From Amycolatopsis lexingtonensis (GTDB lineage Bacteria; Actinomycetota; Actinomycetes; Mycobacteriales; Pseudonocardiaceae), in contig NZ_JADBEG010000001.1 in NCBI RefSeq assembly GCF_014873755.1, positions 5,067,501 through 5,131,500 of the forward strand: a stretch of 64,000 nt of DNA, given 5' to 3'. Shown here piece after piece: positions 1 to 64,000 of this stretch. Every line of letters begins with the position of its first letter. The stretch's first letter is position 1. The notes beneath the pieces were generated by a model. It saw nothing but the letters and a program-made list of their open reading frames with translations, was not told the origin of the DNA and did no database searches. A program made the position numbers and the translations under genes.

Positions 1-1142
1 ACGAGCGCGGCCGCCAGCACCGCGGTGACGTGGATGGGCGCCGGCGTGAAGGACGCGGCCAGGACGAGGACCGCCGTCACCGGGAAACCGATGGCGATCG
101 GGCGGCACTCGTTGGTCGGGCCGATGTGCAGCAGCCACACGCTCAGCAGGAACACCGCGACCGGCACCGTGGTCGGCAGCGCCGCGGCCACCCCGCCCAG
201 GTGCAGCTTCCCCGTGTCGTAGGCGACCGCCACCTCGAGCCCCGCGCCGACCGCCGCGGCCGAGCCGAAGATGAAGTAGTGGCCGTAGCCCCAGCTCATC
301 GACGTGAACATGGTCGGGCGGCGGACGAGCCGCGCGTGGCCCGGGCGGTCGAAGTACAGCCACCACATCGAGAACACCAGGACGAGCGCGGCTGCGGCCA
401 GCGAGATCAGCGCGCCGAGGTGGCCCGGCTCGGCGGTCCCCTCCTTGAGCGCGTTCGTCGCGCTGAGGATCACCTCGCCGAGCACGATCAGGGTGAACAG
501 GCCGTACCGCTCGGCGATGTGGTGCGGGTGCCACGTCGTCCCCTGCCGGCGTTCCGCCCACACCGGCACGGCCATCTCCAGGACGGCGAACACGACGAAC
601 GCGGCCACCTGGGCACCGTGTGGCACCCACAGGAACGCGACCCACAGCAGCTGGACCCCCGTGATCCCGGCCGCGTACCGCAGCGCGGCCGGCCGGCACG
701 ACGGGTCGGACCGCGCGGCGCGCAGCCACTGGACCACCAGGGCGAGCCGCATCAGGACGTAGCCGGCGACCATCAGCCGGAAGTCGCCTTCGAAGGCGCT
801 CGACACCGCCGCCGCCACGGTCAGCCCGCCGGCGATCTGCACGAGCGTCGCCAGCCGGTACGGCACGTCGTCGGTGTCGAACGCCGAGGCGAACCAGCTG
901 AAGTTCAGCCAGCCCCACCAGATCGCGAAGAACACCATCGCGAACGACACGACGCCGTGGCCGGTGTGGCCTTCGGCGAGCGCGTGGTGCAGCTGCGCGG
1001 CCGCCTGGCCGACGGCGACCACGAAACAGAGGTCGAACAGGAGTTCCAGCGGCGTCGCGACGCGGTGGTGCTCACCGCGGTCGCGGGATCGCATGGGGCG
1101 GCGCCACACCCGGATCTCCGGCCGCGACGGCTGCTCGGTCAT
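1..1142 (-). CDS. Low temperature requirement A (LtrA) family membrane protein, cut by the window edge
   Basis: The minus-strand frame is open from the ATG at 1140-1142 to base 1, so only the C-terminal end is missing (380 codons present). The N-terminus has the LtrA-type core ATPLELLFDLCFVVAVGQ, followed by alternating hydrophobic segments and short charged loops such as HHIAERYGLFTLIVLGEVIL, which is the most conserved LtrA stretch. About nine or ten membrane helices are visible. LtrA proteins are multi-pass inner-membrane proteins named from a Listeria cold-growth mutant; their biochemical role is not established. The gene stands alone, same strand as the exporter upstream but 420 bases away from it. 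The family call is firm; the function is unknown. Confidence 0.85.
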   Translation of the reverse strand, partial: MTEQPSRPEIRVWRRPMRSRDRGEHHRVATPLELLFDLCFVVAVGQAAAQLHHALAEGHTGHGVVSFAMVFFAIWWGWLNFSWFASAFDTDDVPYRLATLVQIAGGLTVAAAVSSAFEGDFRLMVAGYVLMRLALVVQWLRAARSDPSCRPAALRYAAGITGVQLLWVAFLWVPHGAQVAAFVVFAVLEMAVPVWAERRQGTTWHPHHIAERYGLFTLIVLGEVILSATNALKEGTAEPGHLGALISLAAAALVLVFSMWWLYFDRPGHARLVRRPTMFTSMSWGYGHYFIFGSAAAVGAGLEVAVAYDTGKLHLGGVAAALPTTVPVAVFLLSVWLLHIGPTNECRPIAIGFPVTAVLVLAASFTPAPIHVTAVLAAAL

Positions 1143-1562
1143 CGGTGCTCCCCGGGCTCGTGCCTGTCGGACGCCGTCATCCCACATGATCACGAGCCGG
1201 TGCGCAAAGCACGACACGAAGAACGGACGGGCCCGGTTCCCCCTCCCCCGGGCCCGCCCGCGCCGTCACGCGCCGGCGGCACCGGCGGGCAGCCCTTCCG
1301 CGAGTGCCGGACGGTCCCCCGCGGACGCCGACGACTCACTGGACGGAAGGTGACCGAGTGTGTCCATTCCCTCGAACTCCGGACGCCTCGATCGCTCAAG
1401 CCGGTCACCCCATCCCCGGGTGGCCGACTGATTGCCACTGTCGGTAGCCGAAGCCGCGCAGTGAAGGCTCCATAAGATCTACCCGGTTGCTCTGCGTAGC
1501 ACCAGGGAATTCGCGCGCTCGTCACCCGGATGGAGCATCGCGAATCTGCGGAAAGTAGTGTC
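1143..1562. other. Intergenic region between the DHA2 exporter and ltrA
   Basis: About 420 bases with no convincing gene. It should hold the ltrA promoter on the minus strand, but I cannot fix a -35/-10 pair. A GC-rich hairpin lies at 1228-1256. A 111-codon minus-strand open frame here (1190-1525) has no recognisable domain, a proline/arginine-rich composition and no Shine-Dalgarno, so it is not called. Confidence 0.5.
1228..1256 (-). terminator. Possible hairpin terminator downstream of the DHA2 exporter
   Basis: Arms CGGGCCCGG (1228-1236) and CCGGGCCCG (1248-1256) pair perfectly around an 11-base pyrimidine-rich loop. On the minus strand the sequence after the stem is only mildly T-rich, so this is a weak intrinsic terminator at best. 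It lies over 300 bases past the exporter stop. Confidence 0.3.
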
Positions 1563-3038
1563 TCAGCCCCGCTGGACGTCCGCGGCCGAGGTTTCGGCCT
1601 CCCGCGCCTCGCGCTCCTCTACCGAGGCGCGCTGCCGGCGCGCCCGGAGCTCGGCGACCGCCAGTGCGAGCGCGACGCACGTCATGGCGGCCGCGCAGCC
1701 GAGCGCCACGGTCAGCGCGACCGGGTACGCCGACCCCGCGCCCACGACCGCGCCGAACACCGAAGCGAGCACCGCGGTGCCGATCGCGGTGCCGATCCGC
1801 TGCCCGGTCTGCAGCGCGCCGCCCGCGACGCCGGCCATCCGGACCGGCACGCATTCGAGCGTCAGCGTCGTGTTCGGCGAGATCACCATCCCGCCGCCGA
1901 CGCCCGCGAACAGCAGCGGGAGCGCGAAAGCCCAGCCGGACGCCGAGGGCGGGACCAGCTCGGCGAGCAGTGCAACGGCCAGCAGGCCGAGGGCGACCAC
2001 GCCCAGCCCGGTCACGGTGAGCAGCCTGCCGAAGCGGGGCACCAGCCGCCCGGCGACGGCCGCGGAGACCGCCGAGCCGAGCGCGAACGGCGTCACCGAG
2101 AGTCCCGACTGCAGGGGTGAGTAGCCGAGCCCCTGCTGGAAGAACACGGCGAAGACCAGCCAGATCCCGGCGAACCCGCAGAAGTAGAGCGCCCCGACCG
2201 CCGCGCCGGCGGCGTAGCCGGGGGTGCCGGTGAACAACCGCGTGTCCAGCAGCGGCGTCCGGCCGCGCCGGGACACCGAGTGCTCCCAGCGCACGAAGAC
2301 GGCGCCGAAGACGAGGGCGACCGGGAACAGCCACCAGAGCCGCGCGAGACCGCCTTGGTCGGATTCGATCACCGGCAGGAGCACCCCGAGCACCGCGATC
2401 GCCAGCAGCACGATGCCGGCGAAGTCGATCTCCGACCGGATCCTGAGCCGCTTCTTCTCGCTGCGCGGCAGCAGCCGCAGGGCCAGCGCGAACGCGAGCA
2501 CGCCGATCGGGACGTTGACGTAGAACACCCAGCGCCAGCCGTCCTGGGCACCGAAGGCCGCGATGATGGCGCCGCCGAGGATCGGGCCGACCGCCGTCGA
2601 GATCCCGACGACCGCGCCGAACATGCCGAACGCGCGGCCGCGCTCGGCGCCGCGGAAGAGGTCCTGGATCAGGCCGGTGTTCTGCGGGGTCAGCATGCCC
2701 GCCGCGATGCCCTGGGCGAGGCGGGCGAGGACCAGCGTCGTCTCGTTCGGCGCCGCGCCGGCCAGCGCGCTGGTGATGACGAACGCGGCCAGGGCGCCGA
2801 GGAACATGTTCCGGCGGCCGAACGCGTCCCCGAGGCGCCCGCCGGTGACCAGGACCAGGCCGAACGCCAGCGCGTACCCGGACACGACCCAGCGGATGCC
2901 GCCGCTGCTCGCGTGCAGGCCGGCCTGCATCGACGGGAGGGCGACGTTGACGATGCTGACGTCGAGCAGGCCCATGAACCCCGCGGTGAGCGAGACGGCA
3001 AGCGCTTTCCAGCGGCGGGGGTCGGGTTCGTGGGTCAT
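1563..3038 (-). CDS. MFS transporter, DHA2 (EmrB/QacA-like) family drug exporter
   Basis: A 491-residue integral membrane protein predicted to expel small hydrophobic or cationic compounds using the proton gradient. The start is the ATG at 3036-3038 (MTHEPDPRRWKAL); a longer open frame to 3110 would begin inside the hairpin after dnaE and adds no conserved residues. The first helix carries MGLLDVSIVNVALPSM, the DHA2 motif D1 pattern, followed by the MFS motif A-like loop GGRLGDAFGRRNMF and motif C-like glycines around AVGPILGGAI. About 14 helices can be drawn, as expected for DHA2. It lies 68 bases downstream of dnaE on the same strand, with a hairpin between, so it is probably a separate transcript. 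No linked regulator is visible. The substrate cannot be read from sequence. Confidence 0.88.
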   Translation of the reverse strand: MTHEPDPRRWKALAVSLTAGFMGLLDVSIVNVALPSMQAGLHASSGGIRWVVSGYALAFGLVLVTGGRLGDAFGRRNMFLGALAAFVITSALAGAAPNETTLVLARLAQGIAAGMLTPQNTGLIQDLFRGAERGRAFGMFGAVVGISTAVGPILGGAIIAAFGAQDGWRWVFYVNVPIGVLAFALALRLLPRSEKKRLRIRSEIDFAGIVLLAIAVLGVLLPVIESDQGGLARLWWLFPVALVFGAVFVRWEHSVSRRGRTPLLDTRLFTGTPGYAAGAAVGALYFCGFAGIWLVFAVFFQQGLGYSPLQSGLSVTPFALGSAVSAAVAGRLVPRFGRLLTVTGLGVVALGLLAVALLAELVPPSASGWAFALPLLFAGVGGGMVISPNTTLTLECVPVRMAGVAGGALQTGQRIGTAIGTAVLASVFGAVVGAGSAYPVALTVALGCAAAMTCVALALAVAELRARRQRASVEEREAREAETSAADVQRG

Positions 3039-3058
3039 CGTGTCCAGCAAACACGAAA

Positions 3059-3095
3059 GGCGGGACCCGCGCGCGTTGTGGCCGCGGATCCCGCC
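3059..3095 (-). terminator. Hairpin terminator downstream of dnaE
   Basis: Arms at 3059-3071 (GGCGGGACCCGCG) and 3083-3095 (CGCGGATCCCGCC) pair over 13 bp with a single mismatch and an 11-base loop. On the minus strand the stem follows the dnaE stop by about 12 bases and is followed by a T-containing stretch. It also lies just upstream of the exporter start. Confidence 0.55.
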
Positions 3096-3106
3096 TCGTC
3101 GCGGGC

Positions 3107-6100
3107 TCACGTCGAAGCGGTGATGCCCCGGATGCCCTTGAGCTCGCCGATCAGCATCGAGCTGACCTTCACCGGGTAGTCGTGGAGCGCGAACACCGTC
3201 TGGTTCCGCCCCACCAGCTTGAGGTGGACCATCGTGTCGCCCTTGTGCGCCAGCAGCGTGGACCGCAGCTCGCTGACGACCGACTGGTCGATCTTCTCCG
3301 CCGCGGCCAGCAGGACCAGCGGCGGTTCGTCGTCGCCGCTGCCGGTGCCGACCTCGGACAGGTCGAGCGTCGCGAGGCCGCCGCCGAAGACCGACATCTT
3401 GTCTTCGCGCCAGTTGACCCGGCCTTTGACCAGCACCGCGTTGTCCTCGATCAGCTCACTCGAGAACAGCGCGTACGACTTCGGGAAGAACAGCACCTCG
3501 AGCGAGGCGTCCATGTCCTCGACCGTGCAGATCGCCCAGGGCTCGCCCTTCTTGTTGACCCGCCGCTCCAGCGACGTGATCAGCCCGGAGATGACGATCT
3601 CGCCTTCCCGCGGCGGATCGGCGAGGATCCCGGCGATCGGCTTCGGGGCGTGCTTGCGCAGGATCCGCTCGGCGCCGTCCAGCGGGTGCGCCGAGACGTA
3701 CAGGCCGAGCATCTCGCGCTCGTAGGCGAGCAGCTGCTTGCGCGGGTACTCCTCCTCGCCGAACTTCAGGTGCGCGAGCGGCGACGACGAAGGGGCCGCC
3801 TCGCCCTCGTCCCCGCCGAAGCCGAACAGGTCGAACTGGCCCATCGCCTCCTGGCGCTTGAGCGGGACGACGGCTTCGACGGCGTCTTCGTGGACCTGGA
3901 TCATCGACAGCCGCGTGTGGCCGAGCGAATCGAACCCGCCCGCCTTGATCAGCGACTCGATCACCCGCTTGTTACAGGCCACGAGCTCGGACTTGTCGAG
4001 GAAGTCGGTGAAGGAGGCGTACTTGCCCTTCTCCTCGCGGGTCTTGATGATCGACTCGACGACGTTCGCCCCGACGTTGCGGACGGCACCCATGCCGAAG
4101 CGGATGTCGTCCCCGACGGCCGCGAACCGCAGGGCCGATTCGTTGACGTCCGGCGGCAGCACCTTGATGCCGAGGCGGCGGCACTCGGACAGGTAGACCG
4201 CCGACTTGTCCTTGTTGTCGCCGACCGAGGTCAGCAGCGCGGCCATGTACTCCGGCGTGAAGTTCGCCTTGAGGTAGGCGGTCCAGTAGGAGACCAGGCC
4301 GTACGCGGCCGCGTGGCTCTTGTTGAACGCGTAGCCGGCGAACGGGAGGATCGTGTCCCAGAGGGCCTTGATCGCCTCTTTGGAGAACCCGCCGGGGACC
4401 AGCTCGCTGGCCCGCATGCCGGCTTCGAAGCCCTCGTACTCCTTGTCGAGGACTTCCTTCTTCTTCTTGCCCATCGCGCGGCGGAGCACGTCCGCGCGAC
4501 CCATCGTGTAGCCGGCCACCTTCTGGCCGATGTGCATGATCTGCTCTTGGTAGACGATCAGGCCGTAGGTGTCGGCCAGGATCTCGCGCAGCGGCTCGTC
4601 GAGCTCCGGGTGGATCGGCTTGACCTTCTGCCGGTTGTTCTTACGGTCCGCGTAGTCGTTGTGCGCGTTCATGCCCATCGGGCCGGGGCGGTACAGCGCG
4701 CCGACCGCGACGATGTCGTCGAAGACCGTGGGCTCCATGCGGCGGAGCAGGTCGCGCATGGGCCCGCCGTCCAGCTGGAACACGCCGAGCGTGTCGCCGC
4801 GGGCGAGCAGCTTGTACGTCTCGGGGTCGTCGACGCCGAGGGTGTCGAGGTCGATGTCGATCCCGCGGTTGGCCTTGATGTTGTCGATCGCGTCGCCGAT
4901 GACCGTCAGGTTCCGCAGGCCGAGGAAGTCCATCTTCAGCAGGCCGATGGCCTCGCACGACGGGTAGTCCCAGCCGGTGATGATCGAGCCGTCGTCGCGC
5001 TGCCAGAGCGGGATCGCGTCGGTCAGCGGGTCGCAGGACATGATGACCGCGCAGGCGTGCACGCCCGCGTTGCGGATCAGGCCTTCGAGGCCTCGGGCGG
5101 TCTCGAAGATCGTCTTGCACTCTTCGTCGGTCTCGACGAGCGCGCGGACTTCGGCGGCCTCGCCGTAGCGCTCGTGCTTCGGGTCGACGATGCCCGAGAG
5201 CGGGATGTCCTTCGCCATGATCGGCGGCGGCAGCGCCTTGGAGATCTTGTCCGCGATCGCGTACCCGGGCTGGCCGAAGTGGACGCGCGCGGAGTCCTTG
5301 ATCGCGGCCTTGGTCTTAATGGTGCCGAAGGTGATGACCTGGGCGACCTTGTCCGCGCCGTACTTCTCGGTGGCGTACCGGATCATCTCGCCGCGCCGGC
5401 GGTCGTCGAAGTCGATGTCGATATCGGGCATCGAGACGCGCTCGGGGTTCAGGAACCGCTCGAACAGCAGCTTCTGCGGGATCGGGTCCAGGTTGGTGAT
5501 ACCGAGGACGTACGCGACGAGCGAGCCGGCGGCCGAACCACGGCCCGGGCCGACGCGGATGCCGACGCGGCGGGCGTAGCTGATGAGGTCGGCGACGATG
5601 AGGAAGTACGCCGGGAAGCCCTTGCCGATGATGACGTCGAGCTCGATCTCGATGCGCTCGTTGTAGTACTCGTCCGGCACGCCGTCCGGGAAGCGCCACT
5701 TGAGGCCGCGCTGGACCTCCTCGCGCAGCCAGCCGCCCTGGTCGTAGCCCTCGGGCACCTCGAAGAACGGCAGCCGGTCCTTGTGCGCGTAGACCTCTTC
5801 GTAGGACTGGACGCGCTCGGCGATCATCAGGGTGGTGTCGGCCGCGCCGGGGACCTCCTTGTCCCAGTACTCGCGCATGTCGGCGGCGGACTTGAGGTAG
5901 TAGCCGTCGCCGTCGAACTTGAACCGCGTCGGGTCGTTGAGGGTCTTGCCCGCCTGGACGCACAGCAGCGCGGAGTGCGTGTCCGCCTGGTCCTTCGTGA
6001 CGTAGTGCGAGTCGTTCGTGGCGAGCGGCTTGAGGTCGAGCAGGCGGCCGATCTCGAGCAGGCCCTCGCGGACCGACCGCTCGATGGGCAGGCCGTGGTC

Positions 6101-6694
6101 CATCAGCTCGAGGAAGAAGTTGTCCGCGCCGAAGATGTCCTTGTAGTCGGACGCGGCCTGGATCGCCGCCTCCTTCTGGCCCAGCCGCAGCCGGGTCTGC
6201 ACCTCGCCGGACGGGCAGCCGGTGGTGGCGATGATGCCGGAGTGGTTCTCGGAGATCAGCTCGCGGTCCATCCGGGGCTTGCGGTAGTAGCCCTGCATGC
6301 TGGCCAGCGAGGACAGCTTGAAGAGGTTCCGCAGCCCGGTGGCGTTCTCGGCGAGCATGGTCATGTGCGTGTAGGCACCGCCGCCGGAGACGTCGCCGCC
6401 CTCACCGAACTCGTCCGAGCCGCGCTGGTTGGCCTGGCCCCAGAAGACGGGCTTCTTGTGGAACCGGCTCTCCGGCGCGACGTAGGCCTCGATGCCGATG
6501 ATCGGCTTGATGCCTGCCTTCTTGGCCTGCTGGTAGAACTCGTCGCCGCCGTACATGTTGCCGTGGTCGGTCATCCCGACCGCGGGCATGCCGAGGCGCG
6601 CCGCCTCGGCGAAGAGAGGGGCGATCTTCGCCGCACCGTCGAGCATCGAGTACTCGGTGTGGACGTGCAGGTGGACGAAAGAATCGTTCGACAC
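3107..6694 (-). CDS. dnaE: DNA polymerase III subunit alpha (replicative polymerase)
   Basis: This is the 1195-residue catalytic subunit of the chromosomal replicase. The N-terminal PHP domain begins [15 protein letters not shown] and keeps TDHGNM, so metal-binding residues for PHP proofreading appear intact, as in mycobacterial DnaE1. The C-family polymerase core shows [17 protein letters not shown] and the catalytic acidic run [12 protein letters not shown] around residue 400-430. A helix-hairpin-helix region and a C-terminal OB-fold follow ([19 protein letters not shown]). Length is close to M. tuberculosis DnaE1. I chose the GTG at 6692-6694 ([12 protein letters not shown]) because a GGGGAGG-like Shine-Dalgarno precedes it; the open frame continues upstream without conserved residues. 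It is the housekeeping DnaE1 rather than the mutagenic DnaE2: the PHP motif is complete, and no imuA/imuB genes are adjacent. Confidence 0.97.
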
Positions 6695-6882
6695 CAGCGA
6701 AAACCTCCCCTGTCTGGATCGGACCGGCGCGCCCGGGTCCCCCAGCCTATCCCGCACTCGCCGGGCTCGATTGTGCGCCTCCGGGGCCCGCTCCGGGTGG
6801 CGCGACGCGCCCTCATTTCGGGCGGTGGTGATCACGGCACGGGGTGCGGCCGGACGGTCACTGGAGGCTTCCGGTCGGGAGC

Positions 6883-6935
6883 GTCTTGAATGAGTCATTC
6901 AGGTCTTGGGAGGTCCTGAATGACTCATTCAAGAC
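6883..6935. repeat. Paired palindromic repeat, type A, copy 1
   Basis: A perfect 21-bp inverted repeat: left arm 6883-6903 starts GTCTTGAATGAGTCATTC, right arm 6915-6935 ends GACTCATTCAAGAC, with an 11-base spacer (6904-6914). Each arm is itself nearly palindromic (TGAATGA then TCATTCA). The same element recurs at 7215-7267 and 37352-37404. Confidence 0.9.
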
Positions 6936-7014
6936 CTTTGCCGGGGAGCCGGGACCGGGGTCGGGGCCGCGGGTGCGCCTCGCCGAGCACGAAGGGCCGG
7001 ACCGGTCCGACGCC

Positions 7015-7144
7015 ATGAACGAGTCGTTCATGACCTCCGGCGCCAGGGTCCCGGCAAAGTCGCGTCAGCACGGCCGATCCGGGTGCCCGCACGTCATGAA
7101 CGGGTCGTTCACCTCGCCAGACGACATGAACAAGTCGTTCACGA
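7015..7144. repeat. Cluster of three short palindromes, type B
   Basis: Three related palindromes: 7015-7031 (ATGAACGAGTCGTTCAT), 7095-7111 (built on ATGAACGGGTCGTTCA) and about 7125-7144 (ATGAACAAGTCGTTCACGAC). They share the skeleton TGAAC, N5, GTTCA with type A (TGAATGA/TCATTCA) but differ at most inner positions. Complementary modules CCCGGCAAA and TCCGGCAAA follow the first and third. Confidence 0.8.
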
Positions 7145-7214
7145 CATCACTGCCGGGGTTCCGGCAAACTCGCGCGGCCGGGCCACTTCGCCGCCGGTAA
7201 CCCGCTCGCCCCAC

Positions 7215-7267
7215 GTCTTGAATGACTCATTCAGGTCTTCGGACGTCCTGAATGACTCATTCAAGAC
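7215..7267. repeat. Paired palindromic repeat, type A, copy 2
   Basis: Left arm 7215-7235 (begins GTCTTGAATGACTCATTC) and right arm 7247-7267 (ends GACTCATTCAAGAC), spacer of 11 bases. It differs from copy 1 by one base in the left arm (central G to C) and by two or three bases in the spacer. Confidence 0.88.
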
Positions 7268-7328
7268 GCCGGCGCACCGCTGCGGGCCGCACCTACCCGA
7301 CTTTGCCGGGGCCCTGACCTCCGGCGCG

Positions 7329-7348
7329 GTGAACGACCCGTTCATGAC
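7329..7348. repeat. Short palindrome, type B variant
   Basis: GTGAACGACCCGTTCATGAC, with arms around a five-base centre. It is preceded by a module (about 7297-7317, containing TTTGCCGGGGCCCTGA) that is close to the reverse complement of the module at about 7044-7063. Confidence 0.7.
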
Positions 7349-7384
7349 GTCCGGTGAGGTGGGCCACACCCGCCCGCTCCCGCG

Positions 7385-7445
7385 TTGACAGCGACACCCC
7401 CGGCACCGAGCATTCCCCGCATGAACCTGTCTGACAGCCAGACAG
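7385..7445 (+). promoter_or_regulatory. Promoter and likely auto-operator of the asparagine/aspartate operon
   Basis: A consensus -35 TTGACA lies at 7385-7390. A -10 near 7408-7415 is poor. The 19-base element CTGTCTGACAGCCAGACAG (7427-7445) has perfect 7-bp arms around five bases, the size expected for a GntR/FadR dimer. It lies at or just after the predicted transcription start and before the AAGGTGG Shine-Dalgarno (7452-7458). This layout is why I place the regulator start downstream, at 7469. Confidence 0.5.
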
Positions 7446-7468
7446 CCGGACAAGGTGGTCCTCGCCGG

Positions 7469-8125
7469 GTGAGTGCCATGGAAGCCGTGCTGGCCCACCT
7501 GCGGCAGCTGATCGAGCGCGGTGACTACCCCGTCGGCGCCAAGCTTCCCTCCGAAGCGTCCCTGAGCAGGGAGTTCGAGGTCAGCCGGTCGGTCATCCGG
7601 GAGGCGCTGCGCGGTCTGCAGGCCCTCGGCATGACCGAGTCGAAGACCGGCAAGGGCACCTTCGTCACCGCCACCGGGCCCGCCGAGAACCCGACCTTCG
7701 GGCCCTACTCGGCCCGCGACCTCATCGAAGTCCGCCGGCACGTCGAGATCCCCGTCGCGGGCTACGCGGCCGTGCGGCGCAGCCAGGACGACCTCGACCT
7801 GCTCGGCCACCTCCTCGACCGGATGGACGCCGAGACCGACAACACCGCGTGGGTCGCGCTCGACTCGCTCTTCCACATCACCATCGCCCAGGCCTCGGGC
7901 AACCCCGTCTTCGGGAAGGTGATCGAAGAGATCCGGGACGCGCTGGCCCGCCAGTCCGCCTTCCTCAACCAGCTCGGCGACCGGCGCGCGCAGTCGAACG
8001 CCGAGCACCGCGCGATCGTCACGGCCATCGAACGCGGTTCCGAAGAACAAGCCGTCGAAGCCATGACCGCGCACCTCACGCACGTCGAAGCCACTCTCAC
8101 CAGCATCGTGAACGGGGACCAGTGA
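7469..8125 (+). CDS. GntR-family (FadR/FCD subfamily) regulator of the asparagine/aspartate operon
   Basis: About 218 residues. The N-terminal winged helix-turn-helix is clear ([20 protein letters not shown], then [11 protein letters not shown]). The all-alpha C-terminal half has the look of the FCD ligand-binding domain, with conserved histidines in [16 protein letters not shown] and [14 protein letters not shown]. It is the first gene of a four-gene run and its stop overlaps the next start (GTGA at 8122-8125), so it is probably an autoregulated repressor whose inducer is aspartate, asparagine or a product. Start choice: GTG at 7469 has an AAGGTGG site 10 bases upstream. ATG 7421 and TTG 7385 are in frame but lack a Shine-Dalgarno, and 7385 is the -35 hexamer itself. 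Family certain, inducer inferred from context. Confidence 0.85.
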
Positions 8126-9543
8126 CCGAGCAGACCCTCACGGCCACCACCGCGGACGCGGGCGACGCCGGCTACCGCAAGGCCCTCAAACCGCGGCACG
8201 TGAACATGATCGCCATCGGCGGGGCCATCGGCACCGGCCTGTTCCTCGGCGCCGGCGGCCGGCTCGCCCAGGCCGGGCCGGCGCTGGCCATCGTCTACGC
8301 CGTCTGCGGGCTCTTCGCGTTCTTCGTCGTCCGCGCGCTCGGCGAGCTGATCCTGTACCGGCCCTCCAGCGGCGCCTTCGTCTCCTACGCCCGCGAGTTC
8401 ATGGGCGAGAAGGGCGCGTACGTCGCCGGGTGGATGCACTTCCTCAACTGGTCGACCACCGGCATCGCCGACATCACGGCGATCGCGCTCTACGCGCACT
8501 TCTGGTCGTTCTTCTCGCCGGTCCCGCAGTGGGTGCTCGCGCTGATCGCGCTCGCCGTGGTCCTGACGCTGAACCTCGTCTCGGTGAAGCTGTTCGGCGA
8601 GATGGAGTTCTGGTTCGCCATCGTCAAGGTCGCCGCGCTCGTGCTGTTCATGGTGATCGGGATCTTCCTGCTGGTGACGCAGACGCCGATCGACGGCGCC
8701 GCGGGCGGTCCGCAGCTGATCACCGAGCACGGCGGGATCTTCCCCACCGGCCTGCTGCCGATGGTGCTCATCGTGCAGGGCGTGGTGTTCGCCTACGCGT
8801 CGGTCGAGCTGGTCGGCGTCGCGGCCGGCGAGACCCCGAACCCGGAGAAGATCATGCCGAAGGCGATCAACTCAATCATGTGGCGCATCGCGGTCTTCTA
8901 CGTCGGCTCGGTCGTGCTGCTGACGATGCTGCTGCCGTGGAGCTCCTACACGAAGGACCAGAGCCCGTTCGTCACCGTGCTCTCCCACCTGGGCGTGCCC
9001 GCCGCGGACAGCGTGATGAACCTGGTCGTGCTCACCGCCGCGCTGTCCAGCCTGAACTCCGGCCTCTACTCGACCGGCCGGATCCTGCGGTCGATGGCGA
9101 CGGCGGGCTCCGCGCCGAAGTTCACCGGCGTGATGAACCGCAACCACGTGCCCTACGGCGGGATCCTGCTCACCGCGGCCGTCTGCGTGCTGGGCGTCGG
9201 GCTCAACTACGTCGTGCCGAAGGACGCCTTCGACATCGTCCTGAACTTCGCCGCGATCGGCATCCTCGCCACCTGGGCCATCATCGTGCTCTGCCACCTG
9301 CTGTTCGTCCGCAAGGCCGAGCGCGAGGGCTTCGAGCGGCCGTCGTTCCGCTTGCCGTTCTCGCCGTACACCGAGATCGCGACGCTGGTGTTCCTCGCCG
9401 CCGTCGTCGTCCTGATGGGCTTCGACGAGACCGGCCGGATCACCCTCCTGGCACTGCCCGCCATCCTGGTCGCGCTGGTCGTCGGCTGGTTCGCCGTGCG
9501 CAAGCGGATCGACATGCGCGCGTTCGACGAGGAGGGCGTGTGA
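8122..9543 (+). CDS. ansP: Amino acid permease, probably L-asparagine/aspartate (AnsP-like)
   Basis: A 473-residue APC-superfamily transporter with about 12 membrane helices. The first helix carries the APC consensus [18 protein letters not shown], typical of the amino acid/choline/GABA permeases to which AnsP and the aromatic permeases belong. The conserved [20 protein letters not shown] loop is also present. It starts at GTG 8122, overlapping the regulator stop by 4 bases, and ends in a GTGA overlap with the asparaginase gene. Because it is followed directly by asparaginase and aspartase, asparagine or aspartate is the likely substrate. The substrate is inferred from context, as this subfamily cannot be told apart by motif alone. 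Confidence 0.87.
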
Positions 9544-10453
9544 GCCACGAACCCCTGGTCGAGCTGGTCCGCGACGGTCTCGTCGAGGGCGTGCACCACG
9601 GCTCGCTGGTCGTGCTCGCCCCGGACGGCACGACGCTGTTCGCCGCGGGCGACCCGGACGCCGCGATGTACCCCCGTTCGACGGCGAAACCGCTGCAGGC
9701 CACGGCGATGGCGCGGCTCGGTCTGCGCCTGTCCCCCGCCGGCTTCGCGATTGCGGCCGCCAGCCACTCCGGCGAGGAGATGCACCTCGACGCCGCGCGG
9801 GACGTGCTCGGCGGCCGCTCCCCCGACGTGCTCGGCAACCCGGCCGACTTCCCGTACGACCCCGTCGAGCGCGACCACTGGCTCGCGACCGGCCGCGCGC
9901 CGAGCCGCCTGGCGCACAACTGCTCAGGCAAGCACGCGGCGATGCTCGCGACCTGCGAGCTGAACGGCTGGCGCACCGAGGGCTACCTCGACCCGGCCCA
10001 CCCGCTGCAGCGCGCGATCGCGGCCACCGTCGAGGACCTGACCGGCCGCGGCATCGAGCGCGTGGCGGTCGACGGCTGCGGGGCGCCCCTCTTCGCGACG
10101 ACCCTGCGCGGGCTCGCGACCGCCGTCTCGAAGATCGCGACCGCCGCGCCCGGCACGCCCGAGCACCTGGTGGCCGACGGGATCCGGAGGCACCCGGCGC
10201 TGGTCGGCGGCAGCCGCCGCGACGTCACCGCCGTCATGCGCGCGGTGCCGGGGCTGATCGCGAAGGACGGCTTCGAAGCCGTCCAGGTCGCAGCCCTGCC
10301 CGACGGCACGGCGCTCGCGGTCAAGATCGCCGACGGCGGTGACCGGGCGCGGTACCCGGTGCTGGCCGCGGCGCTGAAGCTGTGCGGGGTCGACGTCCCG
10401 CCCGGCCCGGACAACCTGCGTTTCACCGGAAACCTTTCTGTGGGGAGCCTGCG

Positions 10454-10457
<4 letters not shown>
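9540..10457 (+). CDS. Asparaginase (Rhizobium etli AnsA / asparaginase II-like family)
   Basis: A 305-residue cytoplasmic enzyme expected to hydrolyse L-asparagine to aspartate and ammonia. It belongs to the family distinct from the E. coli-type enzymes. Visible conserved features are [14 protein letters not shown] (the serine-lysine active-site region), [24 protein letters not shown] and [13 protein letters not shown]. It starts at GTG 9540 in a 4-bp overlap with the permease stop and ends in an ATGA overlap with aspA. The product, aspartate, is the substrate of the next gene. Confidence 0.9.
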
Positions 10458-11845
<1,388 letters not shown>

Positions 11846-11882
11846 GGTACGGTCGGATCCGGAAGGACCGACTCCACTTCGG

Positions 11883-13523
11883 ATGACCGGGGGGACGCCC
11901 GTGCTGGACCGACTTGTCGACAAGCTGCTCGGGCTCCCGCGTGCCGAAGGACCGAAGCCGGTCGTCACGCGTGACCTGGCCGTGCCGATGCCCGACGGCG
12001 TCACGCTGCTGGCCGACCGGTACGCCCCGGCGGGCACCACGTCGGCGCCGGTGGTGCTGATCCGCACGCCGTACGGGCGCGCGGGCCTGCTGTCCAAGCT
12101 CTTCGGCGACACGTTCGCCCGGCACGGGCTGCAGACGGTCATCCAGAGCACCCGCGGCTCGTTCGGCTCCGGCGGCGAGTTCCGGCCGTTCCACCTCGAG
12201 CGCGAGGACGGCGTGGCGACCGCGGAATGGCTGCGCGCCCAGCCGTGGTGCGACGGGACCGTCGCCATGGCGGGCGCCAGCTACCTCGGGCACACGCAGT
12301 GGGCGGTCGGCCCGTACCTCGACCCGCCGCTGGCCGCGATGTGCCTCGGCGTGACGGCGTCGGAGTTCGTCTCGACGTTCTACCCGGGCGGCGTGCTCGC
12401 GGCGGACAACATGGTGTCGTGGTCGGCGATGATCGGCCGCCAGGAAGAGCGGTTCGCCGCGCTGCCGAACCCGGTCCAGAAGCGGAAGACGCGGCGCGCG
12501 ATGGCGCACCTGCCGCTCAGCGGCGCCGACGTCGCCGCGATCGGGAAGCCGGTGCAGTTCCTCCAGGACATCACCACGCACTTCGTGCCGGACGACGACT
12601 ACTGGGTGATGTCCGACCACAGCGCCGAAGTCGCGAAGCTCGACGTCCCGGTGACGATGGTGACCGGCTGGTACGACCTGTTCATCCGTGGGCAGCTGCG
12701 CGACTTCCGGATCCTCGCCGAAGCGGGCAAGGAGCCGCGGATCACCATCGGGCCGTGGGCGCACGGCGAGCCGGCGAGCATGGGCCCGATGATCCGCGAC
12801 CAGCTCGGCTTCCTGCGCGCGCACCTGCTCGGCGACCGTGCCCAGCTGCAGCGCTCGCCGGTCCGGCTGTTCCTGCAGGGCGCGAACTCCTGGCTGGACT
12901 TCGAGTCCTGGCCGCCGCCCTCGACGCCGACCGCGTCGCACCTGCGGCCGGTCGGCGGGCTCGGCGAAGTCGCCGAGCGGGCGCTCCCGGCGACGTTCAC
13001 CTACGACCCGGCCGACCCGACCCCGGCGGTCGGCGGGCCCCTGCTCACCGGCGAGACGAAGCAGCGCGACAACCAGGCGGTCGAGGCCCGCCCGGACGTG
13101 CTCGTCTTCACCGGCGAACCGCTGCCCGCGGACCTCGACGTCATCGGCGACGTGGCCGCGACCGTGCACGTGCGCACCGAACTCGGCCACGCCGACGTCT
13201 ACGTCCGGCTCTGCGACGTCGACCCGGACGGCGTGTCCCGCAACGTGACCGACGGGATCCTGCGGCTGCGCCCGGGCTTCCCCGCGGCGGACGCCGACGG
13301 CGTGGTCACGGCGGAGGTCACCCTCGACCCGACGGCGTACCGCTTCCGCCGCGGCCACCGCCTGCGCGTCCAGGTGGCGGGCGGCGGCTTCCCCCGCTTC
13401 GCGCGCAACCACGGCACGGGCGAACCGGTCACGTCGGCGGTGGACGGCAAGCCGAACCGCTTCGAGGTCTTCCACGACGCGGCCCGGCCGTCCCGGATCA
13501 CGCTGCCGGTCTTCAGCCGCTGA
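11883..13523 (+). CDS. CocE/NonD family hydrolase (X-Pro dipeptidyl-peptidase S15-like)
   Basis: About 546 residues from ATG 11883, or 540 from the in-frame GTG at 11901, which has a GGGGGA run 6 bases upstream and may be the true start. The N-terminal alpha/beta-hydrolase domain has the nucleophile elbow GASYLGHTQWA, preceded by RGSFGSGGEF. The C-terminal jelly-roll domain (from about residue 330) ends with RGHRLRVQVAGGGFPRF, the usual S15 C-terminal motif. These enzymes cleave esters or N-terminal X-Pro bonds; cocaine esterase and glutaryl-7-ACA acylases share the fold. It follows aspA by 37 bases but is not coupled. It converges with the phosphoesterase gene, overlapping its end by 11 bases. 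Physiological substrate unknown. Confidence 0.88.
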   Translation: MTGGTPVLDRLVDKLLGLPRAEGPKPVVTRDLAVPMPDGVTLLADRYAPAGTTSAPVVLIRTPYGRAGLLSKLFGDTFARHGLQTVIQSTRGSFGSGGEFRPFHLEREDGVATAEWLRAQPWCDGTVAMAGASYLGHTQWAVGPYLDPPLAAMCLGVTASEFVSTFYPGGVLAADNMVSWSAMIGRQEERFAALPNPVQKRKTRRAMAHLPLSGADVAAIGKPVQFLQDITTHFVPDDDYWVMSDHSAEVAKLDVPVTMVTGWYDLFIRGQLRDFRILAEAGKEPRITIGPWAHGEPASMGPMIRDQLGFLRAHLLGDRAQLQRSPVRLFLQGANSWLDFESWPPPSTPTASHLRPVGGLGEVAERALPATFTYDPADPTPAVGGPLLTGETKQRDNQAVEARPDVLVFTGEPLPADLDVIGDVAATVHVRTELGHADVYVRLCDVDPDGVSRNVTDGILRLRPGFPAADADGVVTAEVTLDPTAYRFRRGHRLRVQVAGGGFPRFARNHGTGEPVTSAVDGKPNRFEVFHDAARPSRITLPVFSR

Positions 13524-14271
13524 CCACGCGGTGGTGGCTGGTCACCCGGCCATCGTCGTGCAGGACGTGCAGCAGCAGCCCCGGCGGGCGCTCGTAGTCG
13601 AGCGGGCCGCCGTCGTCCCAGCCGCGGTCCGCGCCCGGCTCCACCGGCAGCAACGACTGCGACACCACACCCGGCGCGATGCGCAGCGGCACCCCGGCGA
13701 ACGTCGTCGACGCGCCGGTGTGCACGTGCCCGGCCAGCAGCGCCTTCACCCGCGGGTGCCGGGCCAGCACGGCGGCCAGCCGGTCTTCGCCGCTCTGGCG
13801 GATCCTGTCCACCAACTCCACTCCCACCTCGACCGGCGGGTGGTGGAAGGCGACGATCGCCGGGCCGTCGCCGCCGGCGAGCGTGTCGTCGAGCCACGCC
13901 AAGGTCGAGTCGGCCAGGAAACCCGCGCCGCGGCCGGGAATCGTCGAGTCGCACAGCGCGAACAGCACCCCGCCGACCTCCTGGGCGCGGTCGATCGGCT
14001 CGTCCGACGGCGGCAGGCCGAGCAGACCGGTCCGGAATTCCGCGCGGACGTCGTGATTCCCCGGGCAGACGAGCACCGGCGCCGGGTACTCGAGCAGCGC
14101 GGCGGCACGCGCGTACTCGGTGGCCGCGCCGTGGTCGGTGATGTCCCCGGTGACGACGACGGCATCGACCGGCCGCGCCAGCCCGCCCAGGTAGGCCATC
14201 ACGGCGGCGACGCGGTCTTCGGCCCGCGGCTCGCCGTCCAGGTGCAGGTCGCTCAGGTGCGCGATGATCAT
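13513..14271 (-). CDS. Metallophosphoesterase, CpdA/class III cyclic-nucleotide phosphodiesterase-like
   Basis: A 252-residue calcineurin-like phosphoesterase. All metal-binding blocks are visible in order: SDLHLDG (D-x-H), VVVTGDITDHG (GD), CPGNHDVR (GNHD), AFHHPPVEVG and LLAGHVHTGAS. Spacing matches the CpdA/GpdQ/Icc group, so a cAMP- or phosphodiester-hydrolysing role is possible. The ATG at 14271 overlaps the stop of the GntR regulator (ATGA), and a longer open frame upstream lies inside that regulator. Being the second gene of a regulator-phosphoesterase unit facing a PLP enzyme suggests a phospho-metabolite substrate rather than a general cAMP enzyme; this is inference. Confidence 0.88.
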   Translation of the reverse strand: MIIAHLSDLHLDGEPRAEDRVAAVMAYLGGLARPVDAVVVTGDITDHGAATEYARAAALLEYPAPVLVCPGNHDVRAEFRTGLLGLPPSDEPIDRAQEVGGVLFALCDSTIPGRGAGFLADSTLAWLDDTLAGGDGPAIVAFHHPPVEVGVELVDRIRQSGEDRLAAVLARHPRVKALLAGHVHTGASTTFAGVPLRIAPGVVSQSLLPVEPGADRGWDDGGPLDYERPPGLLLHVLHDDGRVTSHHRVVSG

Positions 14272-14900
14272 CTTGTGTCCTTCCCCAGGTAGGCCAGGGC
14301 TTTCACCCAGTTGCGGACGAGCACCGCGGACGCGGTCGGCAGGTCGCCGTCGCGCAGTGCCGCGGCGATCCGGCGGTGTTCGGCGATGCTCTCCCCGGCG
14401 CGGCCCGCACCGCCGAAGTAGCACGATTCATACCGCTTGAGCAGCGGCTTGGTCTGCCCGAGCAGCCGCAGCAGGTGCGGGTTCGGGCAGCGGGACAGCA
14501 GCAGCGCGTGCCACCGGTCGTCCACATCGGACAGATCGCCGCCGCCGGCCAGCGCCGCGTCCATCTCGTCGGCGACGGCGTCCAGCGCGTCCGGCAGCCC
14601 GGCCAGCTCCAGCGGCGACGTCCAGCGCAGCGCGAGGGCTTCGAGCTCGGCGACCAGCGGGTAGAGGCGGCGGGCCTCGTCCGGGTCGAACGGCGGCACG
14701 AGGAACCCGCGGCCGGGCGCGGAGACGAGCAGGCCGCGGTCGGCGAGCCCGATCAGCGCCTCCCGCAGCGGCGTCCGGCTGACACCCAGCTCACGCGCCA
14801 GGTGCACCTCGTTGACGCGGCTGCCGGCGGCGAGCCTGCCGTCGAGCACGCGCGTGGTGATCTGCTCGATGAGGTCGCTGCGCAGCGGGGTCCGGGCCAT
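14268..14900 (-). CDS. GntR-family (FCD subfamily) transcriptional regulator
   Basis: A 210-residue regulator. The winged helix is at residues 1-75: DLIEQITTRVLDGRLAAGSR, then VHLARELGVSRTPLREALIG, the classic GntR recognition helix. The FCD effector domain follows, with YPLVAELEALAL and a histidine in SIAEHRRIAAALRDGD. It starts at ATG 14900 and its stop overlaps the phosphoesterase start. A perfect inverted repeat lies 15 bases upstream in the short intergenic gap shared with the divergent PLP enzyme, so it probably represses both directions. Ligand unknown. Confidence 0.9.
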   Translation of the reverse strand: MARTPLRSDLIEQITTRVLDGRLAAGSRVNEVHLARELGVSRTPLREALIGLADRGLLVSAPGRGFLVPPFDPDEARRLYPLVAELEALALRWTSPLELAGLPDALDAVADEMDAALAGGGDLSDVDDRWHALLLSRCPNPHLLRLLGQTKPLLKRYESCYFGGAGRAGESIAEHRRIAAALRDGDLPTASAVLVRNWVKALAYLGKDTR

Positions 14901-14914
14901 GGCGGCAGTATTGC

Positions 14915-14936
14915 ATACAGTACTGAACTACTGTAT
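14915..14936. promoter_or_regulatory. Operator between the GntR gene and the class V aminotransferase
   Basis: Perfect 8-bp arms ATACAGTA (14915-14922) and TACTGTAT (14929-14936) with a 6-base spacer. The site lies in the 46-base gap between divergent starts at 14900 and 14947 and is AT-rich against the GC-rich background, so it likely overlaps both promoters. Confidence 0.7.
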
Positions 14937-14946
14937 TCAGTTGGGC

Positions 14947-16116
14947 ATGACCTTCGACGTCGAACGCGCGCGCCGTGAGACCCCCGGCTGTGCCGAGGTG
15001 GTCCACTTCAACAACGCGGGCTCCGCGCTCCCGCCGTCCGTCGTGACCGACACCGTCGTCGACTACCTGCGCCACGAAGCGCTGGTCGGCGGCTACGAAG
15101 CAGCCGCGGAGGCGTCCGACAAGCTCGCCGCCGTCTACACGTCCGCGGCGCGGCTGGTCGGTGCCGAAGCCGACGACATCGCGCTCACCGACAACGCGAC
15201 GCGGTCGTGGCAGGCGGTCTTCTACGCGCTGCCGTTCGGCCCCGGCGACCGGATCCTCACCTCCCGCGCGGAGTACGCCAGCAACGCCATCGCCTTCCTT
15301 CAGGTCGCCAAGCGCACCGGCGCGGTCGTCGAGGTGATCGGCGACGACGAATCCGGGCAGCTGGACGTCGAAGAGCTGCGCCGGCGCGTCGGCGACGACG
15401 TCAAGCTGATCGCCGTCAGCCACGTCCCCACCCAGGGCGGCCTGGTCAACCCGGCCGAGGAGATCGGCGCGATCGCCCGCTCCGCCGGGATCCCCTTCCT
15501 GCTCGACGCCTGCCAGTCCGCGGGCCAGCTCGACCTCGACGTCGCCCGCCTGAACTGCGACGCGCTGTCGGCGACCGGCCGCAAGTACCTGCGCGGCCCG
15601 CGCGGCACCGGGTTCCTCTACGTCCACCCGGCGCTGCGGGAGCGCCTGGAGCCCGCGATGCTCGACCTGCACTCGGCGAGCTGGGAGTCGCCGACGGAGT
15701 ACGTCGTCGACCCGACCGCCAAGCGCTTCGAGGTGTGGGAACGGGACTTCGCCGCCGTGTTCGGCCTCGGCGCCGCCATCGACTACGCGCTCGACTGGGG
15801 CCTGCCGGCCATCGAAGCCCAGGTCACGTCCCTGGCCGCGACGCTGCGCGAACGGCTCACCGAAGCCGGCGCCCGCGTGCACGACATCGGGGCCCGCCAG
15901 TGCGGCATCGTCACCTTCACCGTCGAGGGCACCCCGGCCAAGGAGATCAAGGCGCGGCTGGCCGCGGCCGGCATCAACACGTCGGTGTCGTCGCGGACGT
16001 CGGCCCAGTACGACTTCACCGCGCGCGACCTGCCGGACCTGCTCCGCGCTTCGGTGCACTACTACAACACCGAGGACGAGATCGACCTGCTGGTGCGGCA
16101 GGTCGAGAAGCTCTAG
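14947..16116 (+). CDS. Class V aminotransferase-fold PLP-dependent enzyme
   Basis: A 389-residue fold-type I PLP enzyme of the NifS/isopenicillin-N-epimerase group. The PLP lysine lies in LSATGRKYLRGPRGTGFLYV, the aspartate that contacts the pyridine nitrogen in FLLDACQSAGQLDLD, and HVPTQGGLVNPAEEIG is conserved. There is a general resemblance to EgtE-type C-S lyases (HEALVGGYEAA near the N-terminus), but no other ergothioneine gene is present, so I do not assign that role. It starts at ATG 14947, next to an operator shared with the divergent GntR-phosphoesterase pair. It converges with an SDR gene, their stops overlapping in a shared CTAG. Confidence 0.85.
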   Translation: MTFDVERARRETPGCAEVVHFNNAGSALPPSVVTDTVVDYLRHEALVGGYEAAAEASDKLAAVYTSAARLVGAEADDIALTDNATRSWQAVFYALPFGPGDRILTSRAEYASNAIAFLQVAKRTGAVVEVIGDDESGQLDVEELRRRVGDDVKLIAVSHVPTQGGLVNPAEEIGAIARSAGIPFLLDACQSAGQLDLDVARLNCDALSATGRKYLRGPRGTGFLYVHPALRERLEPAMLDLHSASWESPTEYVVDPTAKRFEVWERDFAAVFGLGAAIDYALDWGLPAIEAQVTSLAATLRERLTEAGARVHDIGARQCGIVTFTVEGTPAKEIKARLAAAGINTSVSSRTSAQYDFTARDLPDLLRASVHYYNTEDEIDLLVRQVEKL

Positions 16117-17051
16117 AAGGCGTTGACGCCGGTGAGCTCGGCCGACACCGTCCACAGGCGCTCGGCCAGTGCCGGGTCGATCGCGTAGTCCTTGACTCCA
16201 GCCCGCACGTCACCGGCGGGTTCCGCGACGTCGCAGTCTTCGAGGTAGAGCCCGCCGAGGCCGTCGAGCTGCGGGGACGTCGCCGCCCAGACCTGCGTCG
16301 CGGCGCCCTGCTCCGTGGTCTTCGCGCCGCCGGTCACCCGGCCTTCGGCGTCGACCATCCCGGCGTCGATCAGCTCCTGGCGGTCGAGGTGGCGCACGAG
16401 CTCGGTCAGGATCCGGCCCGGGTGCAGGGCGAACGCGCGGACGCGATCACGGGCGAGCCGGTCAAGGTGCACCGCGAAGAGGACGTTCGCGGTCTTCGCC
16501 TGGCCGTAGGCGAGCCACTTGTCGTAGCCGGTTTCGAAGTTCAGGTCGTCGAAGCGGACCGGGCCGTAGTGGTGGCCGCGCGAGGACACCGACACGACGC
16601 GGGCGCCGTCGCCGAAAGCGGGCCAGAGCCGGTTCACCAGGGCGAAGTGGCCGAGGTGGTTGGTCGCGAACTGCGCCTCCCAGCCCGGTCCGACGCGGGT
16701 CTCCGGCAGCGCCATGATCCCGGCGCTGCCGATGAAGACGTCGATCTCCCGGCCCGTGGCGAGGAAGCGCTCGGCGAACGCGCGGACGCTCTCGAGATCG
16801 GCGAGGTCCAGCTCGTCGACCTCGACGTTTCCGATGTCCTGCAACGCTTCTTCCGCGGTGGCGCGGCGCCGGGCCGGGACGACGACGTGCGCGCCCGCGG
16901 CCGTCAGGGCGCGCGTGGTCTCGAGGCCGATGCCCGAGTAGCCGCCGGTGACGATCGCGAGTTTGCCGGTCAGGTCGATCCCCGCGACGACCTCGGCCGC
17001 GGTGGTCTCGGCGCCGAACCCGGAGCCGATCTTGTGCTGTGCGGTGGTCAT
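16113..17051 (-). CDS. Short-chain dehydrogenase/reductase (retinol-dehydrogenase/WWOX-like SDR)
   Basis: A 312-residue NAD(P)-dependent oxidoreductase. The Rossmann motif is LAIVTGGYSGIGLETTRAL. The catalytic site is intact: the serine lies in VSVSSRGHHYGPV and the YxxxK in LAYGQAKTANVLFAVH. The NNAG-equivalent is modified to IGSAGIMALPE. The long insert and C-terminal extension place it with the WWOX/retinol dehydrogenase-type SDRs. Upstream lies a MerR-type promoter with a 19-bp spacer (see 17058-17088), so expression is probably induced by a MerR-family activator. It is downstream of, but not coupled to, an acyl-CoA dehydrogenase gene on the same strand. Substrate unknown. Confidence 0.88.
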   Translation of the reverse strand: MTTAQHKIGSGFGAETTAAEVVAGIDLTGKLAIVTGGYSGIGLETTRALTAAGAHVVVPARRRATAEEALQDIGNVEVDELDLADLESVRAFAERFLATGREIDVFIGSAGIMALPETRVGPGWEAQFATNHLGHFALVNRLWPAFGDGARVVSVSSRGHHYGPVRFDDLNFETGYDKWLAYGQAKTANVLFAVHLDRLARDRVRAFALHPGRILTELVRHLDRQELIDAGMVDAEGRVTGGAKTTEQGAATQVWAATSPQLDGLGGLYLEDCDVAEPAGDVRAGVKDYAIDPALAERLWTVSAELTGVNAF

Positions 17052-17057
17052 GCTGCC

Positions 17058-17088
17058 ACGGTAAGAGCTGGAGTGAACTCCAGCGCAA
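17058..17088 (-). promoter_or_regulatory. MerR-family-type promoter/operator of the SDR gene
   Basis: Read on the minus strand: a -35-like TTGCGC (17083-17088) and a -10-like TACCGT (17058-17063) are separated by exactly 19 bp. The spacer is filled by a dyad GCTGGAGTTCACTCCAGC (17067-17084). The long spacer with a centred dyad is the hallmark of MerR-family activated promoters. The start codon is 7 bases downstream of the -10, so the transcript may be nearly leaderless. No merR gene lies in the window. Confidence 0.65.
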
Positions 17089-17090
17089 CT

Positions 17091-18227
17091 TCAGTCCTTG
17101 AGCAGCTGCCGCGCGATCACAAGCTTCTGGATCTCGCTGGTGCCCTCGTAGATGCGGAACAGCCGCGCGTCCCGGTAGATCCGCTCGACGGTCACGCCGC
17201 GGACGTACCCCATCCCGCCGTGCACCTGCACCGCACGGTCGGCGACCCGGCCGAGCATCTCGGTGCAGAACAGCTTCGCCGACGACGGGCCGAGCTTGCG
17301 GTCCTCGCCCGAGTCGTACTTCGCGGCGGCTTCGTGCACCATCGCGCGGCCGGCCGCCAGCTCCGCGTGCGACTCCGCGAGCAGCGCCTGGACCAGCTGG
17401 TACTCGCCGATCGTCCGGCCGCCCTGGCGCGCGGTCCGCGCGTACTCGACGGCTTCGGCGAGCGCGCGCTCGGCCATGCCGACGCACAGCGCCGCGATGT
17501 GCAGCCGGCCCCGGGCGAGCGAGGCCATCGCGATGCCGAAGCCCTTGCCCTCCTCGCCGACCAGCGCGTCCACCGGCAGCTCGACGTCGTCGAAGACCAC
17601 CTCCGACGTCCACGCGCCGGCCTGGCCCATCTTGGTGTCGTGCGGGCCGACCGTGACGCCGTCCGCCCCCGCGGGGACCAGGAACGCCGAGATGCCGCGG
17701 CTGCCGGTGCTGTCGAGGTCGGTGCGCGCGAAGGCGACGAAGACCTCGGCGAGCGGCGCGTTCGTGATGAACCGCTTGGTGCCCGAGAGCCGGTAACGGT
17801 CGCCGTCGCGGACCGCGCGGCTGGTCAGGCCGCCCGGATCCGACCCGGCCTCGGCTTCGGTGAGCGCGAAGGAGGCGATCGCCTGCCCCGCCGCCAGCCG
17901 CGGCAGCCAGCGGGTGCGCTGGTCCGGCGTCCCGTAGTGCACGATCGCCTGGCCGGCGATGCCGTTGTTGGTGCCGAACAGGGACCGGAACGCGGGCGTC
18001 GTCCAGCCGAGCTCGATCGCCAGCCGGACGTCTTCGGCCATGCCGAGCCCCAGGCCGCCGTACTCCTCCGGCAGCGCCCAGCCGAACAGGCCCAGTTCGG
18101 CGGCTTTGTCCCGGATTCCGGCCGGGATCTCGTCGTGCTCGTCGATCTCCGCCTCGCGCGGCACGACCTCCTTGCGCACGAACTCCCGCACCGCGCCGAG
18201 GACCTGCCCGAAAACGTCCGCGTCCAT
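17091..18227 (-). CDS. Acyl-CoA dehydrogenase
   Basis: A 378-residue FAD enzyme catalysing alpha,beta-dehydrogenation of an acyl-CoA. Three ACAD domains are visible: an N-terminal helical domain with PEEYGGLGLG, the middle beta domain with SFALTEAEAGSDPGGL (PS00072-like) and SGTKRFITNAPLA, and the C-terminal helical domain with QVHGGMGYVRGVTVER. The catalytic glutamate is in the final block RIYEGTSEIQKLVIARQLL, which ends the protein as usual. The start is ATG 18227; a longer frame upstream runs antisense through the acyl-CoA synthetase. It diverges from that synthetase across only 31 bases, so the two are probably co-regulated steps of one fatty- or branched-acid degradation route. Confidence 0.93.
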   Translation of the reverse strand: MDADVFGQVLGAVREFVRKEVVPREAEIDEHDEIPAGIRDKAAELGLFGWALPEEYGGLGLGMAEDVRLAIELGWTTPAFRSLFGTNNGIAGQAIVHYGTPDQRTRWLPRLAAGQAIASFALTEAEAGSDPGGLTSRAVRDGDRYRLSGTKRFITNAPLAEVFVAFARTDLDSTGSRGISAFLVPAGADGVTVGPHDTKMGQAGAWTSEVVFDDVELPVDALVGEEGKGFGIAMASLARGRLHIAALCVGMAERALAEAVEYARTARQGGRTIGEYQLVQALLAESHAELAAGRAMVHEAAAKYDSGEDRKLGPSSAKLFCTEMLGRVADRAVQVHGGMGYVRGVTVERIYRDARLFRIYEGTSEIQKLVIARQLLKD

Positions 18228-18258
18228 GCGTCGCACGGTACCCGGTAGCGTGCGGTGC

Positions 18259-19746
18259 GTGAGCACCTTCTTCGACGTCGCCGAGCAGTACCCGGACCGG
18301 CTCGCGGTGCTCGCGCCCGACGGGACCGCCGCGACCTTCGGCGAGCTGGCCGCGCGGGCGAACCGGCTGACGCACGCGCTGCGCCGGCTGGGGCTCGAGC
18401 CGGGCGACGGCGTCGTCGCGATCGTCCACAACGGACTCCCGTACTTCGAGTTACTGTTCGCGACGCTGCAGGCCGGGATGTACTTCACGCCGGTCAACTA
18501 CCGGTCGTCGCCCACCGAAATCGCTTATGTGGTGGCGAACAGCGGCGCGCGGGTGGTCGTCGCCGAGGCGGACATCGCGCGGGAATGCGACGTCGACGTG
18601 CCGCGGTTCTCGATCGGCCCGGCCGAGGGCTGGGGCGACTACGCGACCTGGGGCGAGGACGAGCCGTCGTCGCCGCCCGAGCCGCGGACCGCGGGCCAGA
18701 CGATGCTCTACACGTCGGGGACCACCGGGCGGCCCAAGGGCGTCCGGCGCGCGCTCAGCGGGAAACCGCCGTCGCTGCACCCGATCCACCGGAATCTGCT
18801 GGCGATGTTCGACGTTCACCCGGGGACGGGCGTGCACCTGGTGGCGTGCCCGCTTTACCACGCGGCGCCCGGTTCGTTCGCCGTCAACGCGATGCACCTC
18901 GGGCACAGCGCGGTGCTGATGGACCGCTTCGACGCCGAAGAGACGTTGCGGCTCGTCGAACGGCACCGCGTCACGAGCACGCACCTGGTGCCGACCATGT
19001 TCCACCGGATGCTGCGGCTGCCCGAGGACGTCCGCGCGCGGTACGACCTCTCGAGCCTGGTGAGCGTGATCCACGGGGCGGCGCCGTGCCCGCGCGAGGT
19101 CAAGGAACGGATGATCGGCTGGCTCGGCCCGGTGGTGCACGAGTACTACGGCGCTTCGGAAGGGCTGATCTGCGGCGTCACCGCGTCCGAGTGGCTGGCC
19201 GCGCCCGGCACCGTGGGACGGCCACTGCCCGGCGTGCGCTTGAAGATCCTCGACGACGACGGCGCCGTGGTGCCCGGCGGCGAACCCGGCACGATCTGGT
19301 TCAGCTCGGCCCACACCGCGCTCGACTACCTCGGCGACCCGGAGAAGACCGCGGCGAACCGGTCGGGCGAGTTCATCACCGTCGGCGACTTCGGGTACCG
19401 CGACGGCGAAGGCCGCGTCTTCCTGCTCGACCGCCGCACCGACCTGATCCTCTCGGGCGGGGTCAACATCTACCCGGCCGAGGTCGAGGCGCGGCTGCTC
19501 ACCCACCCCGACGTCGCCGACGCGGCGGTGATCGGCGAGCCGGACGACGAATGGGGGCAGCGCGTGGTCGCCGTCGTCGAACCGGTGCCCGGCGTCGCTC
19601 CGGGCGACGAGCTGGCCGCGCGGCTGGCCGAGCACTGCCGTGCCGCGCTGGCGGGGTTCAAGACGCCGAAGCGGTTCGACTTCACCGATCGCCTGCCGCG
19701 CACGGAATCGGGCAAGATGGTGCGGCGCACCCTGCGCTCGTCGTGA
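18259..19746 (+). CDS. Acyl-CoA synthetase (AMP-forming, FadD-like)
   Basis: A 495-residue member of the adenylate-forming superfamily, activating a carboxylic acid with ATP and CoA. Motifs in order: the P-loop TMLYTSGTTGRPKGVRRAL, the A5 motif YYGASEG, the A7/A8 region TVGDFGYRDGEGRVFLLDRR followed by SGGVNIYPAEVE, and the C-terminal catalytic lysine in RTESGKMVRRTL. It starts at GTG 18259 with no clear Shine-Dalgarno and only 31 bases to the divergent acyl-CoA dehydrogenase start, so it may be leaderless. The neighbour supports a role in beta-oxidation-type catabolism. Chain length preference cannot be read. Confidence 0.93.
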   Translation: MSTFFDVAEQYPDRLAVLAPDGTAATFGELAARANRLTHALRRLGLEPGDGVVAIVHNGLPYFELLFATLQAGMYFTPVNYRSSPTEIAYVVANSGARVVVAEADIARECDVDVPRFSIGPAEGWGDYATWGEDEPSSPPEPRTAGQTMLYTSGTTGRPKGVRRALSGKPPSLHPIHRNLLAMFDVHPGTGVHLVACPLYHAAPGSFAVNAMHLGHSAVLMDRFDAEETLRLVERHRVTSTHLVPTMFHRMLRLPEDVRARYDLSSLVSVIHGAAPCPREVKERMIGWLGPVVHEYYGASEGLICGVTASEWLAAPGTVGRPLPGVRLKILDDDGAVVPGGEPGTIWFSSAHTALDYLGDPEKTAANRSGEFITVGDFGYRDGEGRVFLLDRRTDLILSGGVNIYPAEVEARLLTHPDVADAAVIGEPDDEWGQRVVAVVEPVPGVAPGDELAARLAEHCRAALAGFKTPKRFDFTDRLPRTESGKMVRRTLRSS

Positions 19747-19759
19747 GGAGTACTGCCCG

Positions 19760-20176
19760 ATGCGCAAGACCTGCACGATCTTCGCCACCGCCGCACTGGC
19801 TCTCGCGCTGCTGCCCGGGACCGCGTCCGCGACGCCCGGCAGCGGCGTCACCGGCACCATCCTGGCCCAGAAGACCGTCGGCCACACCGACTACACGCTG
19901 CGGGAGATCACCATCCAGCCCGGCGGCTACACCGGCTGGCACTTCCACGACGGCACGCTCTACGCGTACGTCAAAGCCGGGACGCTGACGCACAACCTGG
20001 CCGACTGCAGCATCGACGGCATCTTCGGCACCGGGCGCGCGTTCAGCGAAAAGCCCGACCAGGTGCACATCGGCCGCAACCTCGGATCGACGCCGCTGGT
20101 GCTCGAAGTCCTGTACGTGCTGCCGGCGGGCAGCCCCCTATCGGAGGACGCGCCGGACCCGGGCTGCGGCTTCTAG
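19760..20176 (+). CDS. Secreted cupin-domain protein
   Basis: A 138-residue protein with an N-terminal signal peptide (RKT, then the hydrophobic ATAALALALLPGTASA) and a likely cleavage after ASA at about residue 24. The mature part is a single cupin barrel: the first histidine motif is GGYTGWHFHDGTLYAYVKAG (two His plus a downstream acidic/tyrosine), and the second motif region contains DQVHIGRNLG. It starts at ATG 19760, 13 bases after the acyl-CoA synthetase stop, with a GAGGAG Shine-Dalgarno, so it probably shares that transcript. Function unknown; a secreted metal-binding or enzymatic cupin is likely. Its stop shares the CTAG tetranucleotide with the convergent MarR gene. Confidence 0.82.
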   Translation: MRKTCTIFATAALALALLPGTASATPGSGVTGTILAQKTVGHTDYTLREITIQPGGYTGWHFHDGTLYAYVKAGTLTHNLADCSIDGIFGTGRAFSEKPDQVHIGRNLGSTPLVLEVLYVLPAGSPLSEDAPDPGCGF

Positions 20177-20637
20177 CTCGTGAACCACCCCGCGGCGTCC
20201 AGGCGGTAGGCCGCGGGCCCGACGACCTTGCGCAGGTCGGCTTCGAGCGCGCCGATCCGCTCGGCGCCGACCGCGCGCGCCCACTCCGCGCGCAGGTCGT
20301 CGAAGATTTCCGCCGACTTCGTGAGCGCGTCGATGCCGTGCGCGCTGAGCCGCACGATCTTGCGCCGCGCGTCGGCGGGGTCGTCGGCGCGTTCGGCGTA
20401 CCCGAGTGCTTCCAGGCGCTCGACGGTCTTGCCCGCCGCCTGCTTGGACACACCGAGGCGGCGGCCGATCTCCGACGCCGTCGCGCCCTGGACGCCGATG
20501 GCCTGCATGGCGAAGCCGTACGACGGGCGGACGTCCGGGTGGCCCTGGCGCGCGAGCTCGGCGTGCAGACGGTCGATGAGCGTGCGGAAGCCGCCGAAGA
20601 GCAGGAACGGCAGCTCGTAGCCGGGTGGTTCGGCCAT
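20173..20637 (-). CDS. MarR-family transcriptional regulator
   Basis: A 154-residue winged-helix regulator. The recognition region is clear: GATASEIGRRLGVSKQAAGK followed by TVERLEALGYAERADDPADA and RRKIVRLSAHG (the wing). It starts at ATG 20637 with AAGGGG just upstream. The divergent neighbour is an AhpD-like protein and a perfect inverted repeat sits between the two starts, so it most likely represses its own gene and that one. Single-cysteine redox sensing of the OhrR type is not supported, because no conserved N-terminal cysteine is seen. Confidence 0.9.
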   Translation of the reverse strand: MAEPPGYELPFLLFGGFRTLIDRLHAELARQGHPDVRPSYGFAMQAIGVQGATASEIGRRLGVSKQAAGKTVERLEALGYAERADDPADARRKIVRLSAHGIDALTKSAEIFDDLRAEWARAVGAERIGALEADLRKVVGPAAYRLDAAGWFTS

Positions 20638-20652
20638 TACCCCTTGCCCTTT

Positions 20653-20692
20653 TCGACAACCAGGTTTACTGTTTCGACAACCACGTTGTCGA
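20653..20692. promoter_or_regulatory. MarR operator region
   Basis: A perfect palindrome TCGACAAC, CAC, GTTGTCGA spans 20674-20692, and an extra half-site TCGACAAC lies at 20653-20660, 21 bases (two helical turns) from the matching half-site. It lies between the divergent starts at 20637 and about 20712. Confidence 0.7.
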
Positions 20693-20711
20693 TAATACGT
20701 CTGGAGACGTC

Positions 20712-21275
20712 TTGTTCCCCGATCACACCCCGGAGTCTGCACCCCCCGCCGCCCGCCCGACGATGGCGGCCACCGCGAAGAAGTTCGGCCACGTTCCCCC
20801 GGCCGTCGCCCGGATGGCGACGTCGCCGGAGACGCTGAACGGCTTCCTCAAGCTCAACGCGATCTTCGAGGCCACGACGCTGCCGGCGCTGGAGCGCGAA
20901 GTCCTGATCATGACGGTGGCCACGCGCAACGGCTGCCACGTCTGCGTCGCGATGCACACGGCGTCGCTGGAAGCCCTGTCGGCGCCGCCGGAGCTGGTGA
21001 CGGCGTTGCGGGCGCAGGCTCCCCTGCCGTCCGCGCGGCTGGAAGCGTTGCGGCGGTTCGTCTTGACCGTGATGGACACGACGGGCGACGTCCTGCCCGC
21101 GTCGCTGGCCGAGTTCGTGGCGGCCGGGTTCACCCCGCGCAACGCGCTGGAGGTGGTGCTGGGGATCGGGACGTACACGGTTTCGACGTACGCGAACCGG
21201 CTCATCCAGGCGCCGCTGGACGAGGCTTTCGCCGGTCACGCCTGGGATCCCGAAACTGTCGGTGCCTCGCGGTAG
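20712..21275 (+). CDS. Carboxymuconolactone decarboxylase-family (AhpD-like) protein
   Basis: About 187 residues. It has the AhpD signature: a redox CxxC followed by histidine in RNGCHVCVAMHTASLEAL, with the upstream glutamate in LEREVLIMTVA. This resembles peroxidase-associated AhpD proteins rather than true decarboxylases, which lack the cysteine pair. It probably takes part in peroxide or thiol-redox detoxification. The start is uncertain: a TTG at 20712 has GGAGA just upstream and gives a sensible N-terminus (FPDHTPESAPPAARP), and an ATG occurs at 20763 (MAATAKKFGHV). The open frame back to 20625 would overlap the MarR start and the operator. Likely induced by the signal sensed by the divergent MarR protein. 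Confidence 0.82.
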   Translation: MFPDHTPESAPPAARPTMAATAKKFGHVPPAVARMATSPETLNGFLKLNAIFEATTLPALEREVLIMTVATRNGCHVCVAMHTASLEALSAPPELVTALRAQAPLPSARLEALRRFVLTVMDTTGDVLPASLAEFVAAGFTPRNALEVVLGIGTYTVSTYANRLIQAPLDEAFAGHAWDPETVGASR

Positions 21276-21322
21276 CTTCCTTCCACCGGCGGCATGGGGC
21301 GGCCGGCGAAGGGGGATCCACC

Positions 21323-22066
21323 ATGGAGTTCCGGCGAAGAGCGGCGGTTCTGGGCGCGGTGGCCGCGGTGCTGACGGGCGTGCTGGCCGGCCCGGCCGCG
21401 GCGGCGGCGGACATCGGGGAGCTGCACGGGCTGGTCTGGTTCGACCGCGACGGCGACTTCAGCCACGACCCGGGCGACCCCGGCCGGGCGGGCGCCAAGG
21501 TCATCGCGCACCTGGTCAGCCCGGCGACGGACTACGTGACCGTCACCGACGCCCAAGGCGGCTACTCGTTCACGGGCTTGCCGTTGGGCGACTACAGCAT
21601 CCACGCGCCGGACGACGGCTACCGGTCGATCAGCTCGAGCACCCACGACCGGACGCTGACGGAGCAGTACTGGTCCGGGTACGACGAGTTCGCGCAGATC
21701 GGCGCCCGCATCCACGGCCGGGCCTGGGACGACACGAACGGCGACGGCATCCGCCAGAGCACGGAACCCCGCCGGGAAACGCAGATTTCCCTGGTGGGAC
21801 CGAGCGCGTACGAAGGACTGCTGAACCGCACGGTGACCACGACGGGCGGTGAGGACTACTACTTCGAAGACGTCCCGCAGGGCACGTACAAGCTGCGCAC
21901 CACTCCCCCACCGGGATTGACGGCGACCAAGTTCCACGCGGCCACGGAGTGGTACCTGGACTCCGACTTCCACGGCGGCCTGGGGAGCACGCTGTCGACC
22001 GACCCGATTCCGGTCTGGCCGGACGAGTACAAACCCAACAACGACGTGGGCTTCGTGGTGCGCTGA
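21323..22066 (+). CDS. Secreted protein with two SdrD B-like repeats
   Basis: A 247-residue exported protein. The signal peptide is about residues 1-29 (RRR then a long Ala/Val/Leu stretch ending AAAAA). Two copies of an SdrD B-type beta-sandwich follow: the first opens GLVWFDRDGDFSHDPGDPG and has GGYSFTGLPLGDYSI, the second opens GRAWDDTNGDGIRQSTEPRR and has DYYFEDVPQGTYKLR. The Asp-rich loops fit calcium binding. No sortase signal or membrane anchor is seen, so it is probably released. It starts at ATG 21323 with AGGGGGA in front. Role unknown; surface adhesion or scaffolding is usual for the fold. Confidence 0.82.
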   Translation: MEFRRRAAVLGAVAAVLTGVLAGPAAAAADIGELHGLVWFDRDGDFSHDPGDPGRAGAKVIAHLVSPATDYVTVTDAQGGYSFTGLPLGDYSIHAPDDGYRSISSSTHDRTLTEQYWSGYDEFAQIGARIHGRAWDDTNGDGIRQSTEPRRETQISLVGPSAYEGLLNRTVTTTGGEDYYFEDVPQGTYKLRTTPPPGLTATKFHAATEWYLDSDFHGGLGSTLSTDPIPVWPDEYKPNNDVGFVVR

Positions 22067-22307
22067 CCGGGGTTGCCGCGGGAGGGGTTCCGGGGGCCGG
22101 TGGGCAAGGGGGTGGAGGCCGGGGGCTGGGGGCCTGATCCAGCCTCACCGCAGGTGCCGACCCGGTCACCAAGGCAAGTCGGCCGCCGGCCACCTGCGGG
22201 CCCCGGCCCACCCGACGGCGGCGACCCGGCGACCGAAGCGGGGGCAAACACCCACCACCTCGCGGCTTACCGACGGGCGTCAGCCGGCCACCTTCGGCCC
22301 CCGGCAT

Positions 22308-22355
22308 CCCGGTAGCCCGGCTCGGCGCGCACCCACGCTGAGCCGGGCTACCGGG
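22308..22355. terminator. Bidirectional hairpin between the SdrD_B-like gene and the atypical SDR
   Basis: Perfect 16-bp arms CCCGGTAGCCCGGCTC (22308-22323) and its complement (22340-22355) with a 16-base loop. The right arm covers the stop codon of the convergent SDR gene (22348). There is no T-run, so strong stem-loop or Rho-dependent termination is the likely mode. The 240 bases before it (22067-22307) hold no gene, only GC-rich low-complexity sequence. Confidence 0.6.
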
Positions 22356-22929
22356 GAACGACAGTGCTGCCGGTGGCATCCCCTTCGACGAGCCCGCGAT
22401 AAGCCTCGGCGACGACCGCCACCGGCGTCCCGCGAGCACCGTCCTCGCCCATCGCCTCGAGGGTCTCGCTGATCCACCCCGGGCTCACGAGGTTGATCCG
22501 CACCCCCCGCGGCAGCTCCGCGGCGGCCGAATGAACGAACCCTTCGAGCCCGGCGTTCACCAATGCGCCGAGCCCGCTTCCGGGGATCGGCTCGGTGAAC
22601 GTGCCACCGGTGAGCGTGATCGAGCCACCGTCGGTCAGGTGCGCGGCCGCCCGCCGGGCGAGCGCGACCTGGCCGAGCAGCTTGCCGCGCAGGTCGTCGA
22701 GCACCTGCTCGTCGGTCAGCCCGACCAGCGGCCGCAGCGGCACGTTGGCGGCGCAGCACACGACGGCGTCGGCACCGGCGCCGAAGAGCGCGTCGAGCGT
22801 CGCGGGTTCCCGGAGGTCGGCGCTCACCGCCGACGTGCGCGAAACGGCGACGAGGTCATGCCGCGTTCCGAGGGCGGCGACGACCGCCCGCCCGACGAGC
22901 CCGGTCGCTCCCAGCACGATGATCTTCAC
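22348..22929 (-). CDS. Atypical short-chain dehydrogenase lacking the catalytic Tyr/Lys
   Basis: A 193-residue Rossmann-fold protein beginning at GTG 22929 (VKIIVLGATGLVGRAVVAAL). The nucleotide-binding glycine motif GATGLVG and the CCAANVPL strand are present. At the place of the usual YxxxK helix the sequence reads GALVNAGLEGFVHSAAAELP, so both the Tyr and the Lys are missing. The later part (RGVRINLVSPGWI) is normal. This fits the Lin1944-type SDR group known to lack the catalytic triad. It diverges from a DHA2 exporter with a palindrome between them. It may be a sensor, a binding protein or a non-canonical reductase; I cannot tell which. Confidence 0.8.
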   Translation of the reverse strand: MKIIVLGATGLVGRAVVAALGTRHDLVAVSRTSAVSADLREPATLDALFGAGADAVVCCAANVPLRPLVGLTDEQVLDDLRGKLLGQVALARRAAAHLTDGGSITLTGGTFTEPIPGSGLGALVNAGLEGFVHSAAAELPRGVRINLVSPGWISETLEAMGEDGARGTPVAVVAEAYRGLVEGDATGSTVVPR

Positions 22930-22969
22930 CCTGCCGACGCTAGCCGAAAAAAACTTCGGGGCACCGTGT

Positions 22970-22986
22970 CCGGTCGCCGCGACCGG
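22970..22986. promoter_or_regulatory. Operator-like palindrome between the atypical SDR and the DHA2 exporter
   Basis: Arms CCGGTCGC (22970-22977) and GCGACCGG (22979-22986) around one base, in the 99-base gap between divergent starts at 22929 and 23029. The position suggests regulation of both genes; no regulator gene is adjacent. Confidence 0.4.
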
Positions 22987-23028
22987 CTCCGACCTCCTGG
23001 TGTGACCGACCACGGAGAAGGAGTCGAA

Positions 23029-24468
23029 ATGGACAAGCCGGCCGGACGGCGGGAGTGGCTGGGCCTGGCGGTGCTGGTACTGCCCACCCTGCTCGTCGCG
23101 ATGGACATGACCTCGTTGTTCCTCGCGTTGCCGCAGCTCAGCGCCGACCTCGGGGCGAGCGCCACGGAGCAGTTGTGGATCACCGACAGCTACGGCTTCG
23201 TGGTCGCCGGGTTCGTCATCACGATGGGCACCCTCGGCGACCGCATCGGCCGCCGGCGGCTGCTGCTCACCGGCGGCGCGGCTTTCGGGATCCTCTCGAT
23301 CGTCGCCGCGTTCTCGACGAGCCCGGAGATGCTCATCGTGGTCCGCGGCGCGCTCGGCGTGGCGGGGGCGACGCTGATGCCGTCGACACTCGCCCTGATC
23401 ACCAACATGTTCCGCGACGGCCGCCAGCGCGGAAAGGCCATCTCCATCTGGGCCACGTGCCAGTTCGCGGGCGGCGCGGCCGGCCCGGTGTTCGCCGGAT
23501 TCCTGCTCCAGCACTTCAGCTGGGGCTCGGTGTTCCTGGTCGCCGTCCCGGCGGTGGCGGTGCTGCTGGCCGCCGGCCCGTTCCTCCTCCCGGAGTTCCG
23601 CGCCCCGGCCTCCGGCCGCCTGGACCTCCCCGGCGTCGCGCTCTCCCTGGCCGCGGTGCTGCTGATCGTGTTCGGCCTCAAGCAGCTGACCACGGGCTCG
23701 CTGCTCCTGCCCCTGACCGCGATCGCCGCCGGCGCCCTCCTCGGCGCGGCGTTCGCCCACCGCCAGCTGACGACGGCATCCCCGCTGCTGGACCTCCGCC
23801 TGTTCCGCAACCGCCCCTTCACGGCGGTCCTGGTGTCCCTGGTCTTCGCGGGCGTCGCGATGGCGGGTGTCGGCCTGCTGGTCACGCAGTACCTGCAGAG
23901 CGTCCTGGGCTACTCCCCGCTGCTCTCGGCGGTCCTGTTCGCCCCGATGGGCCTCGGCGTGGCACTGGGCACGATGACGGCCCCCACCCTGACCCGCTGG
24001 CTCTCCCCAGCCACCGCAATCGCCGGCGGCCTCCTCATCTCGGCGGCGGGCAGCCTCCTCCTGGTCGTCACCCACGGCCCGGCACTGGTGATGGCGGCCA
24101 TCGCGATCCTGACCCTGGGCACGGGCCCGCTGTTCGCCCTGGGCATCGGCCTGGTGATGGGCTCGGTCCCGCCGGAGCGAGCGGGTTCAGCGGCCTCGAT
24201 GGCAGACACCGGCAACTACCTGGGCGGTTCCCTGGGCCTGGCCCTGATCGGCCTGACGGCAACAGCGATCTACCACGCCGTCTTCCCGACCGGCTCGACG
24301 CTCGCGGTGGACGTGACGCGCCCGGAGCTGGCGGCCCAGGCGAAGGAAGCGTTCACGACGGCCCTGAACGTGACGGGCGTGATCGCGGCAGTGCTGTTCA
24401 TCGGCCTGGCGGTGCTGGTCCGGACAATGCGCTCGGCACCCGTTCCGGAAGCCGCGATGGCCGGGTGA
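23029..24468 (+). CDS. MFS transporter, DHA2 family (SmvA-like drug exporter)
   Basis: A 479-residue, about 14-helix exporter. The first helix has LVAMDMTSLFLALPQLSADL, with an acidic residue as in SmvA/QacA-type antiporters. The cytoplasmic loop TLGDRIGRRRLLLTGGAAFG is MFS motif A. Motif C glycines appear in QFAGGAAGPVFAGFL. It starts at ATG 23029 with a GGAGAAGGAG Shine-Dalgarno. It is convergent with the STAND gene (stops 17 bases apart) and divergent from the atypical SDR. The SmvA-like first helix suggests quaternary ammonium or dye substrates, but the substrate is inference. Confidence 0.9.
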   Translation: MDKPAGRREWLGLAVLVLPTLLVAMDMTSLFLALPQLSADLGASATEQLWITDSYGFVVAGFVITMGTLGDRIGRRRLLLTGGAAFGILSIVAAFSTSPEMLIVVRGALGVAGATLMPSTLALITNMFRDGRQRGKAISIWATCQFAGGAAGPVFAGFLLQHFSWGSVFLVAVPAVAVLLAAGPFLLPEFRAPASGRLDLPGVALSLAAVLLIVFGLKQLTTGSLLLPLTAIAAGALLGAAFAHRQLTTASPLLDLRLFRNRPFTAVLVSLVFAGVAMAGVGLLVTQYLQSVLGYSPLLSAVLFAPMGLGVALGTMTAPTLTRWLSPATAIAGGLLISAAGSLLLVVTHGPALVMAAIAILTLGTGPLFALGIGLVMGSVPPERAGSAASMADTGNYLGGSLGLALIGLTATAIYHAVFPTGSTLAVDVTRPELAAQAKEAFTTALNVTGVIAAVLFIGLAVLVRTMRSAPVPEAAMAG

Positions 24469-24484
24469 AAAACCGGACATCCCG

Positions 24485-27109
24485 TCATTCCGGCGCTTGC
24501 TCGGCAAGCTTTCGATAAGCGGCGAGGTTCCGGGCACCGGCGAGGGTGTCGGGGTGATCGTCGCCCAGGACCCGCTTCGAGCGGATGAAGGTGTCCTCGT
24601 CCAGCTCGCGAGCCCGCCGGAACTCGCCCAACGCCCAGAGATCAGCGGCGAGGAAGCCAGCGGATGCGAGGGTTTCGGGATGATCATCGCCCAGAACGCG
24701 CCTGCAACGGGCGAAGGTGTCCTCGTCCAGCTCGCGAGCCCGCCGGAACTCGCCCAACGCCCTGAGATCGGCAGCGAGGTGGTTGGCCGCGATGAGGGTA
24801 TCGGGGTGGTCATCTCCCAGGACGCGCCTGCAACGGGCGAAGGTGTCCTCGTGCAAGTCCCGAGCCTGCTGGTGCTCACCCAATGACCTGAGGCTGGAGG
24901 CGAGTTGGTTGGTCGAGATGAGGGTGCTGGGGTGGTCGTCGCCCAAGACGCGCTTGCAACGGGCCAGAGTGTCTTCGTGCAGCTCCCGAGCTTGCTGGTG
25001 CTCACCCAACTGTGTCAGGTCGGCCGCGAGGTTGTGGGCTGCGATGAGCGTGCTCGGGTGATCGTCACCCCGCACCCGCTTCGACCGGGCGAAGGTGTCC
25101 TCGTGCAAGTCCCGAGCCTGCTGGTACTCACCCAGCGACCTGAGGCTGGAGGCGAGCTGGTTAGCCGAGACGAGCGTGCTGGGGTGATCGTCACCCCGCA
25201 CCCGCCTCCACCGGGCGAGAGTGTCCTCGTGCAATCCCCGAGCCTGCTGGTGCTCGCCCAAGTCCCGCAGCACGACCGCGAGGTTGTTGGCGGAGGCGAG
25301 GGTGCTCGGGTGGTCGTCGCCGAGCAGGTCCTTGTGCCGTTCGTAGGCACGCCGGGTCAGTGGCAAGGCCGCACGGGGATCGCCGTGGCTGTGCACGTAG
25401 GTCGCGGCGCAGTCGAGAAGGTGGCTCACCTCTGGGGTCGCCAACTGCCGCGCGTACGCGGGATCGCACACGAAAAGCACGTGCGGCAGGACCGCTCGCC
25501 ATTGCGGCCAGCCCGACGGATTGCTCGGCGGGCTCTCGGGTAGCCCGGCGTACACCAGACGGATCGCGGTGACGGGCCAGGTGGCATCCTCATCGTCTTC
25601 CATCGTGATGTCCCGCCGAGTCCGCGCGCGCAGCAGTGCGGCGGGAACGCGGTGGAGCTGGATGGTCGTCGTGGTGACGTCGGCCATGCCGCGCGTACGC
25701 AGGGCTGCGGTGATGTCGGCGAAGGCCAGCGGGTCCCGCGCCGCGGCTCCGGCTTCGCCGGTCTGGTGGGTGAGCAAGGTCAGCGGCACCGGCTCGGGAG
25801 CCAGCCAAGCCACCAGGGTGAGTGTGTTCAACGCGGCGGGGTGGTCCCGGGCCAGCTGGTCGAACGACACCGCCCACGCCGCGGCCAGCGAGACCGGGTA
25901 GCTGCTGCCGCTTCCGTGGCGAGCCAGCAGTTCTTCGGTGCGCTGGGCCAGCAGCTCGAGGTAAGCGTCAGCCGTCCAGCCGGTCGTCGCCAGGAGGCGA
26001 GCGGCCTGGTCGACGGCCAACGGCAGATCGCCCACGGCTTCGGCGACGCGACCGGCGTCGAGATCGGTGAGCTGGGCACAACGCGATCGCAGCAGCTCGA
26101 CCGACTCCGCACGGGTGAACTCCCGCACCGGCAACGCCGCCCCGACGTCGTCCCATTCGGGGTTGCGGGAGGTGATGACGACGTGCCCGTCCCCGCCGGG
26201 CAGCAACCGCCGAAGCGACGCGGCGCCCTCGGCGTTGTCGAACACCAGCAGCCACCGCCCGCGCGACTGCAGCGCACCGCGGAGCCGCGCCAGGGCGACG
26301 TCCGGCGGATCCTGGCCGGTGGCCAGGTTCAGCGCCTGGGCTAGGTCGGCCAGGTGACCGGCGACGAGGCCCGGATCTTCCGACGGGATCCACCAGGCCA
26401 CGTCGTACTCGTCGGCGTAGCGGTGGGCGTACTCGATCGCCGTCGTGGTCTTCCCGACCCCGCCCATCCCGTTCATCGCCTGCACCACCGCCGGCCGGCC
26501 CGCGCACAACGCCTCACGAAGCCGCGTCAGGAGCTCGTCTCGCCCGGTGAAGCTGACGCTCCGGGCGGGGATGTTCGAGATCCGGCCCGCGGGCATCGAC
26601 TGCTGCCGGGGACGGCGGAGTTCGGTCAGCGCCTGAAGCAGCTTCGTCTCCAGCTGCCCCGGCGACGACACCTTCGTGACGGCGACCCCGCTGTCGTGAA
26701 GCCGGCGCCGGAAGGCTTCCTGCCGGGCGCCGTGCCGCAGGTCCCGGAACAACGCCGGCGGGCCCTCGGTGTCCTCGGCCAGCACGAACACCAGCCGCGG
26801 CAGGCCCGCGTCCGTCGCGATCTGGAACTCCTGCTCGGTGTAGGACACCTCCGGGCGGTCCCGGACCGGCGTGCCGTAGCGGAAGCCCGCGATCAGGACG
26901 TACACGTCCGCGTCGGCCAGCATTTCCCGGTCGAGCTGCTCGGGTGTCACGTCCCGGGCGGTGAAGTGGGCCATGTCCACCACCGCGTCCCCGGCCGCGG
27001 CCACCGCCGCCTGGGCGGCCGCCACGAACGAGCGCGGCTCGGGCAGCTCACCCAGCTCGCTCGTGTGGCTCAGGAACACCCGCCGAGGTGACGGCTTCCC
27101 CGCAGGCAC
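24485..27109 (-). CDS. STAND NTPase: DUF4062-NB-ARC-TPR protein
   Basis: An 874-residue protein with three parts. Residues 1-160 are a DUF4062-like domain (RRVFLSHTSELGELPEP, DVYVLIAGFRYGTPVRD, SYTEQEFQIATDAGLPRLVF), a fold related to TIR domains. Residues about 190-450 form an NB-ARC ATPase with P-loop MNGMGGVGKTTTAIEYAHRY, Walker B RWLLVFDNAEG, sensor VVITSRNPEWD and the GLPL-like VGDLPLAVDQAARLL. The C-terminus has six 42-residue tetratricopeptide repeats plus a partial seventh, each starting GDDHP. I use GTG 27109 because GAGGGG is 9 bases upstream; the GTG at 27118 would overlap that site. STAND proteins of this plan act as nucleotide-gated switches, and several related ones are antiphage sensors. 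It is a lone gene next to tRNA-Val. The immune role is inference. Confidence 0.88.
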   Translation of the reverse strand: MPAGKPSPRRVFLSHTSELGELPEPRSFVAAAQAAVAAAGDAVVDMAHFTARDVTPEQLDREMLADADVYVLIAGFRYGTPVRDRPEVSYTEQEFQIATDAGLPRLVFVLAEDTEGPPALFRDLRHGARQEAFRRRLHDSGVAVTKVSSPGQLETKLLQALTELRRPRQQSMPAGRISNIPARSVSFTGRDELLTRLREALCAGRPAVVQAMNGMGGVGKTTTAIEYAHRYADEYDVAWWIPSEDPGLVAGHLADLAQALNLATGQDPPDVALARLRGALQSRGRWLLVFDNAEGAASLRRLLPGGDGHVVITSRNPEWDDVGAALPVREFTRAESVELLRSRCAQLTDLDAGRVAEAVGDLPLAVDQAARLLATTGWTADAYLELLAQRTEELLARHGSGSSYPVSLAAAWAVSFDQLARDHPAALNTLTLVAWLAPEPVPLTLLTHQTGEAGAAARDPLAFADITAALRTRGMADVTTTTIQLHRVPAALLRARTRRDITMEDDEDATWPVTAIRLVYAGLPESPPSNPSGWPQWRAVLPHVLFVCDPAYARQLATPEVSHLLDCAATYVHSHGDPRAALPLTRRAYERHKDLLGDDHPSTLASANNLAVVLRDLGEHQQARGLHEDTLARWRRVRGDDHPSTLVSANQLASSLRSLGEYQQARDLHEDTFARSKRVRGDDHPSTLIAAHNLAADLTQLGEHQQARELHEDTLARCKRVLGDDHPSTLISTNQLASSLRSLGEHQQARDLHEDTFARCRRVLGDDHPDTLIAANHLAADLRALGEFRRARELDEDTFARCRRVLGDDHPETLASAGFLAADLWALGEFRRARELDEDTFIRSKRVLGDDHPDTLAGARNLAAYRKLAEQAPE
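24566..25321 (-). repeat. Six tandem 126-bp repeats encoding the TPR array
   Basis: Six units of 126 bp (42 codons), with a seventh partial unit to 24488. Units alternate between an NQLASSLRSLGE type and an NLAADL/HLAADL type. Units 2+3 and 4+5 resemble one another as pairs, which suggests duplication of a 252-bp block after the basic unit had diverged. Confidence 0.85.
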
Positions 27110-27187
27110 CGCCCGCACCCCCTCACGCAGTCGATCCCTTGGAACAAGTCTCCAAGGTCCGCGCGGGCGTTACGGCAAAAGCCGGAG

Positions 27188-27262
27188 TGGTGGGCGCAGC
27201 AGGGTTCGAACCTGCGACCGCTCGGGTGTAAACCGAGTGCTCTTCCGCTGAGCTATGCGCCC
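27188..27262 (-). tRNA. tRNA-Val (anticodon UAC), CCA encoded
   Basis: On the minus strand the acceptor GGGCGCA (5' end at 27262) pairs with TGCGCCC, followed by discriminator A and an encoded CCA (27188-27190). The D arm is GCTC/GAGC, the T arm GCAGG-TTCGAAC-CCTGC. The anticodon stem CTCGG/CCGAG holds the loop TTTACAC, giving anticodon TAC. The total is 75 nt and a complete cloverleaf. It reads GTA valine codons, rare in such a GC-rich genome. Confidence 0.95.
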
Positions 27263-27264
27263 CG

Positions 27265-27298
27265 CCGGCGGTGGCCCCCACCTGGGGACCACCGCCGG
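27265..27298 (-). terminator. Hairpin between ahpE and tRNA-Val
   Basis: Arms CCGGCGGTGG (27265-27274) and CCACCGCCGG (27289-27298), extended inwards by CCCC/GGGG pairing. It lies directly after the ahpE stop on the minus strand and 2 bases before the tRNA 5' end. No T-run follows. It could terminate ahpE transcripts or act as a processing site upstream of the tRNA. Confidence 0.5.
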
Positions 27299-27306
27299 GG
27301 AAAACC

Positions 27307-27771
27307 TCAAGCCGTCAGTTCGGCGACGGCCTTCTTCCAGCCCTGCTGGTCGCGCGCCTCGCCGGGCGCGTTGACCTCGGCGAACCGCACCACGCCGGAC
27401 GTGTCGATCAAGAACGTCCCGCGCACGGCCAGGCCGGCCTGCTCGTTGAACACGCCGTAGGCCTTGGCCACCTCGCCGTGCGGCCAGAAGTCGGACAGCA
27501 GCGGGAACTGGTAGCCCTCCTTCTCGGCCCACGCCTTCAGCGAGAACGGCGTGTCGACCGAGATGCCCAGGACCTGGACGCCCTTGCCGTCGTAGTCCGC
27601 GAACTCGTCGCGGAGCTGGCAGAGCTCGCCGGTGCAGATGCCGCTGAACGCGAACGGGTAGAAGACCACCAGTACTGGCTTGTCGCCCCGGAAGGACGAC
27701 AGCTGGACCGGCTGCTTGTTGTAGTCGTTGAGCGTGAAGTCAGGGGCCTCAGAACCGACCTCGACGGCCAT
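27307..27771 (-). CDS. ahpE: Peroxiredoxin AhpE
   Basis: A 154-residue thioredoxin-fold peroxidase, almost the length of M. tuberculosis AhpE. The peroxidatic cysteine sits in VVFYPFAFSGICTGELCQLR (PxxxxxC pattern), and a second cysteine follows four residues later, ELC. The conserved arginine lies in AVRGTFLIDTSGVVRF. It starts at ATG 27771; an upstream in-frame ATG would add ten basic residues with no conservation. Such one-cysteine peroxiredoxins reduce peroxides and peroxynitrite, regenerated by mycothiol and mycoredoxin in actinomycetes. The order ahpE - DUF3052 - aceE is the same as in mycobacteria. Confidence 0.95.
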   Translation of the reverse strand: MAVEVGSEAPDFTLNDYNKQPVQLSSFRGDKPVLVVFYPFAFSGICTGELCQLRDEFADYDGKGVQVLGISVDTPFSLKAWAEKEGYQFPLLSDFWPHGEVAKAYGVFNEQAGLAVRGTFLIDTSGVVRFAEVNAPGEARDQQGWKKAVAELTA

Positions 27772-27843
27772 ACCGCGTTTCCTCTCCCGTACGGACACGT
27801 GCCTGCGACGACAACCCTATCGTGTGCGACGGGCGGGGCCGGG

Positions 27844-28275
27844 TCAGCGCTGCTTCGACTTCGACTTGGGGGACACCAGCCGGGTGCCGATCCAGTTCGG
27901 GCCGACACTCATGTTGGCGGTCTGGGCCAGTCCGACGGCGGGCACCGCTTCGGCGATTTCGCTCGGTTCGACGTGCCCGGGCTGCCCCGTCTTCGGGGTC
28001 AGCACCCAGATCACGCCGGTCTCTTCCAGGGGGCCCCTGGCGTCGATGAGCGCGTCCCCGAGATCGCCGTCGTCCTCGCGCCACCACAGCAGCACCACGT
28101 CGATGACCTCGTCGGCGTCCTCGTCGAGGATGTCCCCGCCGATCTGCTCCTCGATCGCCGAGCGGACGTCGTCGTCGACGTCTTCGTCCCAGCCGATCTC
28201 CTGGACCACCATCTCGGGCTTGATGCCGAGCCTCTCGGCGACGCTGCTCTGATCAGCGTCTCCCGCGGCGACCAC
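27844..28275 (-). CDS. DUF3052 family protein
   Basis: A 143-residue acidic cytoplasmic protein. It matches the actinobacterial DUF3052 family: SSVAERLGIKPEMVVQEIGW, then an Asp/Glu-rich region, VIDVVLLWWREDDGDLGDAL, and VGPNWIGTRLVSPK near the C-terminus. The start is GTG 28275, 10 bases after GGAGG; another GTG at 28284 is too close to that site. It sits divergently from aceE and upstream of ahpE, as in M. tuberculosis (Rv2239c position). No enzymatic motif is present; function unknown. Confidence 0.88.
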   Translation of the reverse strand: MVAAGDADQSSVAERLGIKPEMVVQEIGWDEDVDDDVRSAIEEQIGGDILDEDADEVIDVVLLWWREDDGDLGDALIDARGPLEETGVIWVLTPKTGQPGHVEPSEIAEAVPAVGLAQTANMSVGPNWIGTRLVSPKSKSKQR

Positions 28276-28692
28276 TGCTTTCACTCCTCCAACTACGACG
28301 GAGTGTGGCGCCGGACACCCTCTTCGAAGGTACGGCGGCGCCACACTCGGCGACCCGGTTGCGAACAGCGAACACTGGTAGGGCTCCGCGCGCAACCGTC
28401 CACACCGGATCTTTGACAACTCGTGTCGCAGGATACGGCCCGCGAGGGCCCCTCCGCGACGGCGTTTCGGGTACCTCGGCCGACCGGTCTGCCACCCCTC
28501 CGGGTGCCGTCCCCTAGGGTGGGGGAGAAGAAAACGCGCGCGCGATACACCGCGCGCGGGGAGTGGCCCGACCGGGTCGGCCCATGTTACCGCCAAGTAG
28601 CGGTGCGGAAGCGGGGACGGAAGACGACGATGGAGAGTCGTACACGCCCGCGCACGAGCACCACCGGCTACAACTTTTCGCAAGGAGACCCC
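28276..28692. other. Intergenic region and leader between DUF3052 and aceE
   Basis: About 417 bases with two structured elements. A perfect 13-bp inverted repeat (28301-28313 with 28336-28348, arm GAGTGTGGCGCCG) has a 22-base loop that contains CTTCGAAG. A CG-alternating stem pairs 28535-28544 with 28551-28558. A consensus -35 TTGACA lies at 28413-28418 without a good -10 at the normal distance. I see no gene. Confidence 0.5.
28301..28348. promoter_or_regulatory. Stem-loop or operator in the ahpE-aceE divergent region
   Basis: Perfect 13-bp arms, GAGTGTGGCGCCG and CGGCGCCACACTC, lie 26 bases upstream of the DUF3052 start codon. The position suggests an operator for the DUF3052-ahpE direction or a leader hairpin in that transcript. 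No cognate regulator can be named. Confidence 0.45.
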
Positions 28693-31488
28693 TTGGCCCC
28701 GCAGAACGACGGCGCCTCCGGCAAGGAGACCCCGGCACGCGTACGCGTCATCCGTGACGGACTGGCGGCGCACCTGCCCGACATCGACCCGGAGGAGACC
28801 GCCGAGTGGCTGGACTCCTTCGACGAGGCTCTGGCGAGGGGCGGGCAGCAGCGGGCCCGGTACCTGATGCTGCGCATCCTCGAGCGGGCCCGGGAGCGGA
28901 ACGTCGGCGTCCCGGCCCTGACCTCGACGGACTACGTCAACACGATCCCCACCGAGAACGAACCGTGGTTCCCCGGTGACGAGGAGATCGAGCGCCGCTA
29001 CCGCGCCTACATCCGCTGGAACGCGGCGATCATGGTGCACCGCGCGCAGCGCCCCGGCGTCGGCGTCGGCGGCCACATCTCGACCTACGCCTCCTCGGCC
29101 GCGCTCTACGAGGTCGGGTTCAACCACTTCTTCCGAGGCAAGGACCACTCCGGCGGCGGCGACCAGATCTACATCCAGGGCCACGCCTCCCCCGGCATCT
29201 ACGCCCGCGCGTTCCTCGAGGGCCGGCTGTCCGAGCGGCAGCTCGACGGCTTCCGCCAGGAGTACAGCCACGCCGGCGAGGGCGGCGGCCTGCCGTCGTA
29301 CCCGCACCCGCGGCTGATGCCGGACTTCTGGGAGAACCCGACGGTGTCGATGGGCCTCGGCCCGATGAACGCCATCTACCAGGCGCGGTTCAACCGCTAC
29401 CTGCGCGACCGCGGCATCAAGAACACCGACGACCAGCACGTCTGGGCGTTCCTCGGCGACGGCGAGATGGACGAGGCCGAATCGCGCGGCCTGATCCACG
29501 TCGCGGCCGGCGAGGGCCTCGACAACCTGACCTTCGTGATCAACTGCAACCTGCAGCGGCTCGACGGCCCGGTGCGCGGCAACGGCAAGATCATCCAGGA
29601 GCTGGAGTCGTACTTCCGCGGCGCCGGCTGGAACGTCATCAAGGTCATCTGGGGCCGCGAGTGGGACTCGCTGCTGCACGCCGACCGCGACGGCGCGCTG
29701 GTCAACCTGATGAACGTGACGCCCGACGGCGACTACCAGACGTACAAGGCCAACGACGGCGCCTTCGTCCGCGAGCACTTCTTCGGCCGCGACCCGCGGA
29801 CGAAGGACCTGGTCAAGGACCTCTCCGACGCCGACATCTGGAACCTCAAGCGCGGCGGCCACGACTACCGCAAGGTCTACGCGGCGTACAAGTCGGCGCT
29901 GGAGCACCACGGCCAGCCGACGGTGATCCTGGCCCACACCATCAAGGGCTACGGCCTGGGCCCGGCGTTCGAGGGCCGCAACGCCACGCACCAGATGAAG
30001 AAGCTCACCCTCGACGACCTGAAGCTGTTCCGCGACTCGCAGCGGATCCCGATCAGCGACGAGGAGCTCGAGCGCGACCCGAAGCTGCCGCCGTACTACC
30101 ACCCGGGCGCCAACTCGCCCGAGATCGAGTACATGATCGGCCGCCGCAAGGCGCTCGGCGGCTTCCTGCCGGAACGCCGCCCGAAGGCCGCCAAGGCGCT
30201 CGTGCTGCCCGGCGACAAGGTCTACGAGGGCATCCGGAAGGGCTCGGGCAAGCAGGAGGTCGCCACGACGATGGCGTTCGTCCGGCTGGTCCGCGAGCTG
30301 GCGAAGGACTCCGAGATCGGCAAGCGCGTCGTCCCGATCATCCCGGACGAGGCCCGCACGTTCGGCCTCGACTCGATGTTCCCGACGGCCAAGATCTACA
30401 ACCCGCACGGCCAGACGTACACCTCGGTCGACGCGAGCCTGATGCTGGCCTACAAGGAGTCCGAGAAGGGCCAGCTGCTGCACGAGGGCATCAACGAAGC
30501 GGGCTCGACCGCGTCGTTCACCGCCGTCGGCACGTCGTACGCGACGCACGGCGAGCCGATGATCCCGATCTACATCTTCTACTCGATGTTCGGGTTCCAG
30601 CGCACCGGTGACGGCCTCTACGCCGCCGCCGACCAGATGGCCCGCGGGTTCGTCCTCGGCGCCACCGCCGGCCGCACCACGCTGACCGGTGAGGGCCTGC
30701 AGCACGCCGACGGGCACTCGCTGCTGCTGGCGGCGACCAACCCGGCCGCGGTCGCCTACGACCCGGCGTGGTCGTTCGAGATCGCGCACATCATCAAGGA
30801 CGGCCTCCGCCGGATGTACGGCGAGACCGGCCCGGACGGCAACGGCGAGAACGTCTTCTACTACATGACGATCTACAACGAGCCGTACCAGCAGCCCGCC
30901 GAGCCGGAGAACCTCGACGTCGACGGCCTGCTGAAGGGTCTGTACAAGTACGCCGACGCCCCCGAAGGCGACGGTCCCGAGGTGCAGATCCTGGTCTCGG
31001 GCGTCACGATGCCGGACGCGCTCAAGGCGCAGAAGCTGCTGGCCGAGGAGTGGGGCGTGCGGGCCGCGGTGTGGTCGGCGACGTCGTGGACCGAGCTGCG
31101 GCGCGAGGCCGTCGAGATCGACCACGACAACCTGCTCTACCCGGGCAGCGAGCCGCGCGTGCCGTACGTCACCGAGGCGCTGCGGGGCTCGAACGGGCCG
31201 GTCGTGGCGGTGTCGGACTGGATGCGCGCGGTGCCGGACCTGATCCGCCCGTACGTGCCGACCGACATGCTCACGCTGGGCACGGACGGCTTCGGCTTCT
31301 CCGACACCCGGCCGGCGGCGCGGCGGAAGTTCCTGGTCGACGCCGAGTCGATCACCGTCGGCGCGCTGTCGATCCTCGCCAAGCGCGGCGAGGTCGAGCA
31401 GGCGAAGGTCCTCGAAGCGGCCACGAAGTACCGGCTGGACGACATCGCGGCCGCCGGGCCGCAGACGTCGGATTCCGGGAGCGCGTGA
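28693..31488 (+). CDS. aceE: Pyruvate dehydrogenase E1 component, homodimeric type
   Basis: A 931-residue thiamine diphosphate enzyme that decarboxylates pyruvate and acetylates the lipoyl group of E2. The ThDP motif is intact: [20 protein letters not shown] ... [20 protein letters not shown] (GDGE...NCN). Phosphate-site features such as [20 protein letters not shown] and the C-terminal transketolase-like parts ([14 protein letters not shown] region) are present. Length and N-terminus resemble mycobacterial AceE. I chose the TTG at 28693 because AAGGAG lies 5 bases upstream; an ATG at 28630 with GGAAG is the alternative and would add 21 residues. A strong hairpin follows the stop. Lipoate ligase is encoded elsewhere in the window (52.7 kb). 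Confidence 0.96.
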
Positions 31489-31501
31489 CCTGGTGCTAGA
31501 A

Positions 31502-31538
31502 AGGAGCCCGGCAGACATCTGATGTCTGCCGGGCTCCT
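31502..31538 (+). terminator. Terminator of aceE
   Basis: Perfect 18-bp arms, AGGAGCCCGGCAGACATC (31502-31519) and its complement (31521-31538), separated by one base, so the real loop uses the inner pairs. It lies 13 bases after the aceE stop and is followed by a short pyrimidine stretch. Confidence 0.8.
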
Positions 31539-31571
31539 CTTGCCGCATAGTTCGTTAGGGAGTTGATCAAG

Positions 31572-32783
31572 GTGACCAAGCGCCGCCTGCCGAAGCCGAG
31601 CGAGCTGAAGCAGATCCTGCGACCGAAGCCGATCGTGCTGAACCCCACCGAACGGCGGCTGGCGAACGCGCACACCATCGCCGACCTGCGGATGGCCGCG
31701 CGCAAGCGCACCCCGCGGGCGGCCTTCGACTACACCGACGGCGCGGCCGAACTGGAAGACAGCCTGCGCCGCGCGCGGCAGGCCTACCGCCGGGTCGAGT
31801 TCCACCCGAACGTGCTGCGCGGAGTGTCCGATGTGGACACGACTCGCGAGATCCTCGGCAAGACCTCCGCGCTGCCGTTCGCCTTCGCCCCCACCGGTTT
31901 CACCCGGATGATGCAGCACGAGGGCGAGATCGCGGTGGCCCGCGTCGCCGAGCGCAACGGCATCCCGATGGGCCTCTCGACGATGGCGACGACGTCGATC
32001 GAGGACCTGGCCACGGCCGCGCCCGGCGCCCGCAAGTGGTTCCAGCTCTACGTCTGGCGCGACCACGGCGCCGGCGAAGATCTGATGAATCGGGCATGGG
32101 AGAACGGCTTCGACACGCTCATGCTGACCGTGGACACCCCGGTCGGCGGCGCGCGCCTGCGGGACGTCCGCAACGGCCTGACCATCCCGCCGGCGCTGAC
32201 CCTCAAGACGTTCCTCGACGGCGCGACGCACCCGGCGTGGTGGTTCAACCTGCTCACCACCGAACCGCTGAACTTCGCCTCGCTGAGCCACTTCGACGGC
32301 ACCGTCGCCGAGCTGCTGAACAAGCTGTTCGACCCGACGCTGAACTTCGACGACCTCGACTGGGTCCGCCAGACCTGGCCCGGCAAGCTCGTCGTCAAGG
32401 GCGTGCAGAACGTCGACGACGCGCGTGACGTCGTCAAGCACGGCGCCGACGCGGTGCTCATCTCGAACCACGGCGGCCGCCAGCTCGACCGCGCGCCGAC
32501 CCCCCTGGAGCTCCTCCCGGCGGTGCTGGACGAGCTCCAGGGCGGCGCGGAGGTCTGGATCGACACCGGCATCCTGTCCGGCGGCGACATCGTGGCGGCG
32601 ATCGCCCGCGGCGCCGACGCGGTCCTGGTCGGCCGCGCGTTCCTCTACGGCCTCATGGCCGGCGGCGAGCGCGGCGTGCAGCGGTGCGTGGACATCCTGC
32701 GGACGGAAATGGTCCGCACGATGCAGCTGCTGGGCGTCCGGACCCTGAAGGACCTGACGCCGAGCCACGCCACCCTGCGTTAG
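31572..32783 (+). CDS. lldD: FMN-dependent L-lactate dehydrogenase (LldD2-like)
   Basis: A 403-residue alpha-hydroxy-acid dehydrogenase oxidising L-lactate to pyruvate. Conserved features: FDYTDGAAELEDSLRRAR, FAFAPTGFTRMMQHEGE (FMN site), GLSTMATTSIEDLA, KWFQLYVWRD, TVDTPVGGARLRDVRNG, VVKGVQNVDDARDVV (catalytic lysine) and ISNHGGRQLDRAP, which holds the catalytic His-Gly-Gly-Arg. It closely resembles M. tuberculosis LldD2. The start is GTG 31572, 9 bases after GGGAG; the TTG at 31563 overlaps that site. A lactate permease gene lies 1.5 kb downstream and PDH E1 immediately upstream, giving lactate to pyruvate to acetyl-CoA. Its stop overlaps that of the convergent SDR by 4 bases. Confidence 0.93.
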   Translation: MTKRRLPKPSELKQILRPKPIVLNPTERRLANAHTIADLRMAARKRTPRAAFDYTDGAAELEDSLRRARQAYRRVEFHPNVLRGVSDVDTTREILGKTSALPFAFAPTGFTRMMQHEGEIAVARVAERNGIPMGLSTMATTSIEDLATAAPGARKWFQLYVWRDHGAGEDLMNRAWENGFDTLMLTVDTPVGGARLRDVRNGLTIPPALTLKTFLDGATHPAWWFNLLTTEPLNFASLSHFDGTVAELLNKLFDPTLNFDDLDWVRQTWPGKLVVKGVQNVDDARDVVKHGADAVLISNHGGRQLDRAPTPLELLPAVLDELQGGAEVWIDTGILSGGDIVAAIARGADAVLVGRAFLYGLMAGGERGVQRCVDILRTEMVRTMQLLGVRTLKDLTPSHATLR

Positions 32784-33523
32784 ACCTGCGCCTGGCCGCC
32801 GTCGACGAAGAACTCGACGCCGTTGACGAAGCTCGCCTCGTCGGAGGCCAGGAACAGCGCGGCGGCCGCGATCTCCGCCGGGTCGCCGAGGCGACCCAGC
32901 GGGACCTCCGCCACGAGCCCGTCGACCAAGCCCTGCTGTGCGTCGTCGGGCACCAGGCCGAGCAGGCCCGGGGTGCGCGTCGGTCCCGGGCTCAGGACGT
33001 TGACCCGCGTGCCTGTCCCCTTCAGGTCGACCGCCCAGCTGCGGGCGAAGTTGCGCACCGCCGCCTTCGTCGCCGCGTAGACGCTGAAGGCCGGGCCGAC
33101 GCGCGTCGACGTCGTCGAGCCGGTGAGGATGATCGACGCGTTCGCGTTCAGCAGCGGCAGCGCCTTCTGGACGGCGAAGAGCACCCCCTTGACGTTGGTG
33201 CCGAACGTCGAGTCGAACTGCTCCTCGGTGATCTCGCCGAGCGGGGCGAAGCTCCCGCCGCCGGAGTTGGCGACCACGACGTCCAGCCCGCGGCCGCGCT
33301 CGGCCACCGCGCGATAGAGCTCGTCGAGGTCGGCCAGGTTCGCCGAGTCCGCCCGGATCGCCGTCACGCTGCCGCCGATCTCCGCCACCGCGTCGTCGAG
33401 CACCTCCTTGCGGCGCCCGGTGATGAAGACGTGCGCCCCTTCGGCCGCGAACCGCTTCGCGACGGCGAGCCCGATGCCGGTGCCGCCACCGGTGACGACG
33501 GCCGTCTTGTTTTCCAGCTGCAC
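32780..33523 (-). CDS. Short-chain dehydrogenase/reductase (classical SDR)
   Basis: A 247-residue classical SDR. Cofactor motif AVVTGGGTGIGLAVAKRF, the NAG-equivalent VVVANSGGGSFAPLG (Asn-Ser instead of Asn-Asn-Ala), the catalytic serine in ILTGSTTSTRVG and intact YAATK. The C-terminus (SFVNGVEFFVDGGQAQV) is standard. It starts at GTG 33523 with GGGAGG 6 bases upstream. The promoter lies wholly inside a 25-bp-arm palindrome next to the divergent TetR gene, so it is very probably repressed by that protein. Substrate unknown; such TetR/SDR pairs often deal with quinones or aldehydes. Confidence 0.92.
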   Translation of the reverse strand: MQLENKTAVVTGGGTGIGLAVAKRFAAEGAHVFITGRRKEVLDDAVAEIGGSVTAIRADSANLADLDELYRAVAERGRGLDVVVANSGGGSFAPLGEITEEQFDSTFGTNVKGVLFAVQKALPLLNANASIILTGSTTSTRVGPAFSVYAATKAAVRNFARSWAVDLKGTGTRVNVLSPGPTRTPGLLGLVPDDAQQGLVDGLVAEVPLGRLGDPAEIAAAALFLASDEASFVNGVEFFVDGGQAQV

Positions 33524-33535
33524 GATGCCTCCCGA

Positions 33536-33590
33536 GTTCTTGACTATCTCGTCCAGAACGTACGCCGTTCTGGACGAGATAGTCAAGAAC
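33536..33590. promoter_or_regulatory. TetR operator with overlapping divergent promoters
   Basis: Perfect 25-bp arms (33536-33560 and 33566-33590) around TACGC. Each arm contains TTGACTATCTCGTCCAGAAC. On the minus strand, -35 TTGACT (33581-33586), 18 bp, and -10 TACGTT (33557-33562) form a good SDR promoter fully inside the operator. On the plus strand the same TTGACT (33540-33545) faces the TetR gene. Confidence 0.8.
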
Positions 33591-33605
33591 GCTTATCCTG
33601 GGCCC

Positions 33606-34196
33606 ATGGCCAGACCCCGGAGCTTCGACGAAGCGGCAGTCCTGCGCACCGCACGGGACCAGTTCTGGGAGACCGGCTACGCAGGCACGAAGGTCGACGA
33701 CATCGCCGCCGCGACCGGCCTCGGCAAGGGCAGCCTCTACGGCGCCTTCGGCGACAAGCACGCGCTCTTCCTGCGCGTCTTCGACCACTACTGCGCGAAA
33801 TCGGCCGACGGCGTGCGAGAACAGCTCGAAGGCCCCGACGAGACGGCCTATCAGCGGCTCGGCGACCACGTGCGGGCGATCGCCGAGTCGGTCGCCGCCG
33901 ACCGGGCACGGCGGGGGTGCCTGATCGCGAAGAGCACGGCCGAATGCGCGGAGCACGACGAGGCGGTCGCGGCCCGCAGCCGGCAGCTGTTCCGCGAAAT
34001 GCAGGACCACCTGACGGCGTGCATCGCGGGCGCCCAGCGCGCGGGCGACATCGACGCCGGCGCGGACCCCGGCCACCTGGCCGGGCTCGTGCTGGCCGTC
34101 TTGCGCGGCCTCGAAGCGCTGGGCAAGGGCGGCGTCGAGCCGGCGGGCATCCGCGCGATCGCCGAGACCGCGATCGCCGTGCTGCCCCGGCCGTGA
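33606..34196 (+). CDS. TetR/AcrR-family transcriptional regulator
   Basis: A 196-residue repressor. The N-terminal HTH is typical: RTARDQFWETGYAGTKVDDI, then AAATGLGKGSLYGAFGDKHA. The C-terminal half resembles the TetR_C group seen beside SDR genes (RRGCLIAKSTAECAEHDEAV with one cysteine). It starts at ATG 33606, 16 bases after the large palindrome that it probably binds. It likely controls itself and the divergent SDR. The ligand is unknown; the cysteine within GCLIAKS could make it redox- or electrophile-sensitive, which is speculation. Confidence 0.92.
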   Translation: MARPRSFDEAAVLRTARDQFWETGYAGTKVDDIAAATGLGKGSLYGAFGDKHALFLRVFDHYCAKSADGVREQLEGPDETAYQRLGDHVRAIAESVAADRARRGCLIAKSTAECAEHDEAVAARSRQLFREMQDHLTACIAGAQRAGDIDAGADPGHLAGLVLAVLRGLEALGKGGVEPAGIRAIAETAIAVLPRP

Positions 34197-34218
34197 GCGG
34201 CTGACGCGTTGGGCCAAC

Positions 34219-34242
34219 CGGTCTCAACTTCTTGACGGACCG
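34219..34242 (+). promoter_or_regulatory. Possible operator upstream of the lactate permease gene
   Basis: An imperfect dyad, CGGTC then TCAA, CTTC, TTGA, then GGACCG with one bulged base, lies about 75 bases before the lctP start. The GGTC/GACC ends recall FadR/LldR-type GntR operators. No LldR gene is seen nearby. Confidence 0.3.
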
Positions 34243-34314
34243 CCTGGTTTGTGACGAAGATCTCGGGCACTCGCCGAAAGGCCGTTTTCGCATCGTGGAA
34301 AACGGAGGTCGCCC

Positions 34315-35931
34315 GTGTTCGTCCAGGATCTCACTCCCCTCGGTTCACTCGGCCTGTCGGCGCTCGTCGCCGTGCTGCCGCTGGCCACCGTCCTCGTCCT
34401 CCTCGGCGCCGTCCGGATGCGGGCGCACCACGCCGCCCTCATCGGGCTGCTCGTCGCGCTCGTCGTCGGGGTGGCCGCCTACGGCATGCCGATCGTGCAG
34501 GCCGTGTCCGGCGCGCTGTCGGGCGCCGCGTTCGGGCTGTGGCCGATCATGTGGATCGTCGTCAACGCGCTGTGGATCTACCGGCTCACCGTGCGGACCG
34601 GGCACTTCGACGTCCTGCGCCGCTCGTTCGGCCGGATCTCCGACGACCCGCGGATCCAGGCCCTGATCATCGCCTTCTGCTTCGGGGCCCTGATGGAGGC
34701 GCTGGCGGGCTTCGGCGCGCCGGTCGCGATCAGCGCCGTGATGCTCGTGGCCGTCGGCTTCCACCCGGTGAAGGCCGCGGTCGTCGCGCTCGTCGCGAAC
34801 ACCGCGCCGGTCGCGTTCGGCGCGATGGGCACGCCCGTCGTCACCCTCGCCCAGGTCACCGGCCTGCCGCTGCAGGAGGTGTCCTCGATCGTCGGGCGCC
34901 AGACGCCGCTGCTCGCGCTGGTCGTGCCGCTGCTGCTGGTGCTCATCGTCGACGGCAAGCGCGGGCTGAAGGACACCTGGCTGCCCGCGCTGGTCTGCGG
35001 GGTCGCGTTCGGGCTCGTGCAGTTCCTCGCGTCCAACTTCGTGTCGCCGCAGCTCGCCGACATCGGCGCCGCGCTCGCCGGGGCCGCCGCGCTCGTGGCG
35101 CTCCCGCAGACCCGCCGCCCGGTGCCCGAAGCCGTCCGGACCAGCATCGGCACCGGCGGGACGGCGACCGCGGAAGCGCCGCCGGAAGACTCGCGCGACG
35201 ACGTCGTCAAGGCGTACCTGCCCTACGCGCTGATCATCGTGATCTTCTCCGTCGCGGTCCTGCCACCGGTCAAGAAGCTGCTGGACAAGGCGACCTGGAA
35301 GTTCCACTGGCCCGGGCTGAACGTGGCCGCGCCGAACGGGAAACCGGTCTCCGGCAACACCTTCTCGCTGCCGTTCCTCAACACCGGCGGCACGCTCGTC
35401 CTGCTGGCCGGCGTCCTGACGGCGGCGATACTGGCCGTTTCGGCGAGCGGCGCCGCGCAGGAGTGGCTGGCGACGGTCAAGGAGCTGCGGTTCGCGATCC
35501 TCACCGTCACCGGGGTGCTCGCGCTGGCCTACGTGATGAACCTGTCCGGCCAGACGAGCACGATCGGCACGTTCATCGCGGCGGCGGGCGCCGGGCTCGC
35601 GTTCCTGTCGCCGGTGCTGGGCTGGTTCGGCGTCGCCGTCTCGGGCTCGGACACCTCGGCGAACGCGCTGTTCGGCGCGCTGCAGGTGACGGCGGCGACC
35701 AAGACCGGCCTGCCGGCGGACCTGCTGGCCGCGGCCAACAGCTCCGGCGGCGTCCTCGGCAAGATGGTGTCGCCGCAGAACCTCACGATCGCCTGCGTGG
35801 CCGCGAACCTGCCCGGTGAGGAGGGAAAGCTGCTGCGGAAGGTGCTGCCGTGGAGCCTGGGGCTGCTGCTGGTGATGTGCCTGATCGTGTGGGGTCAGAG
35901 CACGCCGGTGCTCAGCTGGATGCTGCCATGA
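34315..35931 (+). CDS. lctP: L-lactate permease (LctP/LldP family)
   Basis: A 538-residue membrane protein with about 12-14 helices, importing lactate (or glycolate) with protons. Family landmarks: the loop ALMEALAGFGAPVAISAVML, the pair NTAPVAFGAMGTPV, FGVAVSGSDTSANALFGALQ and SPQNLTIACVAANLPG, all LctP hallmarks. The start is GTG 34315 with CGGAGG 7 bases upstream. The 118-base leader holds a weak dyad. It lies in the same block as the L-lactate dehydrogenase gene but is separated from it by the SDR/TetR pair, so it has its own promoter. The stop overlaps the convergent pnuC gene by 20 bases. Confidence 0.94.
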   Translation: MFVQDLTPLGSLGLSALVAVLPLATVLVLLGAVRMRAHHAALIGLLVALVVGVAAYGMPIVQAVSGALSGAAFGLWPIMWIVVNALWIYRLTVRTGHFDVLRRSFGRISDDPRIQALIIAFCFGALMEALAGFGAPVAISAVMLVAVGFHPVKAAVVALVANTAPVAFGAMGTPVVTLAQVTGLPLQEVSSIVGRQTPLLALVVPLLLVLIVDGKRGLKDTWLPALVCGVAFGLVQFLASNFVSPQLADIGAALAGAAALVALPQTRRPVPEAVRTSIGTGGTATAEAPPEDSRDDVVKAYLPYALIIVIFSVAVLPPVKKLLDKATWKFHWPGLNVAAPNGKPVSGNTFSLPFLNTGGTLVLLAGVLTAAILAVSASGAAQEWLATVKELRFAILTVTGVLALAYVMNLSGQTSTIGTFIAAAGAGLAFLSPVLGWFGVAVSGSDTSANALFGALQVTAATKTGLPADLLAAANSSGGVLGKMVSPQNLTIACVAANLPGEEGKLLRKVLPWSLGLLLVMCLIVWGQSTPVLSWMLP

Positions 35932-36550
35932 CCCCGGACGAGGCCGCGACGCGCTTGGCGGAGCGGTTCCAGCTCCACCAGCCGTGCACGACGAGCCCGG
36001 CGAACACGATGTAGATCGCCGCCGAGAAGTAGAGCCCAGAGGAGATCTGCAGCGGCACGCCGATCGCGTCGACGACCAGCCAGACCAGCCAGAACTCGAC
36101 GAGTCCCGCGCCCTGCGCGCCGAACGCGACCAGGGTGCCGACGAAGATGGCGGCGTCCGGCCACGGCGCCCAGGACGCGTTCAGCGCGTCCAGGACCAGC
36201 GCCATGACGGTCGTGCCGACGACGAAGGCGCCGAGCATGACCAGCCGTTCGGCGAGCCGGCCCGAGCGGACGACGACGCCGAACACCGGGTCCTTGCGGC
36301 GCGTCCAGGCCCACCAGCCGTAGAGCGAGATGGCGAGGATGGCGACCTGCCGGGCGGCGAGCCCGCCGAGGTGCGCGGAGACGTAGACGGCGAACAGCAG
36401 CACGGTGGCCCCGACCTGCACGGGCCACGTCCACAGGGTGCGACGCTGCGCGAGGAACACGACCGCCAGCGCGAACACCTGCCCGGCGAGCTCCGCGATC
36501 GAAATCCACTGGCCCAGCACGGTGATCCCGTGGTGCAGCAGGAAGTCCAC
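35912..36550 (-). CDS. pnuC: Nicotinamide riboside/mononucleotide-type transporter PnuC
   Basis: A 212-residue protein with about seven helices. The PnuC fold signature is present: tryptophan-rich motifs LYGWWAWTRRKD and VHGWWSWNRS at positions matching the WxxW motifs that stack on the vitamin ring. GGLAARQVAILAISL and FWLVWLVVDAIGVPLQ are also typical. It starts at GTG 36550 after AAGGGG. PnuC homologues also carry thiamine, riboflavin or other nucleosides; the regulatory sequence upstream is too short to show a recognisable riboswitch, so the substrate stays open. Confidence 0.88.
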   Translation of the reverse strand: MDFLLHHGITVLGQWISIAELAGQVFALAVVFLAQRRTLWTWPVQVGATVLLFAVYVSAHLGGLAARQVAILAISLYGWWAWTRRKDPVFGVVVRSGRLAERLVMLGAFVVGTTVMALVLDALNASWAPWPDAAIFVGTLVAFGAQGAGLVEFWLVWLVVDAIGVPLQISSGLYFSAAIYIVFAGLVVHGWWSWNRSAKRVAASSGVMAASS

Positions 36551-36605
36551 GGCACGCCCCTTTCGTCCTACCCGCTCCCAACATGCTCCGCGCGAGGTGA
36601 ATTCC

Positions 36606-37325
36606 CTAGGGACTGTGAGGGGCGGTACATCCCACCTCGTGGACGTCCCCGACGCGGAGCACGCCCCCGCGGACGACGCGGGCTTGCACGCCGAAGGTCA
36701 CCTCGTTCACCTCGGAGATCGTCTTCAGCAGCCCGGGCGCGGCGGGCAGGTCTTCGCACGGCAGGCCGACCATCACGCAGCGGAAGGCCTTGCGGAGGAC
36801 CTCCAGCTCCACTTCGCCGATCCGCACCCGCTCCCCCACCCAGGACTCCTCGGCGCGCTCGGGCGCCGGTCCGGTGTCGAGCAGGAGGTTGGCCCGGAAC
36901 CGCCGCTCGTCGAGCGCGACGCCGGGCGCGCGTTCGGTCAGCCAGGCCAGCGAGGACGTCGTGACCAGGTGGACCTCGGCTTCGTCGTGGTGCGGGATCT
37001 CCGCTTCCTTGGCCAGCTCGACCCCGGGGAACTCCAGCGCGGCGGCGAGCTCGGCGTGCACGCCGCTGTCGTCACCGCGGAGCACACGCCCGTCCGGGAA
37101 GGTCAGCACCGGGACGTCGCCGTCGTAGCGGGCGGCGAAGGCGTGCAGGCCCGGCATCCGCCGGAACCGGGTGGTGTTCTTGCCGCTGCCGAACTTGCCG
37201 CCGGGATCCCGGACGGCGTACAGGCGGTCGCCCTCGAGCCCGCGCTCCCCGACCGCGACCTCGGTCAGCCGTTCGCCCGCCATCGACTTCACCGGATAGC
37301 GCCAGAGCGCCGCCACGACCCCCAT
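36606..37325 (-). CDS. MOSC domain protein (YiiM/mARC-like)
   Basis: A 239-residue protein with an N-terminal MOSC_N beta-barrel (WRYPVKSMAGERLTEVAVGE, then GLEGDRLYAVRDPGGKF) and a C-terminal MOSC domain (DERRFRANLLLDTG, then the cysteine in KAFRCVMVGLPCEDLPA). In this superfamily the conserved cysteine binds molybdenum cofactor sulfur, and the enzymes reduce N-hydroxylated compounds. I take ATG 37325 (MGVVAALWRYPVKSM); an upstream frame is repeat-derived. A type A palindromic repeat lies 27 bases upstream, so its promoter must overlap or abut the repeat. Confidence 0.88.
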   Translation of the reverse strand: MGVVAALWRYPVKSMAGERLTEVAVGERGLEGDRLYAVRDPGGKFGSGKNTTRFRRMPGLHAFAARYDGDVPVLTFPDGRVLRGDDSGVHAELAAALEFPGVELAKEAEIPHHDEAEVHLVTTSSLAWLTERAPGVALDERRFRANLLLDTGPAPERAEESWVGERVRIGEVELEVLRKAFRCVMVGLPCEDLPAAPGLLKTISEVNEVTFGVQARVVRGGVLRVGDVHEVGCTAPHSP

Positions 37326-37351
37326 CGCCCCAGGGTAGTGCCCGCCGCGAC

Positions 37352-37404
37352 GTCTTGAATGAGTCATTCAGGTCTTCGGAGGTCCTGAATGACTCATTCA
37401 AGAC
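37352..37404. repeat. Paired palindromic repeat, type A, copy 3
   Basis: Left arm 37352-37372 and right arm 37384-37404, identical to copy 1 (6883-6935), with an 11-base spacer that differs from copy 1 by about one base. It sits in the 151-base gap between the MOSC gene start and the mechanosensitive-channel-like gene stop. Confidence 0.9.
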
Positions 37405-37419
37405 AGCCGGGAACGCGAA

Positions 37420-37456
37420 AACGGGCCCGGCGGCTTCCTCGCCCGCCGGGCCCGTT
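37420..37456 (-). terminator. Intrinsic terminator of the mechanosensitive-channel-like gene
   Basis: Perfect 14-bp arms AACGGGCCCGGCGG (37420-37433) and its complement (37443-37456) with a 9-base loop. On the minus strand the stem runs into CGTTTTCGCG, giving a short T-run. It lies 20 bases after the gene's stop. Confidence 0.8.
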
Positions 37457-37476
37457 CCCGGATTCCCGCTACCGCG

Positions 37477-38250
37477 TCACATCTGGGGACGCGGGGTGCC
37501 GGCCGGCGGCGTCGGGGTGTTGTCCGCGCCCACCGGGGTCCGCGGCCGCTCGGCCGTGCCCATCTCGCCGGTGCGCTGCTTCGGCGTCTCGAGCTGGTGC
37601 TCCATGTTCGCCATCCAGCCGCGCCAGCGGTCCTGCGCCGGCTTGATCAGGCCACCGCCGAAGCCGACGACGATCACGCCGCCGATCGTGGCCAGTACCG
37701 CGATCAGGACCGGGCCGGTGATCGCCGTCGCGATGTTCACCTGGCCCAGCGCCGCGATGATGCCGAACGCCATGATCAGCCAGTAGGCCGCCATCGACAG
37801 CGGGCGTGCCGCGCCCCGGCCGGACAGCGCCGACGCGACGACGTCCCGCACGACCTTCGCGATCGCCGCGGCCACCACCACGAGCACCAGCGCGACCACG
37901 ATCCGCGGCAGGAACGCGATGATGTCGTTGAGCAGCTGGCTCACCGGGTTCGTCGGCCCGAACACGCCGAACGCCAGCTGCAGCGCGATCAGCAGGACGA
38001 AGTAGTACACCAATTTGACGAGGATCCCGGCCGCGTCGATCTTCTGGCTGCCGACGTTCCCGGAAAGGCCGGTCTTCTCGACCAGTTTCCCGAACCCCAC
38101 TTTGCCGAGGACGAGCCCCAGCGCTTTCGAAATCGCCTTCGCGATCAGCCAGCCGATCAGCAGGATGATCAAGAATCCGACGAGTTTCGGGACGAACGTG
38201 GCCACCAGGTTCCACGCCTGCCCGAGCCCGTCTTTCAGTTGCTGGCCCAT
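37477..38250 (-). CDS. Mechanosensitive-channel-like TM-helix protein (CmpX-type)
   Basis: A 257-residue membrane protein with about five helices. It has two repeats of the conserved TM_helix pattern seen in small mechanosensitive channels: VPKLVGFLIILLIGWLIAKA and LPRIVVALVLVVVAAAIAKV, each followed by an amphipathic glycine-rich helix. The segment GLIKPAQDRWRGW and a proline-rich cytoplasmic tail end it. It starts at ATG 38250 with GGAGGGAG upstream. The full MscS beta domain is absent, so it is a shorter CmpX-like relative; channel activity is inferred from the fold family. Confidence 0.8.
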   Translation of the reverse strand: MGQQLKDGLGQAWNLVATFVPKLVGFLIILLIGWLIAKAISKALGLVLGKVGFGKLVEKTGLSGNVGSQKIDAAGILVKLVYYFVLLIALQLAFGVFGPTNPVSQLLNDIIAFLPRIVVALVLVVVAAAIAKVVRDVVASALSGRGAARPLSMAAYWLIMAFGIIAALGQVNIATAITGPVLIAVLATIGGVIVVGFGGGLIKPAQDRWRGWMANMEHQLETPKQRTGEMGTAERPRTPVGADNTPTPPAGTPRPQM

Positions 38251-38574
38251 ACCGACTCCCTCCACGGGTTTTGCGCCCGAATCTCCACCCGCAGATTCGG
38301 GGTGGTGCCGCTGTGTTGCACCGGATCGTCGATCAGGTACCCAGCGGCGGCAACTCGTGCGCCCCACGATCGAGTGAGACGACTGGCGCGGAAAGATCAC
38401 CGGTGGCCATACTGGTTCTACCGGTGGGGACCGGGGAGACGAGGCCGTCCGGCGCAGCGTAAACCGCGAGCGCCGGGCGGCCTCGAGCATTCGGTGGACA
38501 CTCGAGCGCGGACAACAGTGTTCCGGCCCCCGGACACCGAAGCGTCCGAGGGCCGGATGAACAATCGGCGAACC
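38251..38574. other. Intergenic region between the channel-like gene and the ABC permease
   Basis: About 324 bases with no gene. It holds a terminator-like hairpin after the ABC operon (38522-38557) and, near the channel-like gene, an inverted repeat with 9-bp arms CCCGAATCT (38276-38284) and AGATTCGGG (38293-38301) that may regulate that gene or form a leader hairpin. Confidence 0.5.
38522..38557 (-). terminator. Terminator of the NatAB-type operon
   Basis: A stem of TCCGGCCC (38522-38529) with GGGCCGGA (38550-38557) continues after one mismatch as CGGAC/GTCCG around an 8-base loop. It lies 17 bases past the permease stop on the minus strand. Confidence 0.6.
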
Positions 38575-39795
38575 TCAGGCGGCGCGCAGGGCGTCGCGCA
38601 GTTTCACCTTCGCGCCACTGCGCATGACCGCGTTCCGGTAGATCCGCGCGGCGAGCCAGATCAGCCCCGGAATCATCAGCACCACCAGCCCCACCGACAA
38701 CACGGCTTCCCACACCGGAACCCCGCCCATCGCCAGCCGCATCGGCATCAGCGTCGGCGCGAAGACCGGGATCACGGAAAGCACCTCGACGAACGTGTTT
38801 CCCGGGTCCGACGGCAGCACGGAAATGCCGACGACGTATCCGGCGATCACGAACATCAGCGCGGGCATCGTCGCGCCGCCGACGTCTTCCTGGCGCGAAA
38901 CGAGCGCGCCCAGCGCGGCGAACACGATCGAGTACATGAAGAACCCGAGCAGGTACCAGACGATCAGCCAGACGACCGTGCCGACCGCGGCCGAAACGGA
39001 AATGGTGAGCACCCCGGACGCCAGCCCGGCGATCACCCCGCCGGCCCCGATGACGAGCATTTGGATCAGCCCGACCACGCCGATGCCCAGCACCTTCCCG
39101 GCCATCAGCTGCCACGGCTTGATCGTCGACAGCAGCAGTTCCACGACCCGCGAGGTCTTTTCCTCGACCACGCCCTGCGCCACGCTCTGGCCGTTGATCA
39201 TCAGCGAGAGGTAGATCAGGATGCCGGCCGCGATGCCCAGCACCAGCTGCTGGCCGTTGTAGTCGTACGGCTGCTCCAGCGGCGGGTCTTCGACGAACTT
39301 CGCGGCCGCGACGGCGGATTCGAACTGCGCGGGGTTGCCGCCCAGCGCGGTGATCTGCTGGTCGAGCGCGACCTGGCGGGCCAGCAGCTGGAGCACGTTC
39401 GAGAGCTTGCCGTCGAGGTCCTTCTTCACCTGGACGTGCACGGTCTTGCCGTCGCCGGTGAGCAGCGCGTCGATCGAGCCGTCGGCCAGCTTGGCGCGCC
39501 CGGCGGCGTCGTCGGCGACCTGGGTGACGTCGATGGTCTCGTCGACGGCCTGGCCACCGGCCTTGAGCGGCGCCGCGAACGGCGCCGTCGCCGGGGTGTA
39601 GCCGACCGTCGAGTCGGCGCCGCCGCCACCCGAGAGCAGCTTGATCAGCAGAATGCCGACCACGATCAGCAGCAACATGACCACGGTGGCGACGCGGAAG
39701 GCCTTCGACTTCACGCGGGTGCTGATCTCGCGGGAGGCGACCAGCCCCACCGCCGCGGCCGGGCTCATCCGGACGTCCGGGAGCGGGCTGTTCAT
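38575..39795 (-). CDS. ABC-2 type transporter permease (NatB-like)
   Basis: A 406-residue membrane subunit. One N-terminal helix (RVATVVMLLLIVVGILLIKL) is followed by a large extracytoplasmic domain of about 140 residues and a cluster of five or six helices, including LGIAAGILIYLSLMINGQSV. The conserved EEKTSRVVELLLSTIKPWQL is the hallmark loop of NatB/ABC-2 permeases. It starts at ATG 39795, overlapping the stop of the ATPase gene by 4 bases, so the two form one exporter. NatAB exports sodium in Bacillus; the substrate here is not determined. Confidence 0.9.
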   Translation of the reverse strand: MNSPLPDVRMSPAAAVGLVASREISTRVKSKAFRVATVVMLLLIVVGILLIKLLSGGGGADSTVGYTPATAPFAAPLKAGGQAVDETIDVTQVADDAAGRAKLADGSIDALLTGDGKTVHVQVKKDLDGKLSNVLQLLARQVALDQQITALGGNPAQFESAVAAAKFVEDPPLEQPYDYNGQQLVLGIAAGILIYLSLMINGQSVAQGVVEEKTSRVVELLLSTIKPWQLMAGKVLGIGVVGLIQMLVIGAGGVIAGLASGVLTISVSAAVGTVVWLIVWYLLGFFMYSIVFAALGALVSRQEDVGGATMPALMFVIAGYVVGISVLPSDPGNTFVEVLSVIPVFAPTLMPMRLAMGGVPVWEAVLSVGLVVLMIPGLIWLAARIYRNAVMRSGAKVKLRDALRAA

Positions 39796-40700
39796 GCGGG
39801 AACCTCCTCGGTCGTCACGACGGAACGGAACAGGTCGGCCAGCGAAGGCTGCTCGCGCGCGAACTCGCGCACCGGCCCGGTGGCCAGCGCGGCCTTGAGG
39901 ACGTCCTGGTCGTCCGCGCCCTCACCCAGCTCCAGCTCGGTGACCGTGCCCTTGCGGCCGAGCACCCGCACGCCCGCGACGCCGTCGGCCCAGCCGTCGC
40001 CGGCCTCCGGGACGTCGACGCGCAGCCGCACGGCGCCGCCGGAGCGCAACTCGCCGACCGTGCCGACCTCGACCATCTGTCCACTCCGGACGATCCCGAC
40101 CCGGTCGCACAGCCGCTCGACGAGGTCGAGCTGGTGGCTGGAGAACACGACCGGCACGCCCTCGGCGGCCTTTTCCTTGAGCACCGCGCTCATCACGTCG
40201 ACCGCGACCGGGTCGAGGCCGGAGAACGGCTCGTCGAGCACCAGGATCCGCGGCTCGTGCACCAGCGCCGCGGCCAGCTGGACGCGCTGCTGGTTGCCGA
40301 GGCTGAGCTTCTGCACCTCGTCGTCGCGGCGGGCGGCGACGCCCAGCCGTTCGGTCCACTTCTCCGCCGACGACCGCGCCGCGGCCGCGGACATGCCGTG
40401 CAGCCGCGCGAGGTACGTCAGCTGCTCGGCCACCTTCATCTTCGGGTAGAGCCCGCGTTCCTCGGGCATGTACCCGATGTGGCGCCGCGTTTCGTGCGTC
40501 ACCGGCTGCCCGTCGTAGCGCACTTCGCCGCCGTCGGCGGACAGCACGCCGAGCGCGATGCGCATGGTCGTGGTCTTGCCTGCCCCGTTGCTGCCGACGA
40601 ACCCGAACAATTCGCCCGGCCGGACGTCGAAGGTCATTTCGCGCAATGCGACCACGTCGCCGTAGCGTTTGGAGATCGCGTCGATCTCTAAACCGGTCAT
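39792..40700 (-). CDS. ABC transporter ATP-binding protein (NatA-like)
   Basis: A 302-residue ATPase subunit. Walker A is GSNGAGKTTTMRIALG, the ABC signature LSLGNQQRVQLAAALV, Walker B ILVLDEPFSGLDPVAVD, and the switch histidine is in VVFSSHQLDLVERL. The signature reads LSLGN rather than LSGGQ, as is common in NatA-type exporters. A C-terminal DUF4162-like domain follows. The start is ATG 40700 with GGGGGAA upstream. It is the first gene of a two-gene operon with the permease, divergent from fasR across 131 bases. Confidence 0.93.
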   Translation of the reverse strand: MTGLEIDAISKRYGDVVALREMTFDVRPGELFGFVGSNGAGKTTTMRIALGVLSADGGEVRYDGQPVTHETRRHIGYMPEERGLYPKMKVAEQLTYLARLHGMSAAAARSSAEKWTERLGVAARRDDEVQKLSLGNQQRVQLAAALVHEPRILVLDEPFSGLDPVAVDVMSAVLKEKAAEGVPVVFSSHQLDLVERLCDRVGIVRSGQMVEVGTVGELRSGGAVRLRVDVPEAGDGWADGVAGVRVLGRKGTVTELELGEGADDQDVLKAALATGPVREFAREQPSLADLFRSVVTTEEVPA

Positions 40701-40831
40701 TCCGGTTCCCCCATTTCTCTCCTGCTTCCCCGGTGCCCGCGATCCTAGGCAGTACTGACACGCTCCGCCTACCTTCCCGCGTTGCCGCCGGGGGCTACGA
40801 AAGTTGCGGAGCACGTAGGATCGCTCCAACC

Positions 40832-42046
40832 ATGGACGGAACCACCACCCCGCGCCGGGTGCCGAAGCACCACGGACTGTCCGCGAAGACGCTCCGGCGG
40901 CTCGAGCACGCGTCCGGCAGCCTGGCCAGCGCCAGCATCGCGGTGATGGAGCGGCGGCTGACCTGGTTCGCCCGGCTGCCCGCCGACCAGCGCGCGAGCG
41001 TGCTGCTGATCACCCAGGCGGGCGCCGCGGGCTTCGTCGACTGGCTGCGGGACTCGAAGGAAGCCCTGCAGCTGACGACCGAGGCGTTCCGCGACGCCCC
41101 GGCCGAGCTGTCGCGGTGGGTCAGCCTCCGCCAGGCAGTCGGCATGGTGCGCCTGGCGATCGAGGTTTTCGAAGAGCAATTGCCGGAGTTCGCCGCGAAT
41201 GAAGCGGAACGGGCGGCACTGATCGAAGGAATCCTCCGTTACGGCCGGGAAATCGCGTTCGCGGCGGCCAACTCGTACGCGGCCGCGGCGGAAGCGCGCG
41301 GCGCGTGGGACGCCCGGCTGGAGGCGCTGGTCGTCGACGGCATCGTCCGCGGCGACGCCGAGGAGTCGGTGCTCTCCCGCGCCACGGCGCTGGGCTGGGA
41401 CCCGACCGCGGCGGCGACCGTCCTGGTCGGCAACCCGCCGTCGGACGACCCGCCCGCCGTCGTGTTCGAGGTCCGCAGCCGCGCCGCCCGCGTCGGCCGC
41501 CCGGTGCTGCTGTCGGTCCAGGGCTCCCGGCTGGTCGTCGTGGTCGGCGGGCCGACCGACGGCGGCGTCAAGGAGCGGGAAATCCTGGCCCGCATGTCGG
41601 TCGCGTTCGCCGAGGGCCCGGTGGTCGCCGGCCCGACGGTCCCGTCGCTGGCCGAAGCCCACCACAGCGCGACCGAGGCGCTCTCCGGGCTGCGCGCGGT
41701 GGTCGGCTGGCCGGGCGCGCCCCGGCCGGTCCGGTCGGAAGACCTGCTGCCCGAGCGCGCCCTGTCCGGGGACGCGGAGGCCGAGCGCCTGCTGGTGGAC
41801 TCGATCGCGCGGCCGCTGGAGGAGGCGGGCCCGACGCTGCAGCGGACCGTGGAGGCCTACCTGGAGAGCGGGGGCGTGCTGGAGACGTGCGCGAAGACGT
41901 TGTTCGTGCACCCGAACACGGTCCGCTACCGGTTGCGGAAGGCGGCGGAGCTGACCGGCTGCCAGCCGACCGACCCCCGCGACGCGCTGGTGCTGCGGAT
42001 CGCGCTCACGGTGGGCAGGCTGGCCCGCGCCCGCGGCCTCTGGTGA
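40832..42046 (+). CDS. fasR: PucR-family transcriptional activator of fatty acid synthesis (FasR-like)
   Basis: A 404-residue regulator. The C-terminal PucR helix-turn-helix (HTH_30) is clear: TVEAYLESGGVLETCAKTLF, then VHPNTVRYRLRKAAELTG. A GGDEF-like CdaR/PucR middle region precedes it. It lies immediately upstream of fabD-fabH-acpP-fabF. This is the position and family of FasR (SCO2386) of Streptomyces coelicolor, a PucR-type activator of that operon, and of Rv2242 in M. tuberculosis. I therefore assign the role with good confidence by synteny. It starts at ATG 40832. Note that mycobacterial FasR (Rv3208) is an unrelated TetR protein with the same name. Confidence 0.9.
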   Translation: MDGTTTPRRVPKHHGLSAKTLRRLEHASGSLASASIAVMERRLTWFARLPADQRASVLLITQAGAAGFVDWLRDSKEALQLTTEAFRDAPAELSRWVSLRQAVGMVRLAIEVFEEQLPEFAANEAERAALIEGILRYGREIAFAAANSYAAAAEARGAWDARLEALVVDGIVRGDAEESVLSRATALGWDPTAAATVLVGNPPSDDPPAVVFEVRSRAARVGRPVLLSVQGSRLVVVVGGPTDGGVKEREILARMSVAFAEGPVVAGPTVPSLAEAHHSATEALSGLRAVVGWPGAPRPVRSEDLLPERALSGDAEAERLLVDSIARPLEEAGPTLQRTVEAYLESGGVLETCAKTLFVHPNTVRYRLRKAAELTGCQPTDPRDALVLRIALTVGRLARARGLW

Positions 42047-42128
42047 GGGCCGCGTCACGTGATGGACTTAACAGCGAAAGGTGATTGAACCCGACAAGGC
42101 ATCCGGGTTACGCGCGAGCTTCTCCGGC

Positions 42129-42157
42129 GCGTCTTTGGAGGGTTCCGACAAAGACGC
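42129..42157. promoter_or_regulatory. Inverted repeat upstream of fabD, candidate FasR site
   Basis: Perfect 9-bp arms GCGTCTTTG (42129-42137) and CAAAGACGC (42149-42157) with an 11-base centre, so half-sites are 20 bp apart (two turns). It lies 62 bases upstream of the fabD start in the 172-base fasR-fabD gap, which is where FasR must act. A weak terminator is the alternative, but no T-run follows. Confidence 0.55.
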
Positions 42158-42218
42158 CGCGTAGACACTGTGAGCGTCGGCATCCCCGGAAAGGCCCGTC
42201 GCCGTGTTGTCTTGAAGG

Positions 42219-43142
42219 GTGACAGCAGCAGTCCTCGCTCCCGGTCAGGGGTCCCAGGCCCCCGGTATGTTCACGCCCTGGCTCGACCTCGACGGCGCGC
42301 GCGAGCGCGTCGCCCAGTGGTCCGACCGCGCCGGGCTCGACCTGCTCCGCCTCGGCACCGAGGCGGACGCGGACGAGATCCAGGACACCGCGGTCGCGCA
42401 GCCGCTGATCGTCGCGCTCTCGCTGCTCACCTTCGAGCACCTGCAGGCCACCGCGCCGGTCCCCGCGGACGCGCCGGTCGCCGGCCACTCCGTCGGCGAA
42501 CTCGCCGCGGCCGCGATCGCCGGGGTGCTGAAGCCCGAGGACGCCGTCGCGCTCGCCGCCGTCCGCGGGGCCGAGATGGCCAAGGCCTGCGCGCTCGAAC
42601 CGACGTCGATGGCCGCGGTCATGCTCGGGGACCCCGAGCAGGTCGTCGCGTGGCTGGAAGAACGCGGCCTGACCGCCGCGAACCGCAACGGAGCGGGGCA
42701 GATCGTCGCCTCCGGCGCGGCCGACGCCGTCGCGCAGATCGTCGCCGAGCCCCTGGAAGGCACGAAGATCCGCGCCCTCAAGGTCGCCGGCGCGTTCCAC
42801 ACGCAGTACATGGCGCCCGCCGAAGAGGCGTTGCGCGCCCACGCCGCCGGGCTGACCCCGGCCGACCCCACCCGGCCGCTGCTGTCCAATGCGGACGGCG
42901 CCGTCGTCACCAGCGGAGCCGAGTACCTGGAGCGGCTCGTTTCCCAGGTCACCCGGTCGGTCCGCTGGGACCTGACGATGGACGGCCTGGTCTCGCTCGG
43001 CGTCACCCGCACCGTCGAACTCGCGCCCGCGGGCACCCTGACCGGACTGGTCAAGCGGCAGCTCAAGGGCGTCGTCACCACTACCACCGCGCTGAAGTCG
43101 CCCGCCGAACTGGCGGCGCTGCGCCAGGAGGACGCCTCGTGA
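42219..43142 (+). CDS. fabD: Malonyl-CoA:ACP transacylase
   Basis: A 307-residue enzyme that loads malonate onto ACP. The start of the protein, APGQGSQAPGMF, is the FabD oxyanion-hole motif. The nucleophile serine is in VAGHSVGELAAAAIAG, and the catalytic histidine in VAGAFHTQYMAPA. The arginine that binds the malonyl carboxylate appears in the RGAEMAKAC region. The start is GTG 42219, giving the standard N-terminus; its Shine-Dalgarno is weak, since GAAGG abuts the start. It is the first gene of the FAS II operon and its stop overlaps the fabH start (GTGA). Confidence 0.95.
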   Translation: MTAAVLAPGQGSQAPGMFTPWLDLDGARERVAQWSDRAGLDLLRLGTEADADEIQDTAVAQPLIVALSLLTFEHLQATAPVPADAPVAGHSVGELAAAAIAGVLKPEDAVALAAVRGAEMAKACALEPTSMAAVMLGDPEQVVAWLEERGLTAANRNGAGQIVASGAADAVAQIVAEPLEGTKIRALKVAGAFHTQYMAPAEEALRAHAAGLTPADPTRPLLSNADGAVVTSGAEYLERLVSQVTRSVRWDLTMDGLVSLGVTRTVELAPAGTLTGLVKRQLKGVVTTTTALKSPAELAALRQEDAS

Positions 43143-44122
43143 CCGACCGACCGGCCCTGAGCCTCAACCCGGGCTCCCGCGGCAGCCGCGTGCTGGGCGT
43201 CGGCAGCTACCAGCCCGAGCGGATCGTCACCAACGACGACCTCTCGAAGATCATGGAAACCAACGACGAGTGGATCCGCACGCGCGTCGGCATCATCGAG
43301 CGCCGCTTCGCCGACAAGGGTGAGCTGCTGACCGACATGGCCGTCGCCGCCGGCACCGCCGCGCTGGCCGACGCCGGCGTCGATCCGTCCGAAGTGGACA
43401 CGGTCATCCTGCCGAACTGCACGATGCCGACCCCGATCCCGAACGCGGCCGCCCAGGTCGCCGCCCGGATCGGCATCCCGAGCCCCGGCGCGTTCGACCT
43501 CAACGCCGCGTGCGCCGGGTTCTGCTACGGCCTGGGCGTCGCCTCCGACCTGATCCGCGGCGGCTCGGCCAAGAAGGTCCTCGTGATCGGCGCCGAGAAG
43601 CTCACCGATTCGGTGAACCCGACCGACCGCGCGAACGCGATCATCTTCGCCGACGGCGCGGGCGCCGCGGTCGTCGGCGCGTCCGACGAGCCGCAGATCG
43701 GCCCGGTTTCCTGGGGCAGCGCCGGCGACCTCGTCGACCTGATCGGGATGACCGAGGACGAGTTCATCTACCAGGAGGGCCAGTCGGTCTTCCGGTGGGC
43801 GACCACGAAGATCGCGCCGATCGCGATGCAGGCGCTCGACGTCGCCGGGCTGAAGCCGTCCGATGTGGACGTGCTGATCCCGCACCAGGCGAACCTGCGC
43901 ATCGTCGAGGCGATCGCGAAGAAGCTGCGGGCCAACGGCGCCCGCGAGGACATGGTCGTCGCGGACGACATCAAGTACTCCGGCAACACCTCGTCGGCGT
44001 CCATCCCCCTCGCGCTGGACCACATGCGCAAGGCCGGGACGGCGAAGTCCGGCGACGTGGTGCTGGCGGTCGGGTTCGGCGCGGGCCTGTCCTACGCCGG
44101 GCAGGCGTTCGTCTGCCCCTGA
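43139..44122 (+). CDS. fabH: Beta-ketoacyl-ACP synthase III
   Basis: A 327-residue initiating condensing enzyme joining an acyl-CoA primer to malonyl-ACP. The catalytic cysteine is in FDLNAACAGFCYGLGVA, the histidine in LIPHQANLRIVEAIAKKL, and the asparagine in IKYSGNTSSASIPLALD. ETNDEWIRTRVGIIERRF is the conserved N-terminal substrate-site block. It is translationally coupled to fabD and precedes acpP. Mycobacteria carry their FabH elsewhere, so this arrangement follows the Streptomyces order. Confidence 0.96.
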   Translation: MTDRPALSLNPGSRGSRVLGVGSYQPERIVTNDDLSKIMETNDEWIRTRVGIIERRFADKGELLTDMAVAAGTAALADAGVDPSEVDTVILPNCTMPTPIPNAAAQVAARIGIPSPGAFDLNAACAGFCYGLGVASDLIRGGSAKKVLVIGAEKLTDSVNPTDRANAIIFADGAGAAVVGASDEPQIGPVSWGSAGDLVDLIGMTEDEFIYQEGQSVFRWATTKIAPIAMQALDVAGLKPSDVDVLIPHQANLRIVEAIAKKLRANGAREDMVVADDIKYSGNTSSASIPLALDHMRKAGTAKSGDVVLAVGFGAGLSYAGQAFVCP

Positions 44123-44197
44123 TCACCGTTACGCTCCCCGCGGGCGCTCGCCCGAGGGAATACAGACCCCCAGAAAGACCGAGAAGGGAACAACCCC

Positions 44198-44443
44198 ATG
44201 GCTGACAACGCTGAGATCCTCGCCGGCCTCGCCGAGATCGTCGAAGAGGTGGCCGGTGTGGCTCAGGACGACGTCACCGCCGAGAAGTCGTTCGTGGACG
44301 ACCTGGACATCGACTCGCTGTCGATGGTCGAGATCGCCGTGCAGGCCGAGGACAAGTTCGGCGTCAAGATCCCGGACGACGAGCTCGCCAACCTCAAGAC
44401 CGTGGGCGACGCCGTGAACTACGTTTCGGCCAACTCCAAGTAA
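44198..44443 (+). CDS. acpP: Acyl carrier protein
   Basis: An 81-residue acidic helical protein that carries growing acyl chains. The phosphopantetheine serine is Ser40 in DDLDIDSLSMVEIAVQAEDK. It ends with the usual PDDELANLKTVGDAVNYV. It starts at ATG 44198 with GAAGGGAA upstream, in the conserved slot between fabH and fabF. Confidence 0.97.
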   Translation: MADNAEILAGLAEIVEEVAGVAQDDVTAEKSFVDDLDIDSLSMVEIAVQAEDKFGVKIPDDELANLKTVGDAVNYVSANSK

Positions 44444-44472
44444 GTCCTCTTCCCCTCCTTGAGGAGACTCCC

Positions 44473-45723
44473 ATGAGCAACATCGACGTCGTGATCACCG
44501 GTCTCGGCGCCACCACACCGCTCGGCGGGGACGTCACGTCCACCTGGGACGGTCTGCTGGCCGGGCGGAGCGGGATCCGGGCGATCGAGGCCGACTGGGT
44601 CGAGGAGCTGCAGCTGCCCGTGAAGATCGGCGGTCAGCTGGCCGTCGATCCGTCGGAGGTCCTCCCGCGGGTGCAGGCCCGCCGGCTCGACCGCTGCGAG
44701 CAGGTCGCGCTGATCGCCGCCCGCCAGGCGTGGGCCGACGCCGGGTACACCGAGCCGACCGACGAGCACACCGACGTCGACCCCGACCGCCTCGGCGTGT
44801 CGATCGGCACCGGGGTCGGCGGGCCGGTCACCCTGCTCACCCAGAACGACCTGTTGCACCAGCAGGGTCTCCGCAAGGTGTCGCCGCTGACCGTGCCGAT
44901 GCTGATGCCGAACGGCCCGGCCGCGCACGTCGGCATCGACCTGAAGGCGCGGGCCGGTGTGCATTCGCCGGCTTCGGCCTGCGCCTCGGGAGCCGAAGGC
45001 ATCGCGAGCGGGGTCGAGATGATCCGCTCCGGCCGCGCCGACGTCGTGGTCGCCGGTGGTGCCGAAGCGTGCATCCACCCGATCACGCTGGCCGGGTTCG
45101 CCCAGGCCCGCACGGTGTCCACGCGCAACGACGACCCGGGCGCGGCTTCGCGGCCGTTCGACGCCAACCGGGACGGCTTCGTCCTCGGCGAGGGCGCCGG
45201 CGTGGTCATCCTGGAGCGCGCGGACCTGGCGAAGGCCCGCGGGGCGCGCGTCTACGCGACGATCGCCGGGCACGGCATCACCTCGGACGCCTACCACATC
45301 ACCGGCAACCACCCCGAGGGCATCGGCCAGATCGCCGCCATGCGCGCGGCGATGAAGATGGCCGGCGTCACCGCGGCGGACGTCGGGCACGTGAACGCCC
45401 ACGCGACGTCCACTGTGGTCGGTGACATCGGCGAGGCGGCGGCGATCCGCAACGCGGTCGGGGAACACCCGGTCGTGACGGCGCCGAAGGGCGCGCTCGG
45501 CCACCTCGTCGGCGGCGCCGGCGCGGTCGAGGGGATCATCACGATCCTGTCGCTCTACCACGGCATCGTGCCGGCCACCATGAACCTGACCGACCTGGAC
45601 CCGCGGGTGCAGCTGGACGTCGTTTCGGGTGAGCCGCGCAAGGTCGAGCTGACCGCGGCGATCAGCAACTCGTTCGGCTTCGGCGGTCACAACACCGCTC
45701 TGCTGTTCACCCCCGCGGCCTGA
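44473..45723 (+). CDS. fabF: Beta-ketoacyl-ACP synthase II
   Basis: A 416-residue elongating condensing enzyme. The catalytic cysteine is in SPASACASGAEGIASGVEMI, the two histidines in VNAHATSTVVGDIGEA and PKGALGHLVGGAGAVE, and GFGGHN ends the thiolase fold. It begins at ATG 44473 after GAGGAG, 29 bases downstream of acpP. It resembles KasA/FabF. It is the last FAS II gene here: downstream, the terminator stem has been split by an IS3-family element, so any operon extension is interrupted. Confidence 0.96.
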   Translation: MSNIDVVITGLGATTPLGGDVTSTWDGLLAGRSGIRAIEADWVEELQLPVKIGGQLAVDPSEVLPRVQARRLDRCEQVALIAARQAWADAGYTEPTDEHTDVDPDRLGVSIGTGVGGPVTLLTQNDLLHQQGLRKVSPLTVPMLMPNGPAAHVGIDLKARAGVHSPASACASGAEGIASGVEMIRSGRADVVVAGGAEACIHPITLAGFAQARTVSTRNDDPGAASRPFDANRDGFVLGEGAGVVILERADLAKARGARVYATIAGHGITSDAYHITGNHPEGIGQIAAMRAAMKMAGVTAADVGHVNAHATSTVVGDIGEAAAIRNAVGEHPVVTAPKGALGHLVGGAGAVEGIITILSLYHGIVPATMNLTDLDPRVQLDVVSGEPRKVELTAAISNSFGFGGHNTALLFTPAA

Positions 45724-45732
45724 CGGACGCTC

Positions 45733-45750
45733 AAAAAAGGGGCCCGGCTT
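45733..45750 (+). terminator. Left half of the fabF terminator, split by the insertion sequence
   Basis: The left arm AAAAAAGGGGCCCGGC lies at 45733-45748. Its partner GCCGGGCCCCTTTTTT lies at 47190-47205, on the other side of the IS. Removing the IS and one copy of the CTT duplication gives a perfect 16-bp stem closed by a TTCG tetraloop and ending in six Ts, a textbook bidirectional intrinsic terminator. Confidence 0.9.
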
Positions 45751-45810
45751 TGAACCGCTCCCCGGAAGTTGGACTGGGAATCCAGTTCCGACTTTCCGGG
45801 GAGCGGTTTG

Positions 45811-46296
45811 GTGTATCCAGGAAGTTCGTTGTCTGAGCAGCAGCGGGAGTCCGCTGTTGCGTTGTTCGAGGCCGGGTATGGCGCGAAGGTGGTCGCGACC
45901 CGGTTGGGCGTGTCGCCGATGGCGGTGCGACGCTTGCGTGATCGTTGGAGGTTGCGGAGCGCGGGAGCGCTGATGAGGGAGCCGGGTAAGCGGTCGTTCA
46001 CCTTCGAGTTCAAGCGTGAGGTCGTGCGCCGGTTCGTCGATGGTGAGGCGTCGGCGATGGAGCTGGCGCGTGAGCATGATCTGTCGTCGCCGAAGCTGCT
46101 GGAAAACTGGGTCAGGGTGTACCGGCGTGAGGGCGAGGACGCGTTGCGGCCCAAGCCGAAAGGCCGGCCGGGCAAGCCGGTTGACCCAGCCGGGCTCAGC
46201 GAGCTGGATCGCCTGCGGCAGGAGAACCTGGAGTTGTCGGCGAAGGTGGCGTTGCTGGAAAAATTGCGGGCCTTGAAGGAGCAGGGGCGAGGGTGA
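45811..46296 (+). CDS. IS3-family transposase OrfA
   Basis: A 161-residue DNA-binding subunit with two helix-turn-helix modules: LFEAGYGAKVVATRLGVSPM, then AVRRLRDRW, and FKREVVRRFVDGEASAMELA, then REHDLSSPKLLENWV. A leucine-zipper coiled coil follows (LDRLRQENLELSAKVALLEK). Two HTH domains in OrfA are typical of the IS150 group. I start at GTG 45811 after GGGGAG; a longer frame reaches into the left inverted repeat. Its stop overlaps the orfB start (GTGA at 46293-46296). Confidence 0.92.
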   Translation: MYPGSSLSEQQRESAVALFEAGYGAKVVATRLGVSPMAVRRLRDRWRLRSAGALMREPGKRSFTFEFKREVVRRFVDGEASAMELAREHDLSSPKLLENWVRVYRREGEDALRPKPKGRPGKPVDPAGLSELDRLRQENLELSAKVALLEKLRALKEQGRG

Positions 46297-47147
46297 AAAC
46301 CCAGGTCATCGCCACCCTCAAGGCCGAGTATCCGCTGGCGGTGCTGCTGGCGGCCGCCGGGCTGGCACGCTCGACGTTCTTCTACCACCAGGCCCGGCTG
46401 ACCCGGCCCGACCCGCAGGTCGAGCTGAAGGCGGCGGTCACCGAGCAGTTCGAGGCCGCCCGCGGCCGCTACGGGCATCGGCGTGTGCACGCGATGCTGC
46501 GCCGCGGGGGCTGGCGGGTAGCCAAGAAGACGGTGTTGAAGCTGATGAACATGCTGGGCCTGTTCTGCCAGGTCCGGCGGCCGCGCCGCTATCGGTCCTG
46601 GCTCGGGCAGATCGGCACGGTCGCGGCCAACGTGCTGAATCGCCAGTTCACCGCGGCGGCTCCGGACACGAAATGGGTCACCGACGTGACCGAGTTCCGT
46701 ATCGGCGACCGCAAGGTCTACCTGTCCCCGGTGATCGACTTGTTCGACCGATCCGTGATCGCCTACAGCCATGGCCCGTCCCCGAGTTTGGAACTGACGA
46801 ACTCGTCGCTGCGCGCGGCGATCGCGACCCTCGACGGCGCCGCCAGGCCGTTGGTGCACTCCGACCAGGGGTTCCAGTACCAGCACGTCTCCTGGCGGAG
46901 GTTGATCGAGGACGCGGGCCTGGCCCAGTCGATGTCCCGGCGAGCGAACTGCCTGGACAACTCCATGGCCGAGAACTTCTTCGGTCATTTGAAGGAAGAA
47001 CTGTTCCACCACAACAGCTTCGACACCGTCGAGGAGTTCACCGCCGAGCTGGACGAGTACATCGACTGGTACAACACGATCCGCATCTCGACCACGCTTG
47101 AAGGCCTGAGCCCGGCCGAATACCGAGCCCAGGCCCTCAAGCCCTAG
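46293..47147 (+). CDS. IS3-family transposase OrfB (rve/DDE integrase domain)
   Basis: A 284-residue catalytic subunit. The DDE residues are visible: first D in KWVTDVTEFRIGDRKVY, second D in PLVHSDQGFQYQHVSWR, and E in NSMAENFFGHLKEELF. The N-terminal part has the HTH_21-like RYGHRRVHAMLRRGGW. It lies in the -1 frame relative to orfA. The -1 frame is open from an A5 run at 46259-46263 (GAAAAATTG) onward, so an OrfAB fusion by -1 frameshifting is possible, as in other IS3 elements. Confidence 0.94.
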   Translation: MKTQVIATLKAEYPLAVLLAAAGLARSTFFYHQARLTRPDPQVELKAAVTEQFEAARGRYGHRRVHAMLRRGGWRVAKKTVLKLMNMLGLFCQVRRPRRYRSWLGQIGTVAANVLNRQFTAAAPDTKWVTDVTEFRIGDRKVYLSPVIDLFDRSVIAYSHGPSPSLELTNSSLRAAIATLDGAARPLVHSDQGFQYQHVSWRRLIEDAGLAQSMSRRANCLDNSMAENFFGHLKEELFHHNSFDTVEEFTAELDEYIDWYNTIRISTTLEGLSPAEYRAQALKP

Positions 47148-47207
47148 CTTTACCTAGCCAGTCCAACTTCCAGGGGTCAGTTCACTTCGGCCGGGCCCCT
47201 TTTTTCG

Positions 47208-47801
47208 TCAGCATTTTTCGTGTTCGGGTGGCGGGCCCTTGTCGATCGAATCGATCTTCAGCGCGGCCTGCTCGACGACCATCGGCAGCACCAGCCGCCA
47301 CTTGATGCACGGCTCCTGGAAGAACGGCGGGGCGTCCTCGGGGTTCTGCACGCTGGTGAACCCGACCAGGACGCGCAGCGACGAGCCGGAGCCGCGCTCG
47401 ATCCGGTAGACGACGGCGTCTCTGTCCTTTGTGGTGCGGACGCCGTTCTTCCAGGTGGTGAGCGACTGCTCGGCCACCCGCTGCGCGCTGACGACGCTCG
47501 TCCACTGCTGGTACTGCTTGTTGTTGATGGCCGAGAAGTACGTCTCGATGACCCGGCGGACGGCGTCGGCCTGCGGGTGGGCCCGGGCGTCGTCGGTCAT
47601 CCGCACGGCGTCCGCGGCGGCCGGCTCGCCGCTGCCCGACGTCGGCGGCGTCGCGACGGCGGCGGAGGTGTCGTCGGCGGGCTGGTCGGGACGGCGGTAG
47701 AGCTCACGCGCGAGCAGGCCGGCCCCGACGGTCACGGACAGCACGACGACCACGACGGGCACCAGCCAGCGCTGGCGAGAGCTGGGGGCGGGGGCGGTCA
47801 C
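47208..47801 (-). CDS. Membrane-anchored NTF2-like protein of unknown function
   Basis: A 197-residue protein with a single N-terminal helix (WLVPVVVVVLSVTVGAGLLA) after a short cytoplasmic lead, then a Pro/Thr/Ala-rich linker and a folded extracytoplasmic domain of about 120 residues. The domain pattern (AVRRVIETYFSAINNKQYQQ, then VVYRIERGSGSSLRVLVGFT) fits an NTF2-like alpha/beta barrel. Two cysteines, one at the C-terminal residue, may be exported thiols. It starts at GTG 47801. Its stop lies just past the right half of the split fabF terminator, so transcripts may now run antisense into the IS. Confidence 0.7.
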   Translation of the reverse strand: MTAPAPSSRQRWLVPVVVVVLSVTVGAGLLARELYRRPDQPADDTSAAVATPPTSGSGEPAAADAVRMTDDARAHPQADAVRRVIETYFSAINNKQYQQWTSVVSAQRVAEQSLTTWKNGVRTTKDRDAVVYRIERGSGSSLRVLVGFTSVQNPEDAPPFFQEPCIKWRLVLPMVVEQAALKIDSIDKGPPPEHEKC

Positions 47802-47831
47802 GCCGTGAGCGTACCGGCCCCCGTCCCGCGG

Positions 47832-48335
47832 CTAGCCGACCTGGTGCAGCCAGGTCACCGGAGCGCCGTCGCCGGCGTGGCGGAAGGGCTCGAGCGCCTC
47901 GTCCCAGCTCGCGGCGAGGAGTTCGTCGAGCTTGTGCGCGAGGGACTCACCCCCGCGGGTCATGGCGACGAGGGCGCGCAGCTGGTCTTCGCCCACCACG
48001 ATGTCGCCGTTGGCACTGGTCCGGCCGTGCCACAGGCCGAGGCCGGGCGCGAAGCAGTACCGTTCGCCGTCGACGCCCGCGCTGGGCTCTTCGGTCACTT
48101 CGAACCGGATCATCGGCCACGCCTTGAGGGCGGACGCCAGTCTGGCGCCGGTGCCCGCGGGCGCGCGCCAACCGCATTCGGCGCGAAGCTGACCCGGACT
48201 GGCCGGCTGCGCCGTCCACTTCAGGTCAACGCGGGCACCCAGGGTGCCCGAAATGGCCCACTCGACGTGCGGACACACCGCAGACGGCGACGAGTGGACG
48301 TACACCACACCTCGGGTGCTGCCACGGGTGCTCAC
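47832..48335 (-). CDS. DUF3145 family protein
   Basis: A 167-residue protein of the actinobacterial DUF3145 family, with GVVYVHSSPSAVCPHVEWAI at the start, GTGARLASALKAWPMIRFEV, GLGLWHGRTSANGDIVVGED and the ending WDEALEPFRHAGDGAPVTWLHQVG. The start is GTG 48335 with GGAGG 5 bases upstream. In Streptomyces a DUF3145 gene lies near fabF, so this placement looks ancestral, with the IS and one other gene between. No function is known; conserved tryptophans, histidine and cysteine suggest a soluble enzyme or binding protein. Confidence 0.87.
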   Translation of the reverse strand: MSTRGSTRGVVYVHSSPSAVCPHVEWAISGTLGARVDLKWTAQPASPGQLRAECGWRAPAGTGARLASALKAWPMIRFEVTEEPSAGVDGERYCFAPGLGLWHGRTSANGDIVVGEDQLRALVAMTRGGESLAHKLDELLAASWDEALEPFRHAGDGAPVTWLHQVG

Positions 48336-48608
48336 TGCTACCTCCGCTTGTTGCTCGACGAGGGACGTCTTCCCCTACGCCCTGACTCGAGCTGCGGAAC
48401 GGCTTCAGTGCGGCTCCCGAATGCCGCCTCCGATGCGTTGTAGCACATTCTGCACCCCAACCGTGCTGTTTGGCCACATGAACACCACAAGTCACCCGGG
48501 GCACCACTTTCGGAGGGCACGCGGCCGCGTCGTCCCCGTGTCGCACGATGGATACGGCCACGCGCGCTAGCGTGATGACCCGGAACGACGAGCAGGGAGG
48601 GGTTTTCG

Positions 48609-50699
48609 GTGCGACTGGTGCGCCTTGAGCGGCAGCAGTCCCGGGTGGCGGACGACATCCGGGCGGCACTGGCATCCCTGGGCCGCGGCAGCACCGTGAT
48701 CGGCGGCATCGCCCTGATCGGCGTCGGCTCGGTGACGGACCGCCCGATCGAGGCGGTGGTCATCCTGCCGCACGGCGTGATCATCGTCATCGGCGTGGAC
48801 CTCCCGGACCCGGCCCTGCGCCTGGAAGCCCCGCTGGGAGCGTCGTGGGTCGCGGACGGCTGGCCATTGGTGGCCGACGACGACGCGGTCAACCCGGCCA
48901 CGGAGGCTTTGGACGTCTCCCAGGCGTGCGAGCGGAGGATCGCCGCCCTGGTCCCGGGCACGGCCCCGGTGGGCACGATCATCGCGGTGGGCCCGTACGT
49001 GGAGACGGTCGACCAGCCGGCGGGCGACCTGGCCGGCCCGGTCCGCGTCCTGCACCCGACCCCGACCACGATGCTGGCGGCGACGGTATCGCTGGCGACA
49101 GCGCACCGGCCGCGGTCGGTCGACCAGGTGCGCACGCTGATCCGGGGGCTGGCTCCGGACGCCCCGGAGTTTTCGGACGACATCCTGGTGGGGGAAGGCT
49201 TCAGCCGGTTCACGGACGACTCGCCCCCGGAGTCCCTTTGGGACAGCGGCCCGGAGGTCCCGGCGCAGGCGGCTTCTTCGGTCGCGGGCTTGGGTGCTGG
49301 GTCCGCTGCTGCTCCGAGTGCTGCGGGTGCGGAAGCAGCCTCCGGGTGGCGGACGGAGACGCCGGTGCCGCCGGTGCCTGTTGCGGCCTCAGAGCCGGTT
49401 GTCGAGCCGGAACCTCCCGCCGCGACCGAACCGCCCACCGAAGCCGAGCGTGAGCCGGAACCACCCGCGACGCCCGAAACCGCACCCGCCGAACCCACGG
49501 CGGCCACCGAAGCCGAGCCGACGCTTGTCTCGGTCTCCGAGCCGGTTGCCGAAGCCGAGCCGGAACCACCCGCCGCGACCGAACCGCCCACCGAAGCCGA
49601 GCCGGAGCCTGGCCCAGCCGCAGAACCGGTTGCCCAAGCCGAACCGCAACCCGCCGCCGCGCCGACCGCCCAAGCCGGGCCGGAGCCGAAACTCACCGCC
49701 GCCTCCGCAACCACTTCCGCCCGGCCGACCGCGCCCGCCAAAGCCGCGCCGGGGCCGAAACTTCCCCTCGCCTCCGAAATCACGCTCCCCGCGGTCTCCT
49801 CACCCCCGGAAACCGCCCCCGCGGAAGCCGAACGCACCGAAGTCCTCCGCTACCCGGCACCACCGGTCTTCCCCGGCAGCGAAGCACCCCACCTCACCCG
49901 GCCGAGTGAGGCCGAACCGTCCACCCCGGACACCGAACGAACCGAAACCCTCACCCCGGAAACCGAGCGCACTGAGCGCACCCCACCGCCGCCGCAACCC
50001 CGGCCCGCGGCCCACCAACCGGTCCCGCCGTCCGCTCCCCCGCCGCAGCCCCGGCCCACGGCGGCCCGCCCCCGTCCGGAGCCCGAAACCGCCTCCCGCA
50101 CCGTCCGCTGGCTTCCCCTCGGCGCCATCGGCCTGCTCGTCCTGCTGGTCGTCGCCGCGATCGCCGTCGCCACCACCGGGGACGACACCGCCGCCGCGCC
50201 GACCGGGCCGCCCACGCCCGCCACCCAGCCGCCGCCCGCCAGTTCCAGCACTGCCGCTCCGGCGCCGAGCCTGCAGTTCGCCCTGCGCGCCGCCGACGGC
50301 GATCAGCGGTGTGCGTCGCACGCCTTCGGGGACGCCCAGGCCAGCCTGCAGCAGACCAGCTGCTCCGGGGTGCGGCGGGCCAGCTACGCCGCCACCGTCG
50401 ACGGGCGGCCCGGGGCCGTCACCGTCGGGATCGTCGAGTTCCCCGACGCTTCGCAGGCGGCCGCCTTCAAGGCCATCGCCGACACGCCGGGCGGGGGCGG
50501 GATCCTCGACCTCGCCACCGAGACCGGCAAGTGGGGCGACACCGCCCCGCCGCGGTTCGAGAACGCCGCCTACGCCTCCAAGGTCGAAGGCACGTCCGTG
50601 CGGCTGGTGCAGGCCGTCTGGGCGCCGGGACCGTCCACTCCGGACGATCCCGGCCTCGCCCGCGCCGCCAAGGCGGCGCTGGACCTGCCCGCGCAGTGA
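48609..50699 (+). CDS. Pro/Glu-rich single-pass membrane protein of unknown function
   Basis: A 696-residue protein with three parts. Residues 1-200 are a folded cytoplasmic domain starting RLVRLERQQSRVADDIRAAL, with hydrophobic beta-like strands (IEAVVILPHGVIIVIGVDL). Residues about 220-495 are low complexity: imperfect repeats such as EPEPPAATEPPTEAEPEP. One transmembrane helix follows (LPLGAIGLLVLLVVAAIAVA), and then a 175-residue extracytoplasmic domain with two cysteines (DQRCASH, QQTSCSG). The start is GTG 48609 with GGGAGGGG upstream. The stop is one base from that of the convergent oxidoreductase. I do not recognise the family; the plan suggests a spacer-linked cell-envelope sensor or anchor. 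Confidence 0.75.
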   Translation: MRLVRLERQQSRVADDIRAALASLGRGSTVIGGIALIGVGSVTDRPIEAVVILPHGVIIVIGVDLPDPALRLEAPLGASWVADGWPLVADDDAVNPATEALDVSQACERRIAALVPGTAPVGTIIAVGPYVETVDQPAGDLAGPVRVLHPTPTTMLAATVSLATAHRPRSVDQVRTLIRGLAPDAPEFSDDILVGEGFSRFTDDSPPESLWDSGPEVPAQAASSVAGLGAGSAAAPSAAGAEAASGWRTETPVPPVPVAASEPVVEPEPPAATEPPTEAEREPEPPATPETAPAEPTAATEAEPTLVSVSEPVAEAEPEPPAATEPPTEAEPEPGPAAEPVAQAEPQPAAAPTAQAGPEPKLTAASATTSARPTAPAKAAPGPKLPLASEITLPAVSSPPETAPAEAERTEVLRYPAPPVFPGSEAPHLTRPSEAEPSTPDTERTETLTPETERTERTPPPPQPRPAAHQPVPPSAPPPQPRPTAARPRPEPETASRTVRWLPLGAIGLLVLLVVAAIAVATTGDDTAAAPTGPPTPATQPPPASSSTAAPAPSLQFALRAADGDQRCASHAFGDAQASLQQTSCSGVRRASYAATVDGRPGAVTVGIVEFPDASQAAAFKAIADTPGGGGILDLATETGKWGDTAPPRFENAAYASKVEGTSVRLVQAVWAPGPSTPDDPGLARAAKAALDLPAQ

Positions 50700-50700
50700 C

Positions 50701-52095
50701 TCAGAGCCCGTAGGCCTCGAGCAGCCGCAGCCACACCTCGCTGATCGTCGGGAACGACGGCACCGCGTGCCACAGCCGGTCGAGCGGCACCTCCCCGACG
50801 ATCGCGACGGTCGCCGAGTGCACCAGCTCCGAGACGTCCTGGCCGACGAACGTCACGCCGAGCAGCACGTTCCGCTCGGTGTCGACGACGATCCGGGCCT
50901 TGCCGGTGTAGCCGTCCGCGTGCAGCGACGAGCCCGCCACCGCGATGTCGATGTCGACGACCCGGTCGGCCGACCCCGGCCGCGCGTCCGCGAGGCCGAC
51001 CGCCGCGACCTCCGGGTCGGTGAACACGACCTGCGGCACCGCGTGGTGGTCGGCGGTCGCGGTGAACTTGCTCCACGCCTCGGCCGAGACCGGCTTGCCC
51101 GCGGCCAGCGCCGCCACCGTGTCGCCCGCCGCGCGGGCGCCGTACTTGCCCTGGTGGGTCAGCGGTGCGCGGCCGGTGACGTCGCCCGCCGCGTACAGCC
51201 AACCACCGTCCACTGCGGACACCCGGCCGGTGTCGTCGACCTCCAGCGCGGAGCCCGGCTCGACGCCGAGCGTCTCCAGGCCGAGCTTGGCGGTCGCCGG
51301 ACGGCGCCCGGTCGCGACCAGGAACTCGTCGACGACGAGCGTTTCGCCGTCCTTCAGCGTCAGCTCGGTGCCGGATTCGCCCGCGGCGACCCGCTCGACC
51401 CTCGACTCCGTGTGGACGTAGACCCCGGCTTCGCGCAGCCCGTGCAGCACGAGGTCGCCGGCGAAGTGCGCGTTGCGCGGCAGCGGGCGCTCGCCGGTGA
51501 TCACCAGGTGGACTTCCGAGCCGAGCGAGGCGAACGCCTGCGCCATCTCGACGCCGACCACGCCACCGCCGAGGACGCCGAGCCGCGCCGGCACCGATTC
51601 CGCCGACGTCGCTTCGCGCGAACCCCACGGCCGGATCGTGTCGAGGCCCGGGATCTTCGGCGTGTTCGGCACGCTGCCGGTGCACACGATCACCGCGTGC
51701 CGCGCGGTCAGCACGCGATCGCCGTCGACGGTCACCTCCCGCTCACCGGTGATCGCGCCGTGCCCGCGGACCGGCTCGATGCCGACGCCGCGCGCCCATT
51801 CGACCTGCCCCGAGTCGTCGCCCTTGCCGGTGAACCAGTCACGGCGGGCGAAGACGGCCGCCGGGTCGATCCGGTCGCCGACCGGCACGCCGGGCACCCG
51901 CTTGGCGGCGGCGAGGAGATTTCCCGGCCGCAGCAAGGCCTTGCTCGGGATGCAGGCCCAGTACGAGCACTCGCCGCCGAAGCGTTCGTGCTCGACGAGG
52001 GCGACCTTCAGCCCGCCGCGGGCCGCCCGTTCGGCGGCCACCTCCCCCACCGGACCCGCGCCGATCACCACTACGTCAAAAGTCTGTGCAGCCAT
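50701..52095 (-). CDS. Pyridine nucleotide-disulfide oxidoreductase (lipoamide dehydrogenase/mercuric reductase-like)
   Basis: A 464-residue flavoenzyme. The FAD motif is VVVIGAGPVGEVAAERAARG, the redox disulfide is in FGGECSYWACIPSKALLRP (C-x4-C), the NAD(P) motif is LGVLGGGVVGVEMAQAFASL, and the second FAD motif is LYAAGDVTGRAPLTH. The C-terminal dimer domain has HAVPSFPTISEVWLRL, which retains the His and Glu of the active-site base pair. It starts at ATG 52095. Not clearly lipoamide dehydrogenase, since the redox loop is SYWA rather than LNVG; it belongs to the uncharacterised dihydrolipoamide dehydrogenase-like group. Neighbouring lplA suggests but does not prove a lipoate link. Confidence 0.87.
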   Translation of the reverse strand: MAAQTFDVVVIGAGPVGEVAAERAARGGLKVALVEHERFGGECSYWACIPSKALLRPGNLLAAAKRVPGVPVGDRIDPAAVFARRDWFTGKGDDSGQVEWARGVGIEPVRGHGAITGEREVTVDGDRVLTARHAVIVCTGSVPNTPKIPGLDTIRPWGSREATSAESVPARLGVLGGGVVGVEMAQAFASLGSEVHLVITGERPLPRNAHFAGDLVLHGLREAGVYVHTESRVERVAAGESGTELTLKDGETLVVDEFLVATGRRPATAKLGLETLGVEPGSALEVDDTGRVSAVDGGWLYAAGDVTGRAPLTHQGKYGARAAGDTVAALAAGKPVSAEAWSKFTATADHHAVPQVVFTDPEVAAVGLADARPGSADRVVDIDIAVAGSSLHADGYTGKARIVVDTERNVLLGVTFVGQDVSELVHSATVAIVGEVPLDRLWHAVPSFPTISEVWLRLLEAYGL

Positions 52096-52224
52096 GGGTT
52101 CAGCGCACACCACCGCGCGGGATCGCGCAAGCCAACGGCTATCCTCGTCGGGAGAAGCTGCAAGGTCTATCGGCGGCACCGGGTGCCGCCGCCCCGGTGC
52201 GCCCGAAGAGCACGGGAGGTTGTC

Positions 52225-52653
52225 GTGGCCAAGAACACGGCTGTGCGGGTGCTGGACGATCTGACCGGCGAGGCCGCCGCGGAGACGGTCGGGTTCGGGC
52301 TGGACGGCATCGACTACGACATCGACCTCTCCTTCGCCAACGCCGACGCGCTGCGCGAGCTCCTGCAGCGCTACGCCGACGCCGGCCGCCGCACCGGAGG
52401 CCGCAAGCGCCGCCCGCGAATCGTGCCGGGCGCTAAGCGGCCGCGCGCGAAGACCGCGGCGAAGACGGCCACCAAGACCACGAAGGCGACGACCGCCAAG
52501 GCCGCACCGAAGGCCGCCGCCAAGGCGAAGACGACCACGGCGAAGGCCGAACCGGCGAAGACCACCCGCGCCCGGAAGACGGCGGAGCCGAAGAAGACCA
52601 CGCGAGCCACGACGCGCAAGGTGCCCGGCATCACGTTCTCGGCCGCCGAGTAA
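52225..52653 (+). CDS. Lsr2-like nucleoid protein with a lysine/alanine-rich (histone H1-like) tail
   Basis: A 142-residue basic protein. Residues 1-60 match the Lsr2 dimerisation domain: AVRVLDDLTGEAAAETVGFG, DYDIDLSFANADALRELLQR and YADAGRRTGGRKRRPR. Instead of the canonical C-terminal DNA-binding domain with its RGR AT-hook-like motif, residues 65-135 are a low-complexity tail of Lys/Ala/Thr repeats (AKTAAKTATKTTKATT), as in histone H1 or the HupB tail. The only AT-hook-like parts are RKRRPR and KRPRAK. It begins at GTG 52225 with GGGAGG upstream. It should bind DNA as a dimer or oligomer, probably with less sequence preference than Lsr2. It converges on lplA. Confidence 0.82.
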   Translation: MAKNTAVRVLDDLTGEAAAETVGFGLDGIDYDIDLSFANADALRELLQRYADAGRRTGGRKRRPRIVPGAKRPRAKTAAKTATKTTKATTAKAAPKAAAKAKTTTAKAEPAKTTRARKTAEPKKTTRATTRKVPGITFSAAE

Positions 52654-52678
52654 GTCCACAGTAGACAGCGGCAGGAAC

Positions 52679-53406
52679 TCAAGCCGCGCGCTGCGCACCG
52701 TCCGCGTGCCACAGCGGGTAGTGGTAGCGGGTGTGCAGCAACGCCCGCTGCCGGTCCCGTTCGGCCGAAGTCGGCGGGCGCGGCACGAACGTCCCGAGGA
52801 TCTGCGAAGCCGCCGCCCGCACCGCGGCCTCGACCGCCGGGAAGCCGGGCCGGATGCCGTGCTCGGCCAGCGACGCCACCGGGCTGCGGTGCGAATCGAG
52901 CGGCCGCGGGTCCGGCGGCGCGCTCGTCAGGTAGCGGCCGACGAGCGCGGCCGACGTCTCGACCAGCAGCGTCGAGTGGGCCAGCAGCCCGGTCTTCGTG
53001 CGGAACACGGCGAACCCGCACAGCTTCGCGTCGCCGACGAACAGCCCGCGGTCGCCGATCCGCGGCACCAGGCCGAGGTGGTCGACGGCGGCGCTCATCA
53101 CCTGGCCGAGCGTCTCCAGGGGCCGGTCGGTGGGCCCGGGCAGCACCAGGGTCACGTTCAGGTTCCCCGGGTCGTGGAACACGGTGCCGCCGCCGCTGGC
53201 CCGCCGCAGCACCGGGACGCCGTCGCGGGCGCACTCCTCGACGCGCACCTCGCGCGCGATCCGCTGCCCGCGCCCCACCACGACGCAAACCGGGTTGCGC
53301 CAGAGCCACAGCACCGGTGACTCGGGCGCAACCCGGAGGAGCGCTTCGTCGAACGCGAGGTTCTCGGCGGGGTCGGTGAACGCCGCACGCACATCCGACC
53401 CGGCTG

Positions 53407-53410
<4 letters not shown>
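52679..53410 (-). CDS. lplA: Lipoate-protein ligase A family protein
   Basis: A 243-residue BPL/LPL-family ligase that attaches lipoate or octanoate to E2 proteins. The core motif RRASGGGTVFHDPGNLN holds the lipoyl-AMP loop, and the catalytic lysine is in GDAKLCGFAVFRTKTGLLAH. It lacks the long C-terminal accessory domain of E. coli LplA. The start ATG 53410 overlaps the pntB stop (ATGA), so it is translationally coupled as the fourth gene of the transhydrogenase operon. It could serve the PDH complex whose E1 is at 28.7 kb. Confidence 0.85.
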
Positions 53411-54791
<1,381 letters not shown>

Positions 54792-54795
<4 letters not shown>

Positions 54796-55103
54796 TTGTC
54801 GTCCTCCTCGGCGGGTGCGGGCTTCTTGCCCTTGAACATCGACAGCATCCGGTCGGTGACCAGGAAGCCGCCGACGACGTTGATCGTGCCGAAGGCGATG
54901 GCGATCACCAGCAGGATCTTGTTGAAGACGCCGTCGACGCCGAGCCCGAGCACGACCAGGCCGCCGAGCAGCACGATGCCGTGGATGGCGTTCGTGCCGG
55001 ACATCAGCGGCGTGTGCAGGGTGTTGGGCACCTTGGAGATGACGGCGAAGCCGACGAACCCGGCGAGCACCAGCACGGCCAGGTTCTGCACGAGTGGGCT
55101 CAC
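54792..55103 (-). CDS. pntAB: NAD(P) transhydrogenase subunit alpha part 2 (membrane part)
   Basis: A 103-residue protein with three or four helices (QNLAVLVLAGFVGFAVISKV, then IHGIVLLGGLVVLGLGVDG). It carries the PntAB signature NTLHTPLMSGTNAIHGIVLL. The tail is charged (KGKKPAPAEEDDK). It corresponds to the C-terminal membrane part of the single-chain E. coli PntA. GTG 55103 overlaps the pntAA stop, and its own stop overlaps pntB. Confidence 0.94.
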
Positions 55104-56212
55104 GACGGGCTCCCTTCGCGCCCGGCCACGCAGGCACCGGCGACGATCTCGTCTTCGAAGTTCAGCTCCAGCGCGCCTTCCTTCGTCACCAGCAGCTCCA
55201 GCAGCTCGGTGACGTTGCGGGCATACAGCTCGCTGGCGTGCGAAGGCATTTCGGCGGGCAGGTTCAGCGGGGACGAGATGGTGACGTCGTGCTCCACGAC
55301 GTCCTCGCCCGGCTTGGTCAGCTCGCAGTTGCCGCCGGTCTCGCCCGCGAGGTCGACCACGACCGACCCGGCCGGCATGCCCTTGACGGCGTCCGCGGTG
55401 ACCAGCGTCGGCGCCTTGCGGCCCGGCACCAGCGCGGTGGTGATCACGACGTCGAACTTCGTGATGGCCTCGGTGAGCCGCCGCTGCTGCTCCTCGCGCT
55501 CTTCCGGCGTCAGCTCGCGGGCGTACCCGCCTTCGCCGACCGCTTCGATGCCGAGGTCGAGGAACTGCGCGCCGAGCGACTTGACCTGCTCGGCGACCTC
55601 GGGCCGCACGTCGTAGCCGGTGGTCTGCGCGCCGAGCCGCTTGGCCGTGGCGAGCGCCTGCAGGCCGGCGACGCCGGCGCCGAGCACCAGCACCTTGGCC
55701 GGCGGGACGGTGCCCGCCGCGGTGGTGAGCATCGGGAAGAAGCGCGGGAGCTTCTGCGCCGCGAGCAGCACGGCGCGGTAGCCGCCGATGCTGGCCTGCG
55801 ACGACAGCGCGTCCATCGCCTGGGCCCGGGAGATCCGCGGGATCGCCTCCATCGCGAACGCGCGAAGGCCCGCTTCTTCGAGCTTCGCGAGCCCGTCCGG
55901 GTTTCCGCGCGGATCGAGGAAGCCGACGAGCACGGATCCCCGGCTCAGCTTCGCGACCTCGTCCGGCGTGGGCGGGTTGACCTTCACGACGATCGGCGCG
56001 CCCCACGCGTCGCCGAGTTCGGCGCCCGCCTGGGTGTACGCGTCGTCACTCAGGTGCGCCCCGGCCCCGGCACCCGGTTCGACGACCACGCGCAGCCCTC
56101 GCTGCGCCAGCCGCCCGACCAGTTTGGGCACCATGGCGACCCGGCGCTCCCCGGGGCGTGACTCCGTCACCACACCCACGGTGAGCTGCTGACTCTGTTC
56201 GCTGTCCGTCAC
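55100..56212 (-). CDS. pntAA: NAD(P) transhydrogenase subunit alpha part 1 (NAD-binding)
   Basis: A 370-residue soluble NAD(H)-binding subunit related to alanine dehydrogenase. Landmarks: VGVVTESRPGERRVAMVPKL near the start, MEAIPRISRAQAMDALSSQA, the Rossmann glycines in KVLVLGAGVAGLQALATAKR, the RPEVAEQVKSLGA segment, and GSVVVDLAGETGGNCELTKP. It starts at GTG 56212 with GAGGAGG upstream and is the first gene of the pntAA-pntAB-pntB-lplA operon. The three-subunit form is usual in actinomycetes and Rhodospirillum. Confidence 0.95.
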   Translation of the reverse strand: MTDSEQSQQLTVGVVTESRPGERRVAMVPKLVGRLAQRGLRVVVEPGAGAGAHLSDDAYTQAGAELGDAWGAPIVVKVNPPTPDEVAKLSRGSVLVGFLDPRGNPDGLAKLEEAGLRAFAMEAIPRISRAQAMDALSSQASIGGYRAVLLAAQKLPRFFPMLTTAAGTVPPAKVLVLGAGVAGLQALATAKRLGAQTTGYDVRPEVAEQVKSLGAQFLDLGIEAVGEGGYARELTPEEREEQQRRLTEAITKFDVVITTALVPGRKAPTLVTADAVKGMPAGSVVVDLAGETGGNCELTKPGEDVVEHDVTISSPLNLPAEMPSHASELYARNVTELLELLVTKEGALELNFEDEIVAGACVAGREGSPS

Positions 56213-56335
56213 ACGACCTCCTCATCGGCGAGGCACGATCCGAGGGTTGTACCACGCCGGACCGACACTCCCCAGTGACGTGAGTCGCAAGTCTCGGGGT
56301 TCCCCCGGGAAATACGAACGTCGTGCGGGAAACGT

Positions 56336-56989
56336 TCAGCGAGTTTTCCAGTGCGGGATGCCGAGCAGGATCAACCGCAGCCGTTTTTCCGCCGTTCCGG
56401 TGATTTTCACGTCTTCACCTGGGCGGGCTTCCAGCAGTTCGACGGTCGTCGTGATCATCACGGAAACGATCAAGTCGGCCAGCATGTGGAGGTCTTCGGT
56501 GCTCCACGACCGCAGCGGGGTGAACCGGGCGAGGTCGATCGCGAGATCACCGGAGAACATGCGCAGTTCGACGGCGATGGCGCGGGCGAGCGGCCCGCCG
56601 CCGTAGCGCTCGCGGGTCAGGAACCGGAAATGGTCCTCGTTCGCCCGCACGAATTGGTGCACCGTGGCCACCGAGGCGCTGATCATGCCCTGGTAGGTGT
56701 CCGGGTCGGTGCGCGCCGAGCGCATCATGCCGCGCAGCGTGCGCGTCGCTTCTTCGACTAGCGCGACGCCGAGTTCCTCCATCGTGGCGAAGTGCCGGTA
56801 GAACGCCGTCGGCACCAGTCCCGCGCCCTTCGCGACCTCGCGCAGGGAAAGCGTGGCGAACGGGCGGTCCGCCAGCAGGTCCAAGGCGGTGTCCAGCAAC
56901 GCCTGGCGCGTGCGCTGCTTGCGCTCCTGGCGGCTCACCGGCTCCTCTGACACGTCCACCAGCGTACGGATGTCCACCGCGTTGCTCAC
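56336..56989 (-). CDS. TetR-family regulator of the desaturase operon (DesT-like)
   Basis: About 217 residues. The HTH is in RTRQALLDTALDLLADRPFA, then TLSLREVAKGAGLVPTAFYR, HFATMEELG; VPTAFYRHF is the form found in DesT/FabR-type TetR proteins. The C-terminal region (DLIVSVMITTTVELLEARPG) is an all-alpha ligand domain. I start at GTG 56989 (VSNAVDIRTL); a further GTG lies about 17 codons downstream and an upstream frame extends to 57040. It diverges from a ferredoxin-type reductase and acyl desaturase pair with dyads between. By analogy with Pseudomonas DesT it likely senses acyl-CoA unsaturation and represses desaturation; this is inference. Confidence 0.85.
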   Translation of the reverse strand: MSNAVDIRTLVDVSEEPVSRQERKQRTRQALLDTALDLLADRPFATLSLREVAKGAGLVPTAFYRHFATMEELGVALVEEATRTLRGMMRSARTDPDTYQGMISASVATVHQFVRANEDHFRFLTRERYGGGPLARAIAVELRMFSGDLAIDLARFTPLRSWSTEDLHMLADLIVSVMITTTVELLEARPGEDVKITGTAEKRLRLILLGIPHWKTR

Positions 56990-57032
56990 GTCACATCCTC
57001 GCCTCTCCGCGTTGACAGCGGCTCCACTCCTG

Positions 57033-57068
57033 CAGTGCACTGTTCAGTGTACAGTCGTTCACTGTAAC
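57033..57068. promoter_or_regulatory. DesT-like operator region upstream of the desaturase operon
   Basis: Contains a perfect palindrome CAGTGCACTG (57033-57042) and, at 57046-57063, AGTGTACAGTCGTTCACT, a dyad whose arms AGTGTAC and GTTCACT differ at one position. ACTGT/ACAGT units recur about every 10-12 bases. It lies between the TetR start (56989) and the reductase start (57081). Confidence 0.6.
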
Positions 57069-57080
57069 CGAGGAGGACCG

Positions 57081-58148
57081 ATGACGGCGCTCATCCCCCG
57101 GCGGGTGCGCAGCCTCGCCTCGCTGGCCGAGGCACTGCTGACGCCGCACGGGATGGACCGGTACCTGGAGCTCGTCGACCCGATGCTGGTCCGCCGCGAG
57201 ATCCGCGGGCTGGTCACGGCGGTGCGCAAGCAGACGCCGGACAGCGTCACCCTCACGGTGAAGCCCAGCCGCGCGTGGCCGGGTTTCACCGCCGGCCAGT
57301 ACGTCCGCCTGCAGGTGGAGATCGACGGCGTCCGGCGCACGCGGTGCTATTCGCCGTGCGGTTCGCAGTACGACGGCGAACTGGAGTTCACGGTCAAGGA
57401 GCAGGGCCTGGTGTCCGGCTACCTGAACCGCGCGATCGGCGTCGGCTCGGTGGTCAACCTGTCCACTCCGGACGGGAGCTTCACCTTGCCCGCCACCCGG
57501 CCCGGCCGCGTGCTGCTGATCGCCGGCGGCAGCGGCATCACGCCGGTGCTCGCGATGGCCCGCACGCTCGTGGCCGAGGGTCACGACGGCGAGATCGTGT
57601 TCGTGCAGTACTCGAACGGGCCGGCCGACGCGCTGTACCGCACCGAACTGGCCGAGCTCGCCGAGCGGCACCCGGGCCTGCGGGTCGTGCACGCCTACAC
57701 CCACACCCAGGGCGGCGAACTGCGCGGCTTCTTCTCCCCGGACCACCTCGAACAGGTGGCGCCGTGGTTCCGCGACGCCGAGGCGTTCGTCTGCGGCCCG
57801 AAGCCGCTGATGGACGCCGTGCGTGATCATTTGGGTGAACGCGTGCACACCGAAGAGTTCACGCCGCCGGCGTTGACCTTCGACACGGAGAACGCCGAGG
57901 GCCAGGTGCGCTTCAAGCGCAGCGGGCGGGAGTGCGCGAACTCGGGGAAGCCGTTGCTGGAGCAGGCCGAAGAAGCGGGCCTGTTGCCGGAGCACGGCTG
58001 CCGGATGGGCATCTGCTTCTCCTGCACCCAGCTGAAGACCGCCGGGCGCGTCCGCAACGCGAAGACGGGCGAGATCTCCGGCGAAGAAGACGAAGAAATC
58101 CAGCTCTGCATCTCCGTCCCGGTCGGGGACGTCGAGATCGACGCTTAG
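57081..58148 (+). CDS. Ferredoxin reductase (FAD, NAD(P), 2Fe-2S) electron donor for the desaturase
   Basis: A 355-residue three-domain enzyme. FAD-binding: RTRCYSPCGSQYDGELEFTV (RxYS-type). NAD(P)-binding: VLLIAGGSGITPVLAMARTL and EAFVCGPKPLMDAVRDHLG. C-terminal plant-type 2Fe-2S ferredoxin: GCRMGICFSCTQLKTAGRVR plus a fourth cysteine in EEIQLCISVPVGDVEIDA. The order FAD-NAD-2Fe-2S matches the M. tuberculosis Rv3230c type, which supplies electrons to the DesA3 desaturase. ATG 57081 has AGGAGG upstream, and the desaturase follows 12 bases after the stop. Confidence 0.92.
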   Translation: MTALIPRRVRSLASLAEALLTPHGMDRYLELVDPMLVRREIRGLVTAVRKQTPDSVTLTVKPSRAWPGFTAGQYVRLQVEIDGVRRTRCYSPCGSQYDGELEFTVKEQGLVSGYLNRAIGVGSVVNLSTPDGSFTLPATRPGRVLLIAGGSGITPVLAMARTLVAEGHDGEIVFVQYSNGPADALYRTELAELAERHPGLRVVHAYTHTQGGELRGFFSPDHLEQVAPWFRDAEAFVCGPKPLMDAVRDHLGERVHTEEFTPPALTFDTENAEGQVRFKRSGRECANSGKPLLEQAEEAGLLPEHGCRMGICFSCTQLKTAGRVRNAKTGEISGEEDEEIQLCISVPVGDVEIDA

Positions 58149-58159
58149 AGGAGACAGCC

Positions 58160-59269
58160 ATGACCGGTCTGCAGGATCGCCTGACCCCGGCGCAGGTCGA
58201 GGAGTTCGGCCGCGAGCTCGACGCGCTGCGCCAGCGGATCGTCGACGACCTCGGCCAGGAGGACGTCGACTACATCCACAACGTCATCAAGACCCAGCGC
58301 GGCCTGGAGGTCGCCGGCCGCGCGCTGCTGTTCGCCGGGTTCTTCCCGCCCGCGTGGCTCGCCGGCGTCGGCGCGCTGTCGGTGGCGAAGATCCTCGACA
58401 ACATGGAGATCGGCCACAACGTCATGCACGGCCAGTACGACTGGACGCGCGACCCGGCGCTGAGCTCGCAGCGCTTCGAGTGGGACACGGTGGCGCCCGC
58501 GGAGAACTGGCGGCACTCGCACAACTACATCCACCACACGTACACGAACATCGTCGACAAGGACCGCGACGTCGGCTACGGCATCCTGCGGATGGACACC
58601 GCCCAGAAGTGGCACCCGTACTACCTGGGCAACCCGGTGTACGCGACGCTGCTGGCGCTGTTCTTCCAGTGGGGCGTCATGCTGCACGACCTCGAGGTCG
58701 AGAACGTCGTCAAGGGCGAGCGGTCGTGGGCCGACAACGTGCCGGTGCTGCGTCGCATCCTGCGTAAGGCGTCGCGGCAGGTGGGCAAGGACTACGTGCT
58801 GTTCCCGCTGCTGACCGGCCCGCTGGCGCCGCTGACGTTCCTCGGCAACGCGACGGCGAACCTGACCCGCAACCTGTGGGCGTTCGCGATCATCTTCTGC
58901 GGCCACTTCCCGGCCGACGTCGAGAGCTTCACCGAGGAAGAGACGTCGGAAGAGTCGCGCGGCCAGTGGTACCTGCGCCAGATCCTCGGCTCGGCGAACA
59001 TCACCGGCGGCCCGCTGTTCCACATCATGAGCGGCAACCTGTCGCACCAGATCGAGCACCACCTGTTCCCCGACATCCCGGCGCGCCGCTACCCGCAGAT
59101 CGCCGGCGAGGTGCGCGCGATCTGCGAGAAGTACGGCCTCCCGTACCACACGGGGCCGCTGCACAAGCAGCTCTGGTCGGTCGCGAAGAAGATCGTGAAG
59201 CTCGCGCTCCCGCAGACTTCGCCCTCGCCGACTACCGTGGAACCCGACCGGCAGCTCCGAGCAGCGTGA
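58160..59269 (+). CDS. Membrane fatty acid desaturase (DesA3-like acyl-CoA delta-9 type)
   Basis: A 369-residue membrane desaturase with three histidine boxes: MEIGHNVMHGQYDW (HxxxH), NWRHSHNYIHHTYTN (HxxxHH) and LSHQIEHHLFPDIP (QxxHH). Four membrane segments surround them. The box pattern is that of the DesA3/stearoyl-type FA_desaturase family rather than the soluble acyl-ACP desaturase. ATG 58160 has AGAGGAGA upstream. With the reductase upstream, it introduces a double bond into acyl-CoA or lipid-linked chains, likely to keep membranes fluid. Confidence 0.93.
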   Translation: MTGLQDRLTPAQVEEFGRELDALRQRIVDDLGQEDVDYIHNVIKTQRGLEVAGRALLFAGFFPPAWLAGVGALSVAKILDNMEIGHNVMHGQYDWTRDPALSSQRFEWDTVAPAENWRHSHNYIHHTYTNIVDKDRDVGYGILRMDTAQKWHPYYLGNPVYATLLALFFQWGVMLHDLEVENVVKGERSWADNVPVLRRILRKASRQVGKDYVLFPLLTGPLAPLTFLGNATANLTRNLWAFAIIFCGHFPADVESFTEEETSEESRGQWYLRQILGSANITGGPLFHIMSGNLSHQIEHHLFPDIPARRYPQIAGEVRAICEKYGLPYHTGPLHKQLWSVAKKIVKLALPQTSPSPTTVEPDRQLRAA

Positions 59270-59276
59270 GGGTGAC

Positions 59277-59477
59277 ATGGTGGGCCAGTTCGAACGAGAC
59301 AAGGACACCTTGCAGGTGATCACCGAATCGGCCGCGACGCACGTCGGCAACATAGCTTCGATCATCACCGGCGCGATCCGCGACATCGCCCGCGAGACGG
59401 GCGACTGGCTCACGGACGTCATCGAGATGCGCGAGGCGGCGCAGCGGGCCCGGGAGGACGACCCGGACACCCCCTGA
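59277..59477 (+). CDS. Small (66-residue) conserved-looking protein downstream of the desaturase
   Basis: A 66-residue acidic protein starting at ATG 59277, 7 bases after the desaturase stop, with GAGGGT as Shine-Dalgarno. It has no signal or membrane helix; the pattern DTLQVITESAATHVGNIASI and TGAIRDIARETGDWLTDVIE suggests two amphipathic helices. Codon use matches its neighbours. Close coupling suggests it belongs to the desaturase operon; a chaperone, membrane-surface or electron-transfer partner role is possible but unsupported. I do not recognise the family. Confidence 0.65.
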   Translation: MVGQFERDKDTLQVITESAATHVGNIASIITGAIRDIARETGDWLTDVIEMREAAQRAREDDPDTP

Positions 59478-59486
59478 GCCGAGGTT

Positions 59487-59535
59487 CGTGAAGGTCACCT
59501 TGAGGAACGTGGAGTTCCTTGAGGTGGCCTTCACG
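59487..59535. repeat. Long imperfect palindrome, type C
   Basis: Arms of 22 bases: left 59487-59508 begins CGTGAAGGTCACCTTGAGG, right 59514-59535 ends GGTGGCCTTCACG; 19 of 22 positions pair, around a 5-base centre. It lies 9 bases after the 66-residue gene and could double as its terminator. Confidence 0.8.
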
Positions 59536-59640
59536 GCTTTCGCGATCCGGGATTGTCGGTGGTCGCCGGTAATGTGGAAGACGGGGGGCGCCCCCGCGGG
59601 CCCGCTCGCCGGCACTTGGTCACCTCCACTCGCCGAGCAG

Positions 59641-59663
59641 GTCGCGAATGTCTCATTCGCGAC
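59641..59663. repeat. Perfect palindrome, type D
   Basis: Arms GTCGCGAATG and CATTCGCGAC (10 bp each) around TCT. The GAATG/CATTC core is the same as that of the type A repeats near dnaE, but the flanks are replaced by GTCGC/GCGAC. Confidence 0.8.
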
Positions 59664-59843
59664 CTCAGCGGTCCCCCATGAGTCATTGGCGACGCAAGCG
59701 ACCCGCCTCGCCGACCGCAGAGCCCCGCCCCCGACGCCATGAACGTCCCCTTCACCACGTCCGGGCCCCCCGGGCGCTTCCCCGAGCCCGTCCCGGGGGA
59801 AAACCGGATGGGCAGCAGGCCCCGCCCGGGCGAAACTGAACCC

Positions 59844-61112
59844 GTGACCAGCCTCGATCTGCCCCGACCCCACCTGCTCCGCCGGGTGTTCGGCCCCCTC
59901 GCCGCGCGGGACTTCCGGGCCGAGTACGCCTGGCTGTGGCTCGCCGGCCCGCTCAGCCTGTTCTCCCTCTTCACCTTCCTCGCCCTCGTCTTCGCCGGCC
60001 TCTGGCTGACGCCGGTCCTGCTCGGCTTCCTCGTTCTCGCCGGCGCGCTGCTCTACGCCCGCGCCCTCGGCGCCGCCCACCGCGGCCTCGCGAAAGCCCT
60101 GCTCGGCGTGAGCGTCCCCGCCCCGCGCCGTCCCGAGCTGAAACCCGGGCTCTGGAGCTGGGTGAAGGCCCGCGTCGGCGACCCGGCGGGCTGGCGCACG
60201 GCCGGCTACCTGCTGCTCCGGCTCCCGCTGACCTTCGCGGGCCTGCTCGCCGTGGGCTCCGCGACGGTCTACGGCGTGGCCGCGACCTCCTTCGCCGTCT
60301 TCTGGTTCCCGCTCGGCGAACGGGAGCTGCCGACCTTCGGCATCCGGGCCGACCATTGGGCCGGCGCGCTCGCCTGGTCGGCGTCGGGGCTGCTGGTGCT
60401 CGTGGTGCTGCCGCGGGTGACGCACGCCTTCACCGCGCTCGACCGGCTGCTGGTCGTCGGCCTGCTCGGCGAGCGGGTGCTGTCCGAACGGGTCCGCGAC
60501 CTCGAGGAGAGCCGCGCGACCGCGGTCGAGGACGCCGCCCTGCGGCTGCGGCGCATCGAGCGCGACCTCCACGACGGCGCCCAAGCCCAGCTCGTCGCGC
60601 TGTCGATGAAGCTCGGCCTGGCCAAGGAGGAACTCGAAGGCGTCGACCTCCCCCAGGTGAAAGAGCTGGTCACCGCCGCGCACACCAACGCGAAGCAGGC
60701 TTTGACCGAGCTGCGCGACCTCGCCCGCGGCATCCACCCCGCCGCGCTGGACGCCGGTCTCGACGTCGCGCTCGCCACGCTCGTCGCGACGTCCGGGATC
60801 GACGCGCGGATCACCGTGCACCTGCCGCGCCGCCCGCCGCCGTCGCTGGAGACGATCGTCTACTTCAGCGCCGCCGAGCTGCTCACCAACGCCGCGAAGC
60901 ACGGCGGGACGACGTCCGTCGAAGTCACGGAGGAGCGCGACGTCCTGTGGCTGCGGGTGCGCGACCACGGGGGCGGCGGCGCCCGGGTCGTGCCCGGTGG
61001 TGGCCTGGCCGGCGTCGCCGAACGGCTGCGGACCGTCGACGGCGAGCTCGCCGTCACCAGCCCCGCGGGTGGTCCGACCGAAGTGACCGCACGGGTGCCG
61101 CTGCCCCGCTAG
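59844..61112 (+). CDS. Sensor histidine kinase (NarL-type partner, HisKA_3)
   Basis: A 422-residue membrane kinase. The N-terminal half has about four helices in the actinobacterial sensor domain layout (LWLAGPLSLFSLFTFLALVF onward). The HisKA_3 phosphoacceptor is in RIERDLHDGAQAQLVALSMK (H of DLHDG). The ATPase N-box is in YFSAAELLTNAAKHGGTTSV, and the G-boxes are in RDHGGGGARVVPGGGLAGVA. The start is GTG 59844 (VTSLDLPRPHLL); an in-frame ATG at 59739 lies in a repeat. It precedes its response regulator by 9 bases. The stimulus is unknown. Confidence 0.92.
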   Translation: MTSLDLPRPHLLRRVFGPLAARDFRAEYAWLWLAGPLSLFSLFTFLALVFAGLWLTPVLLGFLVLAGALLYARALGAAHRGLAKALLGVSVPAPRRPELKPGLWSWVKARVGDPAGWRTAGYLLLRLPLTFAGLLAVGSATVYGVAATSFAVFWFPLGERELPTFGIRADHWAGALAWSASGLLVLVVLPRVTHAFTALDRLLVVGLLGERVLSERVRDLEESRATAVEDAALRLRRIERDLHDGAQAQLVALSMKLGLAKEELEGVDLPQVKELVTAAHTNAKQALTELRDLARGIHPAALDAGLDVALATLVATSGIDARITVHLPRRPPPSLETIVYFSAAELLTNAAKHGGTTSVEVTEERDVLWLRVRDHGGGGARVVPGGGLAGVAERLRTVDGELAVTSPAGGPTEVTARVPLPR

Positions 61113-61121
61113 GGTCGCGGC

Positions 61122-61766
61122 ATGCGGATCGTCATCGCGGAGGACTCCACCATCCTGCGCCAAGGCCTCGTCGAGCTGCTGACCTTCCGCGGCCACGAGG
61201 TCGTCGCCGCGGTCAAGGACGCCGACGCGCTGCGGGCCGCCGTCGAAAGCCACACCCCCGACGTGTCCATTGTGGACATCCGGATGCCGCCGACGCACAC
61301 CGACGAAGGCCTGCGGGCCGCGATCGCCCTGCGCGGCGCGCTGCCGGGCTGCGCCATCCTGCTGTTCTCCCAGTACGTCGAGACGAAGTACGCGGCACAG
61401 CTGCTGGCCGACCGCGCGGGCGGCGTCGGCTACCTGCTGAAGGACCGCGTCGCGGAGGTGTCGGACTTCCTGGACGCGCTGCGCCGGGTCGCGGACGGCG
61501 AGACCGTGCTCGACCCCGAAGTCGTCAGCCAGCTGTTCTCCGCGACGCGCCAGACCGACGCGCTCGACAGCCTCACGCCACGCGAACGCGAAGTGCTGGG
61601 CCTGATGGCCGAAGGCCGGTCGAACTCCGCGATCGCGGCGAAGCTGTTCCTCTCGGCCGGTTCCGTGGAGAAGTACGTGACCTCGATCTTCGGCAAGCTC
61701 GGCCTGCCACCGTCCGAAGGGGACAATCGGCGGGTGCTCGCGGTGCTGCGCTACCTCGACTCCTGA
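61122..61766 (+). CDS. Response regulator, NarL/LuxR family
   Basis: A 214-residue regulator. Receiver domain: acidic pocket in RIVIAEDSTILRQGL, phosphoacceptor Asp in VSIVDIRMPPTHTDEG, and lysine in GGVGYLLKDRVAEVSD. The C-terminal LuxR HTH is LTPREREVLGLMAEGRSNSA, then IAAKLFLSAGSVEKYV. ATG 61122 follows the kinase stop by 9 bases, forming a two-gene two-component system. Confidence 0.95.
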   Translation: MRIVIAEDSTILRQGLVELLTFRGHEVVAAVKDADALRAAVESHTPDVSIVDIRMPPTHTDEGLRAAIALRGALPGCAILLFSQYVETKYAAQLLADRAGGVGYLLKDRVAEVSDFLDALRRVADGETVLDPEVVSQLFSATRQTDALDSLTPREREVLGLMAEGRSNSAIAAKLFLSAGSVEKYVTSIFGKLGLPPSEGDNRRVLAVLRYLDS

Positions 61767-61782
61767 GCCTTACGCTGGAGCC

Positions 61783-62193
61783 ATGTACTCCACCGAGATC
61801 GAGGTCCGCACCGGCTCCGAAGCCGTCGTCCACGACCTCACCCGCGAAGCCGAGGCCTTCCTGCGCGACGCCGACGCGGCCGACGGGCTGCTGCACGTCT
61901 GGGTCCCGCACGCCACCGCCGGGCTGGCGATCCTGGAGACCGGCGCCGGCAGCGACGAAGACCTGCTGACCGCGCTCGACGAGCTCCTCCCCCGCGACGG
62001 CCGCTGGCGGCACCGGCACGGGAGCCCGGGTCACGGCCGTGACCACGTGCTCCCGGCGCTGGTGCCGCCGTACGCGACGATCCCGGTGCTGGGCGGTGTG
62101 CTCGCGCTGGGCACCTGGCAGTCGATCTGCCTAGTGGACACCAACCTCGACAACCCGGTCCGCAAGGTGCGGTTCAGCCTGCTCGCGGGCTGA
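61783..62193 (+). CDS. YjbQ family (UPF0047) protein
   Basis: A 136-residue protein with the UPF0047 fold. It shows HVWVPHATAGLAILETGAGS near residues 38-58, the conserved HGSPGHGRDHVLPAL block and the C-terminal GVLALGTWQSICLVDTN. E. coli YjbQ has thiamine phosphate synthase side activity, but the physiological role is unsettled. ATG 61783 is 16 bases after the response regulator. Its 3' end overlaps the convergent membrane protein gene by 63 bases, so one of the two ends may be misplaced or genuinely overlapping. Confidence 0.88.
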   Translation: MYSTEIEVRTGSEAVVHDLTREAEAFLRDADAADGLLHVWVPHATAGLAILETGAGSDEDLLTALDELLPRDGRWRHRHGSPGHGRDHVLPALVPPYATIPVLGGVLALGTWQSICLVDTNLDNPVRKVRFSLLAG

Positions 62194-63129
62194 GGGCCAC
62201 AGCGTCACCAGCAGGCCCGCGGCGAGCAGCGCGCCCAGCACCCACAGCCCGGTCGTGACGTCGGGCGCGTCCGGCACGCCCTGCAGCAGGCTGCGCAGAC
62301 CCTCGGCCGAGAAGCGGAACGGCGTCCACGACCACAGCAGCGCGCGGTAGGCGGGGTTCAGCAGTTCCGGCACCTGGCCGGCGACCGCGGGCGCGACCAG
62401 GTACAGCGGCCCCAGCACGGCCATCGCGCGCAGGCCGAGCAGGCGGAGCAGCCCGGCTTGCACCGCCGCGAACGCCGTCGCCGCGAGGAAGACGAAGCCG
62501 AGCACGCCGGCGTCGAGCGGCAGCGCCGAGTCCCACAGAGCGAAGAACCCGGCCACGACCGCCGTCAGCAGCACACCGACGCCGACGACCTGCGCGAACC
62601 GCGCTCCGGCGCCGGGCACGCGGCCGGTCCGCTTCGCCAGCTGCGTCAGGCCGAGGCCGGCCACCAGCGCGCCGATCCAGGCCAGCGCGGACGCGGCCAG
62701 CGGCGCGGTCCGGCCGGCGAGGCTCACCGGGTGCAGCACCTCCTGCTTCGGCGGCCCGGCCAGCGCGGTCGCGGCGCCGGTCAGCGCCTGCTGCGCGACC
62801 TGCGTGCCCGCCGGGTTGACCGCGCCGGAGGTCACGACCGTCGCGACCGGTCCCGGCGCGAGTTCGAGCACGCCGTAGACCTTCTTGTCCGCCAGGAGCC
62901 GCCGCGCTTCGGCCGGGGTCGCGACGGTCCAGGCGAGCTGGCCCCCGCCGTGCGCGGCGATGCGCTGGGCGATCTCGGGCGGCGCGGCGACGGCGACCGG
63001 GACGCCGTCCGGCGCGACGGTGGCCTGCGCGCCGAAGGTGAGGAACCCGAGCACCGCCGCCACCAGCGCGCCGGCCGCGGCGGCGACCAGGGCGAGCGCC
63101 CCGGCGGGGCGCCGGACAGGACCGGTCAT
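62131..63129 (-). CDS. ABC-2-like membrane protein (YhgE/Pip-type), no ATPase partner in the window
   Basis: A 332-residue protein with one N-terminal helix (GALALVAAAAGALVAAVLGF), an extracytoplasmic domain of about 110 residues containing VAVAAPPEIAQRIAAHGG, and a cluster of about five C-terminal helices (SALAWIGALVAGLGLTQLAK onward). The layout fits ABC-2 permease or YhgE/Pip proteins. ATG 63129 lies beside two palindromic operators shared with a HAD gene. An ATPase partner could be outside the window. Confidence 0.75.
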   Translation of the reverse strand: MTGPVRRPAGALALVAAAAGALVAAVLGFLTFGAQATVAPDGVPVAVAAPPEIAQRIAAHGGGQLAWTVATPAEARRLLADKKVYGVLELAPGPVATVVTSGAVNPAGTQVAQQALTGAATALAGPPKQEVLHPVSLAGRTAPLAASALAWIGALVAGLGLTQLAKRTGRVPGAGARFAQVVGVGVLLTAVVAGFFALWDSALPLDAGVLGFVFLAATAFAAVQAGLLRLLGLRAMAVLGPLYLVAPAVAGQVPELLNPAYRALLWSWTPFRFSAEGLRSLLQGVPDAPDVTTGLWVLGALLAAGLLVTLWPSAREQAEPHLADRVVEVGVH

Positions 63130-63154
63130 GACAACCTCCAGTTATTCGTCGCTT

Positions 63155-63204
63155 GTTGAATTCAACGCTACGACCACCCGGCCCCGGAAGTCAACACGTG
63201 TTGA
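63155..63204. promoter_or_regulatory. Paired palindromic operators between the ABC-2-like gene and the HAD gene
   Basis: GTTGAATTCAAC (63155-63166) and TCAACACGTGTTGA (63191-63204) share the half-site GTTGA/TCAAC. Their centres are 37 bp apart, about 3.5 turns. They lie between divergent starts at 63129 and 63231, so a TetR-type dimer probably controls both. No regulator gene is inside the window; it may lie just beyond the right edge. Confidence 0.65.
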
Positions 63205-63230
63205 ATAGTGTCGCCGGTAACCTCGATCCC

Positions 63231-63926
63231 GTGACGAAGAAGCGGCTGGTGCTCTGGGACATCGACCACACCCTCGTGGACTTCACCGAGCTGGGTTCGG
63301 CCTGGTACGCGACGGCGTTCACCGCCGCGACCGGGGCCACCCTGCGCGTCAACCCGGTGTTCGGGGGCCGCACGGAGCTCGCCACGACGACCGACCTGCT
63401 CACCGCGAACGGCTTCGAGGCCGCGCAGGAGACGATCGAAGCGCTGTTCGAAGCCCTCGTGGCGGAGTCCGAACGCGCCGCGCACCGCTTTCCGGCGGAA
63501 GCCCGCGTGCTGCCGGGCGCGGTCGAGGCGCTGACCGCGTTCGCCGGGCACGGCGGCGTCGTCCAGACGCTGGTCACCGGCAACCTGCCGGAGATCTCGC
63601 GGCACAAGCTCGCCGCGTTCGGCCTCCAGGAGCACCTCGACCTGGAGATCGGCGGCTACGGCACGCTTTCGGTGCACCGCCCCGACCTGGTGCCGCACGC
63701 CATGGGGCTGGCCGCGGCCAAGCACGGCACCGAGTTCGACGCCGGCGAGGTCGTCGTCATCGGCGACACCCCGAACGACGTCAAGGCCGCATTGGACAAC
63801 GGCGCGGTCTCCATCGCCGTGGCGACCGGCCACTTCTCCGCCGAGGAACTGTCCGCGGCGGGCGCGCACACCGTCCTGCCGGACCTGGCCGACACCGACG
63901 CCGTCCGCGCCGCCGTGCTCGGCTGA
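63231..63926 (+). CDS. HAD-superfamily hydrolase (phosphoglycolate phosphatase-like)
   Basis: A 231-residue phosphatase. Motif I is KRLVLWDIDHTLVDFTELG (nucleophile DxD, here DID), motif II is QTLVTGNLPEISRHKLAAFG (threonine), and motif IV is VVVIGDTPNDVKAALDNGAV. The cap is helical, as in Gph-type C1 HADs. GTG 63231 gives the conserved N-terminus; an in-frame ATG at 63153 lies inside the operator region. Substrate unknown. Confidence 0.92.
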   Translation: MTKKRLVLWDIDHTLVDFTELGSAWYATAFTAATGATLRVNPVFGGRTELATTTDLLTANGFEAAQETIEALFEALVAESERAAHRFPAEARVLPGAVEALTAFAGHGGVVQTLVTGNLPEISRHKLAAFGLQEHLDLEIGGYGTLSVHRPDLVPHAMGLAAAKHGTEFDAGEVVVIGDTPNDVKAALDNGAVSIAVATGHFSAEELSAAGAHTVLPDLADTDAVRAAVLG

Positions 63927-64000
63927 TCTCCTCCTGAAGGAGGGGAAACCCTCAGCCGAAAGAACGATTTCCCCTAGGGGAAATCTCGTTCCCTTGCCCG
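63927..64000. other. Right-edge sequence with two palindromes
   Basis: After the HAD stop come a small stem, CCTCC/GGAGG (about 63931-63943), and a perfect 20-bp palindrome, GATTTCCCCTAGGGGAAATC (63966-63985), bordered by AACG and TCGTT. It may be a terminator or another intergenic repeat; the window ends 15 bases later. Confidence 0.5.

Follow-up and report, generated by a model that had tools for sequence, protein, structure and literature searches.

The stretch of DNA that we analysed (the window; 64,000 nucleotides of the Amycolatopsis lexingtonensis genome) contains an IS3-family element of 1,434 bp lying between a fabF-like gene and a convergently transcribed neighbour (Table 1). The original prediction gave 45733-47205 as its span; this comprises the element proper, at 45751-47184, and the two terminator arms. 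The insertion is bracketed by a CTT target duplication, with copies at 45748-45750 and 47185-47187. The stop codon of the fabF-like gene ends 9 bp ahead of the left terminator arm, and the 3' end of the convergent gene is 2 bp from the right one. OrfB scored 302 bits against the NCBIfam IS3 transposase (cut-off 160) and has an rve-type DDE domain of the form DD(35)E, the 35-residue spacing having been counted by hand in the translation. OrfA, with its helix-turn-helix, is encoded upstream and, going by the coordinates, overlaps orfB at 46293-46296 in the -1 frame, a frame and overlap compatible with a programmed -1 frameshift that would give OrfAB. The ends are TG...CA terminal inverted repeats, with target duplications of 3-5 bp. 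From its end sequences and domain order, the element may belong to the IS150 subgroup of IS3.

Table 1. Features at the fabF site, in window coordinates. L045 and L046 are element-free counterparts of this site in relatives.
Feature	Position	Strand	Basis
fabF-like gene	44473..45723	+	ORF; name from earlier sequence-only reading
Left half of split terminator (AAAAAAGGGGCCCGGC + TT); final 3 bases are the CTT duplication	45733..45750	.	Unbroken hairpin in L045, L046
Left terminal inverted repeat (IRL)	45751..45777	+	
Left-end inward-facing RNA hairpin (IRL + inverted copy of IRL)	45752..45809	+	Predicted fold, covariation
orfA, helix-turn-helix transposase subunit (GTG start inferred)	45811..46296	+	Pfam HTH_28, HTH_Tnp_1
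orfB, DDE integrase-type transposase subunit	46293..47147	+	Pfam HTH_21, rve, rve_2; NCBIfam IS3 transposase
Right-end inward-facing (antisense) hairpin within orfB end	47096..47142	-	21-bp stem, 5-nt loop, predicted fold
Right terminal inverted repeat (IRR)	47158..47184	+	
Second CTT copy + right half of split terminator (CGGCCGGGCCCCTTTTTT)	47185..47205	.	
Convergent neighbour gene, 197 aa	47208..47801	-	ORF; same element-free junction in L045, L046

When the flanks were joined and one CTT removed, the result was AAAAAAGGGGCCCGGC-TTCG-GCCGGGCCCCTTTTTT, a perfect 16-bp stem with a TTCG loop (gapless inverted-repeat score 16; dyad 1.5 nt off the duplication centre). This confirmed the earlier claim that the element sits in the fabF terminator and that rejoining the flanks rebuilds the stem. 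One strand is cut at the dyad, between TT and CG, and the other three bases off, just within the stem, which makes the earlier wording of a position at the loop-stem boundary a fair one. As the outer six pairs of the stem are A-T, the hairpin could serve both directions, and the element splits a terminator common to fabF and the convergent gene.

Using the last ~424 bases of the fabF-like gene, we found matches in 39 of the 40 genomes searched, its own included. In two relatives with fabF ends 98-99% identical to that of this genome, G047 and G069, the site (L045, L046) is empty and the hairpin intact, as had been anticipated for element-free strains: it is letter-identical in G047 and differs in G069 only in having A5/T5. 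A hairpin just past fabF was also seen by eye in many other relatives, often of unrelated sequence. Across L047-L067 the sequence of the post-fabF hairpin is very different between species of the genus, and several share a palindrome (AGTACGTGAAGGCCCCCTTC...), as if the terminators past fabF were exchanged by repeats.

The host genome (10.74 Mb, a single contig) gave nine matches in an rve search, six of which are full copies of this element. All six are bracketed by inverted-repeat arms, with scores of 16, 15, 19, 11, 17 and 12 and target duplications of 3, 4, 3, 4, 3 and 5 bp. The dyad lies within 1.5 nt of the duplication centre in five of the six; at L003 it is 7 nt away and the cut falls within the stem top. 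For four of the genome's five further sites (all except L003), we looked for empty counterparts in relatives. One of the four is present as an empty hairpin in 4/4 relatives and another has homologous hairpins there, and for the remaining two the relatives carry unrelated sequence at that place.

For a wider survey of insertion sites in Actinomycetota, loci were drawn from the best 80 of 207 in a genome-collection scan, together with further copies from a search of the genus. The 103 loci handled comprised 74 with resolved ends and 29 in which no pair of ends was found; 8 of the 74 were dropped for a flank shorter than 40 nt and 13 for having no duplication of at least 3 bp, and 53 were kept. 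At one locus, L077, the sequence includes N and the right end could be placed at either of two positions, which share a flank. RNA folding of the rejoined sites was tried as a test and rejected: 51 of 53 sites formed at least 14 spanning pairs, yet so did 589 of 1,231 controls. Since RNA folding separates poorly in high-GC DNA, we took the gapless inverted-repeat score as the main measure, a hit being a score of at least 9 with the dyad no more than 12 nt from the duplication centre.

By this measure, at a threshold picked after the survey result had been seen, 45 of the 53 duplication-verified copies were hits versus 24 of 2,005 random positions in the same flanks; as some genomes contribute several copies (six here, six in Nocardiopsis metallicus), the 53 are not all independent hosts. 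At thresholds of 6, 7, 8, 10 and 12, the sites passing numbered 47, 46, 45, 41 and 36 of 53, against 301, 120, 40, 15 and 8 of the random positions. The stagger was 3-4 bp, and once 5. Among the 45 positives, the distance from dyad to duplication centre was at most 1.5 nt in 25 and at most 3 nt in 32; since it was greater in the other 13, the tip of the hairpin is a preference and not a rule. The suggestion that other copies should sit in terminator loops or hairpins was thus upheld, in 6/6 cases within this genome and in 45/53 overall.

Eight of the 53 sites fell below the score. Five of these (L080, L093, L120, L135 and L141) have long-loop or bulged hairpins by eye, and three (L102, L104 and L124) have no hairpin look by the same inspection; L143 passes the score with a palindrome that stands beside the insertion, not around it. 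Among the loci dropped for lack of a duplication, hairpin arms can be seen on either side of L085, L113 and L156 but not of L106. The L106 copy, from Nocardiopsis metallicus, has neither a target duplication nor a visible hairpin and is possibly a recombination product between copies. At L119 (positions 1-57), where the contig ends, the left flank matches the loop side of another copy's left-end hairpin, with one difference from L079 in the overlap, and this copy has apparently landed in the hairpin of another such element.

Structure, not sequence, is what the sites have in common, since only 159 of 2,756 chimeras reached the score when left and right arms were swapped between sites; 104 of these 159 derive from two left flanks that each hold a whole palindrome. 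It is nonetheless conceivable that a dimeric OrfA reads the duplex palindrome, or a loose GC-rich half-site, much as an operator is read and without cruciform extrusion. The helix-turn-helix domains of OrfA would suit such a reading, as would the richness of the arm positions in G and C (up to 0.43 bit each), and the excerpted text of PMC1525189 suggests it for REP-targeting transposases. However, none of the 26 columns examined around the insertion exceeds that value and arms of different sites seldom pair, so there is little sequence to read; the loops of passing sites, moreover, range from 0 to 10 nt. We therefore hold duplex reading to be somewhat unlikely.

In one genome, G048, three copies (L154, L155 and L157) lie in a single repeated family of long hairpins (GTGAGGGGAACCCTGAGGGACTC...), and the flanks of L156, L158, L166 and L167 are similar to this family. 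The dyad of the three scored G048 copies is 8 nt off the duplication centre, the centre itself being at the small internal palindromes CCCTGAGGG/CCCTCAGGG.

We looked at how far the preference reaches among relatives of the element. From 40 listed plasmid hits, 12 were examined and ends were resolved in ten, nine from Pseudomonadota (~46-49% OrfB identity) and one from Corynebacterium. Seven of the ten scored at least 9, versus 3 of 566 controls, and all seven are from Pseudomonadota (7/9). One relative, L226, has no exact duplication and is below the score, yet terminator arms are present; L230 has a 7-bp stem; and L221 (ISEcB1), the one copy examined from a plasmid with 12 listed match places, is not in a hairpin. 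In G268, an element of 41% identity has one of two copies scoring 15 and the other 7, with a bulged hairpin by eye, and for a second element of 43% identity arms bracket only 1/5 copies by eye. An IS3 element in G174 (~30% identity) shows no preference among its six copies, of which one, L217, has ends not cleanly set: one of the six scores 9, with the palindrome on one side only. Hairpin targeting is thus found in a wide, though limited, section of the IS3 family. The relatives from Arthrobacter and Pseudarthrobacter (L109, L099, L081, L084 and L086) are ~1.9-2.3 kb long, with extra DNA between orfB and the right end that includes candidate passenger ORFs of 89 aa, membrane-like (L109:3390-3659), and of 221 aa (L099:3412-4077).

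Gene context, taken from a simple coding-bias gene caller, could be placed for 43 of the 53 sites: 26 are convergent, 14 have one facing gene 3' end and 3 have none. A gene 3' end therefore faces the insertion at 40 of 43 sites, and 51 of the 66 facing 3' ends are no more than 50 nt from it. The excerpted text of PMC9208149 reports, from a large survey, that the convergent arrangement is over-represented for the whole IS3 family, among others. Such low-cost places are what would be expected if insertion were near-random and copies survived only in harmless intergenic gene ends, where terminators are common. In a stricter control, however, which took positions lying 10-60 nt beyond the stop codons called in the window, 130 of 1,127 (neighbouring positions not being independent) reached the score that 45 of 53 insertions reached. 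Survival alone also leaves the placement of the dyad unexplained, and the distant G174 element lacks the preference, which together render survival in safe places a very improbable explanation. The excerpt of PMC6060812 describes the inverted repeats adjoining E. coli stop codons as largely intrinsic terminators, which would make terminators the natural prey of an element that seeks such structures.

Since terminators are the ends of transcripts, strands capable of forming hairpins may be exposed there, and single-stranded hairpins might be targeted at replication forks or within R-loops that trail RNA polymerase. Against this, duplications of 3-4 bp imply staggered cuts in both strands, and among the 14 sites that have only one facing 3' end, the element points each way equally often (7 and 7). 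Targeting of single strands is, in our judgement, unlikely.

The element also carries predicted hairpins of its own. At the left end, the inverted repeat is followed directly by an inverted copy of itself, giving a predicted fold of -48.6 kcal/mol (z -8.2) that covers the start region of orfA and whose 3' arm holds GGGGAG 7 nt ahead of the GTG start. Across 52 relatives, 92.3% of the cells of the outer 15 pairs are paired. Eight pairs change on both sides, with 60 double-changed cells versus 15.2 in shuffles, figures that are inflated by relatedness, and the sense fold is more stable than the antisense in 46 of the 52. The left hairpin is interrupted in L221 and L228, and among the left ends from Pseudomonadota, L220 has no clear hairpin; nor does it have one at the right end.

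At the right end of the element in the window, the predicted hairpin is more stable on the antisense strand (-43.1 versus -28.6 kcal/mol for sense), and 1 of 300 synonymous reshuffles folds as well. As this hairpin lies within a coding region, it could be a mere by-product of a conserved protein motif (GLSPxxYR) and GC-rich codons. Of 32 elements tried, three had no motif in frame, which left 29 for comparison. The motif is indeed conserved, and in L109, L231 and L220 (3/29) the right end does not go beyond reshuffles. In 26 of the 29, however, when protein and codon usage were held fixed, no more than 8 of 300 reshuffles matched the antisense fold, and the antisense strand was the more stable of the two in 25 of 29 elements. 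The comparison also took in seven elements from beyond the main set: three are without the motif, and of the four that could be tested, L173, L211 and L213 are near zero and L206, which itself sits in a hairpin, gives 9/300. An origin as a by-product is accordingly quite improbable. The mean z was -3.3 for antisense and -2.7 for sense; since the sense strand exceeds reshuffles too, part of the signal may be a DNA palindrome.

Judged by these predicted folds, most elements examined have, at both ends, a conserved hairpin that faces inward and is usually the more stable on whichever RNA strand transcription from that side would produce. A simple terminator scan covering the window and four relatives gave totals near the shuffled expectation. 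It found both inward hairpins, with T-rich tails, in L227, the left and not the right hairpin in L222 and, in part, L223, and neither end hairpin in the window or L226; the tails of the end hairpins are T-poor in this genome.

These data demonstrate how the element is placed in the hairpin, that unoccupied sites exist in relatives, that the preference holds across many copies and hosts, and that the targets have no sequence in common. Hairpin-guided target choice, as put forward in the original prediction, is strongly supported by the intact terminators in relatives and the hairpin sites of other copies. Our preferred reading, to which we give a probability of roughly 80%, is that the element represents an IS3 clade that chooses targets by structure, mostly terminator-like hairpins at gene ends, with its own end hairpins as substitutes. 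The transposase would direct insertion to the apex of an inverted repeat or close to it, which for the most part means a gene-end hairpin resembling an intrinsic terminator. Recognition of the inverted-repeat tip is the most likely basis for this choice, judging from the sites, and an extruded cruciform is the simplest idea: the transposase complex would capture the extruded cruciform or loop, rather than the duplex palindrome, as the circular intermediate integrates.

The end hairpins, for their part, would block translation of the transposase from read-through RNA and would act as substitute 3' ends or terminators for both host genes whose terminator has been split. With both a translation block and substitute terminators in place, such insertions would cost the host little. 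With a two-way terminator split, transcription from either neighbour would reach the element, so that a pair of hairpins is plausible both as insulation and in place of the lost 3' ends. The split had earlier been taken to predict that transcripts from the fabF side would run on into the transposase genes and that the opposite side would give rise to antisense RNA. Two features of the element would oppose this, namely the sense hairpin covering the start region of orfA and the antisense hairpin within the last part of orfB; we infer that a substitute hairpin for each side argues against simple read-through, and we would expect little of it. A stronger version would be a self-insulating swap of terminators: an element specialised in splitting two-way terminators would itself carry a pair of inward-facing ones, the second lying antisense within the last part of a transposase gene, such that both neighbours keep a 3' hairpin and the element is silent to outside transcription. 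We offer this version tentatively, at a little below even odds.

As intrinsic terminators are structural features found throughout bacterial genomes, a shape-finding IS clade in Actinomycetota and Pseudomonadota could persist cheaply and make terminators a source of genome change. The clade also offers a tangible way to ask whether DNA cruciforms are recognised by transposases in vivo, and the paired inward hairpins suggest a principle of design open to testing, in which the terminator that is broken is also replaced.

In IS10 and IS50, a hairpin keeps transposase translation low. The comparisons that follow draw on excerpts of the papers cited. The 5'-UTR of ISPpu9 is described as forming a hairpin over the transposase ribosome-binding site (PMC8450116), as the left end of the present element appears to do. 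For a second, antisense inward-facing hairpin at the other end, we found no earlier description among the open-licence papers listed, a scope outside which the main IS reviews lie. Nor did the open-licence matches listed include an earlier description of IS3-family elements targeting intrinsic terminators, which does not by itself establish absence from print.

The closest parallels differ in the target or in the chemistry. IS1397 and ISKpn1, likewise of the IS3 family, insert into the extragenic REP/PU palindromes of enterobacteria (PMC1525189). As described there, their target is one repeated sequence family, whereas here the stems vary by site and are mostly at gene ends; the arm-swapping result shows no single repeated palindrome family as the target, although the G048 copies do share one repeated hairpin. 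In the case of ISPsy8, an IS3-family element of Pseudomonas syringae, every one of its five copies sits on the axis of symmetry of a predicted hairpin and has a 3-bp duplication (PMC1525189). It is always found, according to the same excerpt, at the same REP sequence and position, in contrast to the present element, which has no target consensus. Group IIC introns are also mobile elements found at Rho-independent terminator stem-loops or attC sites (PMC7923331); these are RNA-based, inserted beside or into the stem-loop, and depend on unrelated machinery. The staphylococcal IS1272/TnSha1, of the IS1182 family, targets hairpins without primary-sequence specificity, as the present clade does, and several of its target hairpins were confirmed as terminators by RNA-seq (PMC4923244). 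It differs, as described there, in having a transposase of another family and in inserting bluntly, which removes part of the stem and creates no target duplication. The present clade, by contrast, leaves the stem intact and duplicates 3-4 bp; at the fabF site, the whole stem is rebuilt and the duplication is 3 bp. The use of REP palindromes by IS3 elements, and of hairpins irrespective of sequence by IS1272 in another family, were thus known; the present element joins the chemistry of the IS3 family to hairpin targeting at gene ends that does not depend on sequence, and adds the paired inward hairpins.
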